Below are positions 1-53,616 of a stretch of 53,616 nucleotides of DNA, piece by piece. The position numbers were made by a program, and so were the translations under genes. The notes below the pieces were generated by a model. That model did no database searches and had not been told where the DNA came from. It saw only the letters and a program-made list of their open reading frames with translations. Position 1 is the first letter of the stretch. Each line of letters opens with the position of its first letter. This stretch comes from an uncultured Lachnospiraceae bacterium (GTDB lineage Bacteria > Bacillota > Clostridia > Lachnospirales > Lachnospiraceae): assembly GCA_902779395.1 (NCBI GenBank), contig CACZBK010000023.1, forward strand, positions 1 through 53,616. Reading direction: 5' to 3'.

Positions 1-157
1 CATCAGCAGCCTGTACTTCACTGACAAAAAACTCCTCTTTCGTCTGCTGCACCTCTGCCTCATTTCCCTTTATAGCTGTGCAGCCAAAAGATGATATTAT
101 AAAAACAACTGCTATAAGATTAATTATTACCTTTGTAAGCTTCCCATATTGCTTCAT
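1..157 (-). CDS. Lipoprotein N-terminus, cut by window edge
   Basis: An ATG at 155-157 on the minus strand, with AGGAG about 8 bases upstream, opens a frame that runs off the left edge. It begins MKQYGKLTK and continues with a hydrophobic stretch ending in S-S-F-G-C, a type II (lipoprotein) signal peptide with the lipid-modified Cys at about residue 26. The visible mature part is Glu/Gln-rich. The start lies inside the last 38 bases of the sulfite reductase gene, so translation is probably coupled to it. A lipoprotein directly after a sulfite reductase could be a binding protein for a sulfur compound, but no family can be assigned from 52 residues. Confidence 0.6.
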   Translation of the reverse strand, partial: MKQYGKLTKVIINLIAVVFIISSFGCTAIKGNEAEVQQTKEEFFVSEVQAAD

Positions 158-986
158 CTAATTTCTCCTTCCCCACACGGTCTATAGTAAATTTAAATCT
201 CTCACTCGGATTTGCATTCTCCTTAAAGAATTTAAGCGCTGCATCGCAGATCCTGAAAAGAGTTTCTTTATCTTCAACAAACGGTACTATCTCCACGCCC
301 TTGCTTATCTTATTTCCGAAGAGTCCTGCAAAACTCACAAGATATCCTGGCTTTGTATCATAAGCATCGGTAGGACAGCTGAATGCGCATCTTCCGCAGT
401 AGTTACACTTATCATTATCAAGACTGACTTTGCCGTCTTCGATCTTTATAGCGCCTTCGCGGCATACCTTGGCACATACGCCGCAGTTGATACACTTATC
501 TTCTATCCAGGATACGCGCAATCCGCCTTTTATACCCAGATCATTTTCTTCTGCTTTAAGACAGTTATTCTGACATCCTGTAATGCCGAACTTAAACTTA
601 TGCGGCAGTTCTTTACCGAAGTATCTGTCATTTAATTCTTTAGCCAGCTCCTCAGTCTCGATACATCCGTTGGGACATACTTCCGAGCCCTGACATGCAG
701 TTATCGTCCTTACACGGGGACCGCAGACTCCGGGGCTTACTCCGCCTTCCGCGAGTGCATCTTTAACTTTATCAATATCTTCCAGCTTTATATAAGGGAT
801 CTCCACACCCTGTCTGGATGTGAGATGTATATATCCTTTTCCGAAACGGTTGGCAACTTCTGTTATCGCCACCAGCTGCTGTGCCGTGACCTGACCTCCG
901 ACCACAGACAAACGCAGAGAAAACGTATCCTTTTGTCTCTGCTTCATAAATCCGCCTTTTTTCAATGTTGCATAATCTGTAGCCAT
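120..986 (-). CDS. Small sulfite reductase, siroheme/4Fe-4S type with ferredoxin domain
   Basis: 288 residues. Residues about 15-85 match the nitrite/sulfite reductase ferredoxin-like half domain. A C-x5-C plus C-x3-C set (CQGSEVC, then CQNNC) is the signature that binds the coupled 4Fe-4S/siroheme centre. Two bacterial ferredoxin motifs follow (CINCGVCAKVC and CNYCGRCAFSC), for electron input through two further clusters. The expected reaction is six-electron reduction of sulfite to sulfide in the cytoplasm. The protein is shorter than the double-repeat CysI enzymes and resembles AsrC-type proteins, but no AsrA/AsrB partner is visible. The start is fixed by AGGAGG 7 bases upstream. It lies downstream of the sulfur operon with its own leader region. 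The redox family is clear; the substrate could in principle be nitrite, but the context argues for sulfite. Confidence 0.85.
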   Translation of the reverse strand: MATDYATLKKGGFMKQRQKDTFSLRLSVVGGQVTAQQLVAITEVANRFGKGYIHLTSRQGVEIPYIKLEDIDKVKDALAEGGVSPGVCGPRVRTITACQGSEVCPNGCIETEELAKELNDRYFGKELPHKFKFGITGCQNNCLKAEENDLGIKGGLRVSWIEDKCINCGVCAKVCREGAIKIEDGKVSLDNDKCNYCGRCAFSCPTDAYDTKPGYLVSFAGLFGNKISKGVEIVPFVEDKETLFRICDAALKFFKENANPSERFKFTIDRVGKEKLDEAIWEAYKGNN

Positions 987-1049
987 ATATAATTCCTCCT
1001 GTTATCAAAAACATATACCTGATATCTAATATTGATATCTGTCATTTCA

Positions 1050-1100
1050 TCATATAAACCTACAGCGAATGATGCCTCCTGTCGAAAAATAATCTTTCAT
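1050..1100 (-). CDS. Short leader ORF (16 codons) upstream of sulfite reductase
   Basis: ATG at 1098-1100 is preceded by a strong GGAGGAG at 5-base spacing. The frame encodes MKDYFSTGGIIRCRFI and stops at TGA 1050-1052. It sits 64 bases before the sulfite reductase start in an otherwise non-coding leader. The peptide contains one Cys codon flanked by Arg (R-C-R). Between it and the gene is a GATATC/GATATC inverted repeat (about 1019-1040) but no convincing terminator. The good ribosome binding site is the main evidence. A regulatory role in sulfur control is inference. Confidence 0.45.
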   Translation of the reverse strand: MKDYFSTGGIIRCRFI

Positions 1101-1212
1101 GATCTCCTCCGTTTTGCAATTCCTTTTTTATATTTTTAGGATTTTAACACAACGGATCATTCCTGAAAAATCAATTTAATCTATCATCTGTTATAGGTTA
1201 CGTTTATCGCAA

Positions 1213-1239
1213 TAAAAAAACCGCCGATACAGGCGGTTT
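1213..1239 (-). terminator. Rho-independent terminator of the lysR end of the sulfur operon
   Basis: Read on the minus strand, AAACCGCC and GGCGGTTT pair across a 6-base loop and are followed by a run of seven T. It starts 19 bases after the LysR stop codon and separates the long sulfur operon from the sulfite reductase leader. Confidence 0.85.
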
Positions 1240-1257
1240 GATCAACAAAAAATCATT

Positions 1258-2163
1258 TTATATTTCCTTGTATTTTAACAATTCTTCTATGTACTCCCTG
1301 CCGTATTGGGAACGCACACTTCCCTTGGATGTTATATAACCTATGATAAGAGGATCTTCTTCCTTAAGCTTGATCGATACCAGCCCCTGAAGTATGGCAT
1401 CATCCCATGATAATATACCCGTTCCTATAGAGTATCCACCAAGTTCCGCGATTATCTCCATGGTGGTCGCACGATCATCGGATATGATCATCTTATCATA
1501 TTCATGATCTGATAAGGCTTCCTCCGTAAGGTAGTAATTACCGTCACTGTTCTGGTTGAAAGAAACACAGGGAAAATCTTTTAATTCCTCTAAAGAGATC
1601 TCTTTCCTTCCGGCATACTTATGATCCTTCCATACATAGGCAAAAGCTTCTCTCTTCATCAGTGGGGTGAATTCAAGCTGATAATCTTTAAACAGTTTTT
1701 TTATCAGGGTCTCATTTGATCCCGAAAACGAGATTATACCAACTTCACTTTTCATCCGCCTTACATCTTCAAGTACTTCCTTCGTTTTTGTTTCATGAAC
1801 GGAGAAACGGTATTTATCCGGATTATGCTTCTTTATCAATGCAGTAAAAGCTTTTATGGCAAAATTATAATGCTGCGTTGATACTGAAAATCTTTCCTTA
1901 TCATGATCCTTCGAAAGGTATCTGTTTTCAAGTATCCCGTACTGGCTTACCACTTTTTTTGCATACATAACGAATTCCCGGCCTTCATCAGTAAGAGTGA
2001 TACCCTTATTGGATCTGTCAAATATTATTATCCCCAGCTCATCTTCCAGCTCGTGTATACTTGAAGAAAGCGCCGGCTGAGATATGAACAATCTGGTCGA
2101 CGCTTCGCGTATAGATGGTGCCGATGCTACTTCGAGCACATATTTCATCTGTAAAATATTCAT
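1258..2163 (-). CDS. LysR-family transcriptional regulator
   Basis: 301 residues. The N-terminal winged helix-turn-helix (about 3-62) has the family pattern, including SQPALSSSIHELEDELG. Residues about 90-295 form the LysR substrate-binding domain. It is the last gene of the sulfur operon, 27 bases after the TusA-like gene and just before a terminator, and it directly precedes the sulfite reductase gene. By analogy with CysB/CysR/CysL-type regulators it may control sulfite reductase in response to O-acetylserine or a related metabolite. That role is inferred from position only. Confidence 0.88.
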   Translation of the reverse strand: MNILQMKYVLEVASAPSIREASTRLFISQPALSSSIHELEDELGIIIFDRSNKGITLTDEGREFVMYAKKVVSQYGILENRYLSKDHDKERFSVSTQHYNFAIKAFTALIKKHNPDKYRFSVHETKTKEVLEDVRRMKSEVGIISFSGSNETLIKKLFKDYQLEFTPLMKREAFAYVWKDHKYAGRKEISLEELKDFPCVSFNQNSDGNYYLTEEALSDHEYDKMIISDDRATTMEIIAELGGYSIGTGILSWDDAILQGLVSIKLKEEDPLIIGYITSKGSVRSQYGREYIEELLKYKEI

Positions 2164-2190
2164 AATACTCTCTCTGTTTTTGACTTAAGA

Positions 2191-2442
2191 TCAGTCTCCG
2201 ACTTTTTTGATGTACAGTTCAAATGTACCATCACCGTTATCAATAAGCTTAAGTACTTCATGGCCCTCTTCCTTTATGCTCCTGGGAACATTCTGTACGG
2301 GCTCCCCGTCATTTAAATGCACCTGGAGGATCTGGCCTTCATCCAGTTCCTCAAGAGCCACCTTAGTCTTTACAAAAGTTACAGGGCAGTTAACGTCGGT
2401 GATATCTACTGTATCATCCACTTCGAAACCTAAATCTGCCAT
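2191..2442 (-). CDS. TusA/SirA-like sulfur carrier
   Basis: 83 residues with the TusA fold pattern: a beta-strand, then D-V-N-C-P at about residue 15-20, then a helix. The Cys-Pro dipeptide carries the persulfide in TusA proteins. I chose the ATG at 2442 because GAGGAGG lies 9 bases upstream, whereas the upstream in-frame TTG and ATG codons overlap that same site. The gene starts one base after the JAMM stop. In this operon the likely donor is the cysteine desulfurase and likely acceptors are the sulfurtransferase or E1 proteins. Related proteins can also occur with YedE-type transporters, none of which is seen here. Confidence 0.85.
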   Translation of the reverse strand: MADLGFEVDDTVDITDVNCPVTFVKTKVALEELDEGQILQVHLNDGEPVQNVPRSIKEEGHEVLKLIDNGDGTFELYIKKVGD

Positions 2443-2443
2443 T

Positions 2444-2881
2444 TTATTCATCCTCCTCAATTATAAGTTCTTCTTTTCTTACAGTCTTTTCACCGTCTAC
2501 GGTCTCAACATGAAATGCGTTGAGTACAGGATTACCTTCCTCCATCAGGGAAAGTATCAGATAGCTGGCTTTGGAATCATTTGCAAGGCGCTTATCCTCT
2601 TCCGAAGGCCTTGAGGGTGATTCCGGATGTGAATGCCAGTTACCCAGCGGTTTAAGCCCCTTTTCACGCATATCCTTGATCGTTTTAAGCTGATCCCTGG
2701 GATCGATCGTGAAGTGTTCATTAGTATGATCGATATTTGTCAGTATATAGACCTTCTGTATATCGCGGCTGCCGTCCTCATTATCGGTACCGGCGATAAG
2801 ACCGCATGCCTCTTCCGGCGCTACAGAGAGCGCGTGGTCGTATATGCTGTTGAAATCTGATCTCTTTATCGTAATCTTCAT
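2444..2881 (-). CDS. JAMM/Mov34 metalloprotease, HcyD/Mec+-like
   Basis: 145 residues from the ATG at 2881, chosen for GGAG 9 bases upstream; an ATG five codons earlier lacks a site. The JAMM zinc set is complete: Glu in A-P-E-E-A-C-G near the N-terminus, then H-S-H-P followed by S-E-E-D. Bacterial stand-alone JAMM proteins of this size (QbsD, Mec+, HcyD) remove residues from the C-terminus of ubiquitin-like sulfur carriers or release an amino acid from them. The adjacent carrier has a tail beyond its Gly-Gly motif that would need such processing, so HcyD-type maturation is the best guess. It follows the E1 gene across a structured 226-base spacer. Confidence 0.82.
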   Translation of the reverse strand: MKITIKRSDFNSIYDHALSVAPEEACGLIAGTDNEDGSRDIQKVYILTNIDHTNEHFTIDPRDQLKTIKDMREKGLKPLGNWHSHPESPSRPSEEDKRLANDSKASYLILSLMEEGNPVLNAFHVETVDGEKTVRKEELIIEEDE

Positions 2882-2947
2882 AAATTTATTCTCCATCCAT
2901 AAGACAAGTGGTGGACCACGCGCCTTATTTATTTACTTGCAGCACAC

Positions 2948-3108
2948 GGATTGCTCCGCATCTTCGATGCTCCCGCAATCCTACAACCATTCGCAATCCG
3001 CTGAAATGCTTGTTTTCACAAACATTTCGCTGCTTGCTCATGTTTGTACGGGTTCCAAGCTCATGAGCCGATCCATGCAAGCATGATCGTCTCATGAGTT
3101 TTGAACCC
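2948..3108. repeat. Cluster of nested inverted repeats in an intra-operon spacer
   Basis: The spacer between the E1 and JAMM genes contains three hairpins. First, GGATTGC at 2948 pairs with GCAATCC ending at 2981, with an inner GCATC/GATGC stem. Second, TGTTT/AAACA lies near 3010-3023. Third, a long stem runs from GGGTTC (3050-3055) to GAACCC (3103-3108), enclosing two CTCATGAG copies and CGATC/GATCG. Another GCAATCCG lies at about 2992. The third hairpin abuts the E1 stop codon. It looks like a mobile-type intergenic repeat or mRNA-processing element. No ORF is convincing here. Confidence 0.65.
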
Positions 3109-3917
3109 TAGTGCTTCATGTCGCACGCTACCTGCTCGTAGTCGATGAGCTCGGTGATGGTGGGTTCATCGGAGCATACTGCGCAGCCCTTGCCACGGGG
3201 CGGCAGCTTGATCTTGTGGAATTCCATCTTAAGTGCATCGTAGGTGAGCAGATATCCAACCAGCAGCTCGCCTGTTCCGGTGATATACTTAACAGCCTCC
3301 ATTGCCTGGAGGGATCCGATCACACCGCCCATAGCGCCGATGACTCCGGCCTGCTTACAGGTAGGTACGGCATCCTTCGGGGGCGGATTCTTGAAGATAC
3401 AGCGATAGCAGGGACCTTCCCCGGGGATTATCGTTGTAAGCTGTCCTTTGAATCTGATTATTCCTGCATGACTTAAAGGTTTCTTTGCCATTACGCAGGC
3501 ATCATTGATCAGAAACTTTGCAGGGAAGTTATCGGTTCCGTCAAGAATAAAATCATAATCCTTGATAAGATCCATGATATTAGATGCGCTTACAAAGTCA
3601 TAGTAAGTGTTCACCGTAACATCCGGATTGATGGCGCGCATTGTCTCTGCCGCAGATTCTACTTTTTTCTTTCCGATATCATTTGTGGTATGTATGACCT
3701 GTCTCTGCAGATTTGAGAGATCAACTACATCCGCATCTGCGATACCGATAGTACCTACACCTGCTGCAGCCAGATAAAGTGCTGCAGGAGCTCCCAGTCC
3801 GCCGGCACCTATGATGAGCACCTTTGCGTTAAGGAGTTTTTTCTGGCCCTTTGCGCCTATCTCCTTAAGTATTATATGTCTGGAATATCTTTCCAGCTGT
3901 TCATTGGTAAAAGCCAT
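3108..3917 (-). CDS. ThiF/MoeB/HesA-type E1 adenylyltransferase, HcyF-like
   Basis: 269 residues. A Rossmann ATP-binding loop G-A-G-G-L-G lies at about 37-42 after the R-Y-S-R-H motif. The D-N-L-Q-R-Q-type segment (DLSNLQRQ) follows, with zinc-binding C-Y-R-C and C-A-V-C pairs, and V-P-T-C-K corresponds to the ThiF catalytic-Cys region. It should adenylate the C-terminal glycine of a ubiquitin-like sulfur carrier and let sulfide or persulfide replace AMP to give a thiocarboxylate. Its start overlaps the carrier gene stop by one base (TAATG), and its ribosome binding site is inside the carrier coding end, so the pair is translationally coupled. MoeB, ThiF and HcyF cannot be told apart by sequence alone; the context favours HcyF. 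Confidence 0.88.
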   Translation of the reverse strand: MAFTNEQLERYSRHIILKEIGAKGQKKLLNAKVLIIGAGGLGAPAALYLAAAGVGTIGIADADVVDLSNLQRQVIHTTNDIGKKKVESAAETMRAINPDVTVNTYYDFVSASNIMDLIKDYDFILDGTDNFPAKFLINDACVMAKKPLSHAGIIRFKGQLTTIIPGEGPCYRCIFKNPPPKDAVPTCKQAGVIGAMGGVIGSLQAMEAVKYITGTGELLVGYLLTYDALKMEFHKIKLPPRGKGCAVCSDEPTITELIDYEQVACDMKH

Positions 3918-4195
3918 TATCTGCCTCCTCCTATCATAAGAGATTGCCCCCTCATTTCATTCGTGGACATTTCATCGAAACCCTGCATGATGGCTCCTCC
4001 TCCCATGAAATATAAGAACTCTACCTCATCGCCTTCTTTTAATACGGTTGATTCGAAAGTACCGGACTCCAGAAACTCCTCATTGATGGAAACCGTTACA
4101 TACTGCGGTGTTTCAACCTTTTCCTGCTCGATAAGCGCAGCGACAGTAAGTCCGTCTGCCACTTCCTTCTTTTCTCCTGCTACTGTGATCTTCAT
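3917..4195 (-). CDS. ThiS/MoaD-like sulfur carrier with a C-terminal extension (HcyS-like)
   Basis: 92 residues. Residues 1-67 match the ThiS beta-grasp fold and end in E-F-L-Y-F-M-G-G-G, where ThiS normally terminates in Gly-Gly. Here 25 more residues follow, ending M-I-G-G-G-R. The chain must be cut after the first glycines to expose a usable C-terminus, which fits the two JAMM genes in the operon. The last codons double as the AGGAGG site of the next gene, which may explain the second Gly run. The arrangement matches the Wolinella HcyS/HcyF/HcyD thiocarboxylate route that feeds MetY. AAAGGAG precedes the ATG. Confidence 0.83.
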   Translation of the reverse strand: MKITVAGEKKEVADGLTVAALIEQEKVETPQYVTVSINEEFLESGTFESTVLKEGDEVEFLYFMGGGAIMQGFDEMSTNEMRGQSLMIGGGR

Positions 4196-4213
4196 TTATT
4201 TGCTCCTTTCTTT

Positions 4214-5173
4214 TTAAATAACGTAGTACCACTCTTCCGACTGACCTACTTCTTCGGTATGCCGGTTCGTGCCATTAGACCTGTATTCCATTTCCAGATT
4301 CTTCATGCTGACTATGGTGTTTGCATCTATAGATCTGGTTATAAATGTATTGCCGCCTATAACAGTGTTTTCTCCTATTACCGTATCTCCACCCAATATG
4401 GATGCTCCGGCATAGATCGTTACATTGTCACAGATGGTAGGGTGTCTCTTCTTTCCTGAAAGCTTCTGTCCTCCTCTTGTAGATAGTGCTCCCAGGGTAA
4501 CACCCTGATATATCTTTACATTCTTTCCTATCACCGTGGTCTCGCCTATTACGATACCTGTTCCGTGATCGATAAAGAAATATTTGTCTATCTCAGCTCC
4601 CGGATGTATATCAATACCTGTTTCTGAATGTGCATATTCTGTCATCAGTCTGGGAAGCACAGGTATCATAAGCTTATATAATTCATGTGCTATCCTGTAT
4701 ACTGTGATAGCCACCAGCCCCGGGTAAGCCAGTATTATCTCCTCCAGACATCCTGCAGCAGGATCTCCGTCATATGCCGCCAGCAGATCTGATTCTATAT
4801 ACTCCCTGACAAGCGGTATCCTCTTAAAGAATTCCTTACATATACGGTAACTCTCTTCCTCCCGATCCTTTGCAGTCATCGTTCCTCTTTTGGTACAGAA
4901 ATCCAGAGCGAGGGTTACCTGTTTGTTCAGGTGATAAAATATATCTTCAACAGTTACCGCAAAAGTGTTCTTCGGATTATAGATCTTTACGGATCTGTCT
5001 CTGTAATACCCCGGGTAAATAACACGAAACAGATCATTAACAAGATCTCTTACTTCTCCTTTATCCGGCTTGTTATAGATACTTACTGCATCTATATTCT
5101 TTTTTCCGTCAAGATCCGCGTACAGATCCCTGACGATACCGTCTATCTCATCCTCTTTGATGATGTTTCCCAT
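4214..5173 (-). CDS. Serine O-acetyltransferase (CysE/EpsC type)
   Basis: 319 residues from ATG 5173 (GGGAGG 10 bases upstream; an earlier in-frame start lacks a site). A helical N-terminal half of about 185 residues precedes a left-handed beta-helix of hexapeptide repeats, with D-I-H-P-G-A, D-H-G-T-G-I-V-I-G-E and Y-Q-G-V-T-L-G-A, the active-site core of serine acetyltransferases. It makes O-acetylserine from serine and acetyl-CoA. The protein ends W-Y-Y-V-I. A C-terminal Ile is what inserts into the CysK active site in the cysteine synthase complex. Serine acetyltransferases recur beside family 2A encapsulins. A 69-base spacer with a perfect hairpin separates it from the desulfurase. Confidence 0.92.
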   Translation of the reverse strand: MGNIIKEDEIDGIVRDLYADLDGKKNIDAVSIYNKPDKGEVRDLVNDLFRVIYPGYYRDRSVKIYNPKNTFAVTVEDIFYHLNKQVTLALDFCTKRGTMTAKDREEESYRICKEFFKRIPLVREYIESDLLAAYDGDPAAGCLEEIILAYPGLVAITVYRIAHELYKLMIPVLPRLMTEYAHSETGIDIHPGAEIDKYFFIDHGTGIVIGETTVIGKNVKIYQGVTLGALSTRGGQKLSGKKRHPTICDNVTIYAGASILGGDTVIGENTVIGGNTFITRSIDANTIVSMKNLEMEYRSNGTNRHTEEVGQSEEWYYVI

Positions 5174-5205
5174 TATTCTTTTTCCTCCCGTTACGCGGAC
5201 CATTC

Positions 5206-5232
5206 TGCCGGAAGGGCTTTACCCTTCCGGCA
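5206..5232 (-). other. Intra-operon RNA hairpin between desulfurase and SAT genes
   Basis: TGCCGGAAGGG and CCCTTCCGGCA form a perfect 11-bp stem with a 5-base loop, starting 10 bases after the desulfurase stop. No U-run follows on the minus-strand transcript, so it is not a standard terminator. It could stabilise the upstream message or mark a processing site. Confidence 0.6.
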
Positions 5233-5242
5233 TTGGCCTTGC

Positions 5243-6955
5243 TTATGCAAATGTCTTTAATACCTTAACCATCGCGTCGATATCATCGGGTGAATTATAA
5301 AGTGCAAGTGTAGGTCTGACAGAGCCTTCATAGCCGAAATGCCTGAGCACAGGCTGTGCACAGTGATGGCCAGTACGTACGGCGATACCGTATGCATCCA
5401 GTCTCTTACCTACTTCATCATCAGCATATCCGTCCAGTTTAAAGGACAGTACAGATGCTTTATTAAGTGCCGTACCTATGAGATGAAGTCCCTTAACGGT
5501 CTTCATCTCCTTCATTGCATACTGCAGCAGCTCGTGCTCCCAGCGGTATACACAGGGCATGCCTATCTCTGAAAGATATGTAAGTGCTGCTCCCAGTCCT
5601 ACAGCATCAGCTATGCTTCCCGTACCTGCTTCGAATTTATTAGGTATGGGATTATATATTGTACGTTCAAAGGTTACATCAGCGATCATATTTCCGCCGC
5701 CGTGGTAAGGCTTTGCCGCCTCCAGCAGTTCCTTCTTTCCGTACACCACACCTATGCCTGTAGGCGCAAACACTTTGTGTCCGGAGAATACAAAGAAGTC
5801 GGCATCAAGCGCTGATACATTTACCGGTATATGCGCAACAGACTGTGCGCCGTCTATCAGTATGCGTACTCCGTGTCTGTGTGCGATGGCTATCAGCTCC
5901 TCAATGGGAGTAACAGTGCCAAGCACGTTGGATACATGCGTAACCGACACAAACTTTGTCCTCTTTGTAAAAAGCTTCTCATATTCATGCAGCAAAAGCT
6001 GTCCGCTCTCATCACAGGGGATGACCTTTATGATAGCTCCCGTTTCCTGGGCAACCAGCTGCCAGGGCACGATGTTTGCATGATGCTCTAATATGGATAC
6101 GATTATCTCGTCTCCGGGCTGAAGCTGAGGCTTAACATAGGCATTTGCAACCAGGTTGATAGCTTCTGTCGTGCCTCTTACAAAAACGATCTCCTCTGAC
6201 GAAGGTGCACCGATAAAATCTCTTACTATATCTCTTGCGCCTTCATACGCATCGGTACTTCTGGCCGCAAGAGTATGTGCTCCTCTGTGTACATTTGAGT
6301 TCTCGTGTTCATAATAGTATTTGATCCTGTCGATAACAGCCTGCGGGCGCTGCGTTGTAGCTCCGTTATCAAGCCATACCAGCTTGTTTCCGTTCACCTT
6401 TTCATTAAGGATGGGGAAATCGCTGCGTATCTGCGCCAGATTCTTCGATCCTATACGGATCGATTCATCCCTGGTGGTATAGGGCTTATCATCAGCCGCA
6501 GCTCCGGGAGTGCTGTCACCGCCCAGCGATGTGGGTGCATCGATCTTTCTGCCATTCTCCTGCGCCTCTGTCTGCGACATAACAACAGGCGCATAACCTC
6601 TGCTGCTTGAATTATCTACTGCAGGTACATCCGCATTTGCTGCCGAAAATCCTGCTTCGGGAGCAGCGGCTTCTTCCACAGTCTTAAAATACGGATCCGT
6701 TGTATCCCCGCCATATGCAAAGGGATGCTCCCAGTCAAATTCCGGTTCATTTATACCGGGCATGCTGCTTCCGATATTCTGGCTTCCATATCCCTGAAGG
6801 GGATCAGCTGCGTTTACCTCAGGCACTGCGGGTACGGAAGCTCCTTCCGGAGTAAAACCGTATACATTTTCAGTCAGATCGGGAAACCATGCATTAGCCA
6901 GCGCATCAAGCTCTGCTGCAGAGGGAACTCCTGCCAACTGCTCAATCGTAGTCAT
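5243..6955 (-). CDS. Cysteine desulfurase (SufS type) with long cargo-type N-terminal extension
   Basis: 570 residues from ATG 6955. The first ~175 residues are low-complexity, rich in Ala, Pro, Gly, Ser and acidic residues, and predicted disordered. From about residue 178 a full SufS-like fold follows: PLP lysine in F-S-G-H-K, catalytic Cys in R-T-G-H-H-C-A-Q-P. It removes sulfur from cysteine as an enzyme persulfide, giving alanine. Ordinary SufS is about 405 residues. A disordered extension of this sort next to a family 2A shell gene is the known signature of the encapsulated cysteine desulfurase, where the extension directs loading. The start overlaps the shell gene end by 14 bases (GGTGAG upstream of the ATG; a GTG three codons earlier is the alternative), which should keep shell and cargo synthesis linked. 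Confidence 0.93.
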   Translation of the reverse strand: MTTIEQLAGVPSAAELDALANAWFPDLTENVYGFTPEGASVPAVPEVNAADPLQGYGSQNIGSSMPGINEPEFDWEHPFAYGGDTTDPYFKTVEEAAAPEAGFSAANADVPAVDNSSSRGYAPVVMSQTEAQENGRKIDAPTSLGGDSTPGAAADDKPYTTRDESIRIGSKNLAQIRSDFPILNEKVNGNKLVWLDNGATTQRPQAVIDRIKYYYEHENSNVHRGAHTLAARSTDAYEGARDIVRDFIGAPSSEEIVFVRGTTEAINLVANAYVKPQLQPGDEIIVSILEHHANIVPWQLVAQETGAIIKVIPCDESGQLLLHEYEKLFTKRTKFVSVTHVSNVLGTVTPIEELIAIAHRHGVRILIDGAQSVAHIPVNVSALDADFFVFSGHKVFAPTGIGVVYGKKELLEAAKPYHGGGNMIADVTFERTIYNPIPNKFEAGTGSIADAVGLGAALTYLSEIGMPCVYRWEHELLQYAMKEMKTVKGLHLIGTALNKASVLSFKLDGYADDEVGKRLDAYGIAVRTGHHCAQPVLRHFGYEGSVRPTLALYNSPDDIDAMVKVLKTFA

Positions 6956-7898
6956 AATACTCACCTACCTCTACATCCTCAAGAACTGCAATAGCGTCAT
7001 CTGCAAGAATAGCTGCCGAGCAGTATAAAGATAAAAGATAAGATGCTACTCCCTTATCGTCGATACCTCTGAATCTTACTGAAAGGCCTCTTGAATGTTC
7101 ATTCTTAAGACCTGCCTGGAACAGACCTATAACACCTCTCTTTGCCTCACCGGTACGGATAAGCAGGATATTGGTCTTACCGTTCTGGGACTTGGGATTC
7201 TTAAGTCCGTCTACTAAAAGCTTATCGGTGGGAACGATAGGGATACCTCTCCAGGTAAGGAAATTTCCGCCTGCGATATTTACAACTACAGGGGGAACGC
7301 CTCTCTTTGTGCACTCTCTTTCAAATGCAGCTATTGCGCGGGGATGTGCCAGGAAGAATGAGGGCTCTTTCCAGACCTTAGTGATCAGCTCATCCAGATC
7401 ATCAGGGGTAGGTGCACCGTTTCTGGTCTGGATCCTCTGTGAATCTGCTACGTTCTTTAAAAGACCGTAATCATCATTATTGATAAGCTGGCTCTCCTGA
7501 CGCTCTCTTAAGGATTCTATAGCCAGTCCGAGCTGCTCCTGAACCTGATCGTAAGGAGCGCTGTATACATCTTCAATAGCGGTGTTTACGTTGATGATGG
7601 TTGAGATGTTGTTTAATACATACTCACGGGGCTCGGTCTCGTACTGAACGAAACCGTCAGGTATAATATCGCTCTTCTTTGTCTGGCTGCAGAGTACATC
7701 AAGGGGAGTCTCACCCTCTACTACCTTGTTTACTCTGAACAGACCTGTTTCAAGTCCCTTAAACTCAAGAAATTTAGTAAGCCACTTGGGAGTCAGTGCC
7801 CCGTACTGGGGTTTTGTCTTTGTGACATTGGCCAGATTATAGGCCGCCTTTGCGCCTAATGCATTGATGCCTTCTGTCTTTTCTACATCTTTTGCCAT
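6942..7898 (-). CDS. Family 2A encapsulin shell protein (SrpI-like)
   Basis: 318 residues, about the length of family 2A shells and without the inserted cyclic-nucleotide domain of family 2B. Features I recognise are the N-terminal arm leading to G-A-L-T-P-K-W-L, a central E-L-I-T-K-V-W-K-E-P-S-F-F-L-A-H-P-R segment, and a C-terminal stretch with S-V-R-F-R-G-I-D-D-K-G-V-A-S-Y. These proteins have the HK97 fold and assemble icosahedral shells. The best-studied partner is the desulfurase encoded immediately downstream, and related systems store elemental sulfur. AGGAGG lies 7 bases before the ATG. Identification is by recognition of the family pattern and by context. Confidence 0.92.
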   Translation of the reverse strand: MAKDVEKTEGINALGAKAAYNLANVTKTKPQYGALTPKWLTKFLEFKGLETGLFRVNKVVEGETPLDVLCSQTKKSDIIPDGFVQYETEPREYVLNNISTIINVNTAIEDVYSAPYDQVQEQLGLAIESLRERQESQLINNDDYGLLKNVADSQRIQTRNGAPTPDDLDELITKVWKEPSFFLAHPRAIAAFERECTKRGVPPVVVNIAGGNFLTWRGIPIVPTDKLLVDGLKNPKSQNGKTNILLIRTGEAKRGVIGLFQAGLKNEHSRGLSVRFRGIDDKGVASYLLSLYCSAAILADDAIAVLEDVEVGEYYDYD

Positions 7899-7955
7899 TT
7901 TAGATTCCTCCTGGAAAATGTATTTATAAAGCCGCTATGACTTTATTTACTGTGA

Positions 7956-9416
7956 TTACAGCCATGCTCCTTCGTGCGAGAACATGATGTCCTTCATGGC
8001 ATCTATACCGCCCTTTAAGTTGAACATAGGGCCCTTGTATCCTGCTTCTCTCAGAGTATTGATAGCCAGTATGCTCCTCATACCCTGTTTGCATATAAAG
8101 ATCGTATCCTGTTCGGGATCGAGCTCGTTCATCCTTCTTGCAAGCTGTCCTATAGGTATCACTATCGCATTCGGGAATCTCTGTATAGCTCTCTCGTGAG
8201 GCTCGCGTACATCCACGATAGTCATCGGATCTTCGTTCTCTATCCTCTTTGCCAGCTCTTCGGGCGTGAAGCCTTCGATAGGTATCTCCTCCTCAGGCTG
8301 CTTTAAGCCGCAGAAATCTTCGTAATCGAAATCCTGCACTCCCTTGATGGAAGGATGAGCTCCGCAAAGCGGACATTCCTTTTCTTTCTCAAGTTCCAGT
8401 ATCTTAAATCGCAGATACAGGCTGTCCACACTCAGTATCTTTCCTGAAAGGTGATCGCCTATGCCTATTATCAGCTTTAATGCTTCATTGGCCTGTATGC
8501 TTCCTATTATCCCGGGAAGCGGGCTGATGGCTCCGCCTTCCGCACAGGTAGGCACCAGTCCTGCCGGAGGAGGCGCGGGAAATGCGCATCTGTAACAGGG
8601 TCCGCCGTTAAGATTAAATATCGTGACCTGGCCCTCGAACTGATATATAGCACCGAATACCACGGGTATATCACAGAGATATGCCGCATCATTGATAAGA
8701 TATCTGGCTTTGTAATTATCGGTGCAGTCGATCACGATATCATAACCGTCTATGATATCTACGATATTCTCGGTCTCGAGCTTTGTATTTTCAGCTTCGA
8801 AATTAATATTCCTGTTAATGTTTCTTACTATATCTTTTGCGGATGCCACCTTGGGTCTGTTAAGATCCCTTGTGGTGTGGATCACCTGGGATTGAAGGTT
8901 TTCAAGTGAGACCTCGTCAAAATCCACCACCTTTATGGTTCCCACACCTGCTGCTGCCAGATACTGTATAACCGCGGATCCCAAAGCACCCGCTCCCGCG
9001 ATCACCACTCTGGCAGCTTTGATGCGCTTCTGTCCTTTAACTCCTATATCGCGGAGCATCAGATGTCTTCCGAAACGCTCTATCTCTTTATCATCAAAAG
9101 CTACCGCCTTTCTTCTTTCTTCGGGAATGATACTGTCATTCTCCGGAGCACCGCCGGCTATTGCCGGAAGCAGTAACACCTCGGAATCCTCAGACAGTGA
9201 TGTTTTCCATTTATCCTCCGATGATCTGTTCTCATCACCTACATATATGCGGATAAAGCTTCTGAGCTTTCCGTTTTCATCAAATAAAACTTTTTCCGAT
9301 TCGGGATATTCGTCTTTAATCCAGCTTAGGATATCATTTATGCTTGAAGCCTTTGTTTCCAGTCTTGCGTTTTTACCAAAGAAGTTTCGCAATGTTGCCG
9401 ATATATAAACGTTCAA
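7956..9416 (-). CDS. Fusion: MoaD/ThiS-like domain + E1 adenylyltransferase + rhodanese
   Basis: 486 residues in three parts. Residues 1-89 are a MoaD-like beta-grasp domain ending in A-I-A-G-G-A, so its Gly-Gly (88-89) is internal. Residues ~108-355 are a ThiF/MoeB-type E1 with G-A-G-A-L-G, zinc pairs C-Y-R-C and C-P-L-C, and V-P-T-C-A-E. Residues ~375-486 are a rhodanese with active-site loop C-K-Q-G-M-R-S. E1-rhodanese fusions (MOCS3/MoeBR) are known; adding the carrier in front is less usual. Unless the carrier is cut after Gly89 (the JAMM gene directly upstream is a candidate protease), it cannot be adenylated normally. The start is TTG at 9416 with GGGAGG 8 bases upstream. The rhodanese could receive sulfur from the desulfurase. 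Confidence 0.9.
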   Translation of the reverse strand: MNVYISATLRNFFGKNARLETKASSINDILSWIKDEYPESEKVLFDENGKLRSFIRIYVGDENRSSEDKWKTSLSEDSEVLLLPAIAGGAPENDSIIPEERRKAVAFDDKEIERFGRHLMLRDIGVKGQKRIKAARVVIAGAGALGSAVIQYLAAAGVGTIKVVDFDEVSLENLQSQVIHTTRDLNRPKVASAKDIVRNINRNINFEAENTKLETENIVDIIDGYDIVIDCTDNYKARYLINDAAYLCDIPVVFGAIYQFEGQVTIFNLNGGPCYRCAFPAPPPAGLVPTCAEGGAISPLPGIIGSIQANEALKLIIGIGDHLSGKILSVDSLYLRFKILELEKEKECPLCGAHPSIKGVQDFDYEDFCGLKQPEEEIPIEGFTPEELAKRIENEDPMTIVDVREPHERAIQRFPNAIVIPIGQLARRMNELDPEQDTIFICKQGMRSILAINTLREAGYKGPMFNLKGGIDAMKDIMFSHEGAWL

Positions 9417-9419
9417 TTT

Positions 9420-9845
9420 TCATACCTCCCATATCGATACCCCGTATACTTTTCCGTCGGGTTCGTCCTTCATATAACCTTTGATCTCTCCTATACCATA
9501 CCTGCCGGTTGAAACCACCACATAAAGCATTCCGGGTATCATATACTGTTTATCTTCCTTAGAGAGGACCGCAGCTTTGTCCGGATGCGAATGATAAAAT
9601 CCGGCAACTGACATTCCCCTGCTTTCAGCTTCGATCTCAAGCCTGTATAATGTGATCGGATCGATCATATAATGCGCTGTTTTTCTGTCATCCTCTGCGG
9701 AATTATCTATGCTGTTGATATCCTCTACTATTCCGCTCTGTTTATTCCCCAGCAGTATCCCGCAGCCTTCATACGGATAAGCATTTTTCAGCTGTAACAT
9801 AATGGCTGCATATGTTCTTTTACTGATGCTTACCGTATCTGTCAT
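9420..9845 (-). CDS. Second JAMM/Mov34 metalloprotease
   Basis: 141 residues. The zinc site is intact: Glu in Y-P-Y-E-G-C-G-I-L-L-G and H-S-H-P followed by S-K-E-D. I chose ATG 9845 because GGAGG sits 6 bases before it; the GTG two codons earlier overlaps that site. The gene lies between metY (two bases apart) and the carrier-E1-rhodanese fusion (three bases apart). The likely job is trimming or deconjugating a ubiquitin-like sulfur carrier, most plausibly the one fused to the next gene. It differs clearly in sequence from the JAMM protein at 2444, so the two may serve different carriers. Confidence 0.83.
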   Translation of the reverse strand: MTDTVSISKRTYAAIMLQLKNAYPYEGCGILLGNKQSGIVEDINSIDNSAEDDRKTAHYMIDPITLYRLEIEAESRGMSVAGFYHSHPDKAAVLSKEDKQYMIPGMLYVVVSTGRYGIGEIKGYMKDEPDGKVYGVSIWEV

Positions 9846-9847
9846 AC

Positions 9848-11095
9848 TCACCCTCCTGTATCCGAATTCTCTATTGCCTCTGTAAAATCTTTTATCAGAT
9901 CTTCGGCATCCTCTATGCCCACGCTCACGCGTACTGTATCTTCATATACTCCCGCCGCTTCTCTTTCCTCGATACCGGTATGTATATACAGTGTTGAAGC
10001 GGGATGTATCACCAGTGTTCTCAGATCTCCTATATTGCTGGCTATCAGCGCATACTTAAGTGAATTAATTATTCTGAAGGCCTTCTCTTTCGACCCTGCC
10101 CTGAATGTAAGTATGCCGCCGGCGTAACCGTTAAGCTCTTTATTAACATATGCATGATAAGGATGATCACTGAGACCTAAATAATTGACATCTATACCTT
10201 TGGTAAGATCAAGAGCTTTTGCAAGCTTTAGCGCATTATCGCAGATCTTTTCCATCCGCAGTCCCAATGTATCCAGTCCGATATAGCTTAAGAACGCATT
10301 CGCCGGAGCCATACAGCCTCCGAGATTCTCCCACAGATCGGTGCGCAATCTTAACAGAAAGGCCATTTTTCCATACTTTTTAAATTCCGAAAGAGCACTG
10401 TGTTTTTCAAAATCCCAGTTAAACTTTCCCCCGTATACGATCATTCCGCCGATTGCATTTCCGCCTCCGTTTATATACTTAGAGGTGGAATGCACTACGA
10501 TATCAGCCCCCATTGATAAAGGTCTGGCAAGATAAGGAGTAGCTGTCGTGGAATCTACGATCAAAGGTATACCGGCACTATGCGCAGCCTCGGACGCTCC
10601 TGCAACATCCATCACGGTAAGTGATGGATTGCTTATGAGTTCCCCGAATACTGCCCTTGTCTTTTCATTAACAAGCTTTTCAACATTCTCACGGTTTATT
10701 ACATCAGCAAATACCGTATGTATCCCCAGCTTTTCAAGATCATGAAAAAGATTTATACTGCCGCCGTATAATCCTCTTCCGGCTATGATCTCGTCTCCGC
10801 TTTCACATAAAGCAAGCAGAGCGCAGGTTATCGCTGACATACCACTGCTGCAACAGACAGCGCCCGCACCGCCTTCCAGCTCATTTATCCTCTGTTCAAA
10901 AGCCGTAAGCGTCGGATTTCCTATGCGAGTATATGCATATCCCATACTCTTATGCGCAAAGACTTTTTCAAGCTCCTCCATGCTTTCATAAGAAAAAGCA
11001 GTAACCTGTGAGACCGGGGGCAGGATCTCTCTCTGGGAGTATCCTGTCGAAGTCTTTCCATGAAGCAGACCTGTATTAAATCCTGAATATTCCAT
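9848..11095 (-). CDS. metY: O-acetylhomoserine sulfhydrylase-like Cys/Met metabolism PLP enzyme
   Basis: 415 residues of the Cys/Met metabolism PLP family. The PLP lysine is in H-S-T-S-K-Y-I-N-G-G-G (about 208). The late segment N-I-G-D-L-R-T-L-V-I-H-P-A-S-T is typical of the longer MetY branch rather than MetB/MetC. The expected reaction is O-acetylhomoserine plus sulfide, or a protein thiocarboxylate as in Wolinella, to homocysteine. It follows rrf2 by 14 bases with GAGGAG upstream. Cystathionine gamma-lyase activity cannot be excluded from sequence. Confidence 0.85.
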   Translation of the reverse strand: MEYSGFNTGLLHGKTSTGYSQREILPPVSQVTAFSYESMEELEKVFAHKSMGYAYTRIGNPTLTAFEQRINELEGGAGAVCCSSGMSAITCALLALCESGDEIIAGRGLYGGSINLFHDLEKLGIHTVFADVINRENVEKLVNEKTRAVFGELISNPSLTVMDVAGASEAAHSAGIPLIVDSTTATPYLARPLSMGADIVVHSTSKYINGGGNAIGGMIVYGGKFNWDFEKHSALSEFKKYGKMAFLLRLRTDLWENLGGCMAPANAFLSYIGLDTLGLRMEKICDNALKLAKALDLTKGIDVNYLGLSDHPYHAYVNKELNGYAGGILTFRAGSKEKAFRIINSLKYALIASNIGDLRTLVIHPASTLYIHTGIEEREAAGVYEDTVRVSVGIEDAEDLIKDFTEAIENSDTGG

Positions 11096-11109
11096 CTTCC
11101 CAAAACTCC

Positions 11110-11550
11110 TCAGATAACATAATTATCCCAGCCACCGGCAAATCTGTTCCGGCATTGTCCGGCAAAATCGCTCAGTTTCATTTCGCCGGTATATTGATTC
11201 AGATTTTTATTGATCTCTTTCCAGAAACAGTTCTTGATGATCGACCTAAGTCCGTCATTTCTGTTATCGTCATCCATGTCTGCCAGAATGGTATTATCAA
11301 GGGCATTCAGTACCTCTCTCATGCTGATCTTATCTGCAGGCTTTGCCAGAGCATATCCTCCTCTTATGCCTTTCTGCGCTATGATAAAACCGGCCTGGCG
11401 CAAAAGCAGCAGGATCTGCTCCAGGTACTTATGTGATATGTTTTCCCTCTGTGCTATATCCGGTGCTGAAACAGCAGAACCGTTCTCTCCATATAACACA
11501 ATATCAGTCAGAGCGATCAGTCCGTATTCAACTCTTGTAGATACTCTCAT
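11110..11550 (-). CDS. Rrf2-family regulator, CymR-like
   Basis: 146 residues. An N-terminal winged helix (M-R-V-S-T-R-V-E-Y-G-L, then I-S-H-K-Y-L-E-Q-I and G-x-R-G-G-Y) is typical of Rrf2 proteins. The three-Cys cluster of IscR is absent; only two scattered Cys occur in the C-terminal third. That fits CymR, which senses cysteine status through a complex with CysK rather than an Fe-S cluster. The C-terminus is W-D-N-Y-V-I, a terminal Ile like that of the serine acetyltransferase here. First gene of the long sulfur operon, behind a promoter whose -35 is covered by an inverted repeat also found before cysK, so autorepression is likely. GGAGAGGAG precedes the ATG. Confidence 0.9.
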   Translation of the reverse strand: MRVSTRVEYGLIALTDIVLYGENGSAVSAPDIAQRENISHKYLEQILLLLRQAGFIIAQKGIRGGYALAKPADKISMREVLNALDNTILADMDDDNRNDGLRSIIKNCFWKEINKNLNQYTGEMKLSDFAGQCRNRFAGGWDNYVI

Positions 11551-11580
11551 TTGTACTCCTCTCCCGGATTTAACTAATCA

Positions 11581-11614
11581 TATATAACACAACTTACCTA
11601 CTATGTCTATAGGT
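11581..11614 (-). promoter_or_regulatory. rrf2 operon promoter with Rrf2-type operator
   Basis: On the minus strand, -35 TAGACA (11604-11609) and -10 TATATA (11581-11586) are 17 bases apart. The inverted repeat ACCTA...TAGGT spans 11596-11614 and covers the -35. It differs from the cysK-promoter repeat at a single position over 19 bases. Binding by the Rrf2 protein is inferred. Confidence 0.72.
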
Positions 11615-11629
11615 ATTATATTATTTTTT

Positions 11630-11650
11630 ATGGCTGCCATTGGCAGCCAT
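11630..11650. repeat. Perfect hairpin between cysK and the rrf2 promoter
   Basis: ATGGCTGCC and GGCAGCCAT form a 9-bp stem with a 3-base loop, 36 bases after the cysK stop. On the minus strand the following bases are A-rich, so it lacks the U-run of an intrinsic terminator, although it may still end or process the cysK transcript. Confidence 0.55.
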
Positions 11651-11685
11651 AAAACAGGATTACTTATCAGATATCAGTTATACTA

Positions 11686-12618
11686 TCACTCTGTAAACAG
11701 AGCCGTTGAATAATATCTGTCGCCGCTGTCAGGAAGAAGCGCAACGATGACCTTGCCTTCATTCTCGGGCTTCTTAGCGTATTCTATAGCAGCAAAGAGT
11801 GCTGCGCCGGAGGAAATACCTACAGAAATTCCTTCCTTCCTTGCCAGAAGCTTTGCTGTAGCAAAAGCGTCTTCGTTTGCTGCCTTGAAGATCTCATCAT
11901 AAACCTTGGTATTCAGAACATCGGGCACAAAACCTGCACCGATACCCTGGATCTTATGCGCACCTGCCTTGCCTTCGGATAATACCGGTGAATCTGCGGG
12001 CTCAAGCGCAACTACCTTCACATCAGGATTCTGCTCTTTTAAATACTCACCTGTTCCGGTAACCGTTCCGCCTGTACCTACGCCTGCGATAAATATATCG
12101 ACCTTTCCGTCGGTATCCTTCCAGATCTCGGGACCTGTAGTAGCTTTATGTACAGCAGGGTTAGCGGGATTTACAAACTGTCCGGGGATGAAGGAATCAG
12201 GGATCTCCTTTGCAAGCTCCTCAGCCTTTGCGATAGCTCCCTTCATACCTTTTGCACCTTCCGTCAGGACTATCTCTGCCCCGTATGCCTTAAGGATACT
12301 GCGTCTTTCAACACTCATGGTCTCGGGCATTGTAAGGATTATCCTGTATCCCTTTGCAGCGGCGATCGCTGCCAGACCTATACCTGTATTACCTGATGTA
12401 GGCTCTATGATAACAGAACCTTCCTTTAATATGCCCTTCTGCTCAGCGTCCTCTATCATGGCCTTAGCGATCCTGTCCTTAACGCTTCCGGCCGGATTGA
12501 AATACTCAAGCTTTACCAGTACTGTAGCTTTAAGCCCCAGCTCCTTCTCTATATTGGTAACTTCTACCAGAGGTGTGTTTCCTACGAGACCCAAGGTTCC
12601 TTTAAAAATGTTTGACAT
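11686..12618 (-). CDS. cysK: Cysteine synthase (O-acetylserine sulfhydrylase)
   Basis: 310 residues, the normal CysK length. The PLP lysine lies in G-S-V-K-D-R, the substrate loop in T-S-G-N-T-G, and the phosphate-binding loop in [12 protein letters not shown]. It converts O-acetylserine and sulfide to cysteine. ATG 12618 was chosen over an in-frame codon five residues earlier because GGAGGG is 7 bases upstream of it. It has its own promoter and a long leader with a Cys-codon peptide and a terminator. CysK probably has two protein partners here, serine acetyltransferase and the Rrf2 regulator, since both end in Y-V-I. Confidence 0.95.
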
Positions 12619-12671
12619 GTTTTTTCCCTCCATATATTTTTATTATTATTTGTTTTTTATTATCTGTTTCT

Positions 12672-12708
12672 AACAAAAAAATAACCGGGGCTTTCTCCGG
12701 CTCCCGGG
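12672..12708 (-). terminator. Leader terminator (attenuator) upstream of cysK
   Basis: On the minus strand, CCGGG (12707-12703) pairs with CCCGG (12689-12685), extended by G-C/C-G pairs after a bulged A, and is followed by TTATTTTTTTG. It lies 54 bases before the cysK start and 21 bases after the leader-peptide stop. The 3' arm GCCCCGGT (12691-12684) is also perfectly complementary to ACCGGGGC (12779-12772) inside the leader ORF, giving an 8-bp antiterminator. Structures were found by eye. Confidence 0.78.
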
Positions 12709-12728
12709 CTGCTGGTAAAAGATCGGTA

Positions 12729-12857
12729 TCAACATCGCGATCTGGCGGAGCGGTTGAATACAAGCTCAAGCGCCCCGGTCGTATTACCGGCCCGGGATAA
12801 TTGCATTCGACAACAACACATCATCATGTTATTATTTTTATGCTTTGTACTAAACAT
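12729..12857 (-). CDS. cysK leader peptide with consecutive Met and Cys codons
   Basis: A 42-codon frame starts at ATG 12855-12857 with AGGAG 6 bases upstream and stops at TGA 12729-12731. Codons 8-16 read N-N-N-M-M-M-C-C-C (AAT AAT AAC, three ATG, three TGT). The rest is basic and small, and the last sense codon is again TGT. It begins about 38 bases after the predicted transcription start. Such a run of sulfur amino-acid codons ahead of a terminator is the signature of a ribosome-mediated attenuator that senses charged tRNA-Cys and possibly tRNA-Met. No T-box sequence is present. Confidence 0.8.
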   Translation of the reverse strand: MFSTKHKNNNMMMCCCRMQLSRAGNTTGALELVFNRSARSRC

Positions 12858-12900
12858 CCTGCTCTCCTTTTATGATCCTGATACTTCAATGGATGTCTGC

Positions 12901-12934
12901 ATCATAGCATAATTTACCTACTATGTCAATAGGT
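12901..12934 (-). promoter_or_regulatory. cysK promoter with Rrf2-type operator
   Basis: On the minus strand, -35 TTGACA (12924-12929) and -10 TATGAT (12901-12906) are separated by exactly 17 bases. The inverted repeat ACCTA...TAGGT (12916-12934) overlaps the -35. It is nearly identical to the one at the rrf2 promoter, which supports one repressor controlling both. Confidence 0.8.
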
Positions 12935-12941
12935 TTTTGTA

Positions 12942-12963
12942 AAATATCCGAAACCGGATATTT
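12942..12963 (-). terminator. Possible terminator after yhaM
   Basis: AAATATCCG and CGGATATTT form a 9-bp stem with a 4-base loop on the minus strand, overlapping the yhaM stop codon. The following U-run is short, so termination may be weak. Confidence 0.45.
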
Positions 12964-13903
12964 ACAGACCGGTCCCCCTTATATTACTGTCCAGAAATTT
13001 ATTAAAGCCAAGCCATCCTTCCGATCCGCCGGCTTCCAGTGCTTCTGAGAACGTCTCTATCTTCGCATCCATATTATCAGCCATCGAAAGTGCCAGAGCC
13101 TCGATGATGGCCGGTTTTTTGGGAGATCCGAATTCAAGCTCCCCGTGATGGGCAAGTATGCAATGTTCCAGATCTGTTTTCAATCCTTCCGGAAAGCCCG
13201 GGATCTGTTTTATCTTTTCATCCACCATCATGGCCCCCATGACGATATGCCCCAAAAGCTGGCCCTCATCGGTATAATCGTTCTGCGGGAAAGCCGAAAG
13301 TTCCCTGGTCTTTCCTATATCATGCAAAAGTGCGGCACTTACAAGCAGATCTCTGTTGAGAATGGGATACATAGTGCACAGATGGTCGCATAACATTGCC
13401 ACACTCAGGGAATGCTCCAGAAGTCCCCCCATAAAACCATGATGCACTGTCTTTGCAGCAGATGCTTTTTTAAATACCGATGCAAACTCCTCAGCTTTAA
13501 AGAAAAGCTCCATCAGCTCCCTGTAATATGTATTTCCGATGGAATCAACCAGTCCGACAGCCTTTGCATACATTTCGTCGATATTCTTTTTGCTGCATGG
13601 CATATAATCCGCAGGGTCATATTCATTTTCCTGAGCCCTTCGTACCCTTGTAAGCCTGGCCTGTTTTGCATTATTGAAAATGATCACATCCCCGGTCACG
13701 TCAATGTATTCTCCGGCTTCAAATTCACTTATTCCCAGACTGTTCGGATCCCATATCTTGGTATCCAGTAATCCTGTCTTATCCTGAAGGATCAGACTCT
13801 CATACGGTTTACCGTTCTTTGTTTCCGTGGATAATTTGGATTTGCAGAAATACACTCCCTGTATCCTGCTTCCTTCTGTCAGATCTTTAATGTATTTCAT
13901 CAT
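12962..13903 (-). CDS. yhaM: YhaM-like 3'-5' exoribonuclease (OB fold + HD domain)
   Basis: 313 residues. An N-terminal OB-fold nucleic-acid binding domain (about 8-95) is followed by an HD phosphohydrolase domain with H-H-G-F-M-G-G-L-L-E-H-S and L-L-H-D-I-G-K, the metal-binding residues. This layout is that of YhaM of Gram-positive bacteria, a 3'-5' exonuclease acting on RNA and some DNA. The length matches YhaM (about 314). It overlaps the preceding gene by 4 bases (ATGA) and is the last gene of a coupled run. Confidence 0.88.
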   Translation of the reverse strand: MMKYIKDLTEGSRIQGVYFCKSKLSTETKNGKPYESLILQDKTGLLDTKIWDPNSLGISEFEAGEYIDVTGDVIIFNNAKQARLTRVRRAQENEYDPADYMPCSKKNIDEMYAKAVGLVDSIGNTYYRELMELFFKAEEFASVFKKASAAKTVHHGFMGGLLEHSLSVAMLCDHLCTMYPILNRDLLVSAALLHDIGKTRELSAFPQNDYTDEGQLLGHIVMGAMMVDEKIKQIPGFPEGLKTDLEHCILAHHGELEFGSPKKPAIIEALALSMADNMDAKIETFSEALEAGGSEGWLGFNKFLDSNIRGTGL

Positions 13904-15381
13904 TCCTCTCTCTTTCCCAGCGTCACTTCTGCTTCCATGCTCTTGTACTCGGCCCCGGCAGATCGCAGATATCCTACCTGTGCTGTCATTCCCGGATCCA
14001 TACTCTGCAATGTATTCATGTAATCATTTACGCTGCTTATAGTTACATCGCCTATCTTGACTATTATATCACCTTTTGCCAGACCTGCGGCCAATGCCGG
14101 CGAATCCATCTCGACCTGGTCTATATATACACCCTGCGGAAGTCCCAGATCCTGCGAGAGTTCCTGGGTTATCTCTGCGATCTCCAGTCCCATCCATGCA
14201 CGTTCTCTTCCGTTTGAAAGATCCTCGATCAGCTTACGTATACTGCTTATACCATAAGCATAGATCATATTTTCCATGCCGGGATCATTATGTCCGGTAC
14301 AGATTATACCGGTAACCTGCCCGCGTATATTAACTATCACGCCGCTGGCATCTTCACTGCCAAATATATCGGTAGTCATCAGCTGATAAGACGCATCACT
14401 CATACTGACTACTCTTGAAGCGGACGTAACCGCTCCATAGCAGATAGAACTTACGCCAAGGGGATTTCCCACAGCCATAACGGCATTACCCAGAATACTG
14501 CTGGAATACGAGCTTCCGAGAGTGGCTGCCATAATATTCTCCCTTGTAGCATCACTTATATCAGAAAGCTTCATTGCATAAACAGCCAGTTCCGTATCGG
14601 GATCAAGTGCTTTCAAAACGACCTTCCCCCTGCTGCCGTCTGCAAACCTGACGTTCAGATTTTCCGGATCGGTCAGCTTTTCGGAATCCGCAAGTATCAG
14701 CAGTTCATAACCATTCTCGCCTACTATCATTCCTACAGTCTGATATGCCGATGCCTCCGCCACATTATTCCATTCCGTTATATCAGGTGAAACGCTGACT
14801 GTTACCAGGCTTTTGCTCACCTCCTTGGAGAGAGCATACATCTTGCGATACAGCTGCCGGTAATCTTCAAGCTCAAGCGGCACCTGTTCATATACTATCT
14901 TCGGCTCATTATCCTCCGGTACCGGTGTGGGTGTAGGTTCAGGTGTTTTGTTCGCACTTACATTCTCTTCAGCCTGATTTGCACTTAAAACATCCTCATC
15001 ATTTAAACTCATCTGTTTGATGGGTGTTTCGATGACCAGCTGTTCCGGATCTTCCTCATCAGGCATCACATGAACACTGTACACTTCCTCCTCTTCGGTA
15101 TTTTCCGGCAGCTCAACTGATTTGAGCTCCATTTCCTCGTCTGCGTTAAGCCATCTGCTGAGTTTGGGTTCGATAAAGAGTATGGTAAGACAGGCCACCA
15201 GGCCAAATACAAGCGCCATGCCTGCCGTAAGGATGAAACGTCTCAGCAGCTTTGCCCGGTTTACCGGACGCTCCCTGATCTGTTCCCTTATAAAATCATA
15301 ATCACTGGCTTCCTGCCGGCCAGCTTTTTCCTCTTTATTTTCTTCTGCTTTTTTTTCTTCTGTTTTTTCTTTATCACTCAT
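13900..15381 (-). CDS. Membrane-anchored HtrA-like protein with lost catalytic triad, PDZ domain
   Basis: 493 residues. A charged Lys/Glu-rich cytoplasmic N-terminus (about 1-50) precedes one membrane helix (about 50-70), an acidic Pro-rich linker, a trypsin-like HtrA domain (about 175-385) and a C-terminal PDZ domain (about 390-485). The three catalytic sites look broken. The usual T-N-x-H-V is L-L-I-L-A-D; T-D-L-A-V is T-E-L-A-V; G-N-S-G-G is reduced to E-D-A-S-G. It is therefore probably a pseudoprotease that binds peptides or scaffolds at the envelope. Its start overlaps the recU stop by one base. Confidence 0.8.
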   Translation of the reverse strand: MSDKEKTEEKKAEENKEEKAGRQEASDYDFIREQIRERPVNRAKLLRRFILTAGMALVFGLVACLTILFIEPKLSRWLNADEEMELKSVELPENTEEEEVYSVHVMPDEEDPEQLVIETPIKQMSLNDEDVLSANQAEENVSANKTPEPTPTPVPEDNEPKIVYEQVPLELEDYRQLYRKMYALSKEVSKSLVTVSVSPDITEWNNVAEASAYQTVGMIVGENGYELLILADSEKLTDPENLNVRFADGSRGKVVLKALDPDTELAVYAMKLSDISDATRENIMAATLGSSYSSSILGNAVMAVGNPLGVSSICYGAVTSASRVVSMSDASYQLMTTDIFGSEDASGVIVNIRGQVTGIICTGHNDPGMENMIYAYGISSIRKLIEDLSNGRERAWMGLEIAEITQELSQDLGLPQGVYIDQVEMDSPALAAGLAKGDIIVKIGDVTISSVNDYMNTLQSMDPGMTAQVGYLRSAGAEYKSMEAEVTLGKREE

Positions 15382-15917
15382 TATTCACTACGCTCCTGCA
15401 GGTCACGGTTCAGCATATCGAGATACGGGACCAGTATACTGCGATGCGGCCGTATCACATATTCCGGGTCAAGTTCATCATGCCGGAAGCTTTTCCTGCC
15501 GCCGTTTTCACCTCTCTGCCAGAAACGCTCAACCTCTGAAAATCTTAAATAGTACAGCTCATCAAGCCCTGTAAAATTGATCAGAAGAAAGGCGACTCCG
15601 TCCTGTTTTTCAAAATCCCTCATGAATTCTATCTGATGCGGATGGATATTTCTCAATGCAAAGGTCTCCTCTGCACATTCCTTGGCATCAAAACATACCG
15701 GAACTCCCTGCACTACCCCTATATAATCCACTGTACTCTTCTGGTCAAAATAGGCCAGCGTGATACGGGAACCTTCCTTATCTATTTCCATAGGAGTAAT
15801 GGGGGTTGGCACTTTCTGTATCAATGCCAGACCATTCTCCCTGTATTTTTCATTGCTGCGGTTGATCATCTCCTCAAGAGTAGAGCCCCTGAGTCCTCTG
15901 GTATTCCATGTACCCAT
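15381..15917 (-). CDS. recU: RecU Holliday-junction resolvase
   Basis: 178 residues matching the RecU family: N-T-R-G-x-R-G near the N-terminus, the Asp of S-T-V-D-Y-I-G-V, and the D-A-K-E metal-binding core typical of this endonuclease fold. It resolves four-way junctions in recombination and chromosome segregation in Firmicutes. In many Firmicutes recU sits beside a penicillin-binding protein gene; here its neighbours are an RluA-type synthase and an HtrA-like gene. The ribosome binding site before the ATG is weak. Confidence 0.9.
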   Translation of the reverse strand: MGTWNTRGLRGSTLEEMINRSNEKYRENGLALIQKVPTPITPMEIDKEGSRITLAYFDQKSTVDYIGVVQGVPVCFDAKECAEETFALRNIHPHQIEFMRDFEKQDGVAFLLINFTGLDELYYLRFSEVERFWQRGENGGRKSFRHDELDPEYVIRPHRSILVPYLDMLNRDLQERSE

Positions 15918-15951
15918 TCTGTCACGGCAGGAAATCTATCCATGCCCCTCC

Positions 15952-16608
15952 CTACATCTTCACATCTGCTTCAAAACTTTTTCTTTCACCGCTCAGCGGA
16001 TGCGTAAACTCCAGACGCACGGCTGCCAGACAAAGTCTTCTTATTCCGTTTTCTTTCGCGTATTCAAGAGCTTTTTCATTTCCGTAACGCTGATCGCCCA
16101 GTATGGGTGCACCTGCGTGAGCTAACTGCAGCCTTATCTGATGATGCCTTCCGCTGTGCAGCACTATACGGAGCAGCCGGGTATATTCATCTTCTTCAAT
16201 ACAGTCATACTCAAGTACAGCCTTCTGCGCACCTCTTTCATTTTCAGCGGCTATACGCGACATATTGTTTTTTCCCTTTATAATGTAATCTTCCAGCCTG
16301 CCGCTCCGGTTAAGGATCCTGCCGTATACCCTTGCCAGATACTCCTTATACATGCCTCCGCCCTCTTTGACCTGTGCCGAAAGCGACGAAGCCGCTTGTG
16401 GTGTCTTCGCAAATACAACCAGTCCTTCCACAGGCTGGTCCAGACGATGCACGACTCCAAGATACGGTTCTCCTGCAAAGTCCCGCGCCAGGTACTTCTT
16501 AAGCTCACTTACCATATCCTTTGCGGCTATGCCTGAAGTCTGTACCGGCATTCCTGCAGCCTTCCGGCACACTATCAATGCTTCATCTTCATATATTATT
16601 TCTACCAC
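15952..16608 (-). CDS. RluA-family pseudouridine synthase
   Basis: 218 residues from GTG 16608, chosen because AAGGAG lies exactly 5 bases upstream; a longer in-frame version starts within the preceding gene without a site. The catalytic Asp is in H-R-L-D-Q-P-V-E-G, and S-G-R-H-H-Q-I-R-L-Q is the second family motif. It should isomerise uridine to pseudouridine in rRNA or tRNA; the target is unknown. No S4 domain is present, so it is a compact member. The GTG overlaps the stop of the response regulator gene. Confidence 0.87.
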   Translation of the reverse strand: MVEIIYEDEALIVCRKAAGMPVQTSGIAAKDMVSELKKYLARDFAGEPYLGVVHRLDQPVEGLVVFAKTPQAASSLSAQVKEGGGMYKEYLARVYGRILNRSGRLEDYIIKGKNNMSRIAAENERGAQKAVLEYDCIEEDEYTRLLRIVLHSGRHHQIRLQLAHAGAPILGDQRYGNEKALEYAKENGIRRLCLAAVRLEFTHPLSGERKSFEADVKM

Positions 16609-17306
16609 TGCGGCTCCTTCCCCTGAAAATAATATCCCACACCCCACTCGGTGCAGATAATGGTGGGATAAGCCGGTTTCTCCTCAGTCATGCCTCTCAG
16701 CTTTCTGATATGAACGGTCACTGTGGCCATATCGCCCAGAGCCTCTCCTCCCCATACACGACGATATAATTCCTCTTTCGTGAAGACCCTGTCCGGATGC
16801 CGCATCAAAAAAAGCAGGAGTTCGTATTCCTTTCTGGTAGGGTGTTTTTCCCTGCCATGAACCCAGACACGCCTGTGTTTTGTATCCACACAGATATCCC
16901 TGCCTTCTACCAGCTCGCGTTCATCATTCAAAAGAGCACCGCAAGCCGCCTCTCTCCTTATAGCTGCCGCTGCTTTTGCTGCCAGTTCCCCGGGCTTTAA
17001 CGGCTTTGTTATATAATCATCCGCCCCTGCATCCAGGGCCGTTATCACTTCTGTCCCGCCGCTGCGGGAACTGAGGATAAAAACAGGCACTTTGCTCTGC
17101 CGCCTTATCGCAGCCAGCATAGCAGGCAAATCCCGATCCACTCCGTCAGTATCGAGCATGATAAGGGGATAAGGCTTGACAGCCAGCATCAGCAGTGCCG
17201 CTTCAGCATCACGCTCACGGCAGACAGGCAGACCACGGGGATCAAAATGCTCCCTGATCTGCATTTCAGTCTCATCGTCTGTTGTTATCAGCAGTAACTC
17301 AGTCAT
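16602..17306 (-). CDS. OmpR/PhoB-type response regulator
   Basis: 234 residues. The receiver domain has the acidic pair in T-T-D-D-E, the phosphoacceptor Asp in M-L-D-T-D-G and the Lys in I-T-K-P-L. The C-terminal winged helix (about 135-230) carries T-R-K-E-Y-E-L-L and V-T-V-H-I-R-K-L-R. It would be phosphorylated by a histidine kinase, but none is encoded nearby, so it is an orphan in this window. It heads a tightly packed run through rluA-like, recU, htrA-like and yhaM. Confidence 0.9.
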   Translation of the reverse strand: MTELLLITTDDETEMQIREHFDPRGLPVCRERDAEAALLMLAVKPYPLIMLDTDGVDRDLPAMLAAIRRQSKVPVFILSSRSGGTEVITALDAGADDYITKPLKPGELAAKAAAAIRREAACGALLNDERELVEGRDICVDTKHRRVWVHGREKHPTRKEYELLLFLMRHPDRVFTKEELYRRVWGGEALGDMATVTVHIRKLRGMTEEKPAYPTIICTEWGVGYYFQGKEPQW

Positions 17307-17337
17307 TGTACCATTATATCACATAATTTTCGAAATG

Positions 17338-17368
17338 AAAAACCGCCTTTACCGTAAAAGGCGGTTTT
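17338..17368 (-). terminator. Terminator after the OhrR-like gene
   Basis: AAAACCGCCTTT and AAAGGCGGTTTT pair around a 5-base loop and are followed by five T on the minus strand. A second perfect hairpin (AGGGCAG/CTGCCCT, about 17371-17390) lies between it and the OhrR-like stop. Confidence 0.8.
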
Positions 17369-17409
17369 CAAAGGGCAGTTATCCCTGCCCTGATCCGTTC
17401 ACACAACTG

Positions 17410-17841
17410 TCAGTCTTCCAGGAACTTATACAGCAGCCTGTACAGCTCTTTCGTATCCTTCTCGCTAAGCCTGCTCCCGCTCTCGGCCAGTTTCATGGGT
17501 ATATCCCTGCATTTCTCTTTAAGAGAGTTCCCTTTATCCGTTATGCTGACTATAGTAACACGTTCATCTTCCTTAGACCTTGCTCTGGTGATATATCCTT
17601 CTTTTTCCAGATGTTTGAGCAGAGGAGTAAGTGTTCCCGCATCCAGATGGAGTATGCTGCCAAGCTGTCCCACATTGACACTCTCTTTTTCCCACAGAAC
17701 CATGAACACGACATACTGGGTATATGTCAGCCCGATCGGCTTCAGAAAAGGGGTATATGCCGCCACTATCTTTCTCCCGCAGGCATACAAGGGAAAACAT
17801 AATTGATTTTTCAGTAAAAGCTGTTCATATTCCTGCGCCAT
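17410..17841 (-). CDS. OhrR-like MarR-family peroxide-sensing regulator
   Basis: 143 residues. The N-terminus reads L-L-L-K-N-Q-L-C-F-P-L-Y-A, matching OhrR with its redox-sensing Cys (residue 15). The helix-turn-helix contains L-D-A-G-T-L-T-P-L-L-K-H-L-E, the recognition region shared by OhrR proteins. In that family, oxidation of the N-terminal Cys by organic peroxide releases DNA. It follows the glutathione peroxidase gene by 11 bases in the same operon, so regulator and detoxifying enzyme are co-transcribed and probably autoregulated. Confidence 0.87.
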   Translation of the reverse strand: MAQEYEQLLLKNQLCFPLYACGRKIVAAYTPFLKPIGLTYTQYVVFMVLWEKESVNVGQLGSILHLDAGTLTPLLKHLEKEGYITRARSKEDERVTIVSITDKGNSLKEKCRDIPMKLAESGSRLSEKDTKELYRLLYKFLED

Positions 17842-17852
17842 GACTGTTCTCC

Positions 17853-18395
17853 TTATAAAAGACTCTCAACACATCTATCAACTTCATGCATTTTTGCTGA
17901 AGGCTCAAACCTTGCCACAACCTTTCCGCTCCTGTCTACCACAAACTTTGTGAAATTCCACTTGATATCCGGATTGTTCTTATAATCCTTATCCTGCTTT
18001 GCAAGCATCAGATTCAGGGCGATCGCTGCTCCTCCTATCCCGAATCCCTCAAAGCCTTTCTGCTCTTTCAGATATTTAAACAGAGGGATAGCATTCTCAC
18101 CGTTTACATCAGACTTTTTCATCTGCGGAAACTGCGTATGGTATTTTAATGAACAAAATTCATGGATCTCTTCGTCTGTTCCCGGAGTCTGCCCCGCAAA
18201 CTGATTGCAGGGTACGTCGATCACTTCAAAGCCTTTGTCATGGTATTTTTCATACATTGTCTCTATGTCCTTATAATGCGGCGTGAACCCGCAGCCGGTG
18301 GCTGTATTGACTATCAGCACAACCTTTCCTTCGTAATCTTTCATAGATATCTCTTCGCCGGATGAAGCTGTAACACTCAGATCATAAAAACTCAT
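17853..18395 (-). CDS. Glutathione peroxidase-family thiol peroxidase
   Basis: 180 residues with the peroxidase motifs: catalytic Cys in A-T-G-C-G-F-T-P (about 35), Gln in P-C-N-Q-F-A-G-Q and Trp in W-N-F-T-K-F. It is a Cys rather than selenocysteine enzyme, and members in bacteria usually use thioredoxin. It reduces hydrogen peroxide or lipid hydroperoxides. The partner regulator is OhrR-like. It is read from a near-consensus promoter in the divergent region shared with the ABC exporter. Confidence 0.92.
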   Translation of the reverse strand: MSFYDLSVTASSGEEISMKDYEGKVVLIVNTATGCGFTPHYKDIETMYEKYHDKGFEVIDVPCNQFAGQTPGTDEEIHEFCSLKYHTQFPQMKKSDVNGENAIPLFKYLKEQKGFEGFGIGGAAIALNLMLAKQDKDYKNNPDIKWNFTKFVVDRSGKVVARFEPSAKMHEVDRCVESLL

Positions 18396-18441
18396 GATAT
18401 ATATCCTCCTTTGATCATATATGGTTTTCGTATCTGTTCAC

Positions 18442-18470
18442 ATTATATTTTGTCAAATATTATTTGTCAA
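18442..18470 (-). promoter_or_regulatory. Consensus promoter of gpx-ohrR operon with internal palindrome
   Basis: On the minus strand, TTGACA (18465-18470) and TATAAT (18442-18447) are separated by 17 bases, a perfect sigma-A promoter. CAAAT-AAT-ATTTG (18454-18466) lies between and overlaps the -35 edge; a second repeat AACAC/GTGTT lies just upstream. A MarR-type dimer would fit the palindrome, so this is a candidate OhrR operator. Confidence 0.7.
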
Positions 18471-18499
18471 CACTTTTTGTGTTTTTTATCAGACTTTTT

Positions 18500-18529
18500 T
18501 TGTATCACTATGCAATAATATGGTATAAT
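18500..18529 (+). promoter_or_regulatory. Probable promoter of the ABC exporter pair
   Basis: TATAAT at 18524-18529 with a weak -35 TTGTAT at 18500-18505 (18-base spacer), 38 bases before the first ABC gene start. Confidence 0.5.
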
Positions 18530-18566
18530 CTGTTCCTGTAAAGCGAGATTCAAGGGAGCACGATAA

Positions 18567-20309
18567 GTGAAACTGATCTTCAGATACATGCGAAAATACA
18601 GCTATGCCATTTTTCTGGCGATATTTATCAAGCTCATCGGAACCATGTTCGAGCTTACCCTTCCCTATATCCTGGAATACATGATCGATCATGTGGTACC
18701 CGAAAAGGACATCACCCCGGTCCTTTTATGGGGTGCTCTCATGTTCGTCGCCACTGTCTGCTGCCGGCAGTTTAATGTAGCAGCCAACAGACGTGCTATA
18801 GATAACGCCCACAGGATCAGTTATGACGTACGCCGGGATCTTTTTAAAGTGACCGCCAATCTCTCCGGGGACAGCTTTGATGAAGTGGGGCTCCCCAGTC
18901 TTATAAGCCGTATGACATCCGACAGCTATAATGTACAGACTGCAGCAGCGCAGCTCCAGTCCCTGTGCGTAAGAGCGCCCATAATGCTTCTCGGCGGAGT
19001 GGTCATGACACTTTTAATGGACCGTTATCTTGCCATGATACTGGTCATCATACTTCCGTTTCTTATCGCTGTTGTCTTCATAGTATCCTCAAAAGGCATA
19101 CCGATGTATATGCATGTACAGCAAAAGCTCGATACCGTGGTACGCATCATGCGGGAGAACATTAGCGGCATCAGGGTTGTAAAGGCTCTCAGCAAAGCAT
19201 CATACGAAAAAAAACGTTTCGGAAACGCCAATGAGGAAATGACCGCCAGCGATGTAAAAGCCGGCACCGTAATGGCCATTCCGGGCCCGTTCATGCAGCT
19301 CTGTCTGAATATCGGCCTGACCCTGGTCGTGATCTGCGGTGCAAAAAGGGTAAACGAAGGAAATATGGAGCCCGGTATCATCCTGGCATTCCTCACATAT
19401 TTTAATATGATCACCATGGGTGTCATGGGGTTAAACCGCATATTCATGAGTCTGTCCAAAGCCAGCGCCAGCGCCGACAGGATAGATGCCGTCATTTCAA
19501 AGGGTGATGAGTGGGTATGCCATACCGTTCCCGATAACCCCCTCTCCGCCGACAGCTTCATCGAATTCAGAAATGTCAGCTTTTCATACGGAAAAGAAAA
19601 CAAAGCTTCCGGAGATTTTGTGGGCGGCAAACGGGAGAAGGCCCTCGACGATATAAGCTTCTGCCTTCGCAGGGGACAGAGCCTCGGTATAATAGGACCG
19701 ACAGGCTGCGGCAAAACCACCGTCATAAACCTGCTCCTGCGTTTTTATGATGCGGACGATGGCAGCATCACCATAGACGGCAGGGATATAAGGACATACG
19801 GCAAGGACGAACTCAGGAAGCACTTCGGCGTCGTATTCCAGAATGACATGATCTTTAAGGATTCCCTCAGGAACAATATCGACTTCGGAAGAAACTTAAG
19901 TGAAGAAGAGCTTCTTGCTGCTGCAAGGGATGCACAGGCCATTGAATACATAGACGGCCTGGATGCGGGCCTTGATCATCAGGCTGATATAAAAGGCGCC
20001 AACTTATCCGGAGGCCAGCGTCAAAGGCTTCTGGTATCGCGCGCCTTAGCCGGAAGACCCGGGATCCTTATCCTGGATGACAGCTCCAGCGCTCTGGATT
20101 ATAAGACAGATTCCGATATGAGACACGCTATCAGTGAAAATCACAAAGACAGCACTCTGATCCTGATCGCACAGCGTGTCAGCAGTGTTATGAACATGGA
20201 CATTATAATGGTAATGGATAACGGTAGATGCATAGGTCTGGGCACGCACGATGAACTGATGAAAAACTGTGCCGCATATCGCGAAACATACGAAATGCAG
20301 ACCTGCTGA
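18567..20309 (+). CDS. ABC exporter half-transporter, degenerate-site subunit
   Basis: 580 residues from a GTG start with GGGAG 8 bases upstream. An N-terminal six-helix membrane domain (about 1-300) is followed by an ABC ATPase domain with Walker A G-P-T-G-C-G-K-T-T and canonical signature L-S-G-G-Q. The residue after the Walker B Asp is Asp rather than Glu (I-L-D-D-S-S-S-A-L-D), and the switch His is Gln (I-A-Q-R-V-S-S). These are hallmarks of the subunit that contributes the non-catalytic ATP site in heterodimeric exporters such as BmrCD/LmrCD/TM287-288. The substrate is unknown, often drugs or lipids. The partner follows at once. Confidence 0.9.
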   Translation: MKLIFRYMRKYSYAIFLAIFIKLIGTMFELTLPYILEYMIDHVVPEKDITPVLLWGALMFVATVCCRQFNVAANRRAIDNAHRISYDVRRDLFKVTANLSGDSFDEVGLPSLISRMTSDSYNVQTAAAQLQSLCVRAPIMLLGGVVMTLLMDRYLAMILVIILPFLIAVVFIVSSKGIPMYMHVQQKLDTVVRIMRENISGIRVVKALSKASYEKKRFGNANEEMTASDVKAGTVMAIPGPFMQLCLNIGLTLVVICGAKRVNEGNMEPGIILAFLTYFNMITMGVMGLNRIFMSLSKASASADRIDAVISKGDEWVCHTVPDNPLSADSFIEFRNVSFSYGKENKASGDFVGGKREKALDDISFCLRRGQSLGIIGPTGCGKTTVINLLLRFYDADDGSITIDGRDIRTYGKDELRKHFGVVFQNDMIFKDSLRNNIDFGRNLSEEELLAAARDAQAIEYIDGLDAGLDHQADIKGANLSGGQRQRLLVSRALAGRPGILILDDSSSALDYKTDSDMRHAISENHKDSTLILIAQRVSSVMNMDIIMVMDNGRCIGLGTHDELMKNCAAYRETYEMQTC

Positions 20310-20334
20310 TCCTTATCTTTCGGAGGATAAAAAA

Positions 20335-22113
20335 ATGCCGGGACCCGGAGACCGGGGAGGAGAAAAACAGAAACCTAAAAACGCCAAAAAAACTTTAAGG
20401 CGTTTACTTGCGTACATGCTGAGATACGGATGGGTATTTTTTGTGCTGCTGATCTTTGCTTTCGCAAGTAATATCGGAAATCTCCTGGGCCCCGACTTTG
20501 CGGGAAAAGCCATCAACGAAGCCACCGCCGGCAAGGGAAACGTTAACATGCATATGGTGATACGATACGGCCTGTTAATGCTCCTGGTCTATGTCGGAAG
20601 CAATATCCTTTCTTTCCTGGTAAATATAGGAATGATGTACGTAGGCAGAAAAGTAGCCCGTAATCTGCGCAGGGATGTTTTTAATAAGCTCATGGAACTT
20701 CCCGTAGATTACTTCGACAAGCATCTGGCCGGAGATATAATAAGCCGCGTTTCCTATGACATAGATGTGGTATGCACCAGCCTTTCATCGGATATCGTGC
20801 AGATACTCACCAGTACCGTGACTGTAGCCGGAAGCTTTTTCATGATGTGTCTTATATCGCTTCCGCTTGTGATGTGTATGATCTTTACCATACCGGCTTC
20901 CATCCTGTTCACCAGATATATGGGGAAAAAAACAAGGCCTCTCTACCGTGCACGCAGCCGTGCATACGGAGAGATGAACGGATTTGCCGAGGAGATGTTT
21001 ACCGGTCAGAAGACCATACTTTCCTATGCCAACGAAGACCGTGTATGTGAACGTTTTTCCGCAATAAACAAGGCAGCAGCCGAAGCATATAAAGAAGCCG
21101 ACGGCCTGGGCATGACAATGGGTCCCACCATAGGAATGATAAGCAATACAGGCCTTTCGGCAATAGGTCTGGGCGGCGCTATTCTTTATATGTATAACAT
21201 CGTAGGGCTGGGGCAGATCTCAAGCTTCATCCTCTACAGCCGCAAGTTCAGCGGTCCCATAAACGAGATCTCCAATATTATCAACGAGATATTCAGTGCT
21301 CTGGCCGCGGCAGAAAGAGTCTTTGCCCTTCTCGACGAGCCTGAAGAGGTAAAGGATATCGAAGGCGCAGCGGAACTCAAAAATGCAAAAGGCCATGTTG
21401 AAGTGAATGACGTGGAATTCGGATATATCAGCGGAAAGACAATACTTCATGATCTTAACATGAAAGCAGCTCCCGGCGAAACAGTTGCGATCGTCGGACA
21501 TACAGGTGCCGGTAAGACAACTATGATCAACCTGCTGATGCGATTCTATGATCCGTGGAGCGGAAAGATATGCGTGGACGGAAAGGAAAACCGCAGCTAT
21601 ACCATGGAAAGCCTCAGAAAGAGCTATTCGATGGTATTACAGGAAACCTGGGTATTCAACGGTACCATATTTGATAACATCGCCTACGGCAAAGAGAATG
21701 CGACGCACGAAGAAGTCACAAAAGCCGCAAAAGCAGCTCATATACACAATTATATAATGAAGCTGCCCGAAGGATACAATACAGTCATCAGCGAAGATGG
21801 CGGAAATATAAGCAAAGGCCAGAAACAGCTTATCACCATCGCCCGTGCCATGCTTTACGATACGGGGATGCTGATACTCGACGAAGCGACAAGCAATGTG
21901 GATACCTCTACCGAACGTAAGGTTCAGGATGCGATGAAAAAGCTTATGAAGGGAAAGACATGCTTTATAATAGCCCACAGATTATCAACGATCAGAAATG
22001 CCGATAACATCATAGTCATGGAACACGGGGATGTGATCGAACAGGGCTGTCATGATGTACTGATGGAGAAAAAAGGAGCATATTACAGGCTTTACAGGAG
22101 CCAGTTTGAATAA
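20335..22113 (+). CDS. ABC exporter half-transporter, catalytic-site subunit
   Basis: 592 residues from ATG 20335, chosen for CGGAGG 8 bases upstream; an earlier in-frame ATG lies inside the first ABC gene without a site. A short Pro/Gly-rich N-terminus precedes the membrane domain and ATPase domain. Walker A is G-H-T-G-A-G-K-T-T, Walker B is I-L-D-E-A-T-S with the catalytic Glu, and the switch His is present (I-A-H-R-L-S). The signature is altered to I-S-K-G-Q. Pairing its intact Walker site with the L-S-G-G-Q of the first subunit gives one competent ATP site. Confidence 0.92.
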   Translation: MPGPGDRGGEKQKPKNAKKTLRRLLAYMLRYGWVFFVLLIFAFASNIGNLLGPDFAGKAINEATAGKGNVNMHMVIRYGLLMLLVYVGSNILSFLVNIGMMYVGRKVARNLRRDVFNKLMELPVDYFDKHLAGDIISRVSYDIDVVCTSLSSDIVQILTSTVTVAGSFFMMCLISLPLVMCMIFTIPASILFTRYMGKKTRPLYRARSRAYGEMNGFAEEMFTGQKTILSYANEDRVCERFSAINKAAAEAYKEADGLGMTMGPTIGMISNTGLSAIGLGGAILYMYNIVGLGQISSFILYSRKFSGPINEISNIINEIFSALAAAERVFALLDEPEEVKDIEGAAELKNAKGHVEVNDVEFGYISGKTILHDLNMKAAPGETVAIVGHTGAGKTTMINLLMRFYDPWSGKICVDGKENRSYTMESLRKSYSMVLQETWVFNGTIFDNIAYGKENATHEEVTKAAKAAHIHNYIMKLPEGYNTVISEDGGNISKGQKQLITIARAMLYDTGMLILDEATSNVDTSTERKVQDAMKKLMKGKTCFIIAHRLSTIRNADNIIVMEHGDVIEQGCHDVLMEKKGAYYRLYRSQFE

Positions 22114-22182
22114 ACAGTCCCTGTTTTACATAAATAACTTACTTTGCTATAATATTACCTGATTTGGGGAGGGTTTAAACAG

Positions 22183-25100
22183 ATGAAAAATTGGAAAACC
22201 TGGAAGATCATTTTATTTATTGCTGTATGCGTATGTCTGAACGTATGCGGCAAGCTCCTGTCAGTCCACCTCCATCTGCCGCTATGGGCCGATTCCTTCG
22301 GAACAGCGCTATGTGCTTATATCGCCGGTCCCGTATGCGGTGCAATGGTGGGTCTGACCGGAAATATCGCTTATTCCACGATCAACCATCTTTCTACGGC
22401 ATATTCTCTTACCAGTATCGCCCTTGGCATCATCGTCGGTATAGCAGCCAGGAAAAAATGGTTTGAAAGGTTTTACGGTTTTATGCTGGCTGCCACTCTT
22501 ACCATGTTCACGGCTCTGGTAGTTTCCGTACCTCTTAATATGTTACTTAACTCCGGATACCCCGGCAATGTATGGGGCGATGCCGTCGTCGCTTTTCTTC
22601 ATGATAAAAACTGGCCCATGTTTATATGCTGTCTTATAGGGCAGCTGGCTATAGAATTCGCTGATAAAGTCCTCACTATCGCTGCCGTATATCTTGTTAT
22701 ACTTTTAAAAAAGATACGCAGCAGCTCCGGAAACAGGCAGCTTAAAAGTACCGCTGCAAACAGCGTTACCGCCATTCTCTGTCTTTCCATGATCCTGCCT
22801 TTGTTAACGCCTGTAAAAACCCAGGCAGCTCCCGATTCCGATACGATCGATTATAACGATTATGTACAGAGTGTTTACAGCAGCAACAACGGCCTTCCCT
22901 GCGGTGAAGCAAATGATATCGCGCAGACCAACGACGGTGTTCTCTGGATAGGAACCTATGCCGGATTGTACAGATATAACGGCCGCGAATTCCGATGGGT
23001 AGATGATTACGAATCCGTTAAAAACGTCAACTGCCTGTATGTGGATGAGGAAGGCCGTCTGTGGATAGGCACCAACGATAACGGACTCTCGATAATGATC
23101 CGGGAAAAGATCGTAAACGTGCTGGATCAGGCCAGCGGACTTCCGTCAAACTCTGTCCGCTGCATCATACAGTCATCTGACGGATACTATTATGTCGGCA
23201 CCACATCCAGTCTGCAGATACTGATGATGAACAACGGGCTTAAAGCAGCCAACACTCTGGATGAGATAAACTACGCCGACAGTATCACGGCAGATGAAAA
23301 CGGACATGTTGCCACAATAGCAACGGACGGCCGTCTCTTCCTGTTAAAAAACGGTGAGATCCTCTCCTCCCTCCAGTTACCGGACGGCGATGAGTGGTTC
23401 AAGTGCTGTGCGTTTGCTCCCGACGGTACGCTTATGGTCGGAACCTCTACCAACAATATCTACAGTTATGATGTTTCCTCCGATGATCTTAAGGCACTTG
23501 ATGTGATAAGCTGTGAAGATGTCAATGCCATCAATAATCTCAACTACATAAATGACGGTACCGTATTCATTTCAACCGATAACGGCGTATCCTATATAGA
23601 TGCGGAAGGCTACCATCACCTTAACACTAATGACTTTAACAACTCCATAGACAATATGCTTTATGATTATCAGGGCAATCTCTGGTTCACCTCTTCCAGA
23701 CTCGGACTCCTCAGACTGGCTAAATCCCCGTTCAAGGATGTATACGGTTCCATAGGCATGGACCGCAAGGTCGTAAATGCCATAGTTTACTGGCAGAACT
23801 GCTATTACATCGGCACAGATAACGGCCTTGATGTTGTAGATAAAAACTGCCGCAGACAGTACAGCAATTTACTGACAAGCGAGCTTGACGGCAAACGTAT
23901 CCGCTGCATGCTTGTCGACAAACACAACCATCTGTGGGTATGCACTTACGGCAATGGTCTGATCGAGTATTCTCCAAACGGCAGATCCTGGGCATATAAC
24001 GCCGATAACGGAAGTTTCGGAAGCCGTGCCCGTATCGTAACTGAGCTTTCTGACGGTACTATCCTTGCTGCCGGAGATACCGGTATCAGCTTTATAAAAG
24101 ACCATAAGATACAGCAGACGATAAGCAATGAAGACGGCCTTATCAATTCGATGATCCTGACCGTTACCGAACTGAGTGACGGCACTATATTGGCCGGCAC
24201 CGACGGTGACGGCATTGCTGTAATAAAAGACCATGCCGTAACAGATCTGCTCACGCGTGATGACGGTCTTAGCAGCGGCGTCATATTACGTACTGTCAAG
24301 GATCCGAAAACTGAAGGCGTGTTCATCGTTACCAGTAACAGCCTCTGCTATCTTGAACCTGACGGCTCGATACGCGCACTGGATAAGTTTCCGTATTTTA
24401 ATAACTATGATATCTGGGTAAAAGACGAAGATACACTCTTTGTCATGTCCAGTGCAGGGATCTACGTGGTCGGACGTGATGAACTGGTAGCCGGCGGAGA
24501 GATGGCCTGGGAACTTCTCGATGCTCGAAGAGGGCTTGGTACATCCCTTACTGCCAATTCATGGAACTGCTACAGTCAGAAGGGTGAGCTGTTCCTTCCC
24601 TGCGATACCGGAGTGTATGTCATCGATGTCGATAAATATAACAGTGATGTACGTTCTTACCGTATGCAGCTTGCTTCCGTTAAACTTGACGGCGTTATAC
24701 AGCCCCCCGCCCGCATGGGCGCCATCACCATAGGACAGAATGTAAGCCGTATAGAGCTTGCGCCTGAGATACTGAACTATACTATCCAGGAGCCTAATGT
24801 CGGATATATCCTCGAGGGTTATGATGCACAGTGGACCACCATCCCCCAGAACAGTCTGAACAATATAATCTACATCAATCTTCCGGCAGGTGAATACACC
24901 TTCCGCCTGGCTATCTTTGACAGTGCCGGAGAGCGCGTTCTTGAAGAGCGCAAGTTCGAACTCGTCAAAGAAGGAAAATTTTATGAAAAACCCCTGTTCA
25001 GCATATATATGCTGTCACTCCTTTCCCTGTTCATCATCTGGCTGACCTGGTTCGTCGTACAGAGGCAGCTGAACCAGCAGCAGATCAAATTGAACATGGC

Positions 25101-25875
25101 TAATGAAACCGTCATGGCTATCGCAAATGCAGTCGATGCCAAGGATGTACGTACCCACCAGCATTCCATGCGCGTGGCTGAATATTCTGCTCTTATCGCA
25201 CAGGAAATGGGATGTTTTAAATGGTGGCAGCGTAACAAGATGATCTCTAATCTCCGGAAAGCAGCCCAGATGCATGATATAGGAAAGATAGCCGTTCCGG
25301 ACAGCGTCCTTAACAAGGTTGGACGGCTTACCGATGAAGAATACGCAAAAATGAAATCACACGTAATACGCGGTGCCGAGATCCTTAAAGACTTCACACT
25401 GGTTGAACATGTTGAAGACGGAACACGATATCATCATGAACGTTATGACGGAAAAGGCTATCCCGACGGACTGAAAGGCGAGGAGATCCCTATATTTGCC
25501 AGGATAATCGGTGTGGCTGATGCATTCGATGCCATGACTTCCAACCGTGTTTACAGGAACCATATGGATACCGATTACGTAATGACCGAAATGAAACGCG
25601 GCCGCGGCACGCAGTTCGATCCCGATGCGCTGGATGCATTCCTGCGTCTGGTCGAAAAGGGTGTGATCGATCTTGAAGAGCTGTATGCACAGAAACGTGC
25701 AGAGATACAGCAGGCCGAGGATGAAGAAGCCCAGGCCGAGCTTAAGCGTCGTGTTGAGGAAGATAAAAAGATCCAGGAAGCCGAAATAAAAAACAGCAGC
25801 AAAAAAGAAACCGATAAAAAAGAATCCGCAGATGAAAATACAGCTTCAGCCGAAAAGAAAGGAAATCAGTCATGA
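22183..25875 (+). CDS. Multidomain membrane sensor: ECF-like domain, beta-propeller, Y_Y_Y, HD-GYP
   Basis: 1230 residues. Residues 1-180 are a multi-helix membrane domain resembling ECF transporter substrate-binding (S) components. A further hydrophobic segment (about 193-213) ends in T-Q-A-A like a signal sequence. Residues ~224-820 are repeated propeller blades with W-I-G-T-type motifs. About 833-920 is a Y_Y_Y domain, a membrane helix lies near 935-957, and an HD-GYP domain (about 985-1150) has H-D-I-G-K and K-G-Y-P-D-G. The last ~70 residues are a charged Glu/Lys/Ala coiled coil. HD-GYP domains hydrolyse c-di-GMP, so external or membrane binding of a small molecule probably controls turnover. 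GGGGAGGG precedes the ATG. It overlaps the BMP-family gene by 4 bases. Confidence 0.9.
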   Translation: MKNWKTWKIILFIAVCVCLNVCGKLLSVHLHLPLWADSFGTALCAYIAGPVCGAMVGLTGNIAYSTINHLSTAYSLTSIALGIIVGIAARKKWFERFYGFMLAATLTMFTALVVSVPLNMLLNSGYPGNVWGDAVVAFLHDKNWPMFICCLIGQLAIEFADKVLTIAAVYLVILLKKIRSSSGNRQLKSTAANSVTAILCLSMILPLLTPVKTQAAPDSDTIDYNDYVQSVYSSNNGLPCGEANDIAQTNDGVLWIGTYAGLYRYNGREFRWVDDYESVKNVNCLYVDEEGRLWIGTNDNGLSIMIREKIVNVLDQASGLPSNSVRCIIQSSDGYYYVGTTSSLQILMMNNGLKAANTLDEINYADSITADENGHVATIATDGRLFLLKNGEILSSLQLPDGDEWFKCCAFAPDGTLMVGTSTNNIYSYDVSSDDLKALDVISCEDVNAINNLNYINDGTVFISTDNGVSYIDAEGYHHLNTNDFNNSIDNMLYDYQGNLWFTSSRLGLLRLAKSPFKDVYGSIGMDRKVVNAIVYWQNCYYIGTDNGLDVVDKNCRRQYSNLLTSELDGKRIRCMLVDKHNHLWVCTYGNGLIEYSPNGRSWAYNADNGSFGSRARIVTELSDGTILAAGDTGISFIKDHKIQQTISNEDGLINSMILTVTELSDGTILAGTDGDGIAVIKDHAVTDLLTRDDGLSSGVILRTVKDPKTEGVFIVTSNSLCYLEPDGSIRALDKFPYFNNYDIWVKDEDTLFVMSSAGIYVVGRDELVAGGEMAWELLDARRGLGTSLTANSWNCYSQKGELFLPCDTGVYVIDVDKYNSDVRSYRMQLASVKLDGVIQPPARMGAITIGQNVSRIELAPEILNYTIQEPNVGYILEGYDAQWTTIPQNSLNNIIYINLPAGEYTFRLAIFDSAGERVLEERKFELVKEGKFYEKPLFSIYMLSLLSLFIIWLTWFVVQRQLNQQQIKLNMANETVMAIANAVDAKDVRTHQHSMRVAEYSALIAQEMGCFKWWQRNKMISNLRKAAQMHDIGKIAVPDSVLNKVGRLTDEEYAKMKSHVIRGAEILKDFTLVEHVEDGTRYHHERYDGKGYPDGLKGEEIPIFARIIGVADAFDAMTSNRVYRNHMDTDYVMTEMKRGRGTQFDPDALDAFLRLVEKGVIDLEELYAQKRAEIQQAEDEEAQAELKRRVEEDKKIQEAEIKNSSKKETDKKESADENTASAEKKGNQS

Positions 25876-27062
25876 AACGAGTATATCTTACAACCGCTCT
25901 TACCTGTGCCATATTATTGGCTGCCTTCATCGGCTGCTTCAGGATAATGAATCTGGCGGGGGGCAGAGAACACATAAAAGTAGGTTTTATCTATGACAAT
26001 GATGAAAGCACGCCTTACACATATAATTTTTCACTCGCAAAGGATGCTGTAGAAAAAAAATACGGTGACCGCGTCGATATCTTAACATGCAGCAACGTTC
26101 TGGATGAAGAAATGGAAGCCCCCCTGCGCAAACTTGCCGACGATGGCTGCGATATAATATTCTTTAACGGCTACAGCGAACTGGTAAGGGAGCTGGCACC
26201 CCAATATCCCTCCATCCAGTTCTGCCAGACTTCATACATGGACATGAACGGACAGACTGTTCCCGAAAACTACCATACTTTTAAAGGAGAGGCTTATCAG
26301 GGCAGATACGTGAGCGGTATTGCAGCCGGCATGAAGATACAACAGCTTATCGATGACGGGATAATCTCCCCGGACAAGGCCATCGTAGGCTTTGTAGCCG
26401 CCTTTCCCACATCAGAAGTCATTTCCGGTTATACAGCATTTATCCTGGGTGTGCGTTCCGTCGTTCCTACAGCCGTGATGCACGTCTGTTACACCCATAC
26501 CTGGAGCAGCTATGCCCAGGAAAAGAATGCCGCCCAAAAGCTGATAGATAAAGGCTGTGTTATCATTTCCCAGCATACCGATACCATCGGCCCCGCTATT
26601 GCCTGCGAGGAAACCCCGGATAATGTCCCCGTCTATTTCGTCGGATATAACCAGAGCATGTCGGAAGTAGCACCCGGTACTTCTCTGGTAACAGCAAGGA
26701 TCTGCTGGGAACCCTATGTTCTCTCGGCTGTAGACGCCGTATTTTCCGAGAAAAAGATCGAATCCGTCGTTTCCGGCAGGATCCATGGCAACGATGTCTC
26801 GGCAGGATTTGAAAATGCCTGGGTAGAGATGGTCGATCTTAACCAGCAGGTCTGCGCTCCCGGAACCCAGGAAGCTATGGACCGCGCGATCGAGCGTCTG
26901 ATCCGCGACAATGCCGATACCGTATTCAAAGGTGATTACGTGGGGATCGATCCCGACGACCCTTCCGATACCATCGATCTGAATAAAGGTTATATCGAAA
27001 ATGAGAATACTTCATACCCACTGTTTGACTATATACTTAAAGATATCATCATTATCGAATGA
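25872..27062 (+). CDS. BMP/PnrA-family substrate-binding protein, membrane-anchored
   Basis: 396 residues. A hydrophobic N-terminus (about 7-25) contains F-I-G-C, a possible lipobox. The rest has the BMP-family pattern: K-V-G-F-I-Y near the start, G-D-R-V-D-I, then G-x-x-Y-x-G-R-Y-V-S-G-I-A-A-G. Members bind nucleosides (PnrA/TmpC) or drive uptake through ABC permeases. No permease genes are present. Its start codon overlaps the stop of the propeller/HD-GYP gene (ATGA), so it probably delivers a ligand signal to that sensor rather than serving transport. Ligand identity is unknown. Confidence 0.85.
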   Translation: MKRVYLTTALTCAILLAAFIGCFRIMNLAGGREHIKVGFIYDNDESTPYTYNFSLAKDAVEKKYGDRVDILTCSNVLDEEMEAPLRKLADDGCDIIFFNGYSELVRELAPQYPSIQFCQTSYMDMNGQTVPENYHTFKGEAYQGRYVSGIAAGMKIQQLIDDGIISPDKAIVGFVAAFPTSEVISGYTAFILGVRSVVPTAVMHVCYTHTWSSYAQEKNAAQKLIDKGCVIISQHTDTIGPAIACEETPDNVPVYFVGYNQSMSEVAPGTSLVTARICWEPYVLSAVDAVFSEKKIESVVSGRIHGNDVSAGFENAWVEMVDLNQQVCAPGTQEAMDRAIERLIRDNADTVFKGDYVGIDPDDPSDTIDLNKGYIENENTSYPLFDYILKDIIIIE

Positions 27063-27094
27063 CTCTGCCACTGCGGCAGCCCTGCGCACAAAAA

Positions 27095-27123
27095 AAGGAA
27101 GGGACAGACCCTTCCTTTTTTTT
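27095..27123. terminator. Bidirectional terminator between convergent genes
   Basis: AAGGAAGGG and CCCTTCCTT pair around ACAGA, preceded by an A-run and followed by an uninterrupted T-run. It can serve both the BMP-family gene on the plus strand and the receptor gene on the minus strand. Confidence 0.88.
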
Positions 27124-27147
27124 ATGCCGGTTAATTCTTCGGAACTG

Positions 27148-27981
27148 TTATATCTGTGAATTGGCCTTGACTATCTCCCCGACCGACTTCGTTATCTCAC
27201 TCAAAGCACCATTGACCTCACCGGTGGTCTTAACCTGCGAACCGGCCACATCATTTGCTTCGCTCACGGCTTTTGTAACCTTTGCGACCTCATCAATGAT
27301 CTCCTTTAATGTCTTGTCTATCTCCTTTGCCGAATTGCCGCTCACCTGCGCCAGCTTGCCCATTTCGGATGCCACCACGGCAAATCCCCTTCCTGCATCA
27401 CCGCTGCGCGCAGCTTCGATCGATGCATTTAAGGCCAGTATATTGGACTTATTTGCATTGCCCTGTATGGTATTTACCATCTGAAATGCCTGATTGACTT
27501 TTTCACGGACGTTCTCGATCACAGCCTGCACATTGTTCAGCTGTTCAGCCAGATTCTGTGCCTCGCCGGCAATACTGTTGATATTATCCCTGGTCTGATT
27601 CAGGCTCTCATCAAGATTCTCTATCGCTTCCTTATTGCTGAGCTCTTTTTCTATTGAATACGCACAGGCAACAACACCCACGCTCCTGCCGTTTTCCTTT
27701 ATGGGGGTCACTATTCCTCTTACGGGAACACCCAGTATCTCCTTAGGTATAAAATCGATCGACTGCCTGCCTGTTGACATGGCATTCAGCATGTTTGCAT
27801 GAGCAGGGTTCTGAGGATCAAGTGCCAGCCCTCCGACTGCTCCGGGAAGATCAAAGGTTTTGGCTTTCCATGTGCCTATCGTTGTAGTCGTATTGCATAA
27901 AGACATTTGAAAATCCTGACCGGTGATGTCCGACACCAGCGGCAAAACCAGCTCAAGCGCTTCCATTATCCTGCTTTCCAT
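27148..27981 (-). CDS. Small soluble methyl-accepting chemotaxis-type protein
   Basis: 277 residues with no membrane helix. Residues ~1-115 look like a PAS/cache-like sensor containing several Cys/Thr/Met. The rest is a short coiled-coil signalling domain with the conserved hairpin tip ([22 protein letters not shown]). It is much shorter than standard receptors, so it is probably a cytosolic sensor that joins CheA/CheW arrays or works in a non-chemotaxis pathway. AAGGAAGG precedes the ATG. Neighbours are c-di-GMP enzymes. Confidence 0.87.
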
Positions 27982-28111
27982 GTTTTATACCTTCCTTTCC
28001 TTTGAAATAAGCTCTGTTATACATTAATCCCGTATCGGGATCTCACACAATAAAATCTACACAGCCTCTTTAACACTGCCATATGTTTATCGGCACGCAC
28101 TATGCCGCGGC

Positions 28112-28819
28112 TCACTCCGGCCGGCCCAGATAATATCCCTGATATAGATCAACCCCCAGCCCGACAAGATAATCGAATTCTTCCTTTTCTTCTACTCCTT
28201 CTGCGACCACAAGTATCCCTTTTGAATGAAAATCCAGTACAAGATCTTTTACTCTTTCCTGCTTTTCGCTTATATGATCTATGCCGCTTATCAGCTCCCT
28301 GTCAAGCTTGACTATATGCGGAGATGTGATATTGACTATTCCGATATCATTGATCCCGCAGCCGAAATCATCAATAGCCAGCAGATTATCCATGGATCTT
28401 ACGGATCTGTCCTTTTCCTGCCAGTGGACCTCGGAAAAATAAGGGTATTCCAGATTTTCAATGATCATCCTTCCGCGTATCTCTTCCCCGAAATATTCCA
28501 GAAAAGCATCTGCCTCTTCCTGTTTCATGCAATCAGAGGGGAATGAATTGATCGAAACTCTCTGCTGATAACCTCTCAGGAAATATGCCTGCATAGCTCC
28601 AAAGAATGTTGCCACCTCCAGGACATGCAGCTTATCCCTTTTTGAATATTTTTCAATAAGCTCTGTTACGGTCATATCGGTCGGACGCATAAGCGCCTCC
28701 CACGCATAGACGGTTTCCCCGTCTGCCTGAAAGATAGGCTGAAATACATAATTGATCGATAATTCCCTGAGCGCTTTTAATATATCTCCGTCCAATGGCA
28801 AATGATCATAATAGATCAT
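28112..28819 (-). CDS. Stand-alone EAL-domain c-di-GMP phosphodiesterase
   Basis: 235 residues, essentially one EAL domain. The signature residues are present: E-A-L in W-E-A-L-M-R-P, Asn in S-I-N-S-F-P, D-D-F-G in A-I-D-D-F-G-C-G, Lys in V-K-L-D-R-E, Glu in V-A-E-G-V-E and Gln in Y-Q-G-Y-Y. It is therefore likely an active phosphodiesterase hydrolysing c-di-GMP to pGpG. There is no fused sensor. GGAGG lies 9 bases upstream, and a TATAAT -10 lies at about 28848-28853 on the minus strand. Confidence 0.88.
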   Translation of the reverse strand: MIYYDHLPLDGDILKALRELSINYVFQPIFQADGETVYAWEALMRPTDMTVTELIEKYSKRDKLHVLEVATFFGAMQAYFLRGYQQRVSINSFPSDCMKQEEADAFLEYFGEEIRGRMIIENLEYPYFSEVHWQEKDRSVRSMDNLLAIDDFGCGINDIGIVNITSPHIVKLDRELISGIDHISEKQERVKDLVLDFHSKGILVVAEGVEEKEEFDYLVGLGVDLYQGYYLGRPE

Positions 28820-28867
28820 ATTAAGATACCTCCTGTCTGCCCGATCATTATATCATATTTTCGCGAT

Positions 28868-28897
28868 AAAAAAAACTCCCGCTTTCAGCAGGTGTTT
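28868..28897 (-). terminator. Minus-strand terminator antisense to the yolD upstream region
   Basis: On the minus strand AACACCTGC and GCGGGAGTT pair imperfectly and run into eight T. No minus-strand gene directly precedes it; a transcript reaching it would come from the aldo/keto reductase side and cross the YolD-like gene antisense. It also insulates the EAL gene promoter. Confidence 0.6.
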
Positions 28898-28939
28898 TAC
28901 GTTAACATCTTCCTTTTCATCTTTGTACAGTTTTACCAC

Positions 28940-28968
28940 TCGACAAAAGCAGACAATTTTTCTATATT
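28940..28968 (+). promoter_or_regulatory. Promoter of first YolD-like gene
   Basis: TCGACA (28940-28945) and TATATT (28963-28968) are 17 bases apart, each one mismatch from consensus. The start site would lie just before the GGAGG at 28976. Confidence 0.6.
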
Positions 28969-28990
28969 CATAAGTTGGAGGGCTGCAAAC

Positions 28991-29389
28991 ATGAATTCCT
29001 ATGAAGATATAATCGATCACCCGCATTATCAGTCAAAGACAAGACCTCATATGTCAATGCAGAACCGTGCCGCACAGTTTGCCCCTTTTGCGGCATTATC
29101 CGGCTATGATGAATCGGTCCGCGAAACACAGCGTCTTACAGACCGACGCATCGAACCGGACGAGTCTGAGATCGCCGCCATAAACGACAAACTTCAATAT
29201 CTCAGCCTGACCATGGAAGACCCGCAGCAGATCTCTATCACTTACTTCGTAAAAGATGCCTCCAAGGAAGGCGGCTCTTATGAAACCATTACCGGTATCC
29301 TGAAAAAGATAGATGCCGTATCCGGCAATGTGGTCATGGATGACGGCACTAAGATCCCGGTAAGTGATATCTATGCCATAGAGATCTGA
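28991..29389 (+). CDS. YolD-like protein
   Basis: 132 residues from ATG 28991, chosen for TTGGAGG 9 bases upstream; longer versions start far upstream without a site. The core R-P-H-M-S-M-Q-N-R-A-A-Q-F-A-P-F-A-A-L is typical of YolD-like proteins of Firmicutes, which are often encoded beside Y-family polymerases (UvrX/YqjW) and thought to be SOS-associated. The polymerase lies 2.6 kb downstream with a second YolD-like gene. No LexA-type box is visible before this copy. Function is unproven for the family. Confidence 0.82.
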   Translation: MNSYEDIIDHPHYQSKTRPHMSMQNRAAQFAPFAALSGYDESVRETQRLTDRRIEPDESEIAAINDKLQYLSLTMEDPQQISITYFVKDASKEGGSYETITGILKKIDAVSGNVVMDDGTKIPVSDIYAIEI

Positions 29390-29391
29390 GC

Positions 29392-29574
29392 TTATTTATC
29401 AAGTATTTCTCCGGCTTCTTTCATAAGCTGTATTATCGGCAGATGCTGGGGACATACGCGCTCGCACTGTCCGCATCCCACGCAATCCGAAGCTTTTCCG
29501 CCTCTGCCGGCAACACCTCTGTAGAAATTCATGGATCTCCAGACAAGCGCTTCCCTTGCCGCAACCTCCGATAC
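29392..29574 (-). pseudogene. Relic of a ferredoxin-tailed aldo/keto reductase (C-terminal 4Fe-4S domain)
   Basis: In this minus-strand frame, about 60 codons without a start of their own encode V-A-A-R-E-A-L-V-W-R-S-M-N-F-Y, then C-V-G-C-G-Q-C-E-R-V-C-P-Q-H-L-P-I, ending in a TAA at 29392-29394. This is the C-terminus of the aldo/keto reductases that carry a ferredoxin domain. It lies just downstream of an intact, unrelated-length aldo/keto reductase and in a different frame, and the rest of the parent gene is missing. Confidence 0.7.
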
Positions 29575-29597
29575 ATAATAATAACAGTTACGGGTTT

Positions 29598-30527
29598 TTA
29601 CGGCAGATACTTGCCTGCAGCCAGATACAGTGCATACCAGTCATGATGTGTAAGTTTCACATCCGGTGCTGCACAGGCATCCCTGATATGTGCGGGATCC
29701 ATGGTACCAATGACCGCCTGCATCCCGGCAGGATGTCTTAAGATCCATGCAAGAGCTATAGCTGTCTTCGATACTCCCTCACGTTCTGCCAGCTCACCCA
29801 GTACCTTGTTTAATTCAGGGAAATCCGGATTATCTATGAAAGTACCGCCGAACATTCCTATCTGAAGCGGCGACCACGCCTGAATGGTGATATCATTCAG
29901 CCTGCAGTAATCAAGTGCATTTCCGTCACGATTGATCGAAAACTCCGTTGTCTTATTATTCATGTACAGTGCCTGGTCAATGAGCTGCGACTGCTCAAGC
30001 GACAGTTGTACCTGATTTATGATAAGCGGCTGTTTTACATATTTTTTAAGGAGCTCTATCTGCATCGGGACCAGATTGCTCACACCGAAATATCTTACTT
30101 TCCCAGTCTGTTCCAGGATATCAAATGCCCCGGCCACTTCTTCGGGATCATACAGAACATCGGGTCTGTGGAGCAGCAATGTATCAAGATACTCCATATT
30201 CAGTCTGCGCAGGCTGTCGTCAACGCTTGATAAAATGTTATCCTTAGTCCAGTCAAATTCATTACGGTCGAAACACAATCCGCATTTGCTCTGAATAAAG
30301 ACATCTTCCCTGGCAATACCTGTCAGCGGAAATGCCGCACCGAATCTGCTCTCCGCAGCTCCGTTTTCTCCGTAACAGGTTGCGTGGTCAAAAAAATTGA
30401 TCCCGCACTCATATCCGGTACGGATAACATCAGCTGCCGCTTTTTCATCAAGCGCAGGCATTCTCATGCATCCCTGTACCAATACGGATACGTTCTGCGG
30501 GCCGTTTACGATACTGATATTCTTCAT
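29598..30527 (-). CDS. Aldo/keto reductase (YdhF-like)
   Basis: 309 residues from ATG 30527, chosen because TGGAGG lies 8 bases upstream; an in-frame codon 20 residues earlier has no site. TIM-barrel aldo/keto reductase motifs are visible: G-I-N-F-F-D-H-A-T-C-Y-G with the catalytic Asp and Tyr, Q-S-K-C-G with Lys, and L-L-L-H-R-P-D with His. The end A-G-K-Y-L-P is typical of the YdhF branch. It should reduce a carbonyl with NADPH; the substrate is unknown. It follows the methyltransferase gene by 68 bases and is probably co-transcribed with it. Confidence 0.88.
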   Translation of the reverse strand: MKNISIVNGPQNVSVLVQGCMRMPALDEKAAADVIRTGYECGINFFDHATCYGENGAAESRFGAAFPLTGIAREDVFIQSKCGLCFDRNEFDWTKDNILSSVDDSLRRLNMEYLDTLLLHRPDVLYDPEEVAGAFDILEQTGKVRYFGVSNLVPMQIELLKKYVKQPLIINQVQLSLEQSQLIDQALYMNNKTTEFSINRDGNALDYCRLNDITIQAWSPLQIGMFGGTFIDNPDFPELNKVLGELAEREGVSKTAIALAWILRHPAGMQAVIGTMDPAHIRDACAAPDVKLTHHDWYALYLAAGKYLP

Positions 30528-30595
30528 GGCTGATATCCTCCACATTTGGTTAACATCTGAAGGATATGATAGCGTATATCTCCTCAATGCACTTC

Positions 30596-31801
30596 TTAAA
30601 TATCGTTTCCCCTCATATCATTATTTGTTCTTGACCCGATAAGACCATCGTTCATTAATAAACGGTACAATGCCGGAGAAAATGAAAATTCCTTCATCAG
30701 CGCTTCAACCTCCGACATCGCTTTCTCCCTGACAGATGCCGGAATGAGCGGTCTGCGGACCGCCCTGATCAGTATATTCTTCGGAGTATGATCAAAGTCT
30801 ATGAACTCAAGCAGCCGGGTCTTGTACCCGCAGCATTCCAGCAGATTTCCTCTGACGGCATCCGTTGCCAGAGCGGAAAAGCGCTCTTTTATTATGCCGT
30901 ATCTCGAAAGGATATCCAGGGATCCGGGGTTTATCTGCTTATTCAGTTCATGCTGGCAGCACGGCACGGAAAAGATCATTTTTGCATTCCATTTTACGGC
31001 ATTATATAATGCGTGATCCGTAGCGGTATCGCATGCATGTAAGGTTATTACCATATCAACCCCGAAAGGAGCCCTGTACCCGTTTATATCTCCGGGTTCA
31101 AACCTAAGACCGTCATAATGATATTTCGCTGCAGCTTCGTTGCATTTATCTATTACATCTTTCTTCAGATCAAGTCCTATTATATTAGCCCTGATCCCCA
31201 TTATCTCCGTCAGATAATAATAAACCAGAAAGGTTAAATATGATTTTCCGCATCCGAAATCGATCACGTTCAGTTCACGGCCTTTATAAGCGGAAAGCTC
31301 ATCATCAATGATCTCTATAAACCTGTTGATCTGTCTGTATTTATCATACATGGAGCTGACCACTTTGCCTTCTTTTGTAAAGATCCCCATATCGATCAGC
31401 GGTTCGATATCCATTCCTTCGCTGAGTATGTATTGTTTTTTCCTGTTGTGTTCTCCCTTTACGATACCGGCCTTTACGGTTTCATCAGCAGACTTTTTTA
31501 CTTTATAATTGCATGCCCCTTTTTTGGAGATCAGAACAATATGCTCCCCGTTTGCCGCAAAAGCGTTGATCTGTCTGAAACATCCCCTTGTCAGTGCAGC
31601 GATCCTTAAAGCCGCCGCGTCTAAAGCGGCATTTTCGTGAAAAGCCTGTTTCACCGTATATTTTGATATATGAAAATAATCACACTTTTTCTCGGCGGTC
31701 ATTTTCTTATATTCATTTTGTTTCGATACCGGATTACTGATAATGATCTTTTCAGCATCCGCATCGATCATCATTTTAATGTATTTCTCCAGTTCATCCA
31801 T
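30596..31801 (-). CDS. Class I SAM-dependent methyltransferase (Methyltransf_32-like)
   Basis: 401 residues. A poorly conserved N-terminal half (about 1-170) is followed by a Rossmann methyltransferase with V-I-D-F-G-C-G-K-S-Y (SAM-binding), I-I-G-L-D-L-K and T-L-H-A-C-D-T-A-T-D. The S-V-P-C-C-Q-H-E-L motif is characteristic of a group that includes METTL25/GSTCD-like proteins. Substrate is unknown. The gene is divergent from the Y-family polymerase. Confidence 0.82.
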   Translation of the reverse strand: MDELEKYIKMMIDADAEKIIISNPVSKQNEYKKMTAEKKCDYFHISKYTVKQAFHENAALDAAALRIAALTRGCFRQINAFAANGEHIVLISKKGACNYKVKKSADETVKAGIVKGEHNRKKQYILSEGMDIEPLIDMGIFTKEGKVVSSMYDKYRQINRFIEIIDDELSAYKGRELNVIDFGCGKSYLTFLVYYYLTEIMGIRANIIGLDLKKDVIDKCNEAAAKYHYDGLRFEPGDINGYRAPFGVDMVITLHACDTATDHALYNAVKWNAKMIFSVPCCQHELNKQINPGSLDILSRYGIIKERFSALATDAVRGNLLECCGYKTRLLEFIDFDHTPKNILIRAVRRPLIPASVREKAMSEVEALMKEFSFSPALYRLLMNDGLIGSRTNNDMRGNDI

Positions 31802-31985
31802 TGTTTATAACCTTAATATCCCTGTCTGCTTTTTCGTAACACCGTTTATATTTTTACATAAACAGCCCTTATTTTCAATATGCCGCCTGCAGCATAACCC
31901 CGGCTGGCAGAATACGGAATTAAGTTTAGCATTCTACTCTTTCTACCGGGATATTACGGCCTGATATATTTATCGCAGATCCTTC

Positions 31986-32014
31986 TTGCAAACATATGTT
32001 CGATGTGCTATATT
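31986..32014 (+). promoter_or_regulatory. LexA-type box overlapping the Y-polymerase promoter
   Basis: CAAACATATGTTCG (31989-32002) matches the Gram-positive LexA box CGAACATATGTTCG with one mismatch. It overlaps a promoter with -35 TTGCAA (31986-31991), a 17-base spacer and -10 TATATT (32009-32014). The start site is predicted at about 32021-32022. Confidence 0.82.
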
Positions 32015-32021
32015 CTTATAT

Positions 32022-33431
32022 ATGCTAAACAAGATACACCGTACATACATCGCAATAGATATGAAAAGCTTCTACGCATCCGTGGAATGCGTCGCCAGAG
32101 GACTCGATCCCCTGACTGCCAGACTTCTTGTAGCGGATCCGGACAGGTCCGACCAGACCATCTGTCTGGCAGTATCTCCTGCCCTTAAAGCGATCGGTGT
32201 ACCCGGAAGACCGCGGCTCTTCGAAGCAAAACAGGCGATCAGAAAGTACGAACAGCTGCACCGCACGCATGTGGTATATATCACGGCAGTACCCCGCATG
32301 GCAATGTACGAAGAGGTTTCTGCGCGTATATACGGAATATACCTGAAATACGTATCTTCCGAAGATGTACATGTATACAGCATAGATGAATGCTTTATCG
32401 ACTGCACTCCGTATCTTCACTTTTACAGAGAGGCAGCCGGCAAAAGCGGCGATTCACCTGCACATGCCATGGCTCTCACCATGATCAGGGATGTACTGAA
32501 AAATACCGGGATCACTGCTACCGTCGGGATAGGAACGAATCTTTACCTTGCAAAAGTGGCCATGGATATCGTAGCCAAAAAAGCACCTGCGGACAAAGAC
32601 GGCGTACGTATAGCCGCCCTGACAGAGGATTCCTATAAATATCTGCTCTGGGATCACAGGCCACTGACAGATTTCTGGCAGATAGGGCAAGGCAAAGCCG
32701 GAAGGCTTGAACGCGGACACATGTATACCATGGGCGATATCGCGGAACGCACCCAGTGGGATGAAGAATGGTTCTACAAAACTTTCGGCATTGATGCCGA
32801 GATCCTGATCGATCATGCCTGGGGGATCGAACCTGTCACCATGTATGATATCAAGCACTATAAAAGCGACAGCCACTCTCTTTCCAACGGCCAGGTCCTT
32901 CCGCGTCCATATAAATACGAAGAAGCCTGCACCGTCCTTCAGGAGATGATCGACATCCTGTGCTGCGATATGTACAGAAAAAATCTTATATCCTCCAGAT
33001 TTACCTGGTGGATAAGCTACGACTATAAGAGCCTTGAATACTGCCCCGGTTACGACGGCAGACTTTCCATCGACTGGTACGGCAGGCTCCATCCCGCCCA
33101 TTCAAACGGTACGGTACATCTGTCGCAGGCTACCAATACCGCCCGAATGGTTATAGCTGCGATCATGCAGGATGTAAAAAAGAAAAGCGACCACAGGCTT
33201 CTGTTCAGGAGACTCGGAGTCTGTGCATGTGATGTCAGCACCGACGACGGGATGTACCAGATGGATATGTTCACCGATTATAAGGCATTAGACAGGGAAA
33301 AACAGCTGCATGCAGCCCTCCTTGAAGTACGGACCAGATACGGGGCAAATGCTTTATTAAAAGGAACGAACTTCCTGGAAGGTGCAACAGCCATAGAAAG
33401 GAACAGACAGATCGGAGGGCACAGGGCTTAA
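32022..33431 (+). CDS. Y-family DNA polymerase (UvrX/DinB type)
   Basis: 469 residues from ATG 32022. The N-terminus has the metal-binding Asp in A-I-D-M-K-S-F-Y-A-S-V-E and the second acidic pair in S-I-D-E-C-F-I-D, both needed for translesion polymerase catalysis. About 350-469 is the little-finger region. There is no clear ribosome binding site and the predicted transcript starts at or one base before the ATG, so the message may be leaderless. A LexA-type box covers the promoter. Downstream YolD-like and SRAP genes complete a DNA-damage cassette. Confidence 0.9.
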   Translation: MLNKIHRTYIAIDMKSFYASVECVARGLDPLTARLLVADPDRSDQTICLAVSPALKAIGVPGRPRLFEAKQAIRKYEQLHRTHVVYITAVPRMAMYEEVSARIYGIYLKYVSSEDVHVYSIDECFIDCTPYLHFYREAAGKSGDSPAHAMALTMIRDVLKNTGITATVGIGTNLYLAKVAMDIVAKKAPADKDGVRIAALTEDSYKYLLWDHRPLTDFWQIGQGKAGRLERGHMYTMGDIAERTQWDEEWFYKTFGIDAEILIDHAWGIEPVTMYDIKHYKSDSHSLSNGQVLPRPYKYEEACTVLQEMIDILCCDMYRKNLISSRFTWWISYDYKSLEYCPGYDGRLSIDWYGRLHPAHSNGTVHLSQATNTARMVIAAIMQDVKKKSDHRLLFRRLGVCACDVSTDDGMYQMDMFTDYKALDREKQLHAALLEVRTRYGANALLKGTNFLEGATAIERNRQIGGHRA

Positions 33432-33468
33432 GGTGCTTCCGGTCTGCGATAATACCGGAGGAATCAAA

Positions 33469-33723
33469 ATGAGCGATACTGTAAATCCCGATCCCATGCC
33501 TTCCGATTTCAGATATAAAAAAGTATATGAAAAAGGAAAGCCTGTACATAAAATGCCTGATGCATTCACTATAAAACATCCGCCGATGGACCTTTCAAAA
33601 CGCGCAAAAATATTCAGTCCCTTTGATGCACTGAAGGGCTTTGACGATGAGCTCGCAAGGGCTCGGGAAAATGCAGTAAATAACTTTCCGGATGAGACTG
33701 TCCCCCCGGAAGAATATCCATAG
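33469..33723 (+). CDS. Small YolD-associated protein
   Basis: 84 residues from ATG 33469 with GGAGG 7 bases upstream. The segment K-R-A-K-I-F-S-P-F-D-A-L-K-G-F-D resembles the R-A-A-Q-F-A-P-F-A-A-L-x-G-Y core of YolD-like proteins, so it is a second, shorter member. It follows the polymerase by 37 bases and precedes the SRAP gene by 10. Confidence 0.75.
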   Translation: MSDTVNPDPMPSDFRYKKVYEKGKPVHKMPDAFTIKHPPMDLSKRAKIFSPFDALKGFDDELARARENAVNNFPDETVPPEEYP

Positions 33724-33733
33724 GAGAAATGAT

Positions 33734-34372
33734 ATGTGTACAAGATACGCACTTGAAAAGGATCTTCCCGAATTAAAAGATATAATGGACGCCGTTATGC
33801 GCTCCGTACTCACATCAAAGTTTATCACTACACATGGCAGGCCTGTGATCACCGCAGGCGAAGTCCGTCCGACAGATATCGTCCCTGTCATAGCCCCCAA
33901 TTCAAAGGGGTTGAGGGCCGTATTCCCTATGCAGTGGGGATTCCTGGCAAAAGATAACAAACGGACGCTTTTTAACGCACGCGTGGAAACCGCCGGCCAA
34001 AAGCCCACGTTTAAAGAAGCCTGGCGATCACGCAGATGTATCATCCCGGCTTCCTACTACTTCGAATGGGAGCATTTCAAAAGCAGTGACGGCAGGACAA
34101 AGACCGGTGACAGATACGTTATCCAGCCTGCCGGATGCACCGTAACATGGCTGTGCGGTCTGTATCGCATTGAGGACGGCTATCCTGTTTTTGTAGTCCT
34201 TACAAAAGAACCTTCTGCGCAACTCGGCAAAATTCACGACCGTATGCCTCTCATGCTCTCGGAAGATAGAATAAACGAATGGATAGATCCTGCTTCAGAT
34301 CCCGGTGAAATGATCCGCTACGCTCTTACAGAAATGGTCATAGAAAAAGATATAACAAATAAATCTGACTGA
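33734..34372 (+). CDS. SRAP-family abasic-site protein (YedK/HMCES-like)
   Basis: 212 residues from ATG 33734; AGGAG lies just upstream, and this start places the catalytic Cys at position 2 (M-C-T-R-Y), as the family requires. Other active-site residues are visible: Asn in F-N-A-R-V-E-T, Glu in Y-Y-F-E-W-E, and His in I-H-D-R-M-P. SRAP proteins form a thiazolidine crosslink to abasic sites in single-stranded DNA and protect them. It probably belongs to the same damage-inducible transcript as the polymerase. Confidence 0.9.
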   Translation: MCTRYALEKDLPELKDIMDAVMRSVLTSKFITTHGRPVITAGEVRPTDIVPVIAPNSKGLRAVFPMQWGFLAKDNKRTLFNARVETAGQKPTFKEAWRSRRCIIPASYYFEWEHFKSSDGRTKTGDRYVIQPAGCTVTWLCGLYRIEDGYPVFVVLTKEPSAQLGKIHDRMPLMLSEDRINEWIDPASDPGEMIRYALTEMVIEKDITNKSD

Positions 34373-34496
34373 GCTCGAGAAAATTCAGGCATATTTTTTG
34401 TATTTTTTGTCGAATTTGACTATATAATAATTGTGCAAATGTGCTATATTATATTTGCAAAACTTGAGGAGAGACAAAAAAGGAGGAGAAAAAGTT

Positions 34497-34742
34497 ATGT
34501 TTGGACTTTTTGAAAACAAGAAGCTGTTCGGAATCCTTGAAGGCGTGCAGGACAGAAAGATCTATGCATCATCCATTGAGGACATGAAGAAAAAAGCTGC
34601 CAAGTTTATAAAAAGTTTGAGCTGGCAGCGGGACCGTGACCTTGTTACCGTCTATAACGAGGATACAGGCGAAAGGGTGATACAGTTAAGCCGCTTCAAC
34701 CGTATCGCAGACGGTAAAGTAGTATACGGAAGATGGTCGTAA
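34497..34742 (+). CDS. Small conserved-looking protein, function unknown
   Basis: 81 residues from ATG 34497 with AGGAGG 9 bases upstream. No signal peptide or membrane segment. It is basic in the middle (K-K-K-A-A-K-F-I-K) with a strand-rich second half. A strong terminator follows at once, and an AT-rich promoter region precedes it. I do not recognise the family. Position after the SRAP gene may be coincidence since it seems to be a separate unit. Confidence 0.7.
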   Translation: MFGLFENKKLFGILEGVQDRKIYASSIEDMKKKAAKFIKSLSWQRDRDLVTVYNEDTGERVIQLSRFNRIADGKVVYGRWS

Positions 34743-34748
34743 AAAAAG

Positions 34749-34771
34749 CACGGCAGATGCCGTGTTTTTTT
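34749..34771 (+). terminator. Rho-independent terminator
   Basis: CACGGC and GCCGTG pair around AGAT and are followed by seven T, beginning 7 bases after the small-gene stop. Confidence 0.88.
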
Positions 34772-34874
34772 ATATTTTTCTTACAGTTCACTTCCGTAAA
34801 GCTGCTGGTATGTCCCGCAGATTTATGATATAATAAACTCTGTAGTTTTCCCCGTCATTTTATGAGGTATCCGT

Positions 34875-36797
34875 ATGGCTCGAAAAAAGATCGCACTGTT
34901 TTCTGCCGGATGGGCTTCCAATATACTGGCTCAGTTTCTGCGTGGTATTCACGATGAATTTTCATCACTCGATCTGGATACCTATTTATTTCTGTGTTAT
35001 GCCACCTACGGCCAGTCCGAAAGCGAACGCTCCGGAGAGCTGAAGATATTCAAACTGCCGGACCTTAAGGATTATGACGGCGCTATCATCATTTCAAACC
35101 TTTGTGACTTCCCCGGTGTTCTGGATGATCTGGTCTCACGATGCAATGCGGCCGGCATCCCTGTGATAAGTCACGGCATTCCGCGCGATAATGCAGTCAA
35201 TATCATTATGGACAATGATTCCGGAATGAATGACTTAACCGAACACCTGATCACCGTACACGGTGTTAAAGATATAGTCTTCATTGCCGGGACCGCAGAT
35301 AACAGCGATTCTGCCGAGCGTCTGGAATCGGTACGTAACACTGCTCTGAAACACGGACTGTCTTTCACGGATGAAAACGTGGTTTACTCCAACTGGGAGT
35401 TTCAGAAAGCTGCCGAGATAGCCCGGGACTTTGCCCGGAAAGGCCGGCTGCCTGATGCATTTATCTGTGCCAATGATGAGATCGCAATGGTAATGATCAC
35501 CACCTTTGAGGATTACGGGATCAGCGTTCCGAAAGATGTGATCATCACAGGTTTTGACAACCTGCCGGAAACATCCATATTTTATCCTTCCATCTCTTCC
35601 GTCGAGCCCGACAGCCGCCTGCATGGGCGTATCTGCGCCCGGACAATGGCAGATCTTTTAAACGGCCGCTCTACGGATAATCCGATAAAACTCCCCAGCA
35701 GATTCATCTCCAGGGAAAGCTGCGGCTGCACACTCTGCCCAGAATCCGCGCTCAGGAGACTGCGTGTTGCCACGGATGATTTCAAGAATAACCGCAAAAA
35801 AGACCGGGGCAACTGGCATATTTTCGGCCTGGAACGAATGATGCTGAAATGCGAATCCGTAAACGAACTCCGAAAAACCCTTTCGGATTCTTTAAGTCAG
35901 GAACACTTTTTTGAAGGAGATGATTTTCATATCCTCTTCGATGCCTGTGCCTATAAGACACTTACCTCATATGATCTGGACTACGAAGACGACAGTGACT
36001 ACAGTGACCGGCAGGATGTGATCTTCTCCATCCGAAACGGCAGTATACAGAACATCCGCTATGTCGAAAGCTCACAGATCGTACCCGGGATCAGCGATAC
36101 CGATCCCTGCCATATGTATGTGATCCTTCCGGTTCATGAAGGTCCGCATAAGATCGGATTTGTAGTTTTTTCAGACTGCTATGACGGGATCGACAGCAAG
36201 GAAGTAATGCTGTTCATGGAAAAGATCAATTCATCCATGGTCCATTCCAAGAAAAGTATTTACCTAAAAGCAGTAAACGAATATGTCAGGGAAATGTCCA
36301 ATATCGATTCTCTTACCAGCGTCAAGAACCGCAGCGCTTATGAAGCACGGCTGGATGAGATCAAAAAACGCATTGCGGAAGGAAGTCTCTCCGAAGCAGG
36401 TATCGTTCTTTTTGATGTAAATAATCTTAAACGTATAAATGATGAGCTGGGACATTACAAGGGAGACGAGTACCTGAAAAACGCCTGCCATCTGATCTGC
36501 GCAACATATAAAAACAGTCCCGTTTACCGTATCGGCGGGGACGAATTTATCGTAATACTTGAAGGGCATCCTTACGAAGCGCGCACACAGCTTATGGAAG
36601 CCTTTGTTAATAAAATGGACAAAATAGAAAGATCGGATGCCGCACCGGAAGAAAAGGTCTCGATCGCATACGGTATGGCTGTTTACAACGGTGCCGGTGA
36701 CGGGATCGAAGCCGTAGTCAAACGCGCCGATGAACTGATGTATGAAACAAAGAAAAGAATGAAAGCCAAAAACCCCGTATCATCAGAGAATTCCTGA
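34875..36797 (+). CDS. Cytosolic LacI-type sensor fused to GGDEF diguanylate cyclase
   Basis: 640 residues, no signal peptide or membrane helix. Residues ~4-285 match the ligand-binding domain of LacI-family repressors (V-I-S-H-G-I-P, I-C-A-N-D-E-I-A, I-T-G-F-D-N-L-P), without the DNA-binding headpiece. A middle region (~300-480) of unknown fold is followed by a GGDEF domain (~485-640) with D-V-N-N-L-K and intact G-G-D-E-F. The product-inhibition site (R-x-x-D before GGDEF) is absent. It probably makes c-di-GMP in response to an intracellular sugar-like ligand. Confidence 0.88.
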   Translation: MARKKIALFSAGWASNILAQFLRGIHDEFSSLDLDTYLFLCYATYGQSESERSGELKIFKLPDLKDYDGAIIISNLCDFPGVLDDLVSRCNAAGIPVISHGIPRDNAVNIIMDNDSGMNDLTEHLITVHGVKDIVFIAGTADNSDSAERLESVRNTALKHGLSFTDENVVYSNWEFQKAAEIARDFARKGRLPDAFICANDEIAMVMITTFEDYGISVPKDVIITGFDNLPETSIFYPSISSVEPDSRLHGRICARTMADLLNGRSTDNPIKLPSRFISRESCGCTLCPESALRRLRVATDDFKNNRKKDRGNWHIFGLERMMLKCESVNELRKTLSDSLSQEHFFEGDDFHILFDACAYKTLTSYDLDYEDDSDYSDRQDVIFSIRNGSIQNIRYVESSQIVPGISDTDPCHMYVILPVHEGPHKIGFVVFSDCYDGIDSKEVMLFMEKINSSMVHSKKSIYLKAVNEYVREMSNIDSLTSVKNRSAYEARLDEIKKRIAEGSLSEAGIVLFDVNNLKRINDELGHYKGDEYLKNACHLICATYKNSPVYRIGGDEFIVILEGHPYEARTQLMEAFVNKMDKIERSDAAPEEKVSIAYGMAVYNGAGDGIEAVVKRADELMYETKKRMKAKNPVSSENS

Positions 36798-36928
36798 TAT
36801 AACTGCCCGGCGACGGGAATAGGAAAATACATCCAGAATCTTTTTTCAAGTCTCATCATCCTTTTTCTGTACATCCTCAAACAAATGATATAGAATAAAA
36901 TATATTCAGGCACAGGGGGTATGGTCTT

Positions 36929-38644
36929 ATGTTCAAAAAAATGAATATACGCGCAAAACTGATGCTCGATCTTTTACCGCTCGCTGCAGTGATCGCAGCC
37001 TTACTGGCGATGCTGTGGGCAGGAGAGATCTACGTATTCAAAGAGTCACGTGCCGTGTATTTTGAAAAGATCAAGACTCTCTCTGATCTGCTTATAACCG
37101 CCGACCGTGATTTCCATCAGGCCATGCTTGCAGAAGAAGAGATGATGACCGCAAATAAACACGGTGATTCCATTACTGCCAATAAGAAAACAGAAGAATA
37201 TAAAGAAAACTCTTCCCGGGTTTCTGACGGTCTTGAACAGGTCAGGGCTATCATGCAGCAGGATGAATATCTTTATAACGGATACAGGATCGAAGGTATC
37301 GGATCAAGCTGCCGGGAGCTCCTGGAACAGGCGTTTTCCGGATTTGAAAAATGGAAAGAAACCTGCGATGCCAAAAACACGGATATGATGGAGACTTATT
37401 TCCATGAAGCCAGAGAACCAATAAACACACTGGAAGATATCATAGCACAGTATGCTCTGTATCAGGATAAAACGATCGAAAACAGGATACATTTAATGGC
37501 CGGTATCACCGTCGGCATAGTAGTTGCTGTAATGGCAGTTCTTACCGTTCTTTCCGTAAAGATCATCAGATACATCAGGATAAACATGGTTAATGTGTCC
37601 GACAGCATAGTCCATCTTGCCTCCGGAGAATTTGTCACTATCAGCTCCGGCGACCTTCATGACGATGAACTGGGACATGCTATCGAAAGCACAAATTCCC
37701 TCATAGAAAGACTGGGATCGATAATCGGAAATATCAAGACCGCATCAGGAACCATAAACCTGTCTTCAAAAGAACTGGCTGATGCTGCAGAACAGATATC
37801 TTCCACAACCGACGGAATAGGCCTCGCGATAAACGAGATCGCCGAAGGCGCTGCCCAGCAGGCAGAAGAGATCCATAATGCCCGTGAAAATGTTACACGT
37901 ATATCAGATGCGGTCGCATCTGTGATGGCAGATACCGCATCTCTGGAACAGACTGCCGGCAGGATGAACTCCGAAAGCAAACAGGCATCAGCCGAACTCG
38001 ACCGGCTTAAGGCAAGCTCCGAAGAAATGAGCAGAAGCATAGCGGATATAACAGAACGGATAAATGAAACCGGAAATGCGGTATCAGGTATAAATGATAA
38101 AGTAGCCGCTATAAGTACTATCGCTTCACAGACAAACCTGCTGGCTCTTAATGCTTCCATAGAAGCTGCCCGGGCAGGTGAAGCAGGGCGCGGTTTTGCC
38201 GTTGTCGCCGAAGAAATCGGAAAACTTGCCGATGATTCCGCAAAAAGTGCCGATGAGATCAGAAAACTGATGGAAGATCTGCTTACCCAGTCACAGTCCG
38301 CCATTAAGACTGCAAATGAAGTACAGGCAGCCAATTTAAACCAGCAGGAGGTTATCAAAAACACGGTAGACTGCATTTTCGCAATGATATATGCCATTAA
38401 TACCACTGTAGACGGTATACGCAGCATACACTTAAGCGCAGGGCGAAGCGAAGAGGCAGGAAATGTTGTAGCAGATGCCATGAATTCCCTTTCTGCAATA
38501 TCTGAAGAGAATGCCGCTTCCACAGAACAAACAAGCGCTTCCATGCAGGAGCTTTCGGCAACGGTCACCATACTGGCAAAATCTGCCGAAGGACTTCGCA
38601 GCATCGCTGAACAGTTAGATAAAGATATTTCGTTTTTTAAATAG
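36929..38644 (+). CDS. Methyl-accepting chemotaxis receptor
   Basis: 571 residues. A membrane helix (about 12-33), a helical periplasmic domain of about 155 residues rich in Met, Glu and Lys, a second helix (about 190-210), a HAMP-like segment, then a full signalling coiled coil with the tip [19 protein letters not shown]. The sensor looks like a four-helix-bundle type. It overlaps the end of the convergent 811-residue gene by 8 bases. Ligand unknown. Confidence 0.9.
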
Positions 38645-41072
38645 AATTTACCGCGCTGCCCTTTTTAAATCCTTTGTCATTTTCCGCAAGCAGCCTGTAG
38701 TTTTTCAGGTAAGCTGCTAGTTCCGGTTTATCCTCACGCACGCTTTCCTCATAATTCCTCAAAGTTTCTTCCGAGTATCGTGAAAAGTCCTCGTTAGAAC
38801 ACAGAGCATAAAACGGGGAATTGATCATTGCGATCCTCTGATCATAATCTGATTTGATCTCTGCAAAAAGCGCCAGCCTTCTCTCAAGCTTATCCGTTGA
38901 GACCGACAGTTTATCTTTCGCGGCAGACTCATAAACCTTCTTCAGGGAATCGGCCCGTTTGATCCAGAAATAATTTTCCTGCAGATTTTCCACAAACTCT
39001 GTATCGCTGCCGTATTCAAATGCTTTCATATTGATCTTAAGCAGATTCTCTCCCGCTTTGTTTATAAAAGCAAGCTTTTCATCTGCCTGCACCACATCCG
39101 TGCGCAAAAGGAACTGATGAGGGTCGCATTTGACTACCTTTACCCAGTCCATGATAAAGTTCGCAAAAAGCAATTCATCATGCTCCCATTTCTTCTTTTC
39201 AACCTTTTTCTTTTCGTTCTTCTCATCCTTTTCTTTAACTGCCGGTTCCATTTTCAGCGCTTCTGCCTGCTGTTTCTGACGTTCCATAAGAAAGCGCTCC
39301 ATCTGGTTTCGAAGCACCTTCTGCCTTTTGATCTTTGACAACGCGCTATTAATTCTGATCTTCTTCTGCTGATCCGTCAGGCTGCCTTCGAACGTCTCTC
39401 TGTATGCTCTTTCTGTCAGTTCGGTAAGTCTCTCCTCTGTCAGAGGTTCGAGAAGTTTGCTGCCAAGTGTCGATGTCATATATTTATTTATTTCCTTATA
39501 TTTCTCCCGGTCATATTCATCGGGACAATAATCATGGAAATCCTCTAATTTCTCTTCCGTTTTTTCATCCAGCTGCTCAACTGTTTCCCAGCGCTCGTTC
39601 CCTTTACCATATAAAACATTGTACTTCTCTATATAATCATTAATAGACCATTCCCACATTTCGTCTATTCGAAGCTCGTCCCGCTCAGAGGCACTGTATA
39701 ATGCTCCGTTTTCTTTATCGCCGGCCTGGACAATGCCGCTTCTTGCCCGAAGCATGTTCTGGAAACAGGCACTGAAGGCAACAGCGGCATCATGCTTTTT
39801 AAAGAGCCCGGGATTTTTCTTATAATATTCCTGCGCGAAGGGATCAAGGTCTTTGATGTTGTCCAATGTAGTAGCCATCTTCAGCAGCTCCATAGTATGG
39901 GCCGGCTGATTATTCAGATACCACGTCACCCCTTTTTCACAGAGTTCTTTGGGTGACGGCAATTCCATCTTTTCAAAACGCCGGAACGAATCCAGCATGA
40001 TCTCTTCCATTTCTTCCCTGTTCGCTGTTTTTAATGCATCCGCCCACCTTTTATTATACTCTGCTTTTTCCTGCTCCTGCGCATTGACAGGATTTCCATC
40101 CTTGTCCCGGAGTACGGCGCGAAGACAAAATGTAAGTCCTCTGGCCATATCTTCCCTGGTAAGAGGTCTGACATACAGTTTTTTCTCATTTGCGCCATTT
40201 ACGGCATCATACATATCCTGTCTGAATATTTCTCTGCTCATTGCCTGCATGCGCATCAGATTCGCAGCACTTTCAGCATTGATCTCCGGATTATTTCCCC
40301 TGTTCTTTTCTATAACAGCCGGTATATCATCCGGAATACCGATAGCTTTATCCCACAGCTCCACTGCAGAAACCTTTGTTTTCTCTGTCCCGCTCTGTTT
40401 ATTCCGTATCGTTCTGCGCTCCTTAAGCCTCCCCAGTTTTACCTGCATGGCCGGAGCATTCATCAGCTGCCTCAGACTGTCGGTTCTCTCTATAACATCT
40501 TTGTATTTATTCTTATAGTCTTCACTGCTTATGTCACTGATAAGTTTCTGTTCTTCCAGCAGTCTTTCCTTTAACTGCGACACAGCGTTATATCGCTTCC
40601 ACCTCCAGAAAAAGAATGATCTTCCTCTTGAAAGATAAGCGTCGCAGCTCTTGATCAGATCACCGCATAAAGACGCAGCCGAAAAAGCCAGCGCTTTCCT
40701 GTTAGCGTCCGACTGAGTGCCCCCGTGGATCAGCTTTTCGTATTCACTCAGCTGCAGCTTGATATCACGCATGATCGGGCTGTCACCGCCCCTTTTCTCC
40801 TGATTCATGAAGAGAAAGTTCTGATTTCTTTTTTCCCTGAAAAGCAGATCAGCCTGATCCTCAACTGTAAGATTCAATTCGTTCTTATTGTTTAAAAGCT
40901 TCCGGATCTTAAGGTTTTCCTGCGTGGCAGCCTCTACGGTATGTGTACGCCTTATCTCCTCGCTCATCCGGTTTTGGGAATTTGCGAGCCGGATAGCCTG
41001 TCGCTCCTGCGTATCCTTTATGTTTGTGAGGTCTTTGCGCAGCTCTGCTTTTTTTTGCATTGTAAGTGACAT
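38637..41072 (-). CDS. Large helical protein of unknown function (811 residues)
   Basis: Not recognised. It is predominantly helical, highly charged, and has no signal peptide or membrane segment. Residues ~135-175 contain [10 protein letters not shown] followed by F-W-R-W-K-R-Y and a Leu/Glu helix; a similar block occurs near residue 752 of the 898-residue protein encoded at 43056. Residues ~600-625 are a Lys/Glu repeat linker. GGAGG lies 5 bases before the ATG. It is third in a tight unit after two GNAT-type genes. Confidence 0.75.
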
Positions 41073-41082
41073 AGCCGCCTCC

Positions 41083-41967
41083 TTATCCGCGCTTATTATC
41101 TTCAGCCTTCAGCTTCAGATAATCCGCCACACTAGCCATCCTGTAACTTACCGGGTATTTTTTCCCGGGAAGCCCAAGCTTTTCCATGATCTCTTCCCCG
41201 GCGATGCTCGTACATTCCACCCGCAGCATATCCGTGGGCTCAGCTTCCATCAGACAGATCAGCGCCGACCTTGCAAGCTTCTCCATATCCGATACAGTTT
41301 CACCCATAAGGTGAAAGGGATAATAAACATCACCATATTGCCTTACAAAAAGCGCCGCCTTATATTTTCCCTTCTCCGTGAGCACATAACTTATCTCTTC
41401 ATCGGCGAGTTCGCATACGCACTTTTCCGTTTTATCCAGCACTGCTTTTTTCTCTGCTTCGGAAAGCTCCGAAAGCGGCTGTATTTCAGCTTGAGCTCCG
41501 ATCATATCTTTATACTCCCTGCTTCCCATCAGCTCACCCACCGTGAAAACGAACTCATCCATCATCGCATCCTCTGTCTCGAAAAGGCACTCTATGAAAA
41601 AGCGTTCCGGATCCCACCCGGGCACGGCTTCCAGATATTCATCGCTGATCCTGACGATCACGCTTGCATTATTCCTTTCCGCCGCTTCCTCAAACAAAAG
41701 ATATAAAAGCCTGCTGCCGATCCCTGCTCCCCGGTATCCGTCCTTTACATAAAGCCATCGGATGACCAAAGCCGCTTCCTCCGGATCCTGCTCAGTCACC
41801 AGAAGAGCTGCCGGATGATCCTTCCCGTCTTCCTCCGTAACAAAAGCACCCAGAGCGAAGCTTCCCGCCTTCTCCAGGCAGTTTAACTGTCCAAAAGGAT
41901 CAAAGCTCTGAAAACAGACCAAAAGCTCCGTATCCAGCTGTATGTATTTTGTATTTACCCCAGCCAT
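41083..41967 (-). CDS. GNAT-family acetyltransferase with extra C-terminal domain
   Basis: 294 residues. The acetyl-CoA binding motif Y-R-G-A-G-I-G-S-R-L-L sits at about 78-88 in a typical GNAT core (~15-130). The C-terminal half (~150-290) is a separate alpha/beta region of unknown role, perhaps a second degenerate GNAT fold. Its start overlaps the upstream gene stop (TGATG), and the next gene starts 10 bases after its end. Target unknown. Confidence 0.78.
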   Translation of the reverse strand: MAGVNTKYIQLDTELLVCFQSFDPFGQLNCLEKAGSFALGAFVTEEDGKDHPAALLVTEQDPEEAALVIRWLYVKDGYRGAGIGSRLLYLLFEEAAERNNASVIVRISDEYLEAVPGWDPERFFIECLFETEDAMMDEFVFTVGELMGSREYKDMIGAQAEIQPLSELSEAEKKAVLDKTEKCVCELADEEISYVLTEKGKYKAALFVRQYGDVYYPFHLMGETVSDMEKLARSALICLMEAEPTDMLRVECTSIAGEEIMEKLGLPGKKYPVSYRMASVADYLKLKAEDNKRG

Positions 41968-42821
41968 CAGGATCGTTCCTCCCTCACTCCGGCATAAACC
42001 GGTATTCCAAAGCCTCTCGGAAGAAGCTTCTCCGTCAGCTCCAGTGATGCCTGATTATGTCGATTCAACAGTATCTTCGTATCTGTGGGATACTTTTCTT
42101 CCATTGCAAATATGAATTTACGCATCATACCGATCAGATTCTGCTGAAAATCTTCCCCCTGCGCAAACATCAGCTGTATGGACAGCATCCCCGACGGCAG
42201 CTTGTGAAACAGCAGATACCCGCAGATCAGATCGTCTTTTTTTGCATAGCAGGATACATCCGCTTCAAACCAGCTCATCGGCAGATAGATCAGATCTTCA
42301 CACAGACCTTTTTTGCCGATCATCACACACTTGGTGATCCCCCTCTTAAAACTGCGCAGCGTCAGATCTTTTACCGGCCCTATCCCCTCCGGGATCCGGC
42401 GTTTTTGCGCCAGAGGCATTTTAAGCAGTTCGGACAGGGTAACGATGATATTGTCTCCCTCAGTAAGTCTTGCGCTAAACCCCGCCTTCATGAGAGCTTC
42501 CTTTTCTGTTTTACCGTCTTTTACAGGGATCACAAAACGTGAACGTACCACGTTGTATTCCACTATCCTTTCCGAATATTCCCTGAATAAAATATCAGCA
42601 GCATCGGTATCCGTGATACGTATCCACCTGATCACGCTTTCCATATCTGCCTCATCACCACCCTTGCAATACTCCCAGACCAGACCAGCAGCGAAGCCTC
42701 CGTCTTCATCAGAGATAACAGCAAGTCCGCGATAAAACTCCCTGACCAGGTTTTCTGCCATATCTTCCCCCATATAGGAAGCATACACAGTTGCATTTAT
42801 ATCGTTAATCTCTATGACAGT
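41967..42821 (-). CDS. GNAT-like protein, divergent
   Basis: 284 residues from ATG 42821, chosen for GGAAGGAAG just upstream; longer versions need a TTG that overlaps the predicted -10 (TATAAT near 42917-42922). N-terminal residues D-I-N-A-T-V-Y-A-S and repeated beta/alpha stretches suggest a tandem GNAT-like fold, but no clean acetyl-CoA loop is visible. It heads the unit that includes the GNAT protein and the 811-residue helical protein, divergent from the 898-residue gene. Confidence 0.6.
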   Translation of the reverse strand, partial: TVIEINDINATVYASYMGEDMAENLVREFYRGLAVISDEDGGFAAGLVWEYCKGGDEADMESVIRWIRITDTDAADILFREYSERIVEYNVVRSRFVIPVKDGKTEKEALMKAGFSARLTEGDNIIVTLSELLKMPLAQKRRIPEGIGPVKDLTLRSFKRGITKCVMIGKKGLCEDLIYLPMSWFEADVSCYAKKDDLICGYLLFHKLPSGMLSIQLMFAQGEDFQQNLIGMMRKFIFAMEEKYPTDTKILLNRHNQASLELTEKLLPRGFGIPVYAGVREERS

Positions 42822-43055
42822 CATATATTTCTTCCTTCCTGTCTCCCGCATAAACTGCAAGACAGAGATCATATCTGCCGGCTGCAGAGGAGAACCGATC
42901 CATAAAAAACTGATAATATTATACAAAAATTGTCGGACATAAGCAAGAATCCGGGCATAAAGTACGCATTCTCATTGATGATTTTCCGCTTATGTAATAT
43001 ACTATGATAAGAAGCTTAAATATGCATATATCATCAGGACAGAAAGGAGATCTCC

Positions 43056-45752
43056 ATGAACTACGATTTTATCAAAGACGATATAGCAGCGATCATCGAG
43101 ACCATTTCATCCATTCCGAATATCACCTCTCTCGATACACAGATCACAGCGCTTAAGCAGCAAGCCGAAACAGAGACCGATCAGGCTAAAAAGGCCGCGC
43201 TTGACAATGTGATCACGGCAGTCTCAAAGGTGCAGGATATCAAGAATAAAGTAAACGAGCTGAGCACTAACCCCGAGAAATTTGTGGCGGAATTTGATAA
43301 AATCTTCTGTCCCGCTGATGAAAGCAAAGGCTTTAATAAAAGCATCATAACTTTTGACGATGCGATCATTGACTACAACAAAGCAGATCATTTCGAAAAA
43401 AACACGATCCCCGGCAGTACCATCAACAATGTAACAAAGATCCTGGAACAGATGAACCGAGTGTCCTTAATGTATGTATGCGTCCACGATAAAGTCCTGG
43501 CCGCCAGACATAAGGAAGAAGTTGATGCTCTTACGGTTCAGGCCGATAACACCAATCGTCAGATCGGGGAGCTCCTGAAAGAATTCGAAAACACTGATAA
43601 ACAGAAATTATCACAAGATGTCAGGGATACAGAAGAAAACCTCCAAAAAGCAAAGGACGATCTGGACTATTACCTCGATTCGAAAAACAAAGAAGAATTT
43701 ATGAAGCCCCGGGATGAAATATTACAAAAGCTGGATAGAACCAGGCAACAGATAGCCAAAAGCGATGCAGACCTTTCCTCCCTCAACAACTTAGTTCATA
43801 ACCTGGACAGCTCCCCCCTTATAAATGAGGCCAAAGAGCTGGAGAAACTGATCCAAAACGGCTATGATATTGATGATGAGAACCTCAAAGCAGAGAAAGA
43901 TGCACTTCAATCAGAGATGAATGAATTAAAGAAGGCATATGAGGAGAAGGATCAGGAGCTCAAAAAGCTGAAGGAAGCAGCCGGTCCCGGCTCTGCCCCC
44001 GTGCTGAACAGGCTGGAAAAACTCTTTGAAAATACCATCCTACGCAATATCTTTGCAAATACCATGGACCAGCTGAATGCTTTGATCCCGGTCGAAACAA
44101 AAAAAACAAAAGACGGTAAGCTCAATATCGACTATGTCTGTAACCATCTGGCCGATGAAAAGGGCATAACGGACAGGAATCTCATACTGACCCACCTTTT
44201 GACCAACCGATTATCCGACTATACCCCGCCGGAGGTAAAAAACGCTAAAGGAGGTTTTTATAGATTTCCTATTTGCTCCAGGGATACGGCTCTCGTCTAC
44301 ATGGACTTAAACTCTGCGACAAGTAAAGAGGATCAGGAACTGCTGGATTTTATCAAACAGCTTGGGGAGATAGAATCGATCCTGGCACAGATGGAAGCCA
44401 TCCGCTCCCAGCCGGGAATGACGGAAGCCGAATATGAGCGCATCACGCAAAATGTTGCCAACACGCTCATGAGCCTGAAAAAAAGTCCTCTCTACGCCCA
44501 CGGTATGCACGAGTATATGAATCTGTATAACGAAAAGATCGAACTGGCATCCAGGATCGATCAGGCCGCATTCAGGACAGCTTCCCATAAAGCTGCTACT
44601 ATGATCACTTCCAACGAAAAAGACAGCTTAAAGAAACAGCTTACGGAAAAAAAGCGTGCGATCTACAACCATTGCAAAGCCGAGGTAGTTAAACTCCCTG
44701 ACGAACTGAAGGGGGAATTTTGGATAAGGCTCGGAGACTTTGATGGTTCAAAATCAATAGAAGAGTTCGAAAAGCTGTACACAGCCATAAAAGAATTAGC
44801 TGCAGATCAGACCAATGTAATAAACGGAAATAAAGACAAATTGGAAAAAGCCGCCAAACACTTCGATAACGAAGCCTATTTGCACTCGGAAAAGTTATGG
44901 AATAAATATCTGGAAAATAGCAAGCGCAATGTAGAACTTATGAAACAAAGTCATGCAGAATACAGTAAGCAACAAGAACGCTTAATTCAAGCCCAACTCA
45001 AAACCTGTAAGCTGCATCGTAAGCTTAAAGATGAGCAAGCACGTATTGAAGCTGTAAACGGTACCGGTATATGTGCCGGAGTCAATTATTTTGACAGTCT
45101 GGCAAGCCACGCAAGAAGACTGGCAGACGCCTCTGTTTACACAAAAAAGGATGGGCACCGTGATTCGTCGGAATATGAAGCTATGGTGAATGGTATAAAA
45201 CGCCTCACAACTATGTACAGCATAACACGCAATGGCGGCAAGGAAACGACTTTCGGCAAATACGACGAAAAAATCAGCATGACGGCAGGCGTAAGGATAG
45301 AGCTTAATGACATAAAAACGAAAGCAGACGCTTATATAAGAGCTAAGAATGCTCAACGGTTCCATTGGTTTCCTTCTACCATGCGAAAATACCGGCTCGC
45401 TTATGCGCAGAATGTTTTGGACTTCTGTGAAAGCCAGCTTGAAACGCTCGAAAATGTCAGCTTTGAGGATACGGGTCTGAAAGAAGACAAAAAAGCCTTT
45501 GAGGAACGCACAAAAAAGATAGCTGCATCAAAGCCGCTGACCCAATTCAGCATGGATGGCGAGATCTGGCGTAATAGAAAGACATACATAGATTATGCAA
45601 AATCTGCAGCGCCTTCAAAAGTCCCTGCAGGAGGCGAGATCCTGCAGCCTTCAGGGCAGCCCATGCTTAATAACCAGCAGATGAGCAAGCGGGAGGAGTT
45701 CAGCACATCCACAACTGCTCAAAGGAAACGCAAGCTTCAAACAACAGAATAA
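43056..45752 (+). CDS. Large coiled-coil protein of unknown function (898 residues)
   Basis: Not recognised. It is cytoplasmic by appearance, with long heptad-like stretches (~150-320) and many Lys/Glu/Gln residues. Residues ~690-800 include E-L-N-D-I-K-T-K-A-D-A-Y-I, then F-H-W-F and R-K-Y, resembling the block in the 811-residue protein. The C-terminal 50 residues are polar and disordered. AAAGGAG precedes the ATG. The stretch 44.8-45.4 kb is more AT-rich with plainer codon use than its surroundings, suggesting mosaic origin. Confidence 0.75.
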   Translation: MNYDFIKDDIAAIIETISSIPNITSLDTQITALKQQAETETDQAKKAALDNVITAVSKVQDIKNKVNELSTNPEKFVAEFDKIFCPADESKGFNKSIITFDDAIIDYNKADHFEKNTIPGSTINNVTKILEQMNRVSLMYVCVHDKVLAARHKEEVDALTVQADNTNRQIGELLKEFENTDKQKLSQDVRDTEENLQKAKDDLDYYLDSKNKEEFMKPRDEILQKLDRTRQQIAKSDADLSSLNNLVHNLDSSPLINEAKELEKLIQNGYDIDDENLKAEKDALQSEMNELKKAYEEKDQELKKLKEAAGPGSAPVLNRLEKLFENTILRNIFANTMDQLNALIPVETKKTKDGKLNIDYVCNHLADEKGITDRNLILTHLLTNRLSDYTPPEVKNAKGGFYRFPICSRDTALVYMDLNSATSKEDQELLDFIKQLGEIESILAQMEAIRSQPGMTEAEYERITQNVANTLMSLKKSPLYAHGMHEYMNLYNEKIELASRIDQAAFRTASHKAATMITSNEKDSLKKQLTEKKRAIYNHCKAEVVKLPDELKGEFWIRLGDFDGSKSIEEFEKLYTAIKELAADQTNVINGNKDKLEKAAKHFDNEAYLHSEKLWNKYLENSKRNVELMKQSHAEYSKQQERLIQAQLKTCKLHRKLKDEQARIEAVNGTGICAGVNYFDSLASHARRLADASVYTKKDGHRDSSEYEAMVNGIKRLTTMYSITRNGGKETTFGKYDEKISMTAGVRIELNDIKTKADAYIRAKNAQRFHWFPSTMRKYRLAYAQNVLDFCESQLETLENVSFEDTGLKEDKKAFEERTKKIAASKPLTQFSMDGEIWRNRKTYIDYAKSAAPSKVPAGGEILQPSGQPMLNNQQMSKREEFSTSTTAQRKRKLQTTE

Positions 45753-45760
45753 CCCTGTTT

Positions 45761-47266
45761 TTACTCCTGTCTGGAAGGCGCGCCCATCTCTTTTAGCTGT
45801 TTTTTGCGTGCATACATCATATGATCCGCACGCTCAAACACATCATGGAGCCGGTCGTCGCCTTCTTTTAATACTGAATATCCTGTCGCGATCACAACTT
45901 CCTTTGTTTTGATATGCTCTTCCACCTTGCTGTTAAAGGCGGCTATCGTTTCCTCCATTGTATCAAAGCCCTTTTCCTGAAGGATCACCACAAACTCGTC
46001 TCCGCCTATCCTGAATACCGCACCATGAGTGAAGTGTTCGCACAGCATTTTACTGGCATCCTTTATAAGTTTGTCACCGGCCGCATGTCCCTGCGTATCG
46101 TTAACCAGTTTAAGCCCGTTGACATCGCAGACGATCAGCGCCAGCTTACTCAGTTCATTATTCTTGATCTTTTTATTAAGCTCCGTTTCATTATAGGAAT
46201 AAGCATGCTTATTCCTTATACCCGTCAGGGAATCCGTATTTGCCATGCTGTGGAAACGCCTGCTGTTTTCCCTCTCATCTTCAAGCTTATTGCGTGACAT
46301 CATTTCAAATTCTATAAATAACAATATCGCAAACAGCAAAAGCAGTATAAGTATCGAAAGGATCAGATTACGGCTGGCGACCATATTTTTTTCGCTGATA
46401 TCATGAATGGTATCGCTGATCACGCTCTCACGTATCAGAACCACCATCTCCGTTTCCGTGCCCTCGACAGGCACATAACAGAGCGTCTCTTCGGCCCCGT
46501 CGATCGTAAAACGGATGCTGCCTTTTACGCCTTTTGCAAAATTCTCGTGGTTTTCTTTCCACGCCTCTTCCTCTACCACTCCCTTAAGCGATTCAAAGAG
46601 GTTCTTATCAGCAATATGCAGTCCCAGCTGCGTATCGGAGAGATTTTCCCCGCTGGAAGAATACAGACCGAAATATGTTCTGCCCTGATCGTCGAATGCC
46701 AGCAGATCGACTATTTCTTTTATATCTATCTGGACAAAGCAGGCTTTGATGTCTTTGCCCATAAGCCTGAGTCCCGGTGTGGGTGCAGCCAGACAGATCT
46801 GCCTGGATGAACCATATACGGAAACGGTACTTATGCTTCTGCCTTCCATGATATCATCTGCCAGAAATGCATGCCTGCTCCCGCCTGTATAGGTTGTATA
46901 CTGGGTGTAAACTATATTGTCGGAATCAACTACCGCAAAACGGTTGAGCGATAAAAGAGATTTGATCCTGCCTATGGTGCGGCGCATGTCTTCCTGATTC
47001 TTTATATCCTCATCCTCTACAAAGAGCATGGCCTTTTCCATCTGCTCAAAATTGCTGTTTATCAGATTGTTGATAGTTCTGGCACGCCGGTCAGCCATAG
47101 CCTCCAGATAAAACTCGCTCACTGCGGACACAGCTTCGTTAGACGCAGATTCCGTTCTCCTGAAAGTCCATAAAGTACTGAACACGAGCACCAGTATGAT
47201 CAGAATGCTGCCTGTTACAGCCGTAAATACAAATACTTTGGGCGTTATCCTTCTCTTTTTTTTCAT
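45761..47266 (-). CDS. Membrane diguanylate cyclase with extracellular sensor
   Basis: 501 residues. A membrane helix (about 12-32), an extracellular domain of about 270 residues with a dCache-like pattern, a second helix (about 303-325), then a GGDEF domain with D-V-N-G-L-K and intact G-G-D-E-F near residue 423. It synthesises c-di-GMP. Its start overlaps the stop of the sugar-binding lipoprotein gene by 4 bases, so ligand-loaded lipoprotein may be its input. It converges with the 898-residue gene with no clear terminator between. Confidence 0.9.
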   Translation of the reverse strand: MKKKRRITPKVFVFTAVTGSILIILVLVFSTLWTFRRTESASNEAVSAVSEFYLEAMADRRARTINNLINSNFEQMEKAMLFVEDEDIKNQEDMRRTIGRIKSLLSLNRFAVVDSDNIVYTQYTTYTGGSRHAFLADDIMEGRSISTVSVYGSSRQICLAAPTPGLRLMGKDIKACFVQIDIKEIVDLLAFDDQGRTYFGLYSSSGENLSDTQLGLHIADKNLFESLKGVVEEEAWKENHENFAKGVKGSIRFTIDGAEETLCYVPVEGTETEMVVLIRESVISDTIHDISEKNMVASRNLILSILILLLLFAILLFIEFEMMSRNKLEDERENSRRFHSMANTDSLTGIRNKHAYSYNETELNKKIKNNELSKLALIVCDVNGLKLVNDTQGHAAGDKLIKDASKMLCEHFTHGAVFRIGGDEFVVILQEKGFDTMEETIAAFNSKVEEHIKTKEVVIATGYSVLKEGDDRLHDVFERADHMMYARKKQLKEMGAPSRQE

Positions 47267-48351
47267 AACACATCTCCATATAGCAGTTCCAGCATCATCG
47301 CTGCATCCTTCTGATATATCACTGTCGTTTTCTCATTAGTCTTCTCGGAAAACAGCTCTCCGGGCATATTCCCGTCCGCTATCTTTACCGCTATCTGAAG
47401 TGTATCAAAGCCTATGGAATAGCAATCCTGTACTCCAAGACAATAAATAACGCCATCATTAAGATAGTGCAGTGCCTCCTGATCATGGTCCATACCCACT
47501 ATGACCGCTTTGCTGTTCTTCTCTGTGATTGCCCTGGCCGCACCTACCGGATTACTCATGTTACAGCAGATAATGCCGTCAAGATCCGGACAGTCCTTTA
47601 AGATCTGCAGGGTAAGCTCATACGCCAGATCGATAGAATCCATATCGTATTCAGTGGCTACTACCTCCATATCCGGATATCCGGCAACGGTATCGGCTGC
47701 CCCTCTCGCCCTGTCTTCATGACACGGAGCACCTTTGCTGCCCACCAGGATAGCCACCTTTCCTTTATAACCCAGCTTTTCGCACAACGCCTCCGTCAGA
47801 TCCACGCCGTCCTCATAATTATGCGTATTTCCGACATACGCTATCCTCCTGCAGCCCTCACAGGCATCGGAACTGGAAAAGGTCATCACCTTTACGCCAT
47901 CAGCCACCATCTTATCCAGGACAGGTGATATGATATTCTCATCCGCCACATCTACACCTATAACATCATAGGCTTTTTTCTCTGCGATCTGCAGGCGTTC
48001 TTTCTGATCAGCAGCCGATGCCGCATCAGGTGCCATATACTCGTAGGTAATGCTTATTCCTTTATCAAGGAACTGCCTCTGGGCATCTTCCATGCCAAGG
48101 GCCACGGCATCCCACCAGGGATGTACGGTCTTATAAGTAAAATAAAAATTATAGCTGTCTTTGAGCGGTTCGTAATCATCCAGATCATGATCAAAGTCCA
48201 CCGCAGCACCTGCCGAAGCCGTCATAAGCGGCTCTGACGTTTCAACAGCCTCATCAGCCTCCGTGCCGCTTTCATAGGCAGAACACGCTGTAAGACAGAG
48301 CATGGCTGCCGGCACGACCGCAAGCATATTTTTAATCATTTTTAATCCCAT
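47263..48351 (-). CDS. Periplasmic-binding-type lipoprotein (sugar-binding, Peripla_BP_4-like)
   Basis: 362 residues. The signal peptide ends in L-C-L-T-A-C, a lipobox. The mature part has an acidic linker followed by a two-lobe ribose-binding-like domain (Y-D-V-I-G-V-D-V-A-D, then D-G-I-I-C-C-N-M-S-N-P-V-G-A, then V-G-M-D-H-D). No ABC permease or ATPase is next to it. It is translationally coupled to the membrane GGDEF gene, which suggests signalling, not uptake. Confidence 0.88.
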   Translation of the reverse strand: MGLKMIKNMLAVVPAAMLCLTACSAYESGTEADEAVETSEPLMTASAGAAVDFDHDLDDYEPLKDSYNFYFTYKTVHPWWDAVALGMEDAQRQFLDKGISITYEYMAPDAASAADQKERLQIAEKKAYDVIGVDVADENIISPVLDKMVADGVKVMTFSSSDACEGCRRIAYVGNTHNYEDGVDLTEALCEKLGYKGKVAILVGSKGAPCHEDRARGAADTVAGYPDMEVVATEYDMDSIDLAYELTLQILKDCPDLDGIICCNMSNPVGAARAITEKNSKAVIVGMDHDQEALHYLNDGVIYCLGVQDCYSIGFDTLQIAVKIADGNMPGELFSEKTNEKTTVIYQKDAAMMLELLYGDVL

Positions 48352-48738
48352 AAGCTTCTCCCCTGCTTTGTACAGTAAGCATTATTTTAAGTATATATTT
48401 AAAACAGAGAAATCTTAAGTACTATTATAATACAAATATCAGCAGATTTACACTAAAAACTGCATAAGATTATAATGGGCTTGACAAACCATGAGCCATA
48501 TATCCATAATCAATTACATATACAGGGGGCCTTCTATCTGTTTGGGGTTCTGCTGAATGATACTTCAAATGAAACGATAGACTCTGTCATCGATTTTATC
48601 TGCAATGTATTACTTGGGATAGTTCCTCTTATATTGGTCGTACACTGGCTTATGTTTAGGCCGGCGGGGAATTCCCGGTCATTTCGAAACCCCTCAGAAA
48701 TGATGTCTTTTCTTACAGTTTCAAGATCAGGTCCTGTT
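48352..48738. other. Gene-poor stretch with a doubtful membrane-protein ORF
   Basis: The first ~100 bases are AT-rich and hold promoter-like sequence for the binding-protein gene. On the plus strand a frame from ATG 48475 encodes a hydrophobic run (F-I-C-N-V-L-L-G-I-V-P-L-I-L-V-V) after D-T-S-N-E-T-I-D, then reads on antisense into the Nudix gene. It has no ribosome binding site, so it may be a relic of a membrane-protein gene or chance. Confidence 0.35.
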
Positions 48739-49323
48739 TTATTCCATACTTTTCTTTATGTCATCAATAAGCATCTGATCTGCAGGCAGCCATTTCACAT
48801 CAGCTATAGTATTCAGATCAAGCCACCTGGCCTCTTCGGCCTCCTTTAATTCCAGCTGCCCTGATCTGACTTCTGCCCAGAAACAGTCCATCGACAGATG
48901 AAAATCCGGATAATCATATTCAATAGTCCTGATAAGCTCTTTAACATCTATCTCTGCCGTCAATTCTTCATATATCTCACGTACCAGTGCCTGAGCCGGG
49001 GTCTCTCCTTCTTCTATCTTTCCTCCGGGAAATTCCCACCAGCCCTTATATTCACCATACCCCCTTGCTGCAGCAAATATCTTATCTTCATTTCTGATCA
49101 CCGCTGCAACAACCCTTACAAATTTAAGCAAGCTGCCTTCAGAAGTAAAGATCACGTCTTTCCCCTCACGTATCCCTTTTTTCTCCAGCTCCGCCTCCGA
49201 TATTTCAAAAAAGCGCTCTTCATCGTTCGACACAAGCTTAAGCAGCGCCATGGGTTCGGATCTGTCTGTTTCCTCACAGCCATAATCTGCTTCGGTAATC
49301 TGCACAACATTAAACACTTCCAT
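48739..49323 (-). CDS. Nudix hydrolase (MutT/8-oxo-dGTPase-like)
   Basis: 194 residues. The Nudix box is complete: G-G-K-I-E-E-G-E-T, then R-E-I-Y-E-E-L, with W-W-E-F-P-G-G-K preceding as in MutT-type pyrophosphatases. About 60 N-terminal residues form an extra domain resembling a short RNA- or protein-binding module rather than the catalytic core. Likely role is clearing oxidised or damaged nucleotides. No operon partner is obvious; the M13 peptidase gene lies just upstream in the same direction. Confidence 0.9.
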   Translation of the reverse strand: MEVFNVVQITEADYGCEETDRSEPMALLKLVSNDEERFFEISEAELEKKGIREGKDVIFTSEGSLLKFVRVVAAVIRNEDKIFAAARGYGEYKGWWEFPGGKIEEGETPAQALVREIYEELTAEIDVKELIRTIEYDYPDFHLSMDCFWAEVRSGQLELKEAEEARWLDLNTIADVKWLPADQMLIDDIKKSME

Positions 49324-49347
49324 TATTCCTGCACTCCAATATCATTA

Positions 49348-51738
49348 TTACCAGATAGTGATACGCTCATCGGGCGGGATGTACATCCTGTTGTCTTCGG
49401 TAATACCATATGTTTGAATAAATTCATCAAACTGGGCGCTGACTGCATTTACTCTCTGATAATTGTATGGATGGGCATCAGTGATATAGCCGCTTTCTCT
49501 TATGAAGGACATCTGCTCTCTCCATAACTCTGCTCTGGATCTGAAATAACAGTCATAATCAAAACCGGGATGATCCTGCGCGATCTTCATGGCTATGCTG
49601 ACGCCTGCGATATCCGCAGATGCCTCTCCCCACTGGATCTCACCGCTGCAGGCCATATAAGGCACGCCTACGACCTTGTCAAAATACGCCGATACTTTTT
49701 TAGCTTTTTCCATATATGCATTATAATCCGCCTCCGGCATCCAGCCATAAGGCTTATCGTCCGTTGCCACCTTATTTCCGTCAGCATCGTACTGTATTCC
49801 GTTCGGATCAAAGCCGTGCGTCAGCTCATGGCCTATGATGCTGCCCATCTTTGCAAGCATCTCTTCGTATGGCATGTCATCGCTGAAGGTAAAATCACTT
49901 ATAAAACCGGCCAGGACAAAAAACTGGTTTAAGCTTCCGTTATAATATGCATTGTCCACCGAGGTTGCTATCTCCGGACGCAGATCGTATCTCCATTCTC
50001 CGGGCACACGTTTTTCTCCTGTAGCGGCGCAGTTATGTTTAAGATTGCTCACTCTCAGCTTTACGTAAGTATCATAAAAAGAATCCGAAGTATCGATGGC
50101 AAGATAAGAACTGTCGATCAGCTCATCGGGTGAAAGAACGCAGAACTTCATCTTATTAAGTTTTTCAAGAGCCGCAGCCTTTCCTTCCTCTGACAGCCAT
50201 TCTTCCTCTTTAAGCATCGCCGCAAAAGCTTCCGCTGTATCCTCGCAGATCATCGTAAGTGTTTCTTTTGCCTTGGGATCCACATAATAGGTCATATAGG
50301 CATTTTCTTCGGCAACACCCAGAATGCCTCTGCTTCCCATTATCTCGGTATATGTCTGATCTTTCACATATTCCTTATATCCTTCATCTGTTTCATCGGC
50401 GAACATCAGACATTTGCCGGCTTCCAGGTCAAGATACTCATACGACATATAGGCGATGTGCGTCATAATATAGGATCTGAAGCTTGAGAGATTTTCTTCG
50501 GTATACATTTCATCAAGAACAGGGAGATAGTCCGGATAAATGATATTAAGCTTTCCCTTATTTACTCCCAGACCGTTTAACACAGCCTTAAGCGGGAAAT
50601 TGCTGCAGGAAGCGCATACTTCATCCACAGGGATCGCTCCGACAGGATTATCGCTTTCCTCATCCGGCCACGCCGCCTCCAGCAGAGCATCCTCCAGCAC
50701 ATAGGATTCTTCTATCATCTTTGCCACTTCTTCCTCTGTCAGACCGGCTCTGGTCAGGATATGTGTTGCAGCTATCTCATAATCCTCCCGGACCTCTTTG
50801 ATATCTTCGGCATCACTGTTATGAAAGATTCGTGGCAGTACGGAAAACGACGCATCTTCATCCAGCTCAAGTATCCATTCGGAAGTATCCTCCTCATCAA
50901 GCGTGATCACGGGATTGAAGAAGCGGCAGAACGGATTTCTGCCTGTATCCGCAAGAAACTTATCCAGCTCGGAAATGCTTTTTATGTCTGCAGCATCTTC
51001 AAGATATTTTTTTACGGGTTCAATGCCGTCCGCATTCCTTCTGTCCCAGTCATTGGCCACATCCAGATAGTCACGCAGGATCTGTATATCTTTTCCCTGA
51101 TATTTATCACGTTCGTTTATCATTGCGAGTTTCTGATCCTCTATCATGTTCTTCATGTCAAGCTCATTAAACTCATCACCCTGTGTTTTGATATGCGTAT
51201 CAGCAAGGAAATCATGATTCACGGAAAGATAAAAATCTTCTTTAACTCCGGGATCACCCAGTATGCCTGCTGCTCCCAGTATAGAGGTATCGATCCACTG
51301 GTCTCCTCCGGCCCATACAAGCTCGTTTTTATCATAAACCGCATCTTTTGTAAGGACTGCCTTATTCTGTGCAGTATCATATGAATAAACGGCAATGTCA
51401 TCTCCGTCCCCGTTCTTTTTCATAACAAAGAGTTCGGATATCATATCCCCGTCCAGATCCTTCATGGAAAAGAACATATCTTTCTGCATACCGCAGGCGG
51501 CGACACCCGATAAGAACATTATCTCTTCCGGATCATATGCATAGCTTCCCGCAGGGATCTCATATGTTTCCGGAAAATCGTTCTGCGGCTCCGTTTCCTG
51601 AGGCTCTGTGCTTACATCCACCACGGGTTCTTCGGGCATATCCGGATTAGCACTGCTTTTCTCACAGGCACTCAGGGTTCCTGTCAGCATGCTCAATGCA
51701 CATATACCGCCTATCATCTTTTTTATTATTTTCTTCAT
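49348..51738 (-). CDS. M13-family zinc metallopeptidase lipoprotein (neprilysin/PepO-like)
   Basis: 796 residues. Signal peptide with lipobox L-S-A-C, then an acidic linker and an extra ~120-residue region before the M13 domain. The zinc motif is H-E-L-T-H (about 636), with substrate-binding N-A-Y-Y upstream and the third ligand Glu in G-E-A-S-A-D, replacing the usual E-N-x-A-D. It would be an outer-surface peptidase degrading short peptides. The C-terminus ends I-T-I-W rather than the mammalian C-x-x-W. Confidence 0.92.
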   Translation of the reverse strand: MKKIIKKMIGGICALSMLTGTLSACEKSSANPDMPEEPVVDVSTEPQETEPQNDFPETYEIPAGSYAYDPEEIMFLSGVAACGMQKDMFFSMKDLDGDMISELFVMKKNGDGDDIAVYSYDTAQNKAVLTKDAVYDKNELVWAGGDQWIDTSILGAAGILGDPGVKEDFYLSVNHDFLADTHIKTQGDEFNELDMKNMIEDQKLAMINERDKYQGKDIQILRDYLDVANDWDRRNADGIEPVKKYLEDAADIKSISELDKFLADTGRNPFCRFFNPVITLDEEDTSEWILELDEDASFSVLPRIFHNSDAEDIKEVREDYEIAATHILTRAGLTEEEVAKMIEESYVLEDALLEAAWPDEESDNPVGAIPVDEVCASCSNFPLKAVLNGLGVNKGKLNIIYPDYLPVLDEMYTEENLSSFRSYIMTHIAYMSYEYLDLEAGKCLMFADETDEGYKEYVKDQTYTEIMGSRGILGVAEENAYMTYYVDPKAKETLTMICEDTAEAFAAMLKEEEWLSEEGKAAALEKLNKMKFCVLSPDELIDSSYLAIDTSDSFYDTYVKLRVSNLKHNCAATGEKRVPGEWRYDLRPEIATSVDNAYYNGSLNQFFVLAGFISDFTFSDDMPYEEMLAKMGSIIGHELTHGFDPNGIQYDADGNKVATDDKPYGWMPEADYNAYMEKAKKVSAYFDKVVGVPYMACSGEIQWGEASADIAGVSIAMKIAQDHPGFDYDCYFRSRAELWREQMSFIRESGYITDAHPYNYQRVNAVSAQFDEFIQTYGITEDNRMYIPPDERITIW

Positions 51739-51812
51739 CTTTTACTATCCCTGCTTTCTGATATTATCTGTGTTCCTATAGTTCAAACATGTATCCTGCC
51801 TGCGTATGGATC

Positions 51813-52802
51813 TCACTCATATGCATTGGTATATTCATCCGTCATATGCCAAAGTTTCGATGTATCGTAATCTGCCGGCAGATGCACCCAGTTACCGCTG
51901 TCTGTTTCGATATACCATGCTTCTTCACCCATATCATATTCCATCCAGCCATAATCCCCGTAGTCGGAAGAGATTCCTTCATACCAGTACTGCCACTGAT
52001 AAGGCGGCAGAGAATCGTTATAATAAAACCAGCATTCGGTCTGACTGTCATACCAGTCTTCACCATCCAGATAACAGGTCCTGCCTATCTCGTCTACATA
52101 TATGGAATTCTTTGCGGATACCGTTTTGTATTCCGTACTGCCCGGGTTGATACTTCTGGCAGCTATAAAGATCAGGGCTGCCACAAAAGCAAGGAAAGAG
52201 AGCACCAGCGGGCACAGGAACACACCTATTGCAACCTTCCCCAGGAACGGAATCCCGGATATAAACTCCTTCACGCTGCCATTACCCTGTGGAGCAATAC
52301 CATTGTATGCTGACTGTACCTTATCTGTTATATCTATCCGGAACATGGCCCCGCACTTGTCACAGGCAGGCACGTCTCCTTCTTTCCACATATACACCAT
52401 GTGATTCCCGCAATATTCGCACTTCAGCATCGTTTCGGATCCGGTCATTGTCATATTGTTATAATGCCGGCCGCTTTCGTCGTAGTATCCTTCTTCAAAA
52501 TACCGTCCGTCTGACGCTGTCCATCCCTGTGGATAATAATCATAATCATGTGCAGCACCATAAAAATGTCTGACGGCACCATACAATGTATTATTCCAGC
52601 CATACGGCTGCGATGACCGTGTACGATGGACCGGTCTGCTGCTTCGATAACTGCTGCGTGCAGATGAACCGTACGAGCTGTGATGGCTCGATGAATGACT
52701 TGAACGGCTGCTGCTCGAGCGGCTGCTGCTGTGATGCGATGAACTGTGTGAACTGTGATGACTGCTGCTGTGATGTGAACTGCTATGTCCTGTGGGGGGC
52801 AT
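51813..52802 (-). CDS. Ser/His-rich membrane protein with zinc ribbon
   Basis: 329 residues. Residues ~6-55 are almost entirely Ser and His with some Arg, a potential metal-binding or sticky tail. A zinc ribbon follows (C-E-Y-C-G and C-D-K-C-G), then an amphipathic segment and one or two membrane helices (about 190-215), then an aromatic acidic C-terminal domain rich in Tyr, Trp and Asp. I do not recognise the full architecture. The His-rich part could bind zinc, nickel or copper. It lies upstream of the M13 peptidase gene. Confidence 0.75.
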   Translation of the reverse strand: MPPTGHSSSHHSSSHHSSHSSSHHSSSRSSSSRSSHSSSHHSSYGSSARSSYRSSRPVHRTRSSQPYGWNNTLYGAVRHFYGAAHDYDYYPQGWTASDGRYFEEGYYDESGRHYNNMTMTGSETMLKCEYCGNHMVYMWKEGDVPACDKCGAMFRIDITDKVQSAYNGIAPQGNGSVKEFISGIPFLGKVAIGVFLCPLVLSFLAFVAALIFIAARSINPGSTEYKTVSAKNSIYVDEIGRTCYLDGEDWYDSQTECWFYYNDSLPPYQWQYWYEGISSDYGDYGWMEYDMGEEAWYIETDSGNWVHLPADYDTSKLWHMTDEYTNAYE

Positions 52803-52909
52803 TTTCCTTATCTCCTTCTATGGTTTTTGTTTTCCTGATCTGTTATCAGATCCTTATTCTTGATCTTGATATGATCAGCCGGTCTTATCCGCAACCGGAC
52901 TCAGATTTC

Positions 52910-53335
52910 TCAGTATTCCTTTTTTATCTCTGCTATTTTGTATATTTCCTTAAACTTTGCCAGATCAGCAGCCTCTCTGATCAGCATTACCTCAGTGAAA
53001 TGTCCGTCTTCTTTATTCTTAAAACCTGCCACCTGCTCTCCGGTACAAATACTGCACTTGATCACAGCTGTCTGTTTGTCCGGGTCAAAAGGTATATCTT
53101 CGCTGAGATATCGCTCATAGTATGATCTCTTTCCAAAATCCTGCCGCATTTCCACACTGAATACGATGATAAATCCTAAAAGGATGATCCCCCCGGCAAC
53201 ACTTAATCCCCAGCAGAAAACATCCGTTATGATCCAGATAACAGCAGGTAATAATATCCCGATAACCAAAGATATTACTATCCAAACCGCCCCAAAATGA
53301 ACTGAATTAATTTTAGGCATCCTAAACTGACTCAT
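52910..53335 (-). CDS. Small membrane protein with two helices and a Cys pair
   Basis: 141 residues. Two membrane helices (about 15-37 and 43-60) precede a soluble tail containing K-C-S-I-C-T-G-E and a C-terminal charged helix. The family is not recognised with confidence. It may function with the preceding Gly/Ser-rich protein and the Ser/His-rich protein, since the three lie in one direction. Confidence 0.7.
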   Translation of the reverse strand: MSQFRMPKINSVHFGAVWIVISLVIGILLPAVIWIITDVFCWGLSVAGGIILLGFIIVFSVEMRQDFGKRSYYERYLSEDIPFDPDKQTAVIKCSICTGEQVAGFKNKEDGHFTEVMLIREAADLAKFKEIYKIAEIKKEY

Positions 53336-53387
53336 ACACTTTTCTGCCTTTATATATTTTCATTATCCCTGTCCGGAGCATCTATGA

Positions 53388-53616
53388 TCACCACGGTTTG
53401 GGATTAGCGCCATCTTTGCCGGAATCTCCGTCCTGACCGGACCAGTAATTCCTCTCATCATAATCACTCTGCGTCTGTTCCTGCTCTTCCTTTGTCCTTG
53501 TCTGTTGATCTTCCAGAAAGTTCCTTACTTCATCCTCACGCGCGCCCCCTCCGGATCGCCCGCTCCCGTCATCCCCGGAGCCACTGCCATTGTTATTACG
53601 GCAACTGCTCTTATGC
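53388..53616 (-). CDS. C-terminal part of a Gly/Ser-rich hydrophilic protein, cut by window edge
   Basis: An open minus-strand frame enters from the right edge and ends at TGA 53388-53390. It encodes a Gly/Ser/Asp-rich segment (G-S-G-S-G-D-D-G-S-G-R-S-G-G-G), then a Glu/Gln helix, then N-P-K-P-W at the end. Low complexity prevents assignment. It looks like the tail of a longer protein whose start lies outside. Confidence 0.5.
   Translation of the reverse strand, partial: HKSSCRNNNGSGSGDDGSGRSGGGAREDEVRNFLEDQQTRTKEEQEQTQSDYDERNYWSGQDGDSGKDGANPKPW

Follow-up and report, generated by a model that had tools for sequence, protein, structure and literature searches.

Leader reading frame and terminator upstream of cysK

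The region directly upstream of cysK in an uncultured bacterium of the Lachnospiraceae raises the question of how transcription of this gene is controlled, as a short open reading frame (ORF) with its own ribosome binding site sits between the promoter and the structural gene and is followed by a terminator. A preliminary description of the window (the whole stretch of DNA analysed, 53,616 nucleotides) had read this arrangement as a leader-peptide attenuator that senses cysteine or methionine. The 42-codon frame, ribosome binding site, promoter and NNNMMMCCC run on which that reading was built were all confirmed, and the terminator ahead of cysK, a hairpin followed by a U run, was recovered both by a scan and by folding. 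The locus is composed of the following features:

12917-12933, minus strand: CCTATTGACATAGTAGG, an inverted-repeat-like box overlapping the -35 element, probable operator of an Rrf2-family regulator
12929-12901, minus strand: sigma-70 type promoter, -35 TTGACA and -10 TATGAT with a 17-nt spacer (scan)
12864-12869, minus strand: ribosome binding site AAGGAG, 6 nt ahead of the ATG (read from the sequence)
12857 (ATG) to 12729 (TGA), minus strand: leader peptide ORF, 42 codons (ORF list; related leaders)
12836-12828, minus strand: Asn run NNN (translation)
12810-12827, minus strand: control codons ATG ATG ATG TGT TGT TGT (Met3 Cys3), conserved in position
12804-12809, minus strand: conserved CGA ATG hexamer directly after the Cys run
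12790-12797, minus strand: segment A, UCCCGGGC, codons S-R-A, predicted 5' strand of the antiterminator (covariation, folding)
12785-12788, minus strand: GGUA, second antiterminator helix, pairs with 12717-12714 (fold)
12746-12777, minus strand: hairpin within the antiterminator loop (fold)
12714-12717, minus strand: UACC, 3' strand of the second antiterminator helix (fold)
12702-12709, minus strand: segment C, GCCCGGGA, common to the predicted antiterminator and the terminator (covariation, folding)
12675-12707, minus strand: intrinsic terminator CCGGG.GC / GCCCCGG, then UUAUUUUUUU (scan and folding)
11686-12618, minus strand: cysK, cysteine synthase A (TIGR01139, 457 bits, cut-off 351)
11110-11550, minus strand: Rrf2-family regulator gene adjoining cysK (PF02082)

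The promoter is near-consensus, with 11 of 12 consensus bases and a TG preceding the -10 element. The leader frame encodes a 42-amino-acid product, MFSTKHKNNNMMMCCCRMQLSRAGNTTGALELVFNRSARSRC, in which the Met codons occupy positions 12827-12819 and the Cys codons positions 12818-12810. The leader folds better than its shuffled versions (z = -2.29; 4 of 200 shuffles were as good). In the window, the Asn run can also pair with the Cys run to form a 10-bp stem; this hairpin is not conserved, as a stem of at least 8 bp was found in 14 of 85 leaders versus 16.9 expected from codon shuffles. The frame ends R-C-stop (CGA TGT TGA, 12737-12729), and many of the relatives' leaders have the same ending.

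A T-box or another known riboswitch might drive the terminator, with the reading frame being incidental, and T-boxes do regulate cysK in some clostridia, according to the accessible part of one study (PMC2940859). At our locus, such a switch seems scarcely credible: no Rfam 15 family reached its gathering score over the leader or in nine loci with the element, nothing plausible was matched in the leader at E values up to 10, and the T-box model RF00230 was not matched there. Three T-box matches are present in the window genome (L193, L194 and L195, one of them over the cut-off), which are located before pheS, trpE and thrS; the trpE call is truncated and just below the cut-off, and none of these matches lies ahead of a cysteine gene.

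A sulfur cluster lies downstream of cysK on the minus strand (3108-11613). Its members include the Rrf2 gene, a MetY-like PLP enzyme, a JAB peptidase, a ThiS-ThiF-rhodanese fusion and a MoeB/ThiF-like ORF, as well as a family 2A encapsulin shell (encap_f2a, 488 bits), an encapsulin-cargo-type cysteine desulfurase (784 bits, cut-off 800) and a serine acetyltransferase-like ORF (162 bits, cut-off 211). A Clostridiales-1 RNA (RF01699, 127.5 bits) was found at 2938-3118 on the minus strand.

Relatives of the leader, their target genes and the promoter box

Public genomes were scanned for CysK, and the best 80 loci, mostly Lachnospiraceae and other clostridia by record title, were kept. A short ORF of the type MCCCLMQSSRARCMAGVLS is present within 600 nt upstream in 4 of these best 80 loci, and weaker Cys runs are seen in a few more. 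The M-C-C-C-x-M pattern ATGTGYTGYTGYNNNATG occurs at 63 places in 59 of 397 family genomes versus 5 for the reversed pattern; the window and 12 other places were kept as leaders, while the remainder mostly fall within longer frames or do not show the layout (L097, L112 and L157 are possible leaders outside the kept set). The common layout starts with a promoter containing CCTATTGACATAGTAGG and a short ORF, in which TGT TGT TGT CGA ATG is followed by two codons, TCCCGGGCA (S-R-A) and AUGGCC, and ends, further on, with GCCCGGGAG and the terminator.

A covariance model, R1, was built from an alignment of 40 leaders (A1). It matched, in the forward sense and at E ≤ 0.001, 22 of the best 80 CysK loci, with 21 above 70 bits and 19 of the 22 being training loci. 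In the family, R1 gave 69 matches, 14 of them training sequences, in 53 of 397 genomes. The class search yielded matches in 16 of 391 genomes; 11 of these lie outside the family, spread over four families, and score at least 69 bits. The search of related genomes that the preliminary description had suggested bears it out in this respect: Cys-run leaders recur before cysK and metY. Among genus mates, a leader directly before cysK was not seen. Of 20 stretches upstream of their cysK genes, 9 have the leader before metY of a metY-cysK operon and 11 have none, so that the arrangement in the window is one variant. The window genome itself contains a second copy of the leader, on contig C40 (G000:C40:7574-7726), before a gene for an SBP_bac_3-NlpA fusion.

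Target genes were assigned by similarity to 16 reference proteins for 118 matches, reduced to 114 by setting aside two antisense echoes (L201, L270), a repeat (L171) and a weak second match (L272). The first recognised gene within 1.9 kb was MetY in 47 cases (the reference is named by TIGR01326, 630 bits, cut-off 495), SBP3-NlpA or parts of it in 16, a cystathionine-type enzyme in 14, CysK in 9 (two of them doubtful: L264, a fragment, and L249, which is distant), NlpA/MetQ in 8, an amino-acid permease in 5 and a GST-like protein in 4; seven others were found once each, four matches had none, and in a few of the 114 cases the gene is more than 500 nt away. By sequence comparison, one conserved element precedes mostly sulfur genes in related bacteria of the gut and rumen.

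Two further groups of leaders were noticed. L252, L254 and L263 (from G066, G372 and G004) have a single Cys codon within a conserved peptide, LLR(Q/E)NFRCGRM, score weakly with the model (27-43 bits) and precede metY or a nitrogenase-like (PF00148) gene. In L124, L126 and L127, a further Cys leader (..QCCCSN.FRAG..RERC) is located downstream of cysK, followed in L124 by a gene for a cystathionine-type enzyme.

The box CCTATTGACATAGTAGG points to a probable second layer of control. Full copies were found upstream of 55 of 93 element matches and partial copies upstream of 11, with none at the remaining 27; four genus mates have a box of this type directly before cysK without a leader. In the window, a copy with one mismatch lies upstream of the Rrf2 gene (11597-11613), whose product scores 68 bits with the CymR model, below the cut-off of 195. 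Another one-mismatch copy is present on contig C18 of the window genome, and one with two mismatches upstream of the second leader on C40. With two mismatches allowed, the pattern gave 6 matches in the window genome versus 25 for the reversed control, and only the best copies are therefore meaningful. Transcription from this promoter is probably also controlled by an Rrf2-type repressor, which would bind to CCTATTGACATAGTAGG.

Competing helices, control codons and the modelled position of the ribosome

In the 40 leaders of A1, the helix between segments A and C, together with its flanking pairs, is paired in 96.8% of cells, and both sides have changed in 6 of the 10 pairs of A:C, for example UCCCAGGCA with UGCCUGGGA and UCCCGGACA with UGUCCGGGA. 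Helix 2, for which AUGGC:GCCAU is used in many relatives, is paired in 75.4% of cells and helix 3, the hairpin matching 12746-12777, in 75.5%. Taken together, the three helices contain 53 double-change cells versus 18.7 in shuffled alignments, and none of 500 shuffles was as high. The terminator helix, C:E, is paired in 90.4% of cells in the same 40 leaders.

A1 was assembled by hand, with near-identical loci (L164, L173, L174, L126, L127) and coding-looking matches dropped. As most of its rows beyond 18 were found by scripts demanding A:C complementarity, we repeated the count on those 18 (A2), which had been named by their peptide before the pairing was known and alone avoid this requirement. 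In A2, A:C is paired in 91.1% of cells, and there are 6 double-change cells versus 1.7 after shuffling, with 1 of 500 shuffles as high, a count that is lowered by the misalignment of rows L096, L107 and L109 by a few bases; for pair types there is no significant excess (202 of 500 shuffles were as high). A2 represents 18 of 20 loci named beforehand: L024 has no row, and L143 was dropped after its missing layout was noticed, which slightly favours the result. Two of the CysK loci, L070 and L083, are outside the leader sets.

Covariation and folding thus indicate that the conserved antiterminator consists of segment A paired with segment C, on the 5' side of the terminator, and that this structure and the intrinsic terminator are mutually exclusive. 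In the window fold, a short residual CCGG:CCGG hairpin remains able to form ahead of the U run alongside A:C, and antitermination in the window may therefore be incomplete. A different antiterminator had been proposed in the preliminary description, in which ACCGGGGC (12779-12772) in the leader frame pairs with GCCCCGGT (12691-12684) in the 3' arm of the terminator. The two are indeed exactly complementary over 8 nt in this window, and their pairing would also break the residual CCGG:CCGG hairpin. But this complementarity, on whose conservation the proposal had been staked, is not conserved in the 40 leaders and shows no covariation excess (70.1% of cells paired versus a shuffled mean of 69.9%; 5 double-change cells versus 8.8), and the stalled-state fold uses A:C instead, which makes the pairing of ACCGGGGC with GCCCCGGT a very unlikely antiterminator.

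The same alignment bears on whether the ORF might encode a small functional protein, with the RNA folds being incidental. The frame with its ribosome binding site is found in many species and its peptide is rich in Cys. Against this, the residues conserved past the Cys run (S-R-A and M-A-G/R) are encoded by the codons that make up the pairing segments, the distance from segment A to the stop codon varies from 24 to 78 nt across leaders, and the window peptide matches no NCBIfam family at E values up to 1; we consider a protein function extremely improbable. The hexamer between the Cys run and segment A was counted in the 95 of 127 entries that could be anchored (some loci appear twice; the other 32 entries were excluded); 80 of these 95 have CGA and 91 have ATG. 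The conserved UGUCGAAUG has no clear pairing partner in 77 leaders, where the best stems averaged 5.6 upstream versus 5.3 shuffled and 6.4 downstream versus 5.9.

For the control codons, a second covariance model without the codon region, R2, was used. It gave 60 matches in 45 of 397 family genomes, all of them within the 69 of R1 and 13 of them training sequences. Codons were counted at 63 sites not used in training, 46 from the codon-free R2 and 17 from the class search with R1, some of which may be close relatives of training rows and five of which look wrongly anchored; L198 was discarded as an exact duplicate. Of the 63 sites, 51 have two or more Cys codons at positions -4 to -10 ahead of segment A, compared with 609 of 18,900 background windows (3.2%), and 52 have three or more Cys plus Met codons, compared with 0.9% of the background windows. 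Codons of the pathway are enriched and conserved, and conservation of the Cys codons in the relatives' leaders, on which the preliminary description had also staked its reading, is what we found.

In the window, the last Cys codon is codon -5, and its first base lies 15 nt ahead of segment A. The exact geometry of the stalled ribosome had been named as a concern in the preliminary description; this spacing, counted to the strand that stalling would free, eases the concern. Our folding scan assumes a ribosome footprint of 17 nt behind and 14 nt from the A site forward, and this footprint decides where the switch falls. In the window, placing the last Cys codon (-5) in the A site gives A:C a probability of 0.96, which falls to 0.75 at -4 and 0.04 at -3; two codons past the last Cys codon, the probability of C:E is 0.76. 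Over the 40 leaders, the mean probability of A:C is 0.58 at codon -5, 0.21 at -4 and 0.04 at -3, while that of C:E rises to 0.85. These are equilibrium values: A:C exceeds 0.5 in only 23 of the 40 leaders with the ribosome at -5, re-forms after the ribosome has passed codon 8-9, and has a probability of 0.94 in the window with no ribosome. Termination would therefore need timing, as A:C refolds behind the ribosome and forms without one. Codon positions and folding scan together suggest that the run of sulfur codons extends up to the point at which a stalled ribosome would barely leave the antiterminator strand uncovered.

These positions also bear on the signal. Methionine could be an equal or even the main signal under the same mechanism, with Met and Cys codons being interchangeable in a sulfur-amino-acid sensor. 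Among the 63 sites, codon -7 is Met at 39 (Cys at 15), codon -8 is Met at 26 (Cys at 8) and codon -3 is Met at 58; many targets are methionine genes (metY, MetQ/NlpA), and three Met codons lie ahead of the three Cys codons in the window. However, codons -5 and -6, the last positions that leave segment A free, are Cys at 45 and 46 sites and Met at only 5 and 11, and according to the folding scan a ribosome stalled at Met -3 would cover A. We consider such a role of methionine quite possible, if somewhat short of an even chance.

A leader-peptide attenuator with Cys and probably also Met codons upstream of cysK, as first suggested for this locus, is supported by the comparison with relatives. 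The reading frame, its codons, two exclusive covarying helices and the association with sulfur genes emerge from the sequence and this comparison, and we propose that the element is very likely a ribosome-mediated transcription attenuator that senses charged Cys-tRNA, and probably also Met-tRNA. For the stalling, its signal, the sign of regulation and the repressor, we infer the following course. RNA polymerase would start just downstream of 12901 and a ribosome would translate the leader. When Cys-tRNA (or Met-tRNA) is short, the ribosome would stall at the Met/Cys run with its front edge just before segment A, and segment A would pair with segment C, with the second short helix behind. As C held by A cannot build the terminator, cysK would be transcribed. 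Without a stall, the ribosome would cover A while the polymerase makes C and E; C would then pair with E and transcription would end at the U run. The Rrf2-type repressor would probably be superimposed at the promoter.

We further speculate, as a tentative idea that is rather unlikely to hold in full, that a sulfur regulon across the Clostridia is under one attenuator class, which reads Met and Cys codons together and in which codon position relative to segment A sets the weight of each codon. The fixed CGA-AUG would contribute a pausing or timing function, and in the one-Cys LLR(Q/E)NFRCGRM variants nascent-peptide arrest may have taken the place of tRNA sensing.

Relation to known attenuators and possible meaning for sulfur-gene control

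Ribosome-mediated attenuators of the trp/his type have a leader ORF with control codons, mutually exclusive antiterminator and terminator structures and an intrinsic terminator. The window element is like them in its leader ORF with control codons, predicted exclusive structures and intrinsic terminator. It differs in that strand A is part of the ORF and has the 5' arm of the terminator itself as its pairing partner, in its mixed Met/Cys codons and in the reuse of one element over a clostridial sulfur regulon.

Among described systems, Rli60 before ilvD in Listeria monocytogenes is, in the accessible part of the report, a ribosome-mediated attenuator for branched-chain amino acids, shown by reporters and mutations and stacked on CodY (PMC5864092). 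Rli60 and the window element are both attenuators of this kind in a Firmicute, stacked on a transcription factor (in the window, a probable one), but Rli60 responds to branched-chain amino acids, serves one operon and has another sequence. A predicted leader-peptide attenuator in a Firmicute is likewise the His leader before hisS/hisZ in bacilli, where it takes the place of a T-box (PMC2965389, as far as its available text goes); the amino acid and the genes are others. The Cys T-box upstream of cysK in C. perfringens senses tRNA charging via a terminator (PMC2940859, accessible part). There, the tRNA is bound by the RNA without translation, whereas the window element has a leader ORF and no T-box match.

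Cys codons themselves have been described in two settings. uORFC-8-2 upstream of cysS in Rhodobacterales has a short ORF with tandem Cys codons and, behind it, an intrinsic terminator, and sensing of Cys-tRNA has been proposed (PMC8632094). As described in the part available, it is confined to Alphaproteobacteria and cysS, with its Cys codons in the first stem. The window element stands apart from that description, as it precedes cysK and its Cys codons lie outside, before the conserved helices; its targets are sulfur biosynthesis and transport genes in Clostridia. In mycobacteria and other actinobacteria, poly-Cys leader ORFs precede cys operons, with the Cys codons near the stop and, by the accessible text, no conserved terminator hairpin (PMC1262725, 2005). 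The mycobacterial leader is leaderless according to the title of Canestrari 2020 as cited, and a 2026 text, available in part, speaks of translation attenuation (PMC13236596). These leaders share with the window element the runs of Cys codons before sulfur genes, but the latter has a ribosome binding site (12869-12864) and a terminator (12707-12675). A clostridial sulfur version of a leader attenuator was not found in the literature searched, where absence is weak evidence as most subscription papers were outside its scope.

Described controls of sulfur genes in Firmicutes include T-boxes, S-boxes, CymR and LysR-type regulators. According to a 2010 study, several clostridia lack a T-box upstream of cysK, and there may be other mechanisms (PMC2940859). 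The element described here is a concrete and testable candidate for sulfur-gene control in gut and rumen Clostridia. It could enter Rfam, and many short ORFs would then be re-annotated. The natural series of Met/Cys codon arrangements would allow the relation between codon position and attenuation to be tested. If our model is true, leader-peptide attenuation would serve a whole amino-acid regulon, in a group for which we found no such case described.
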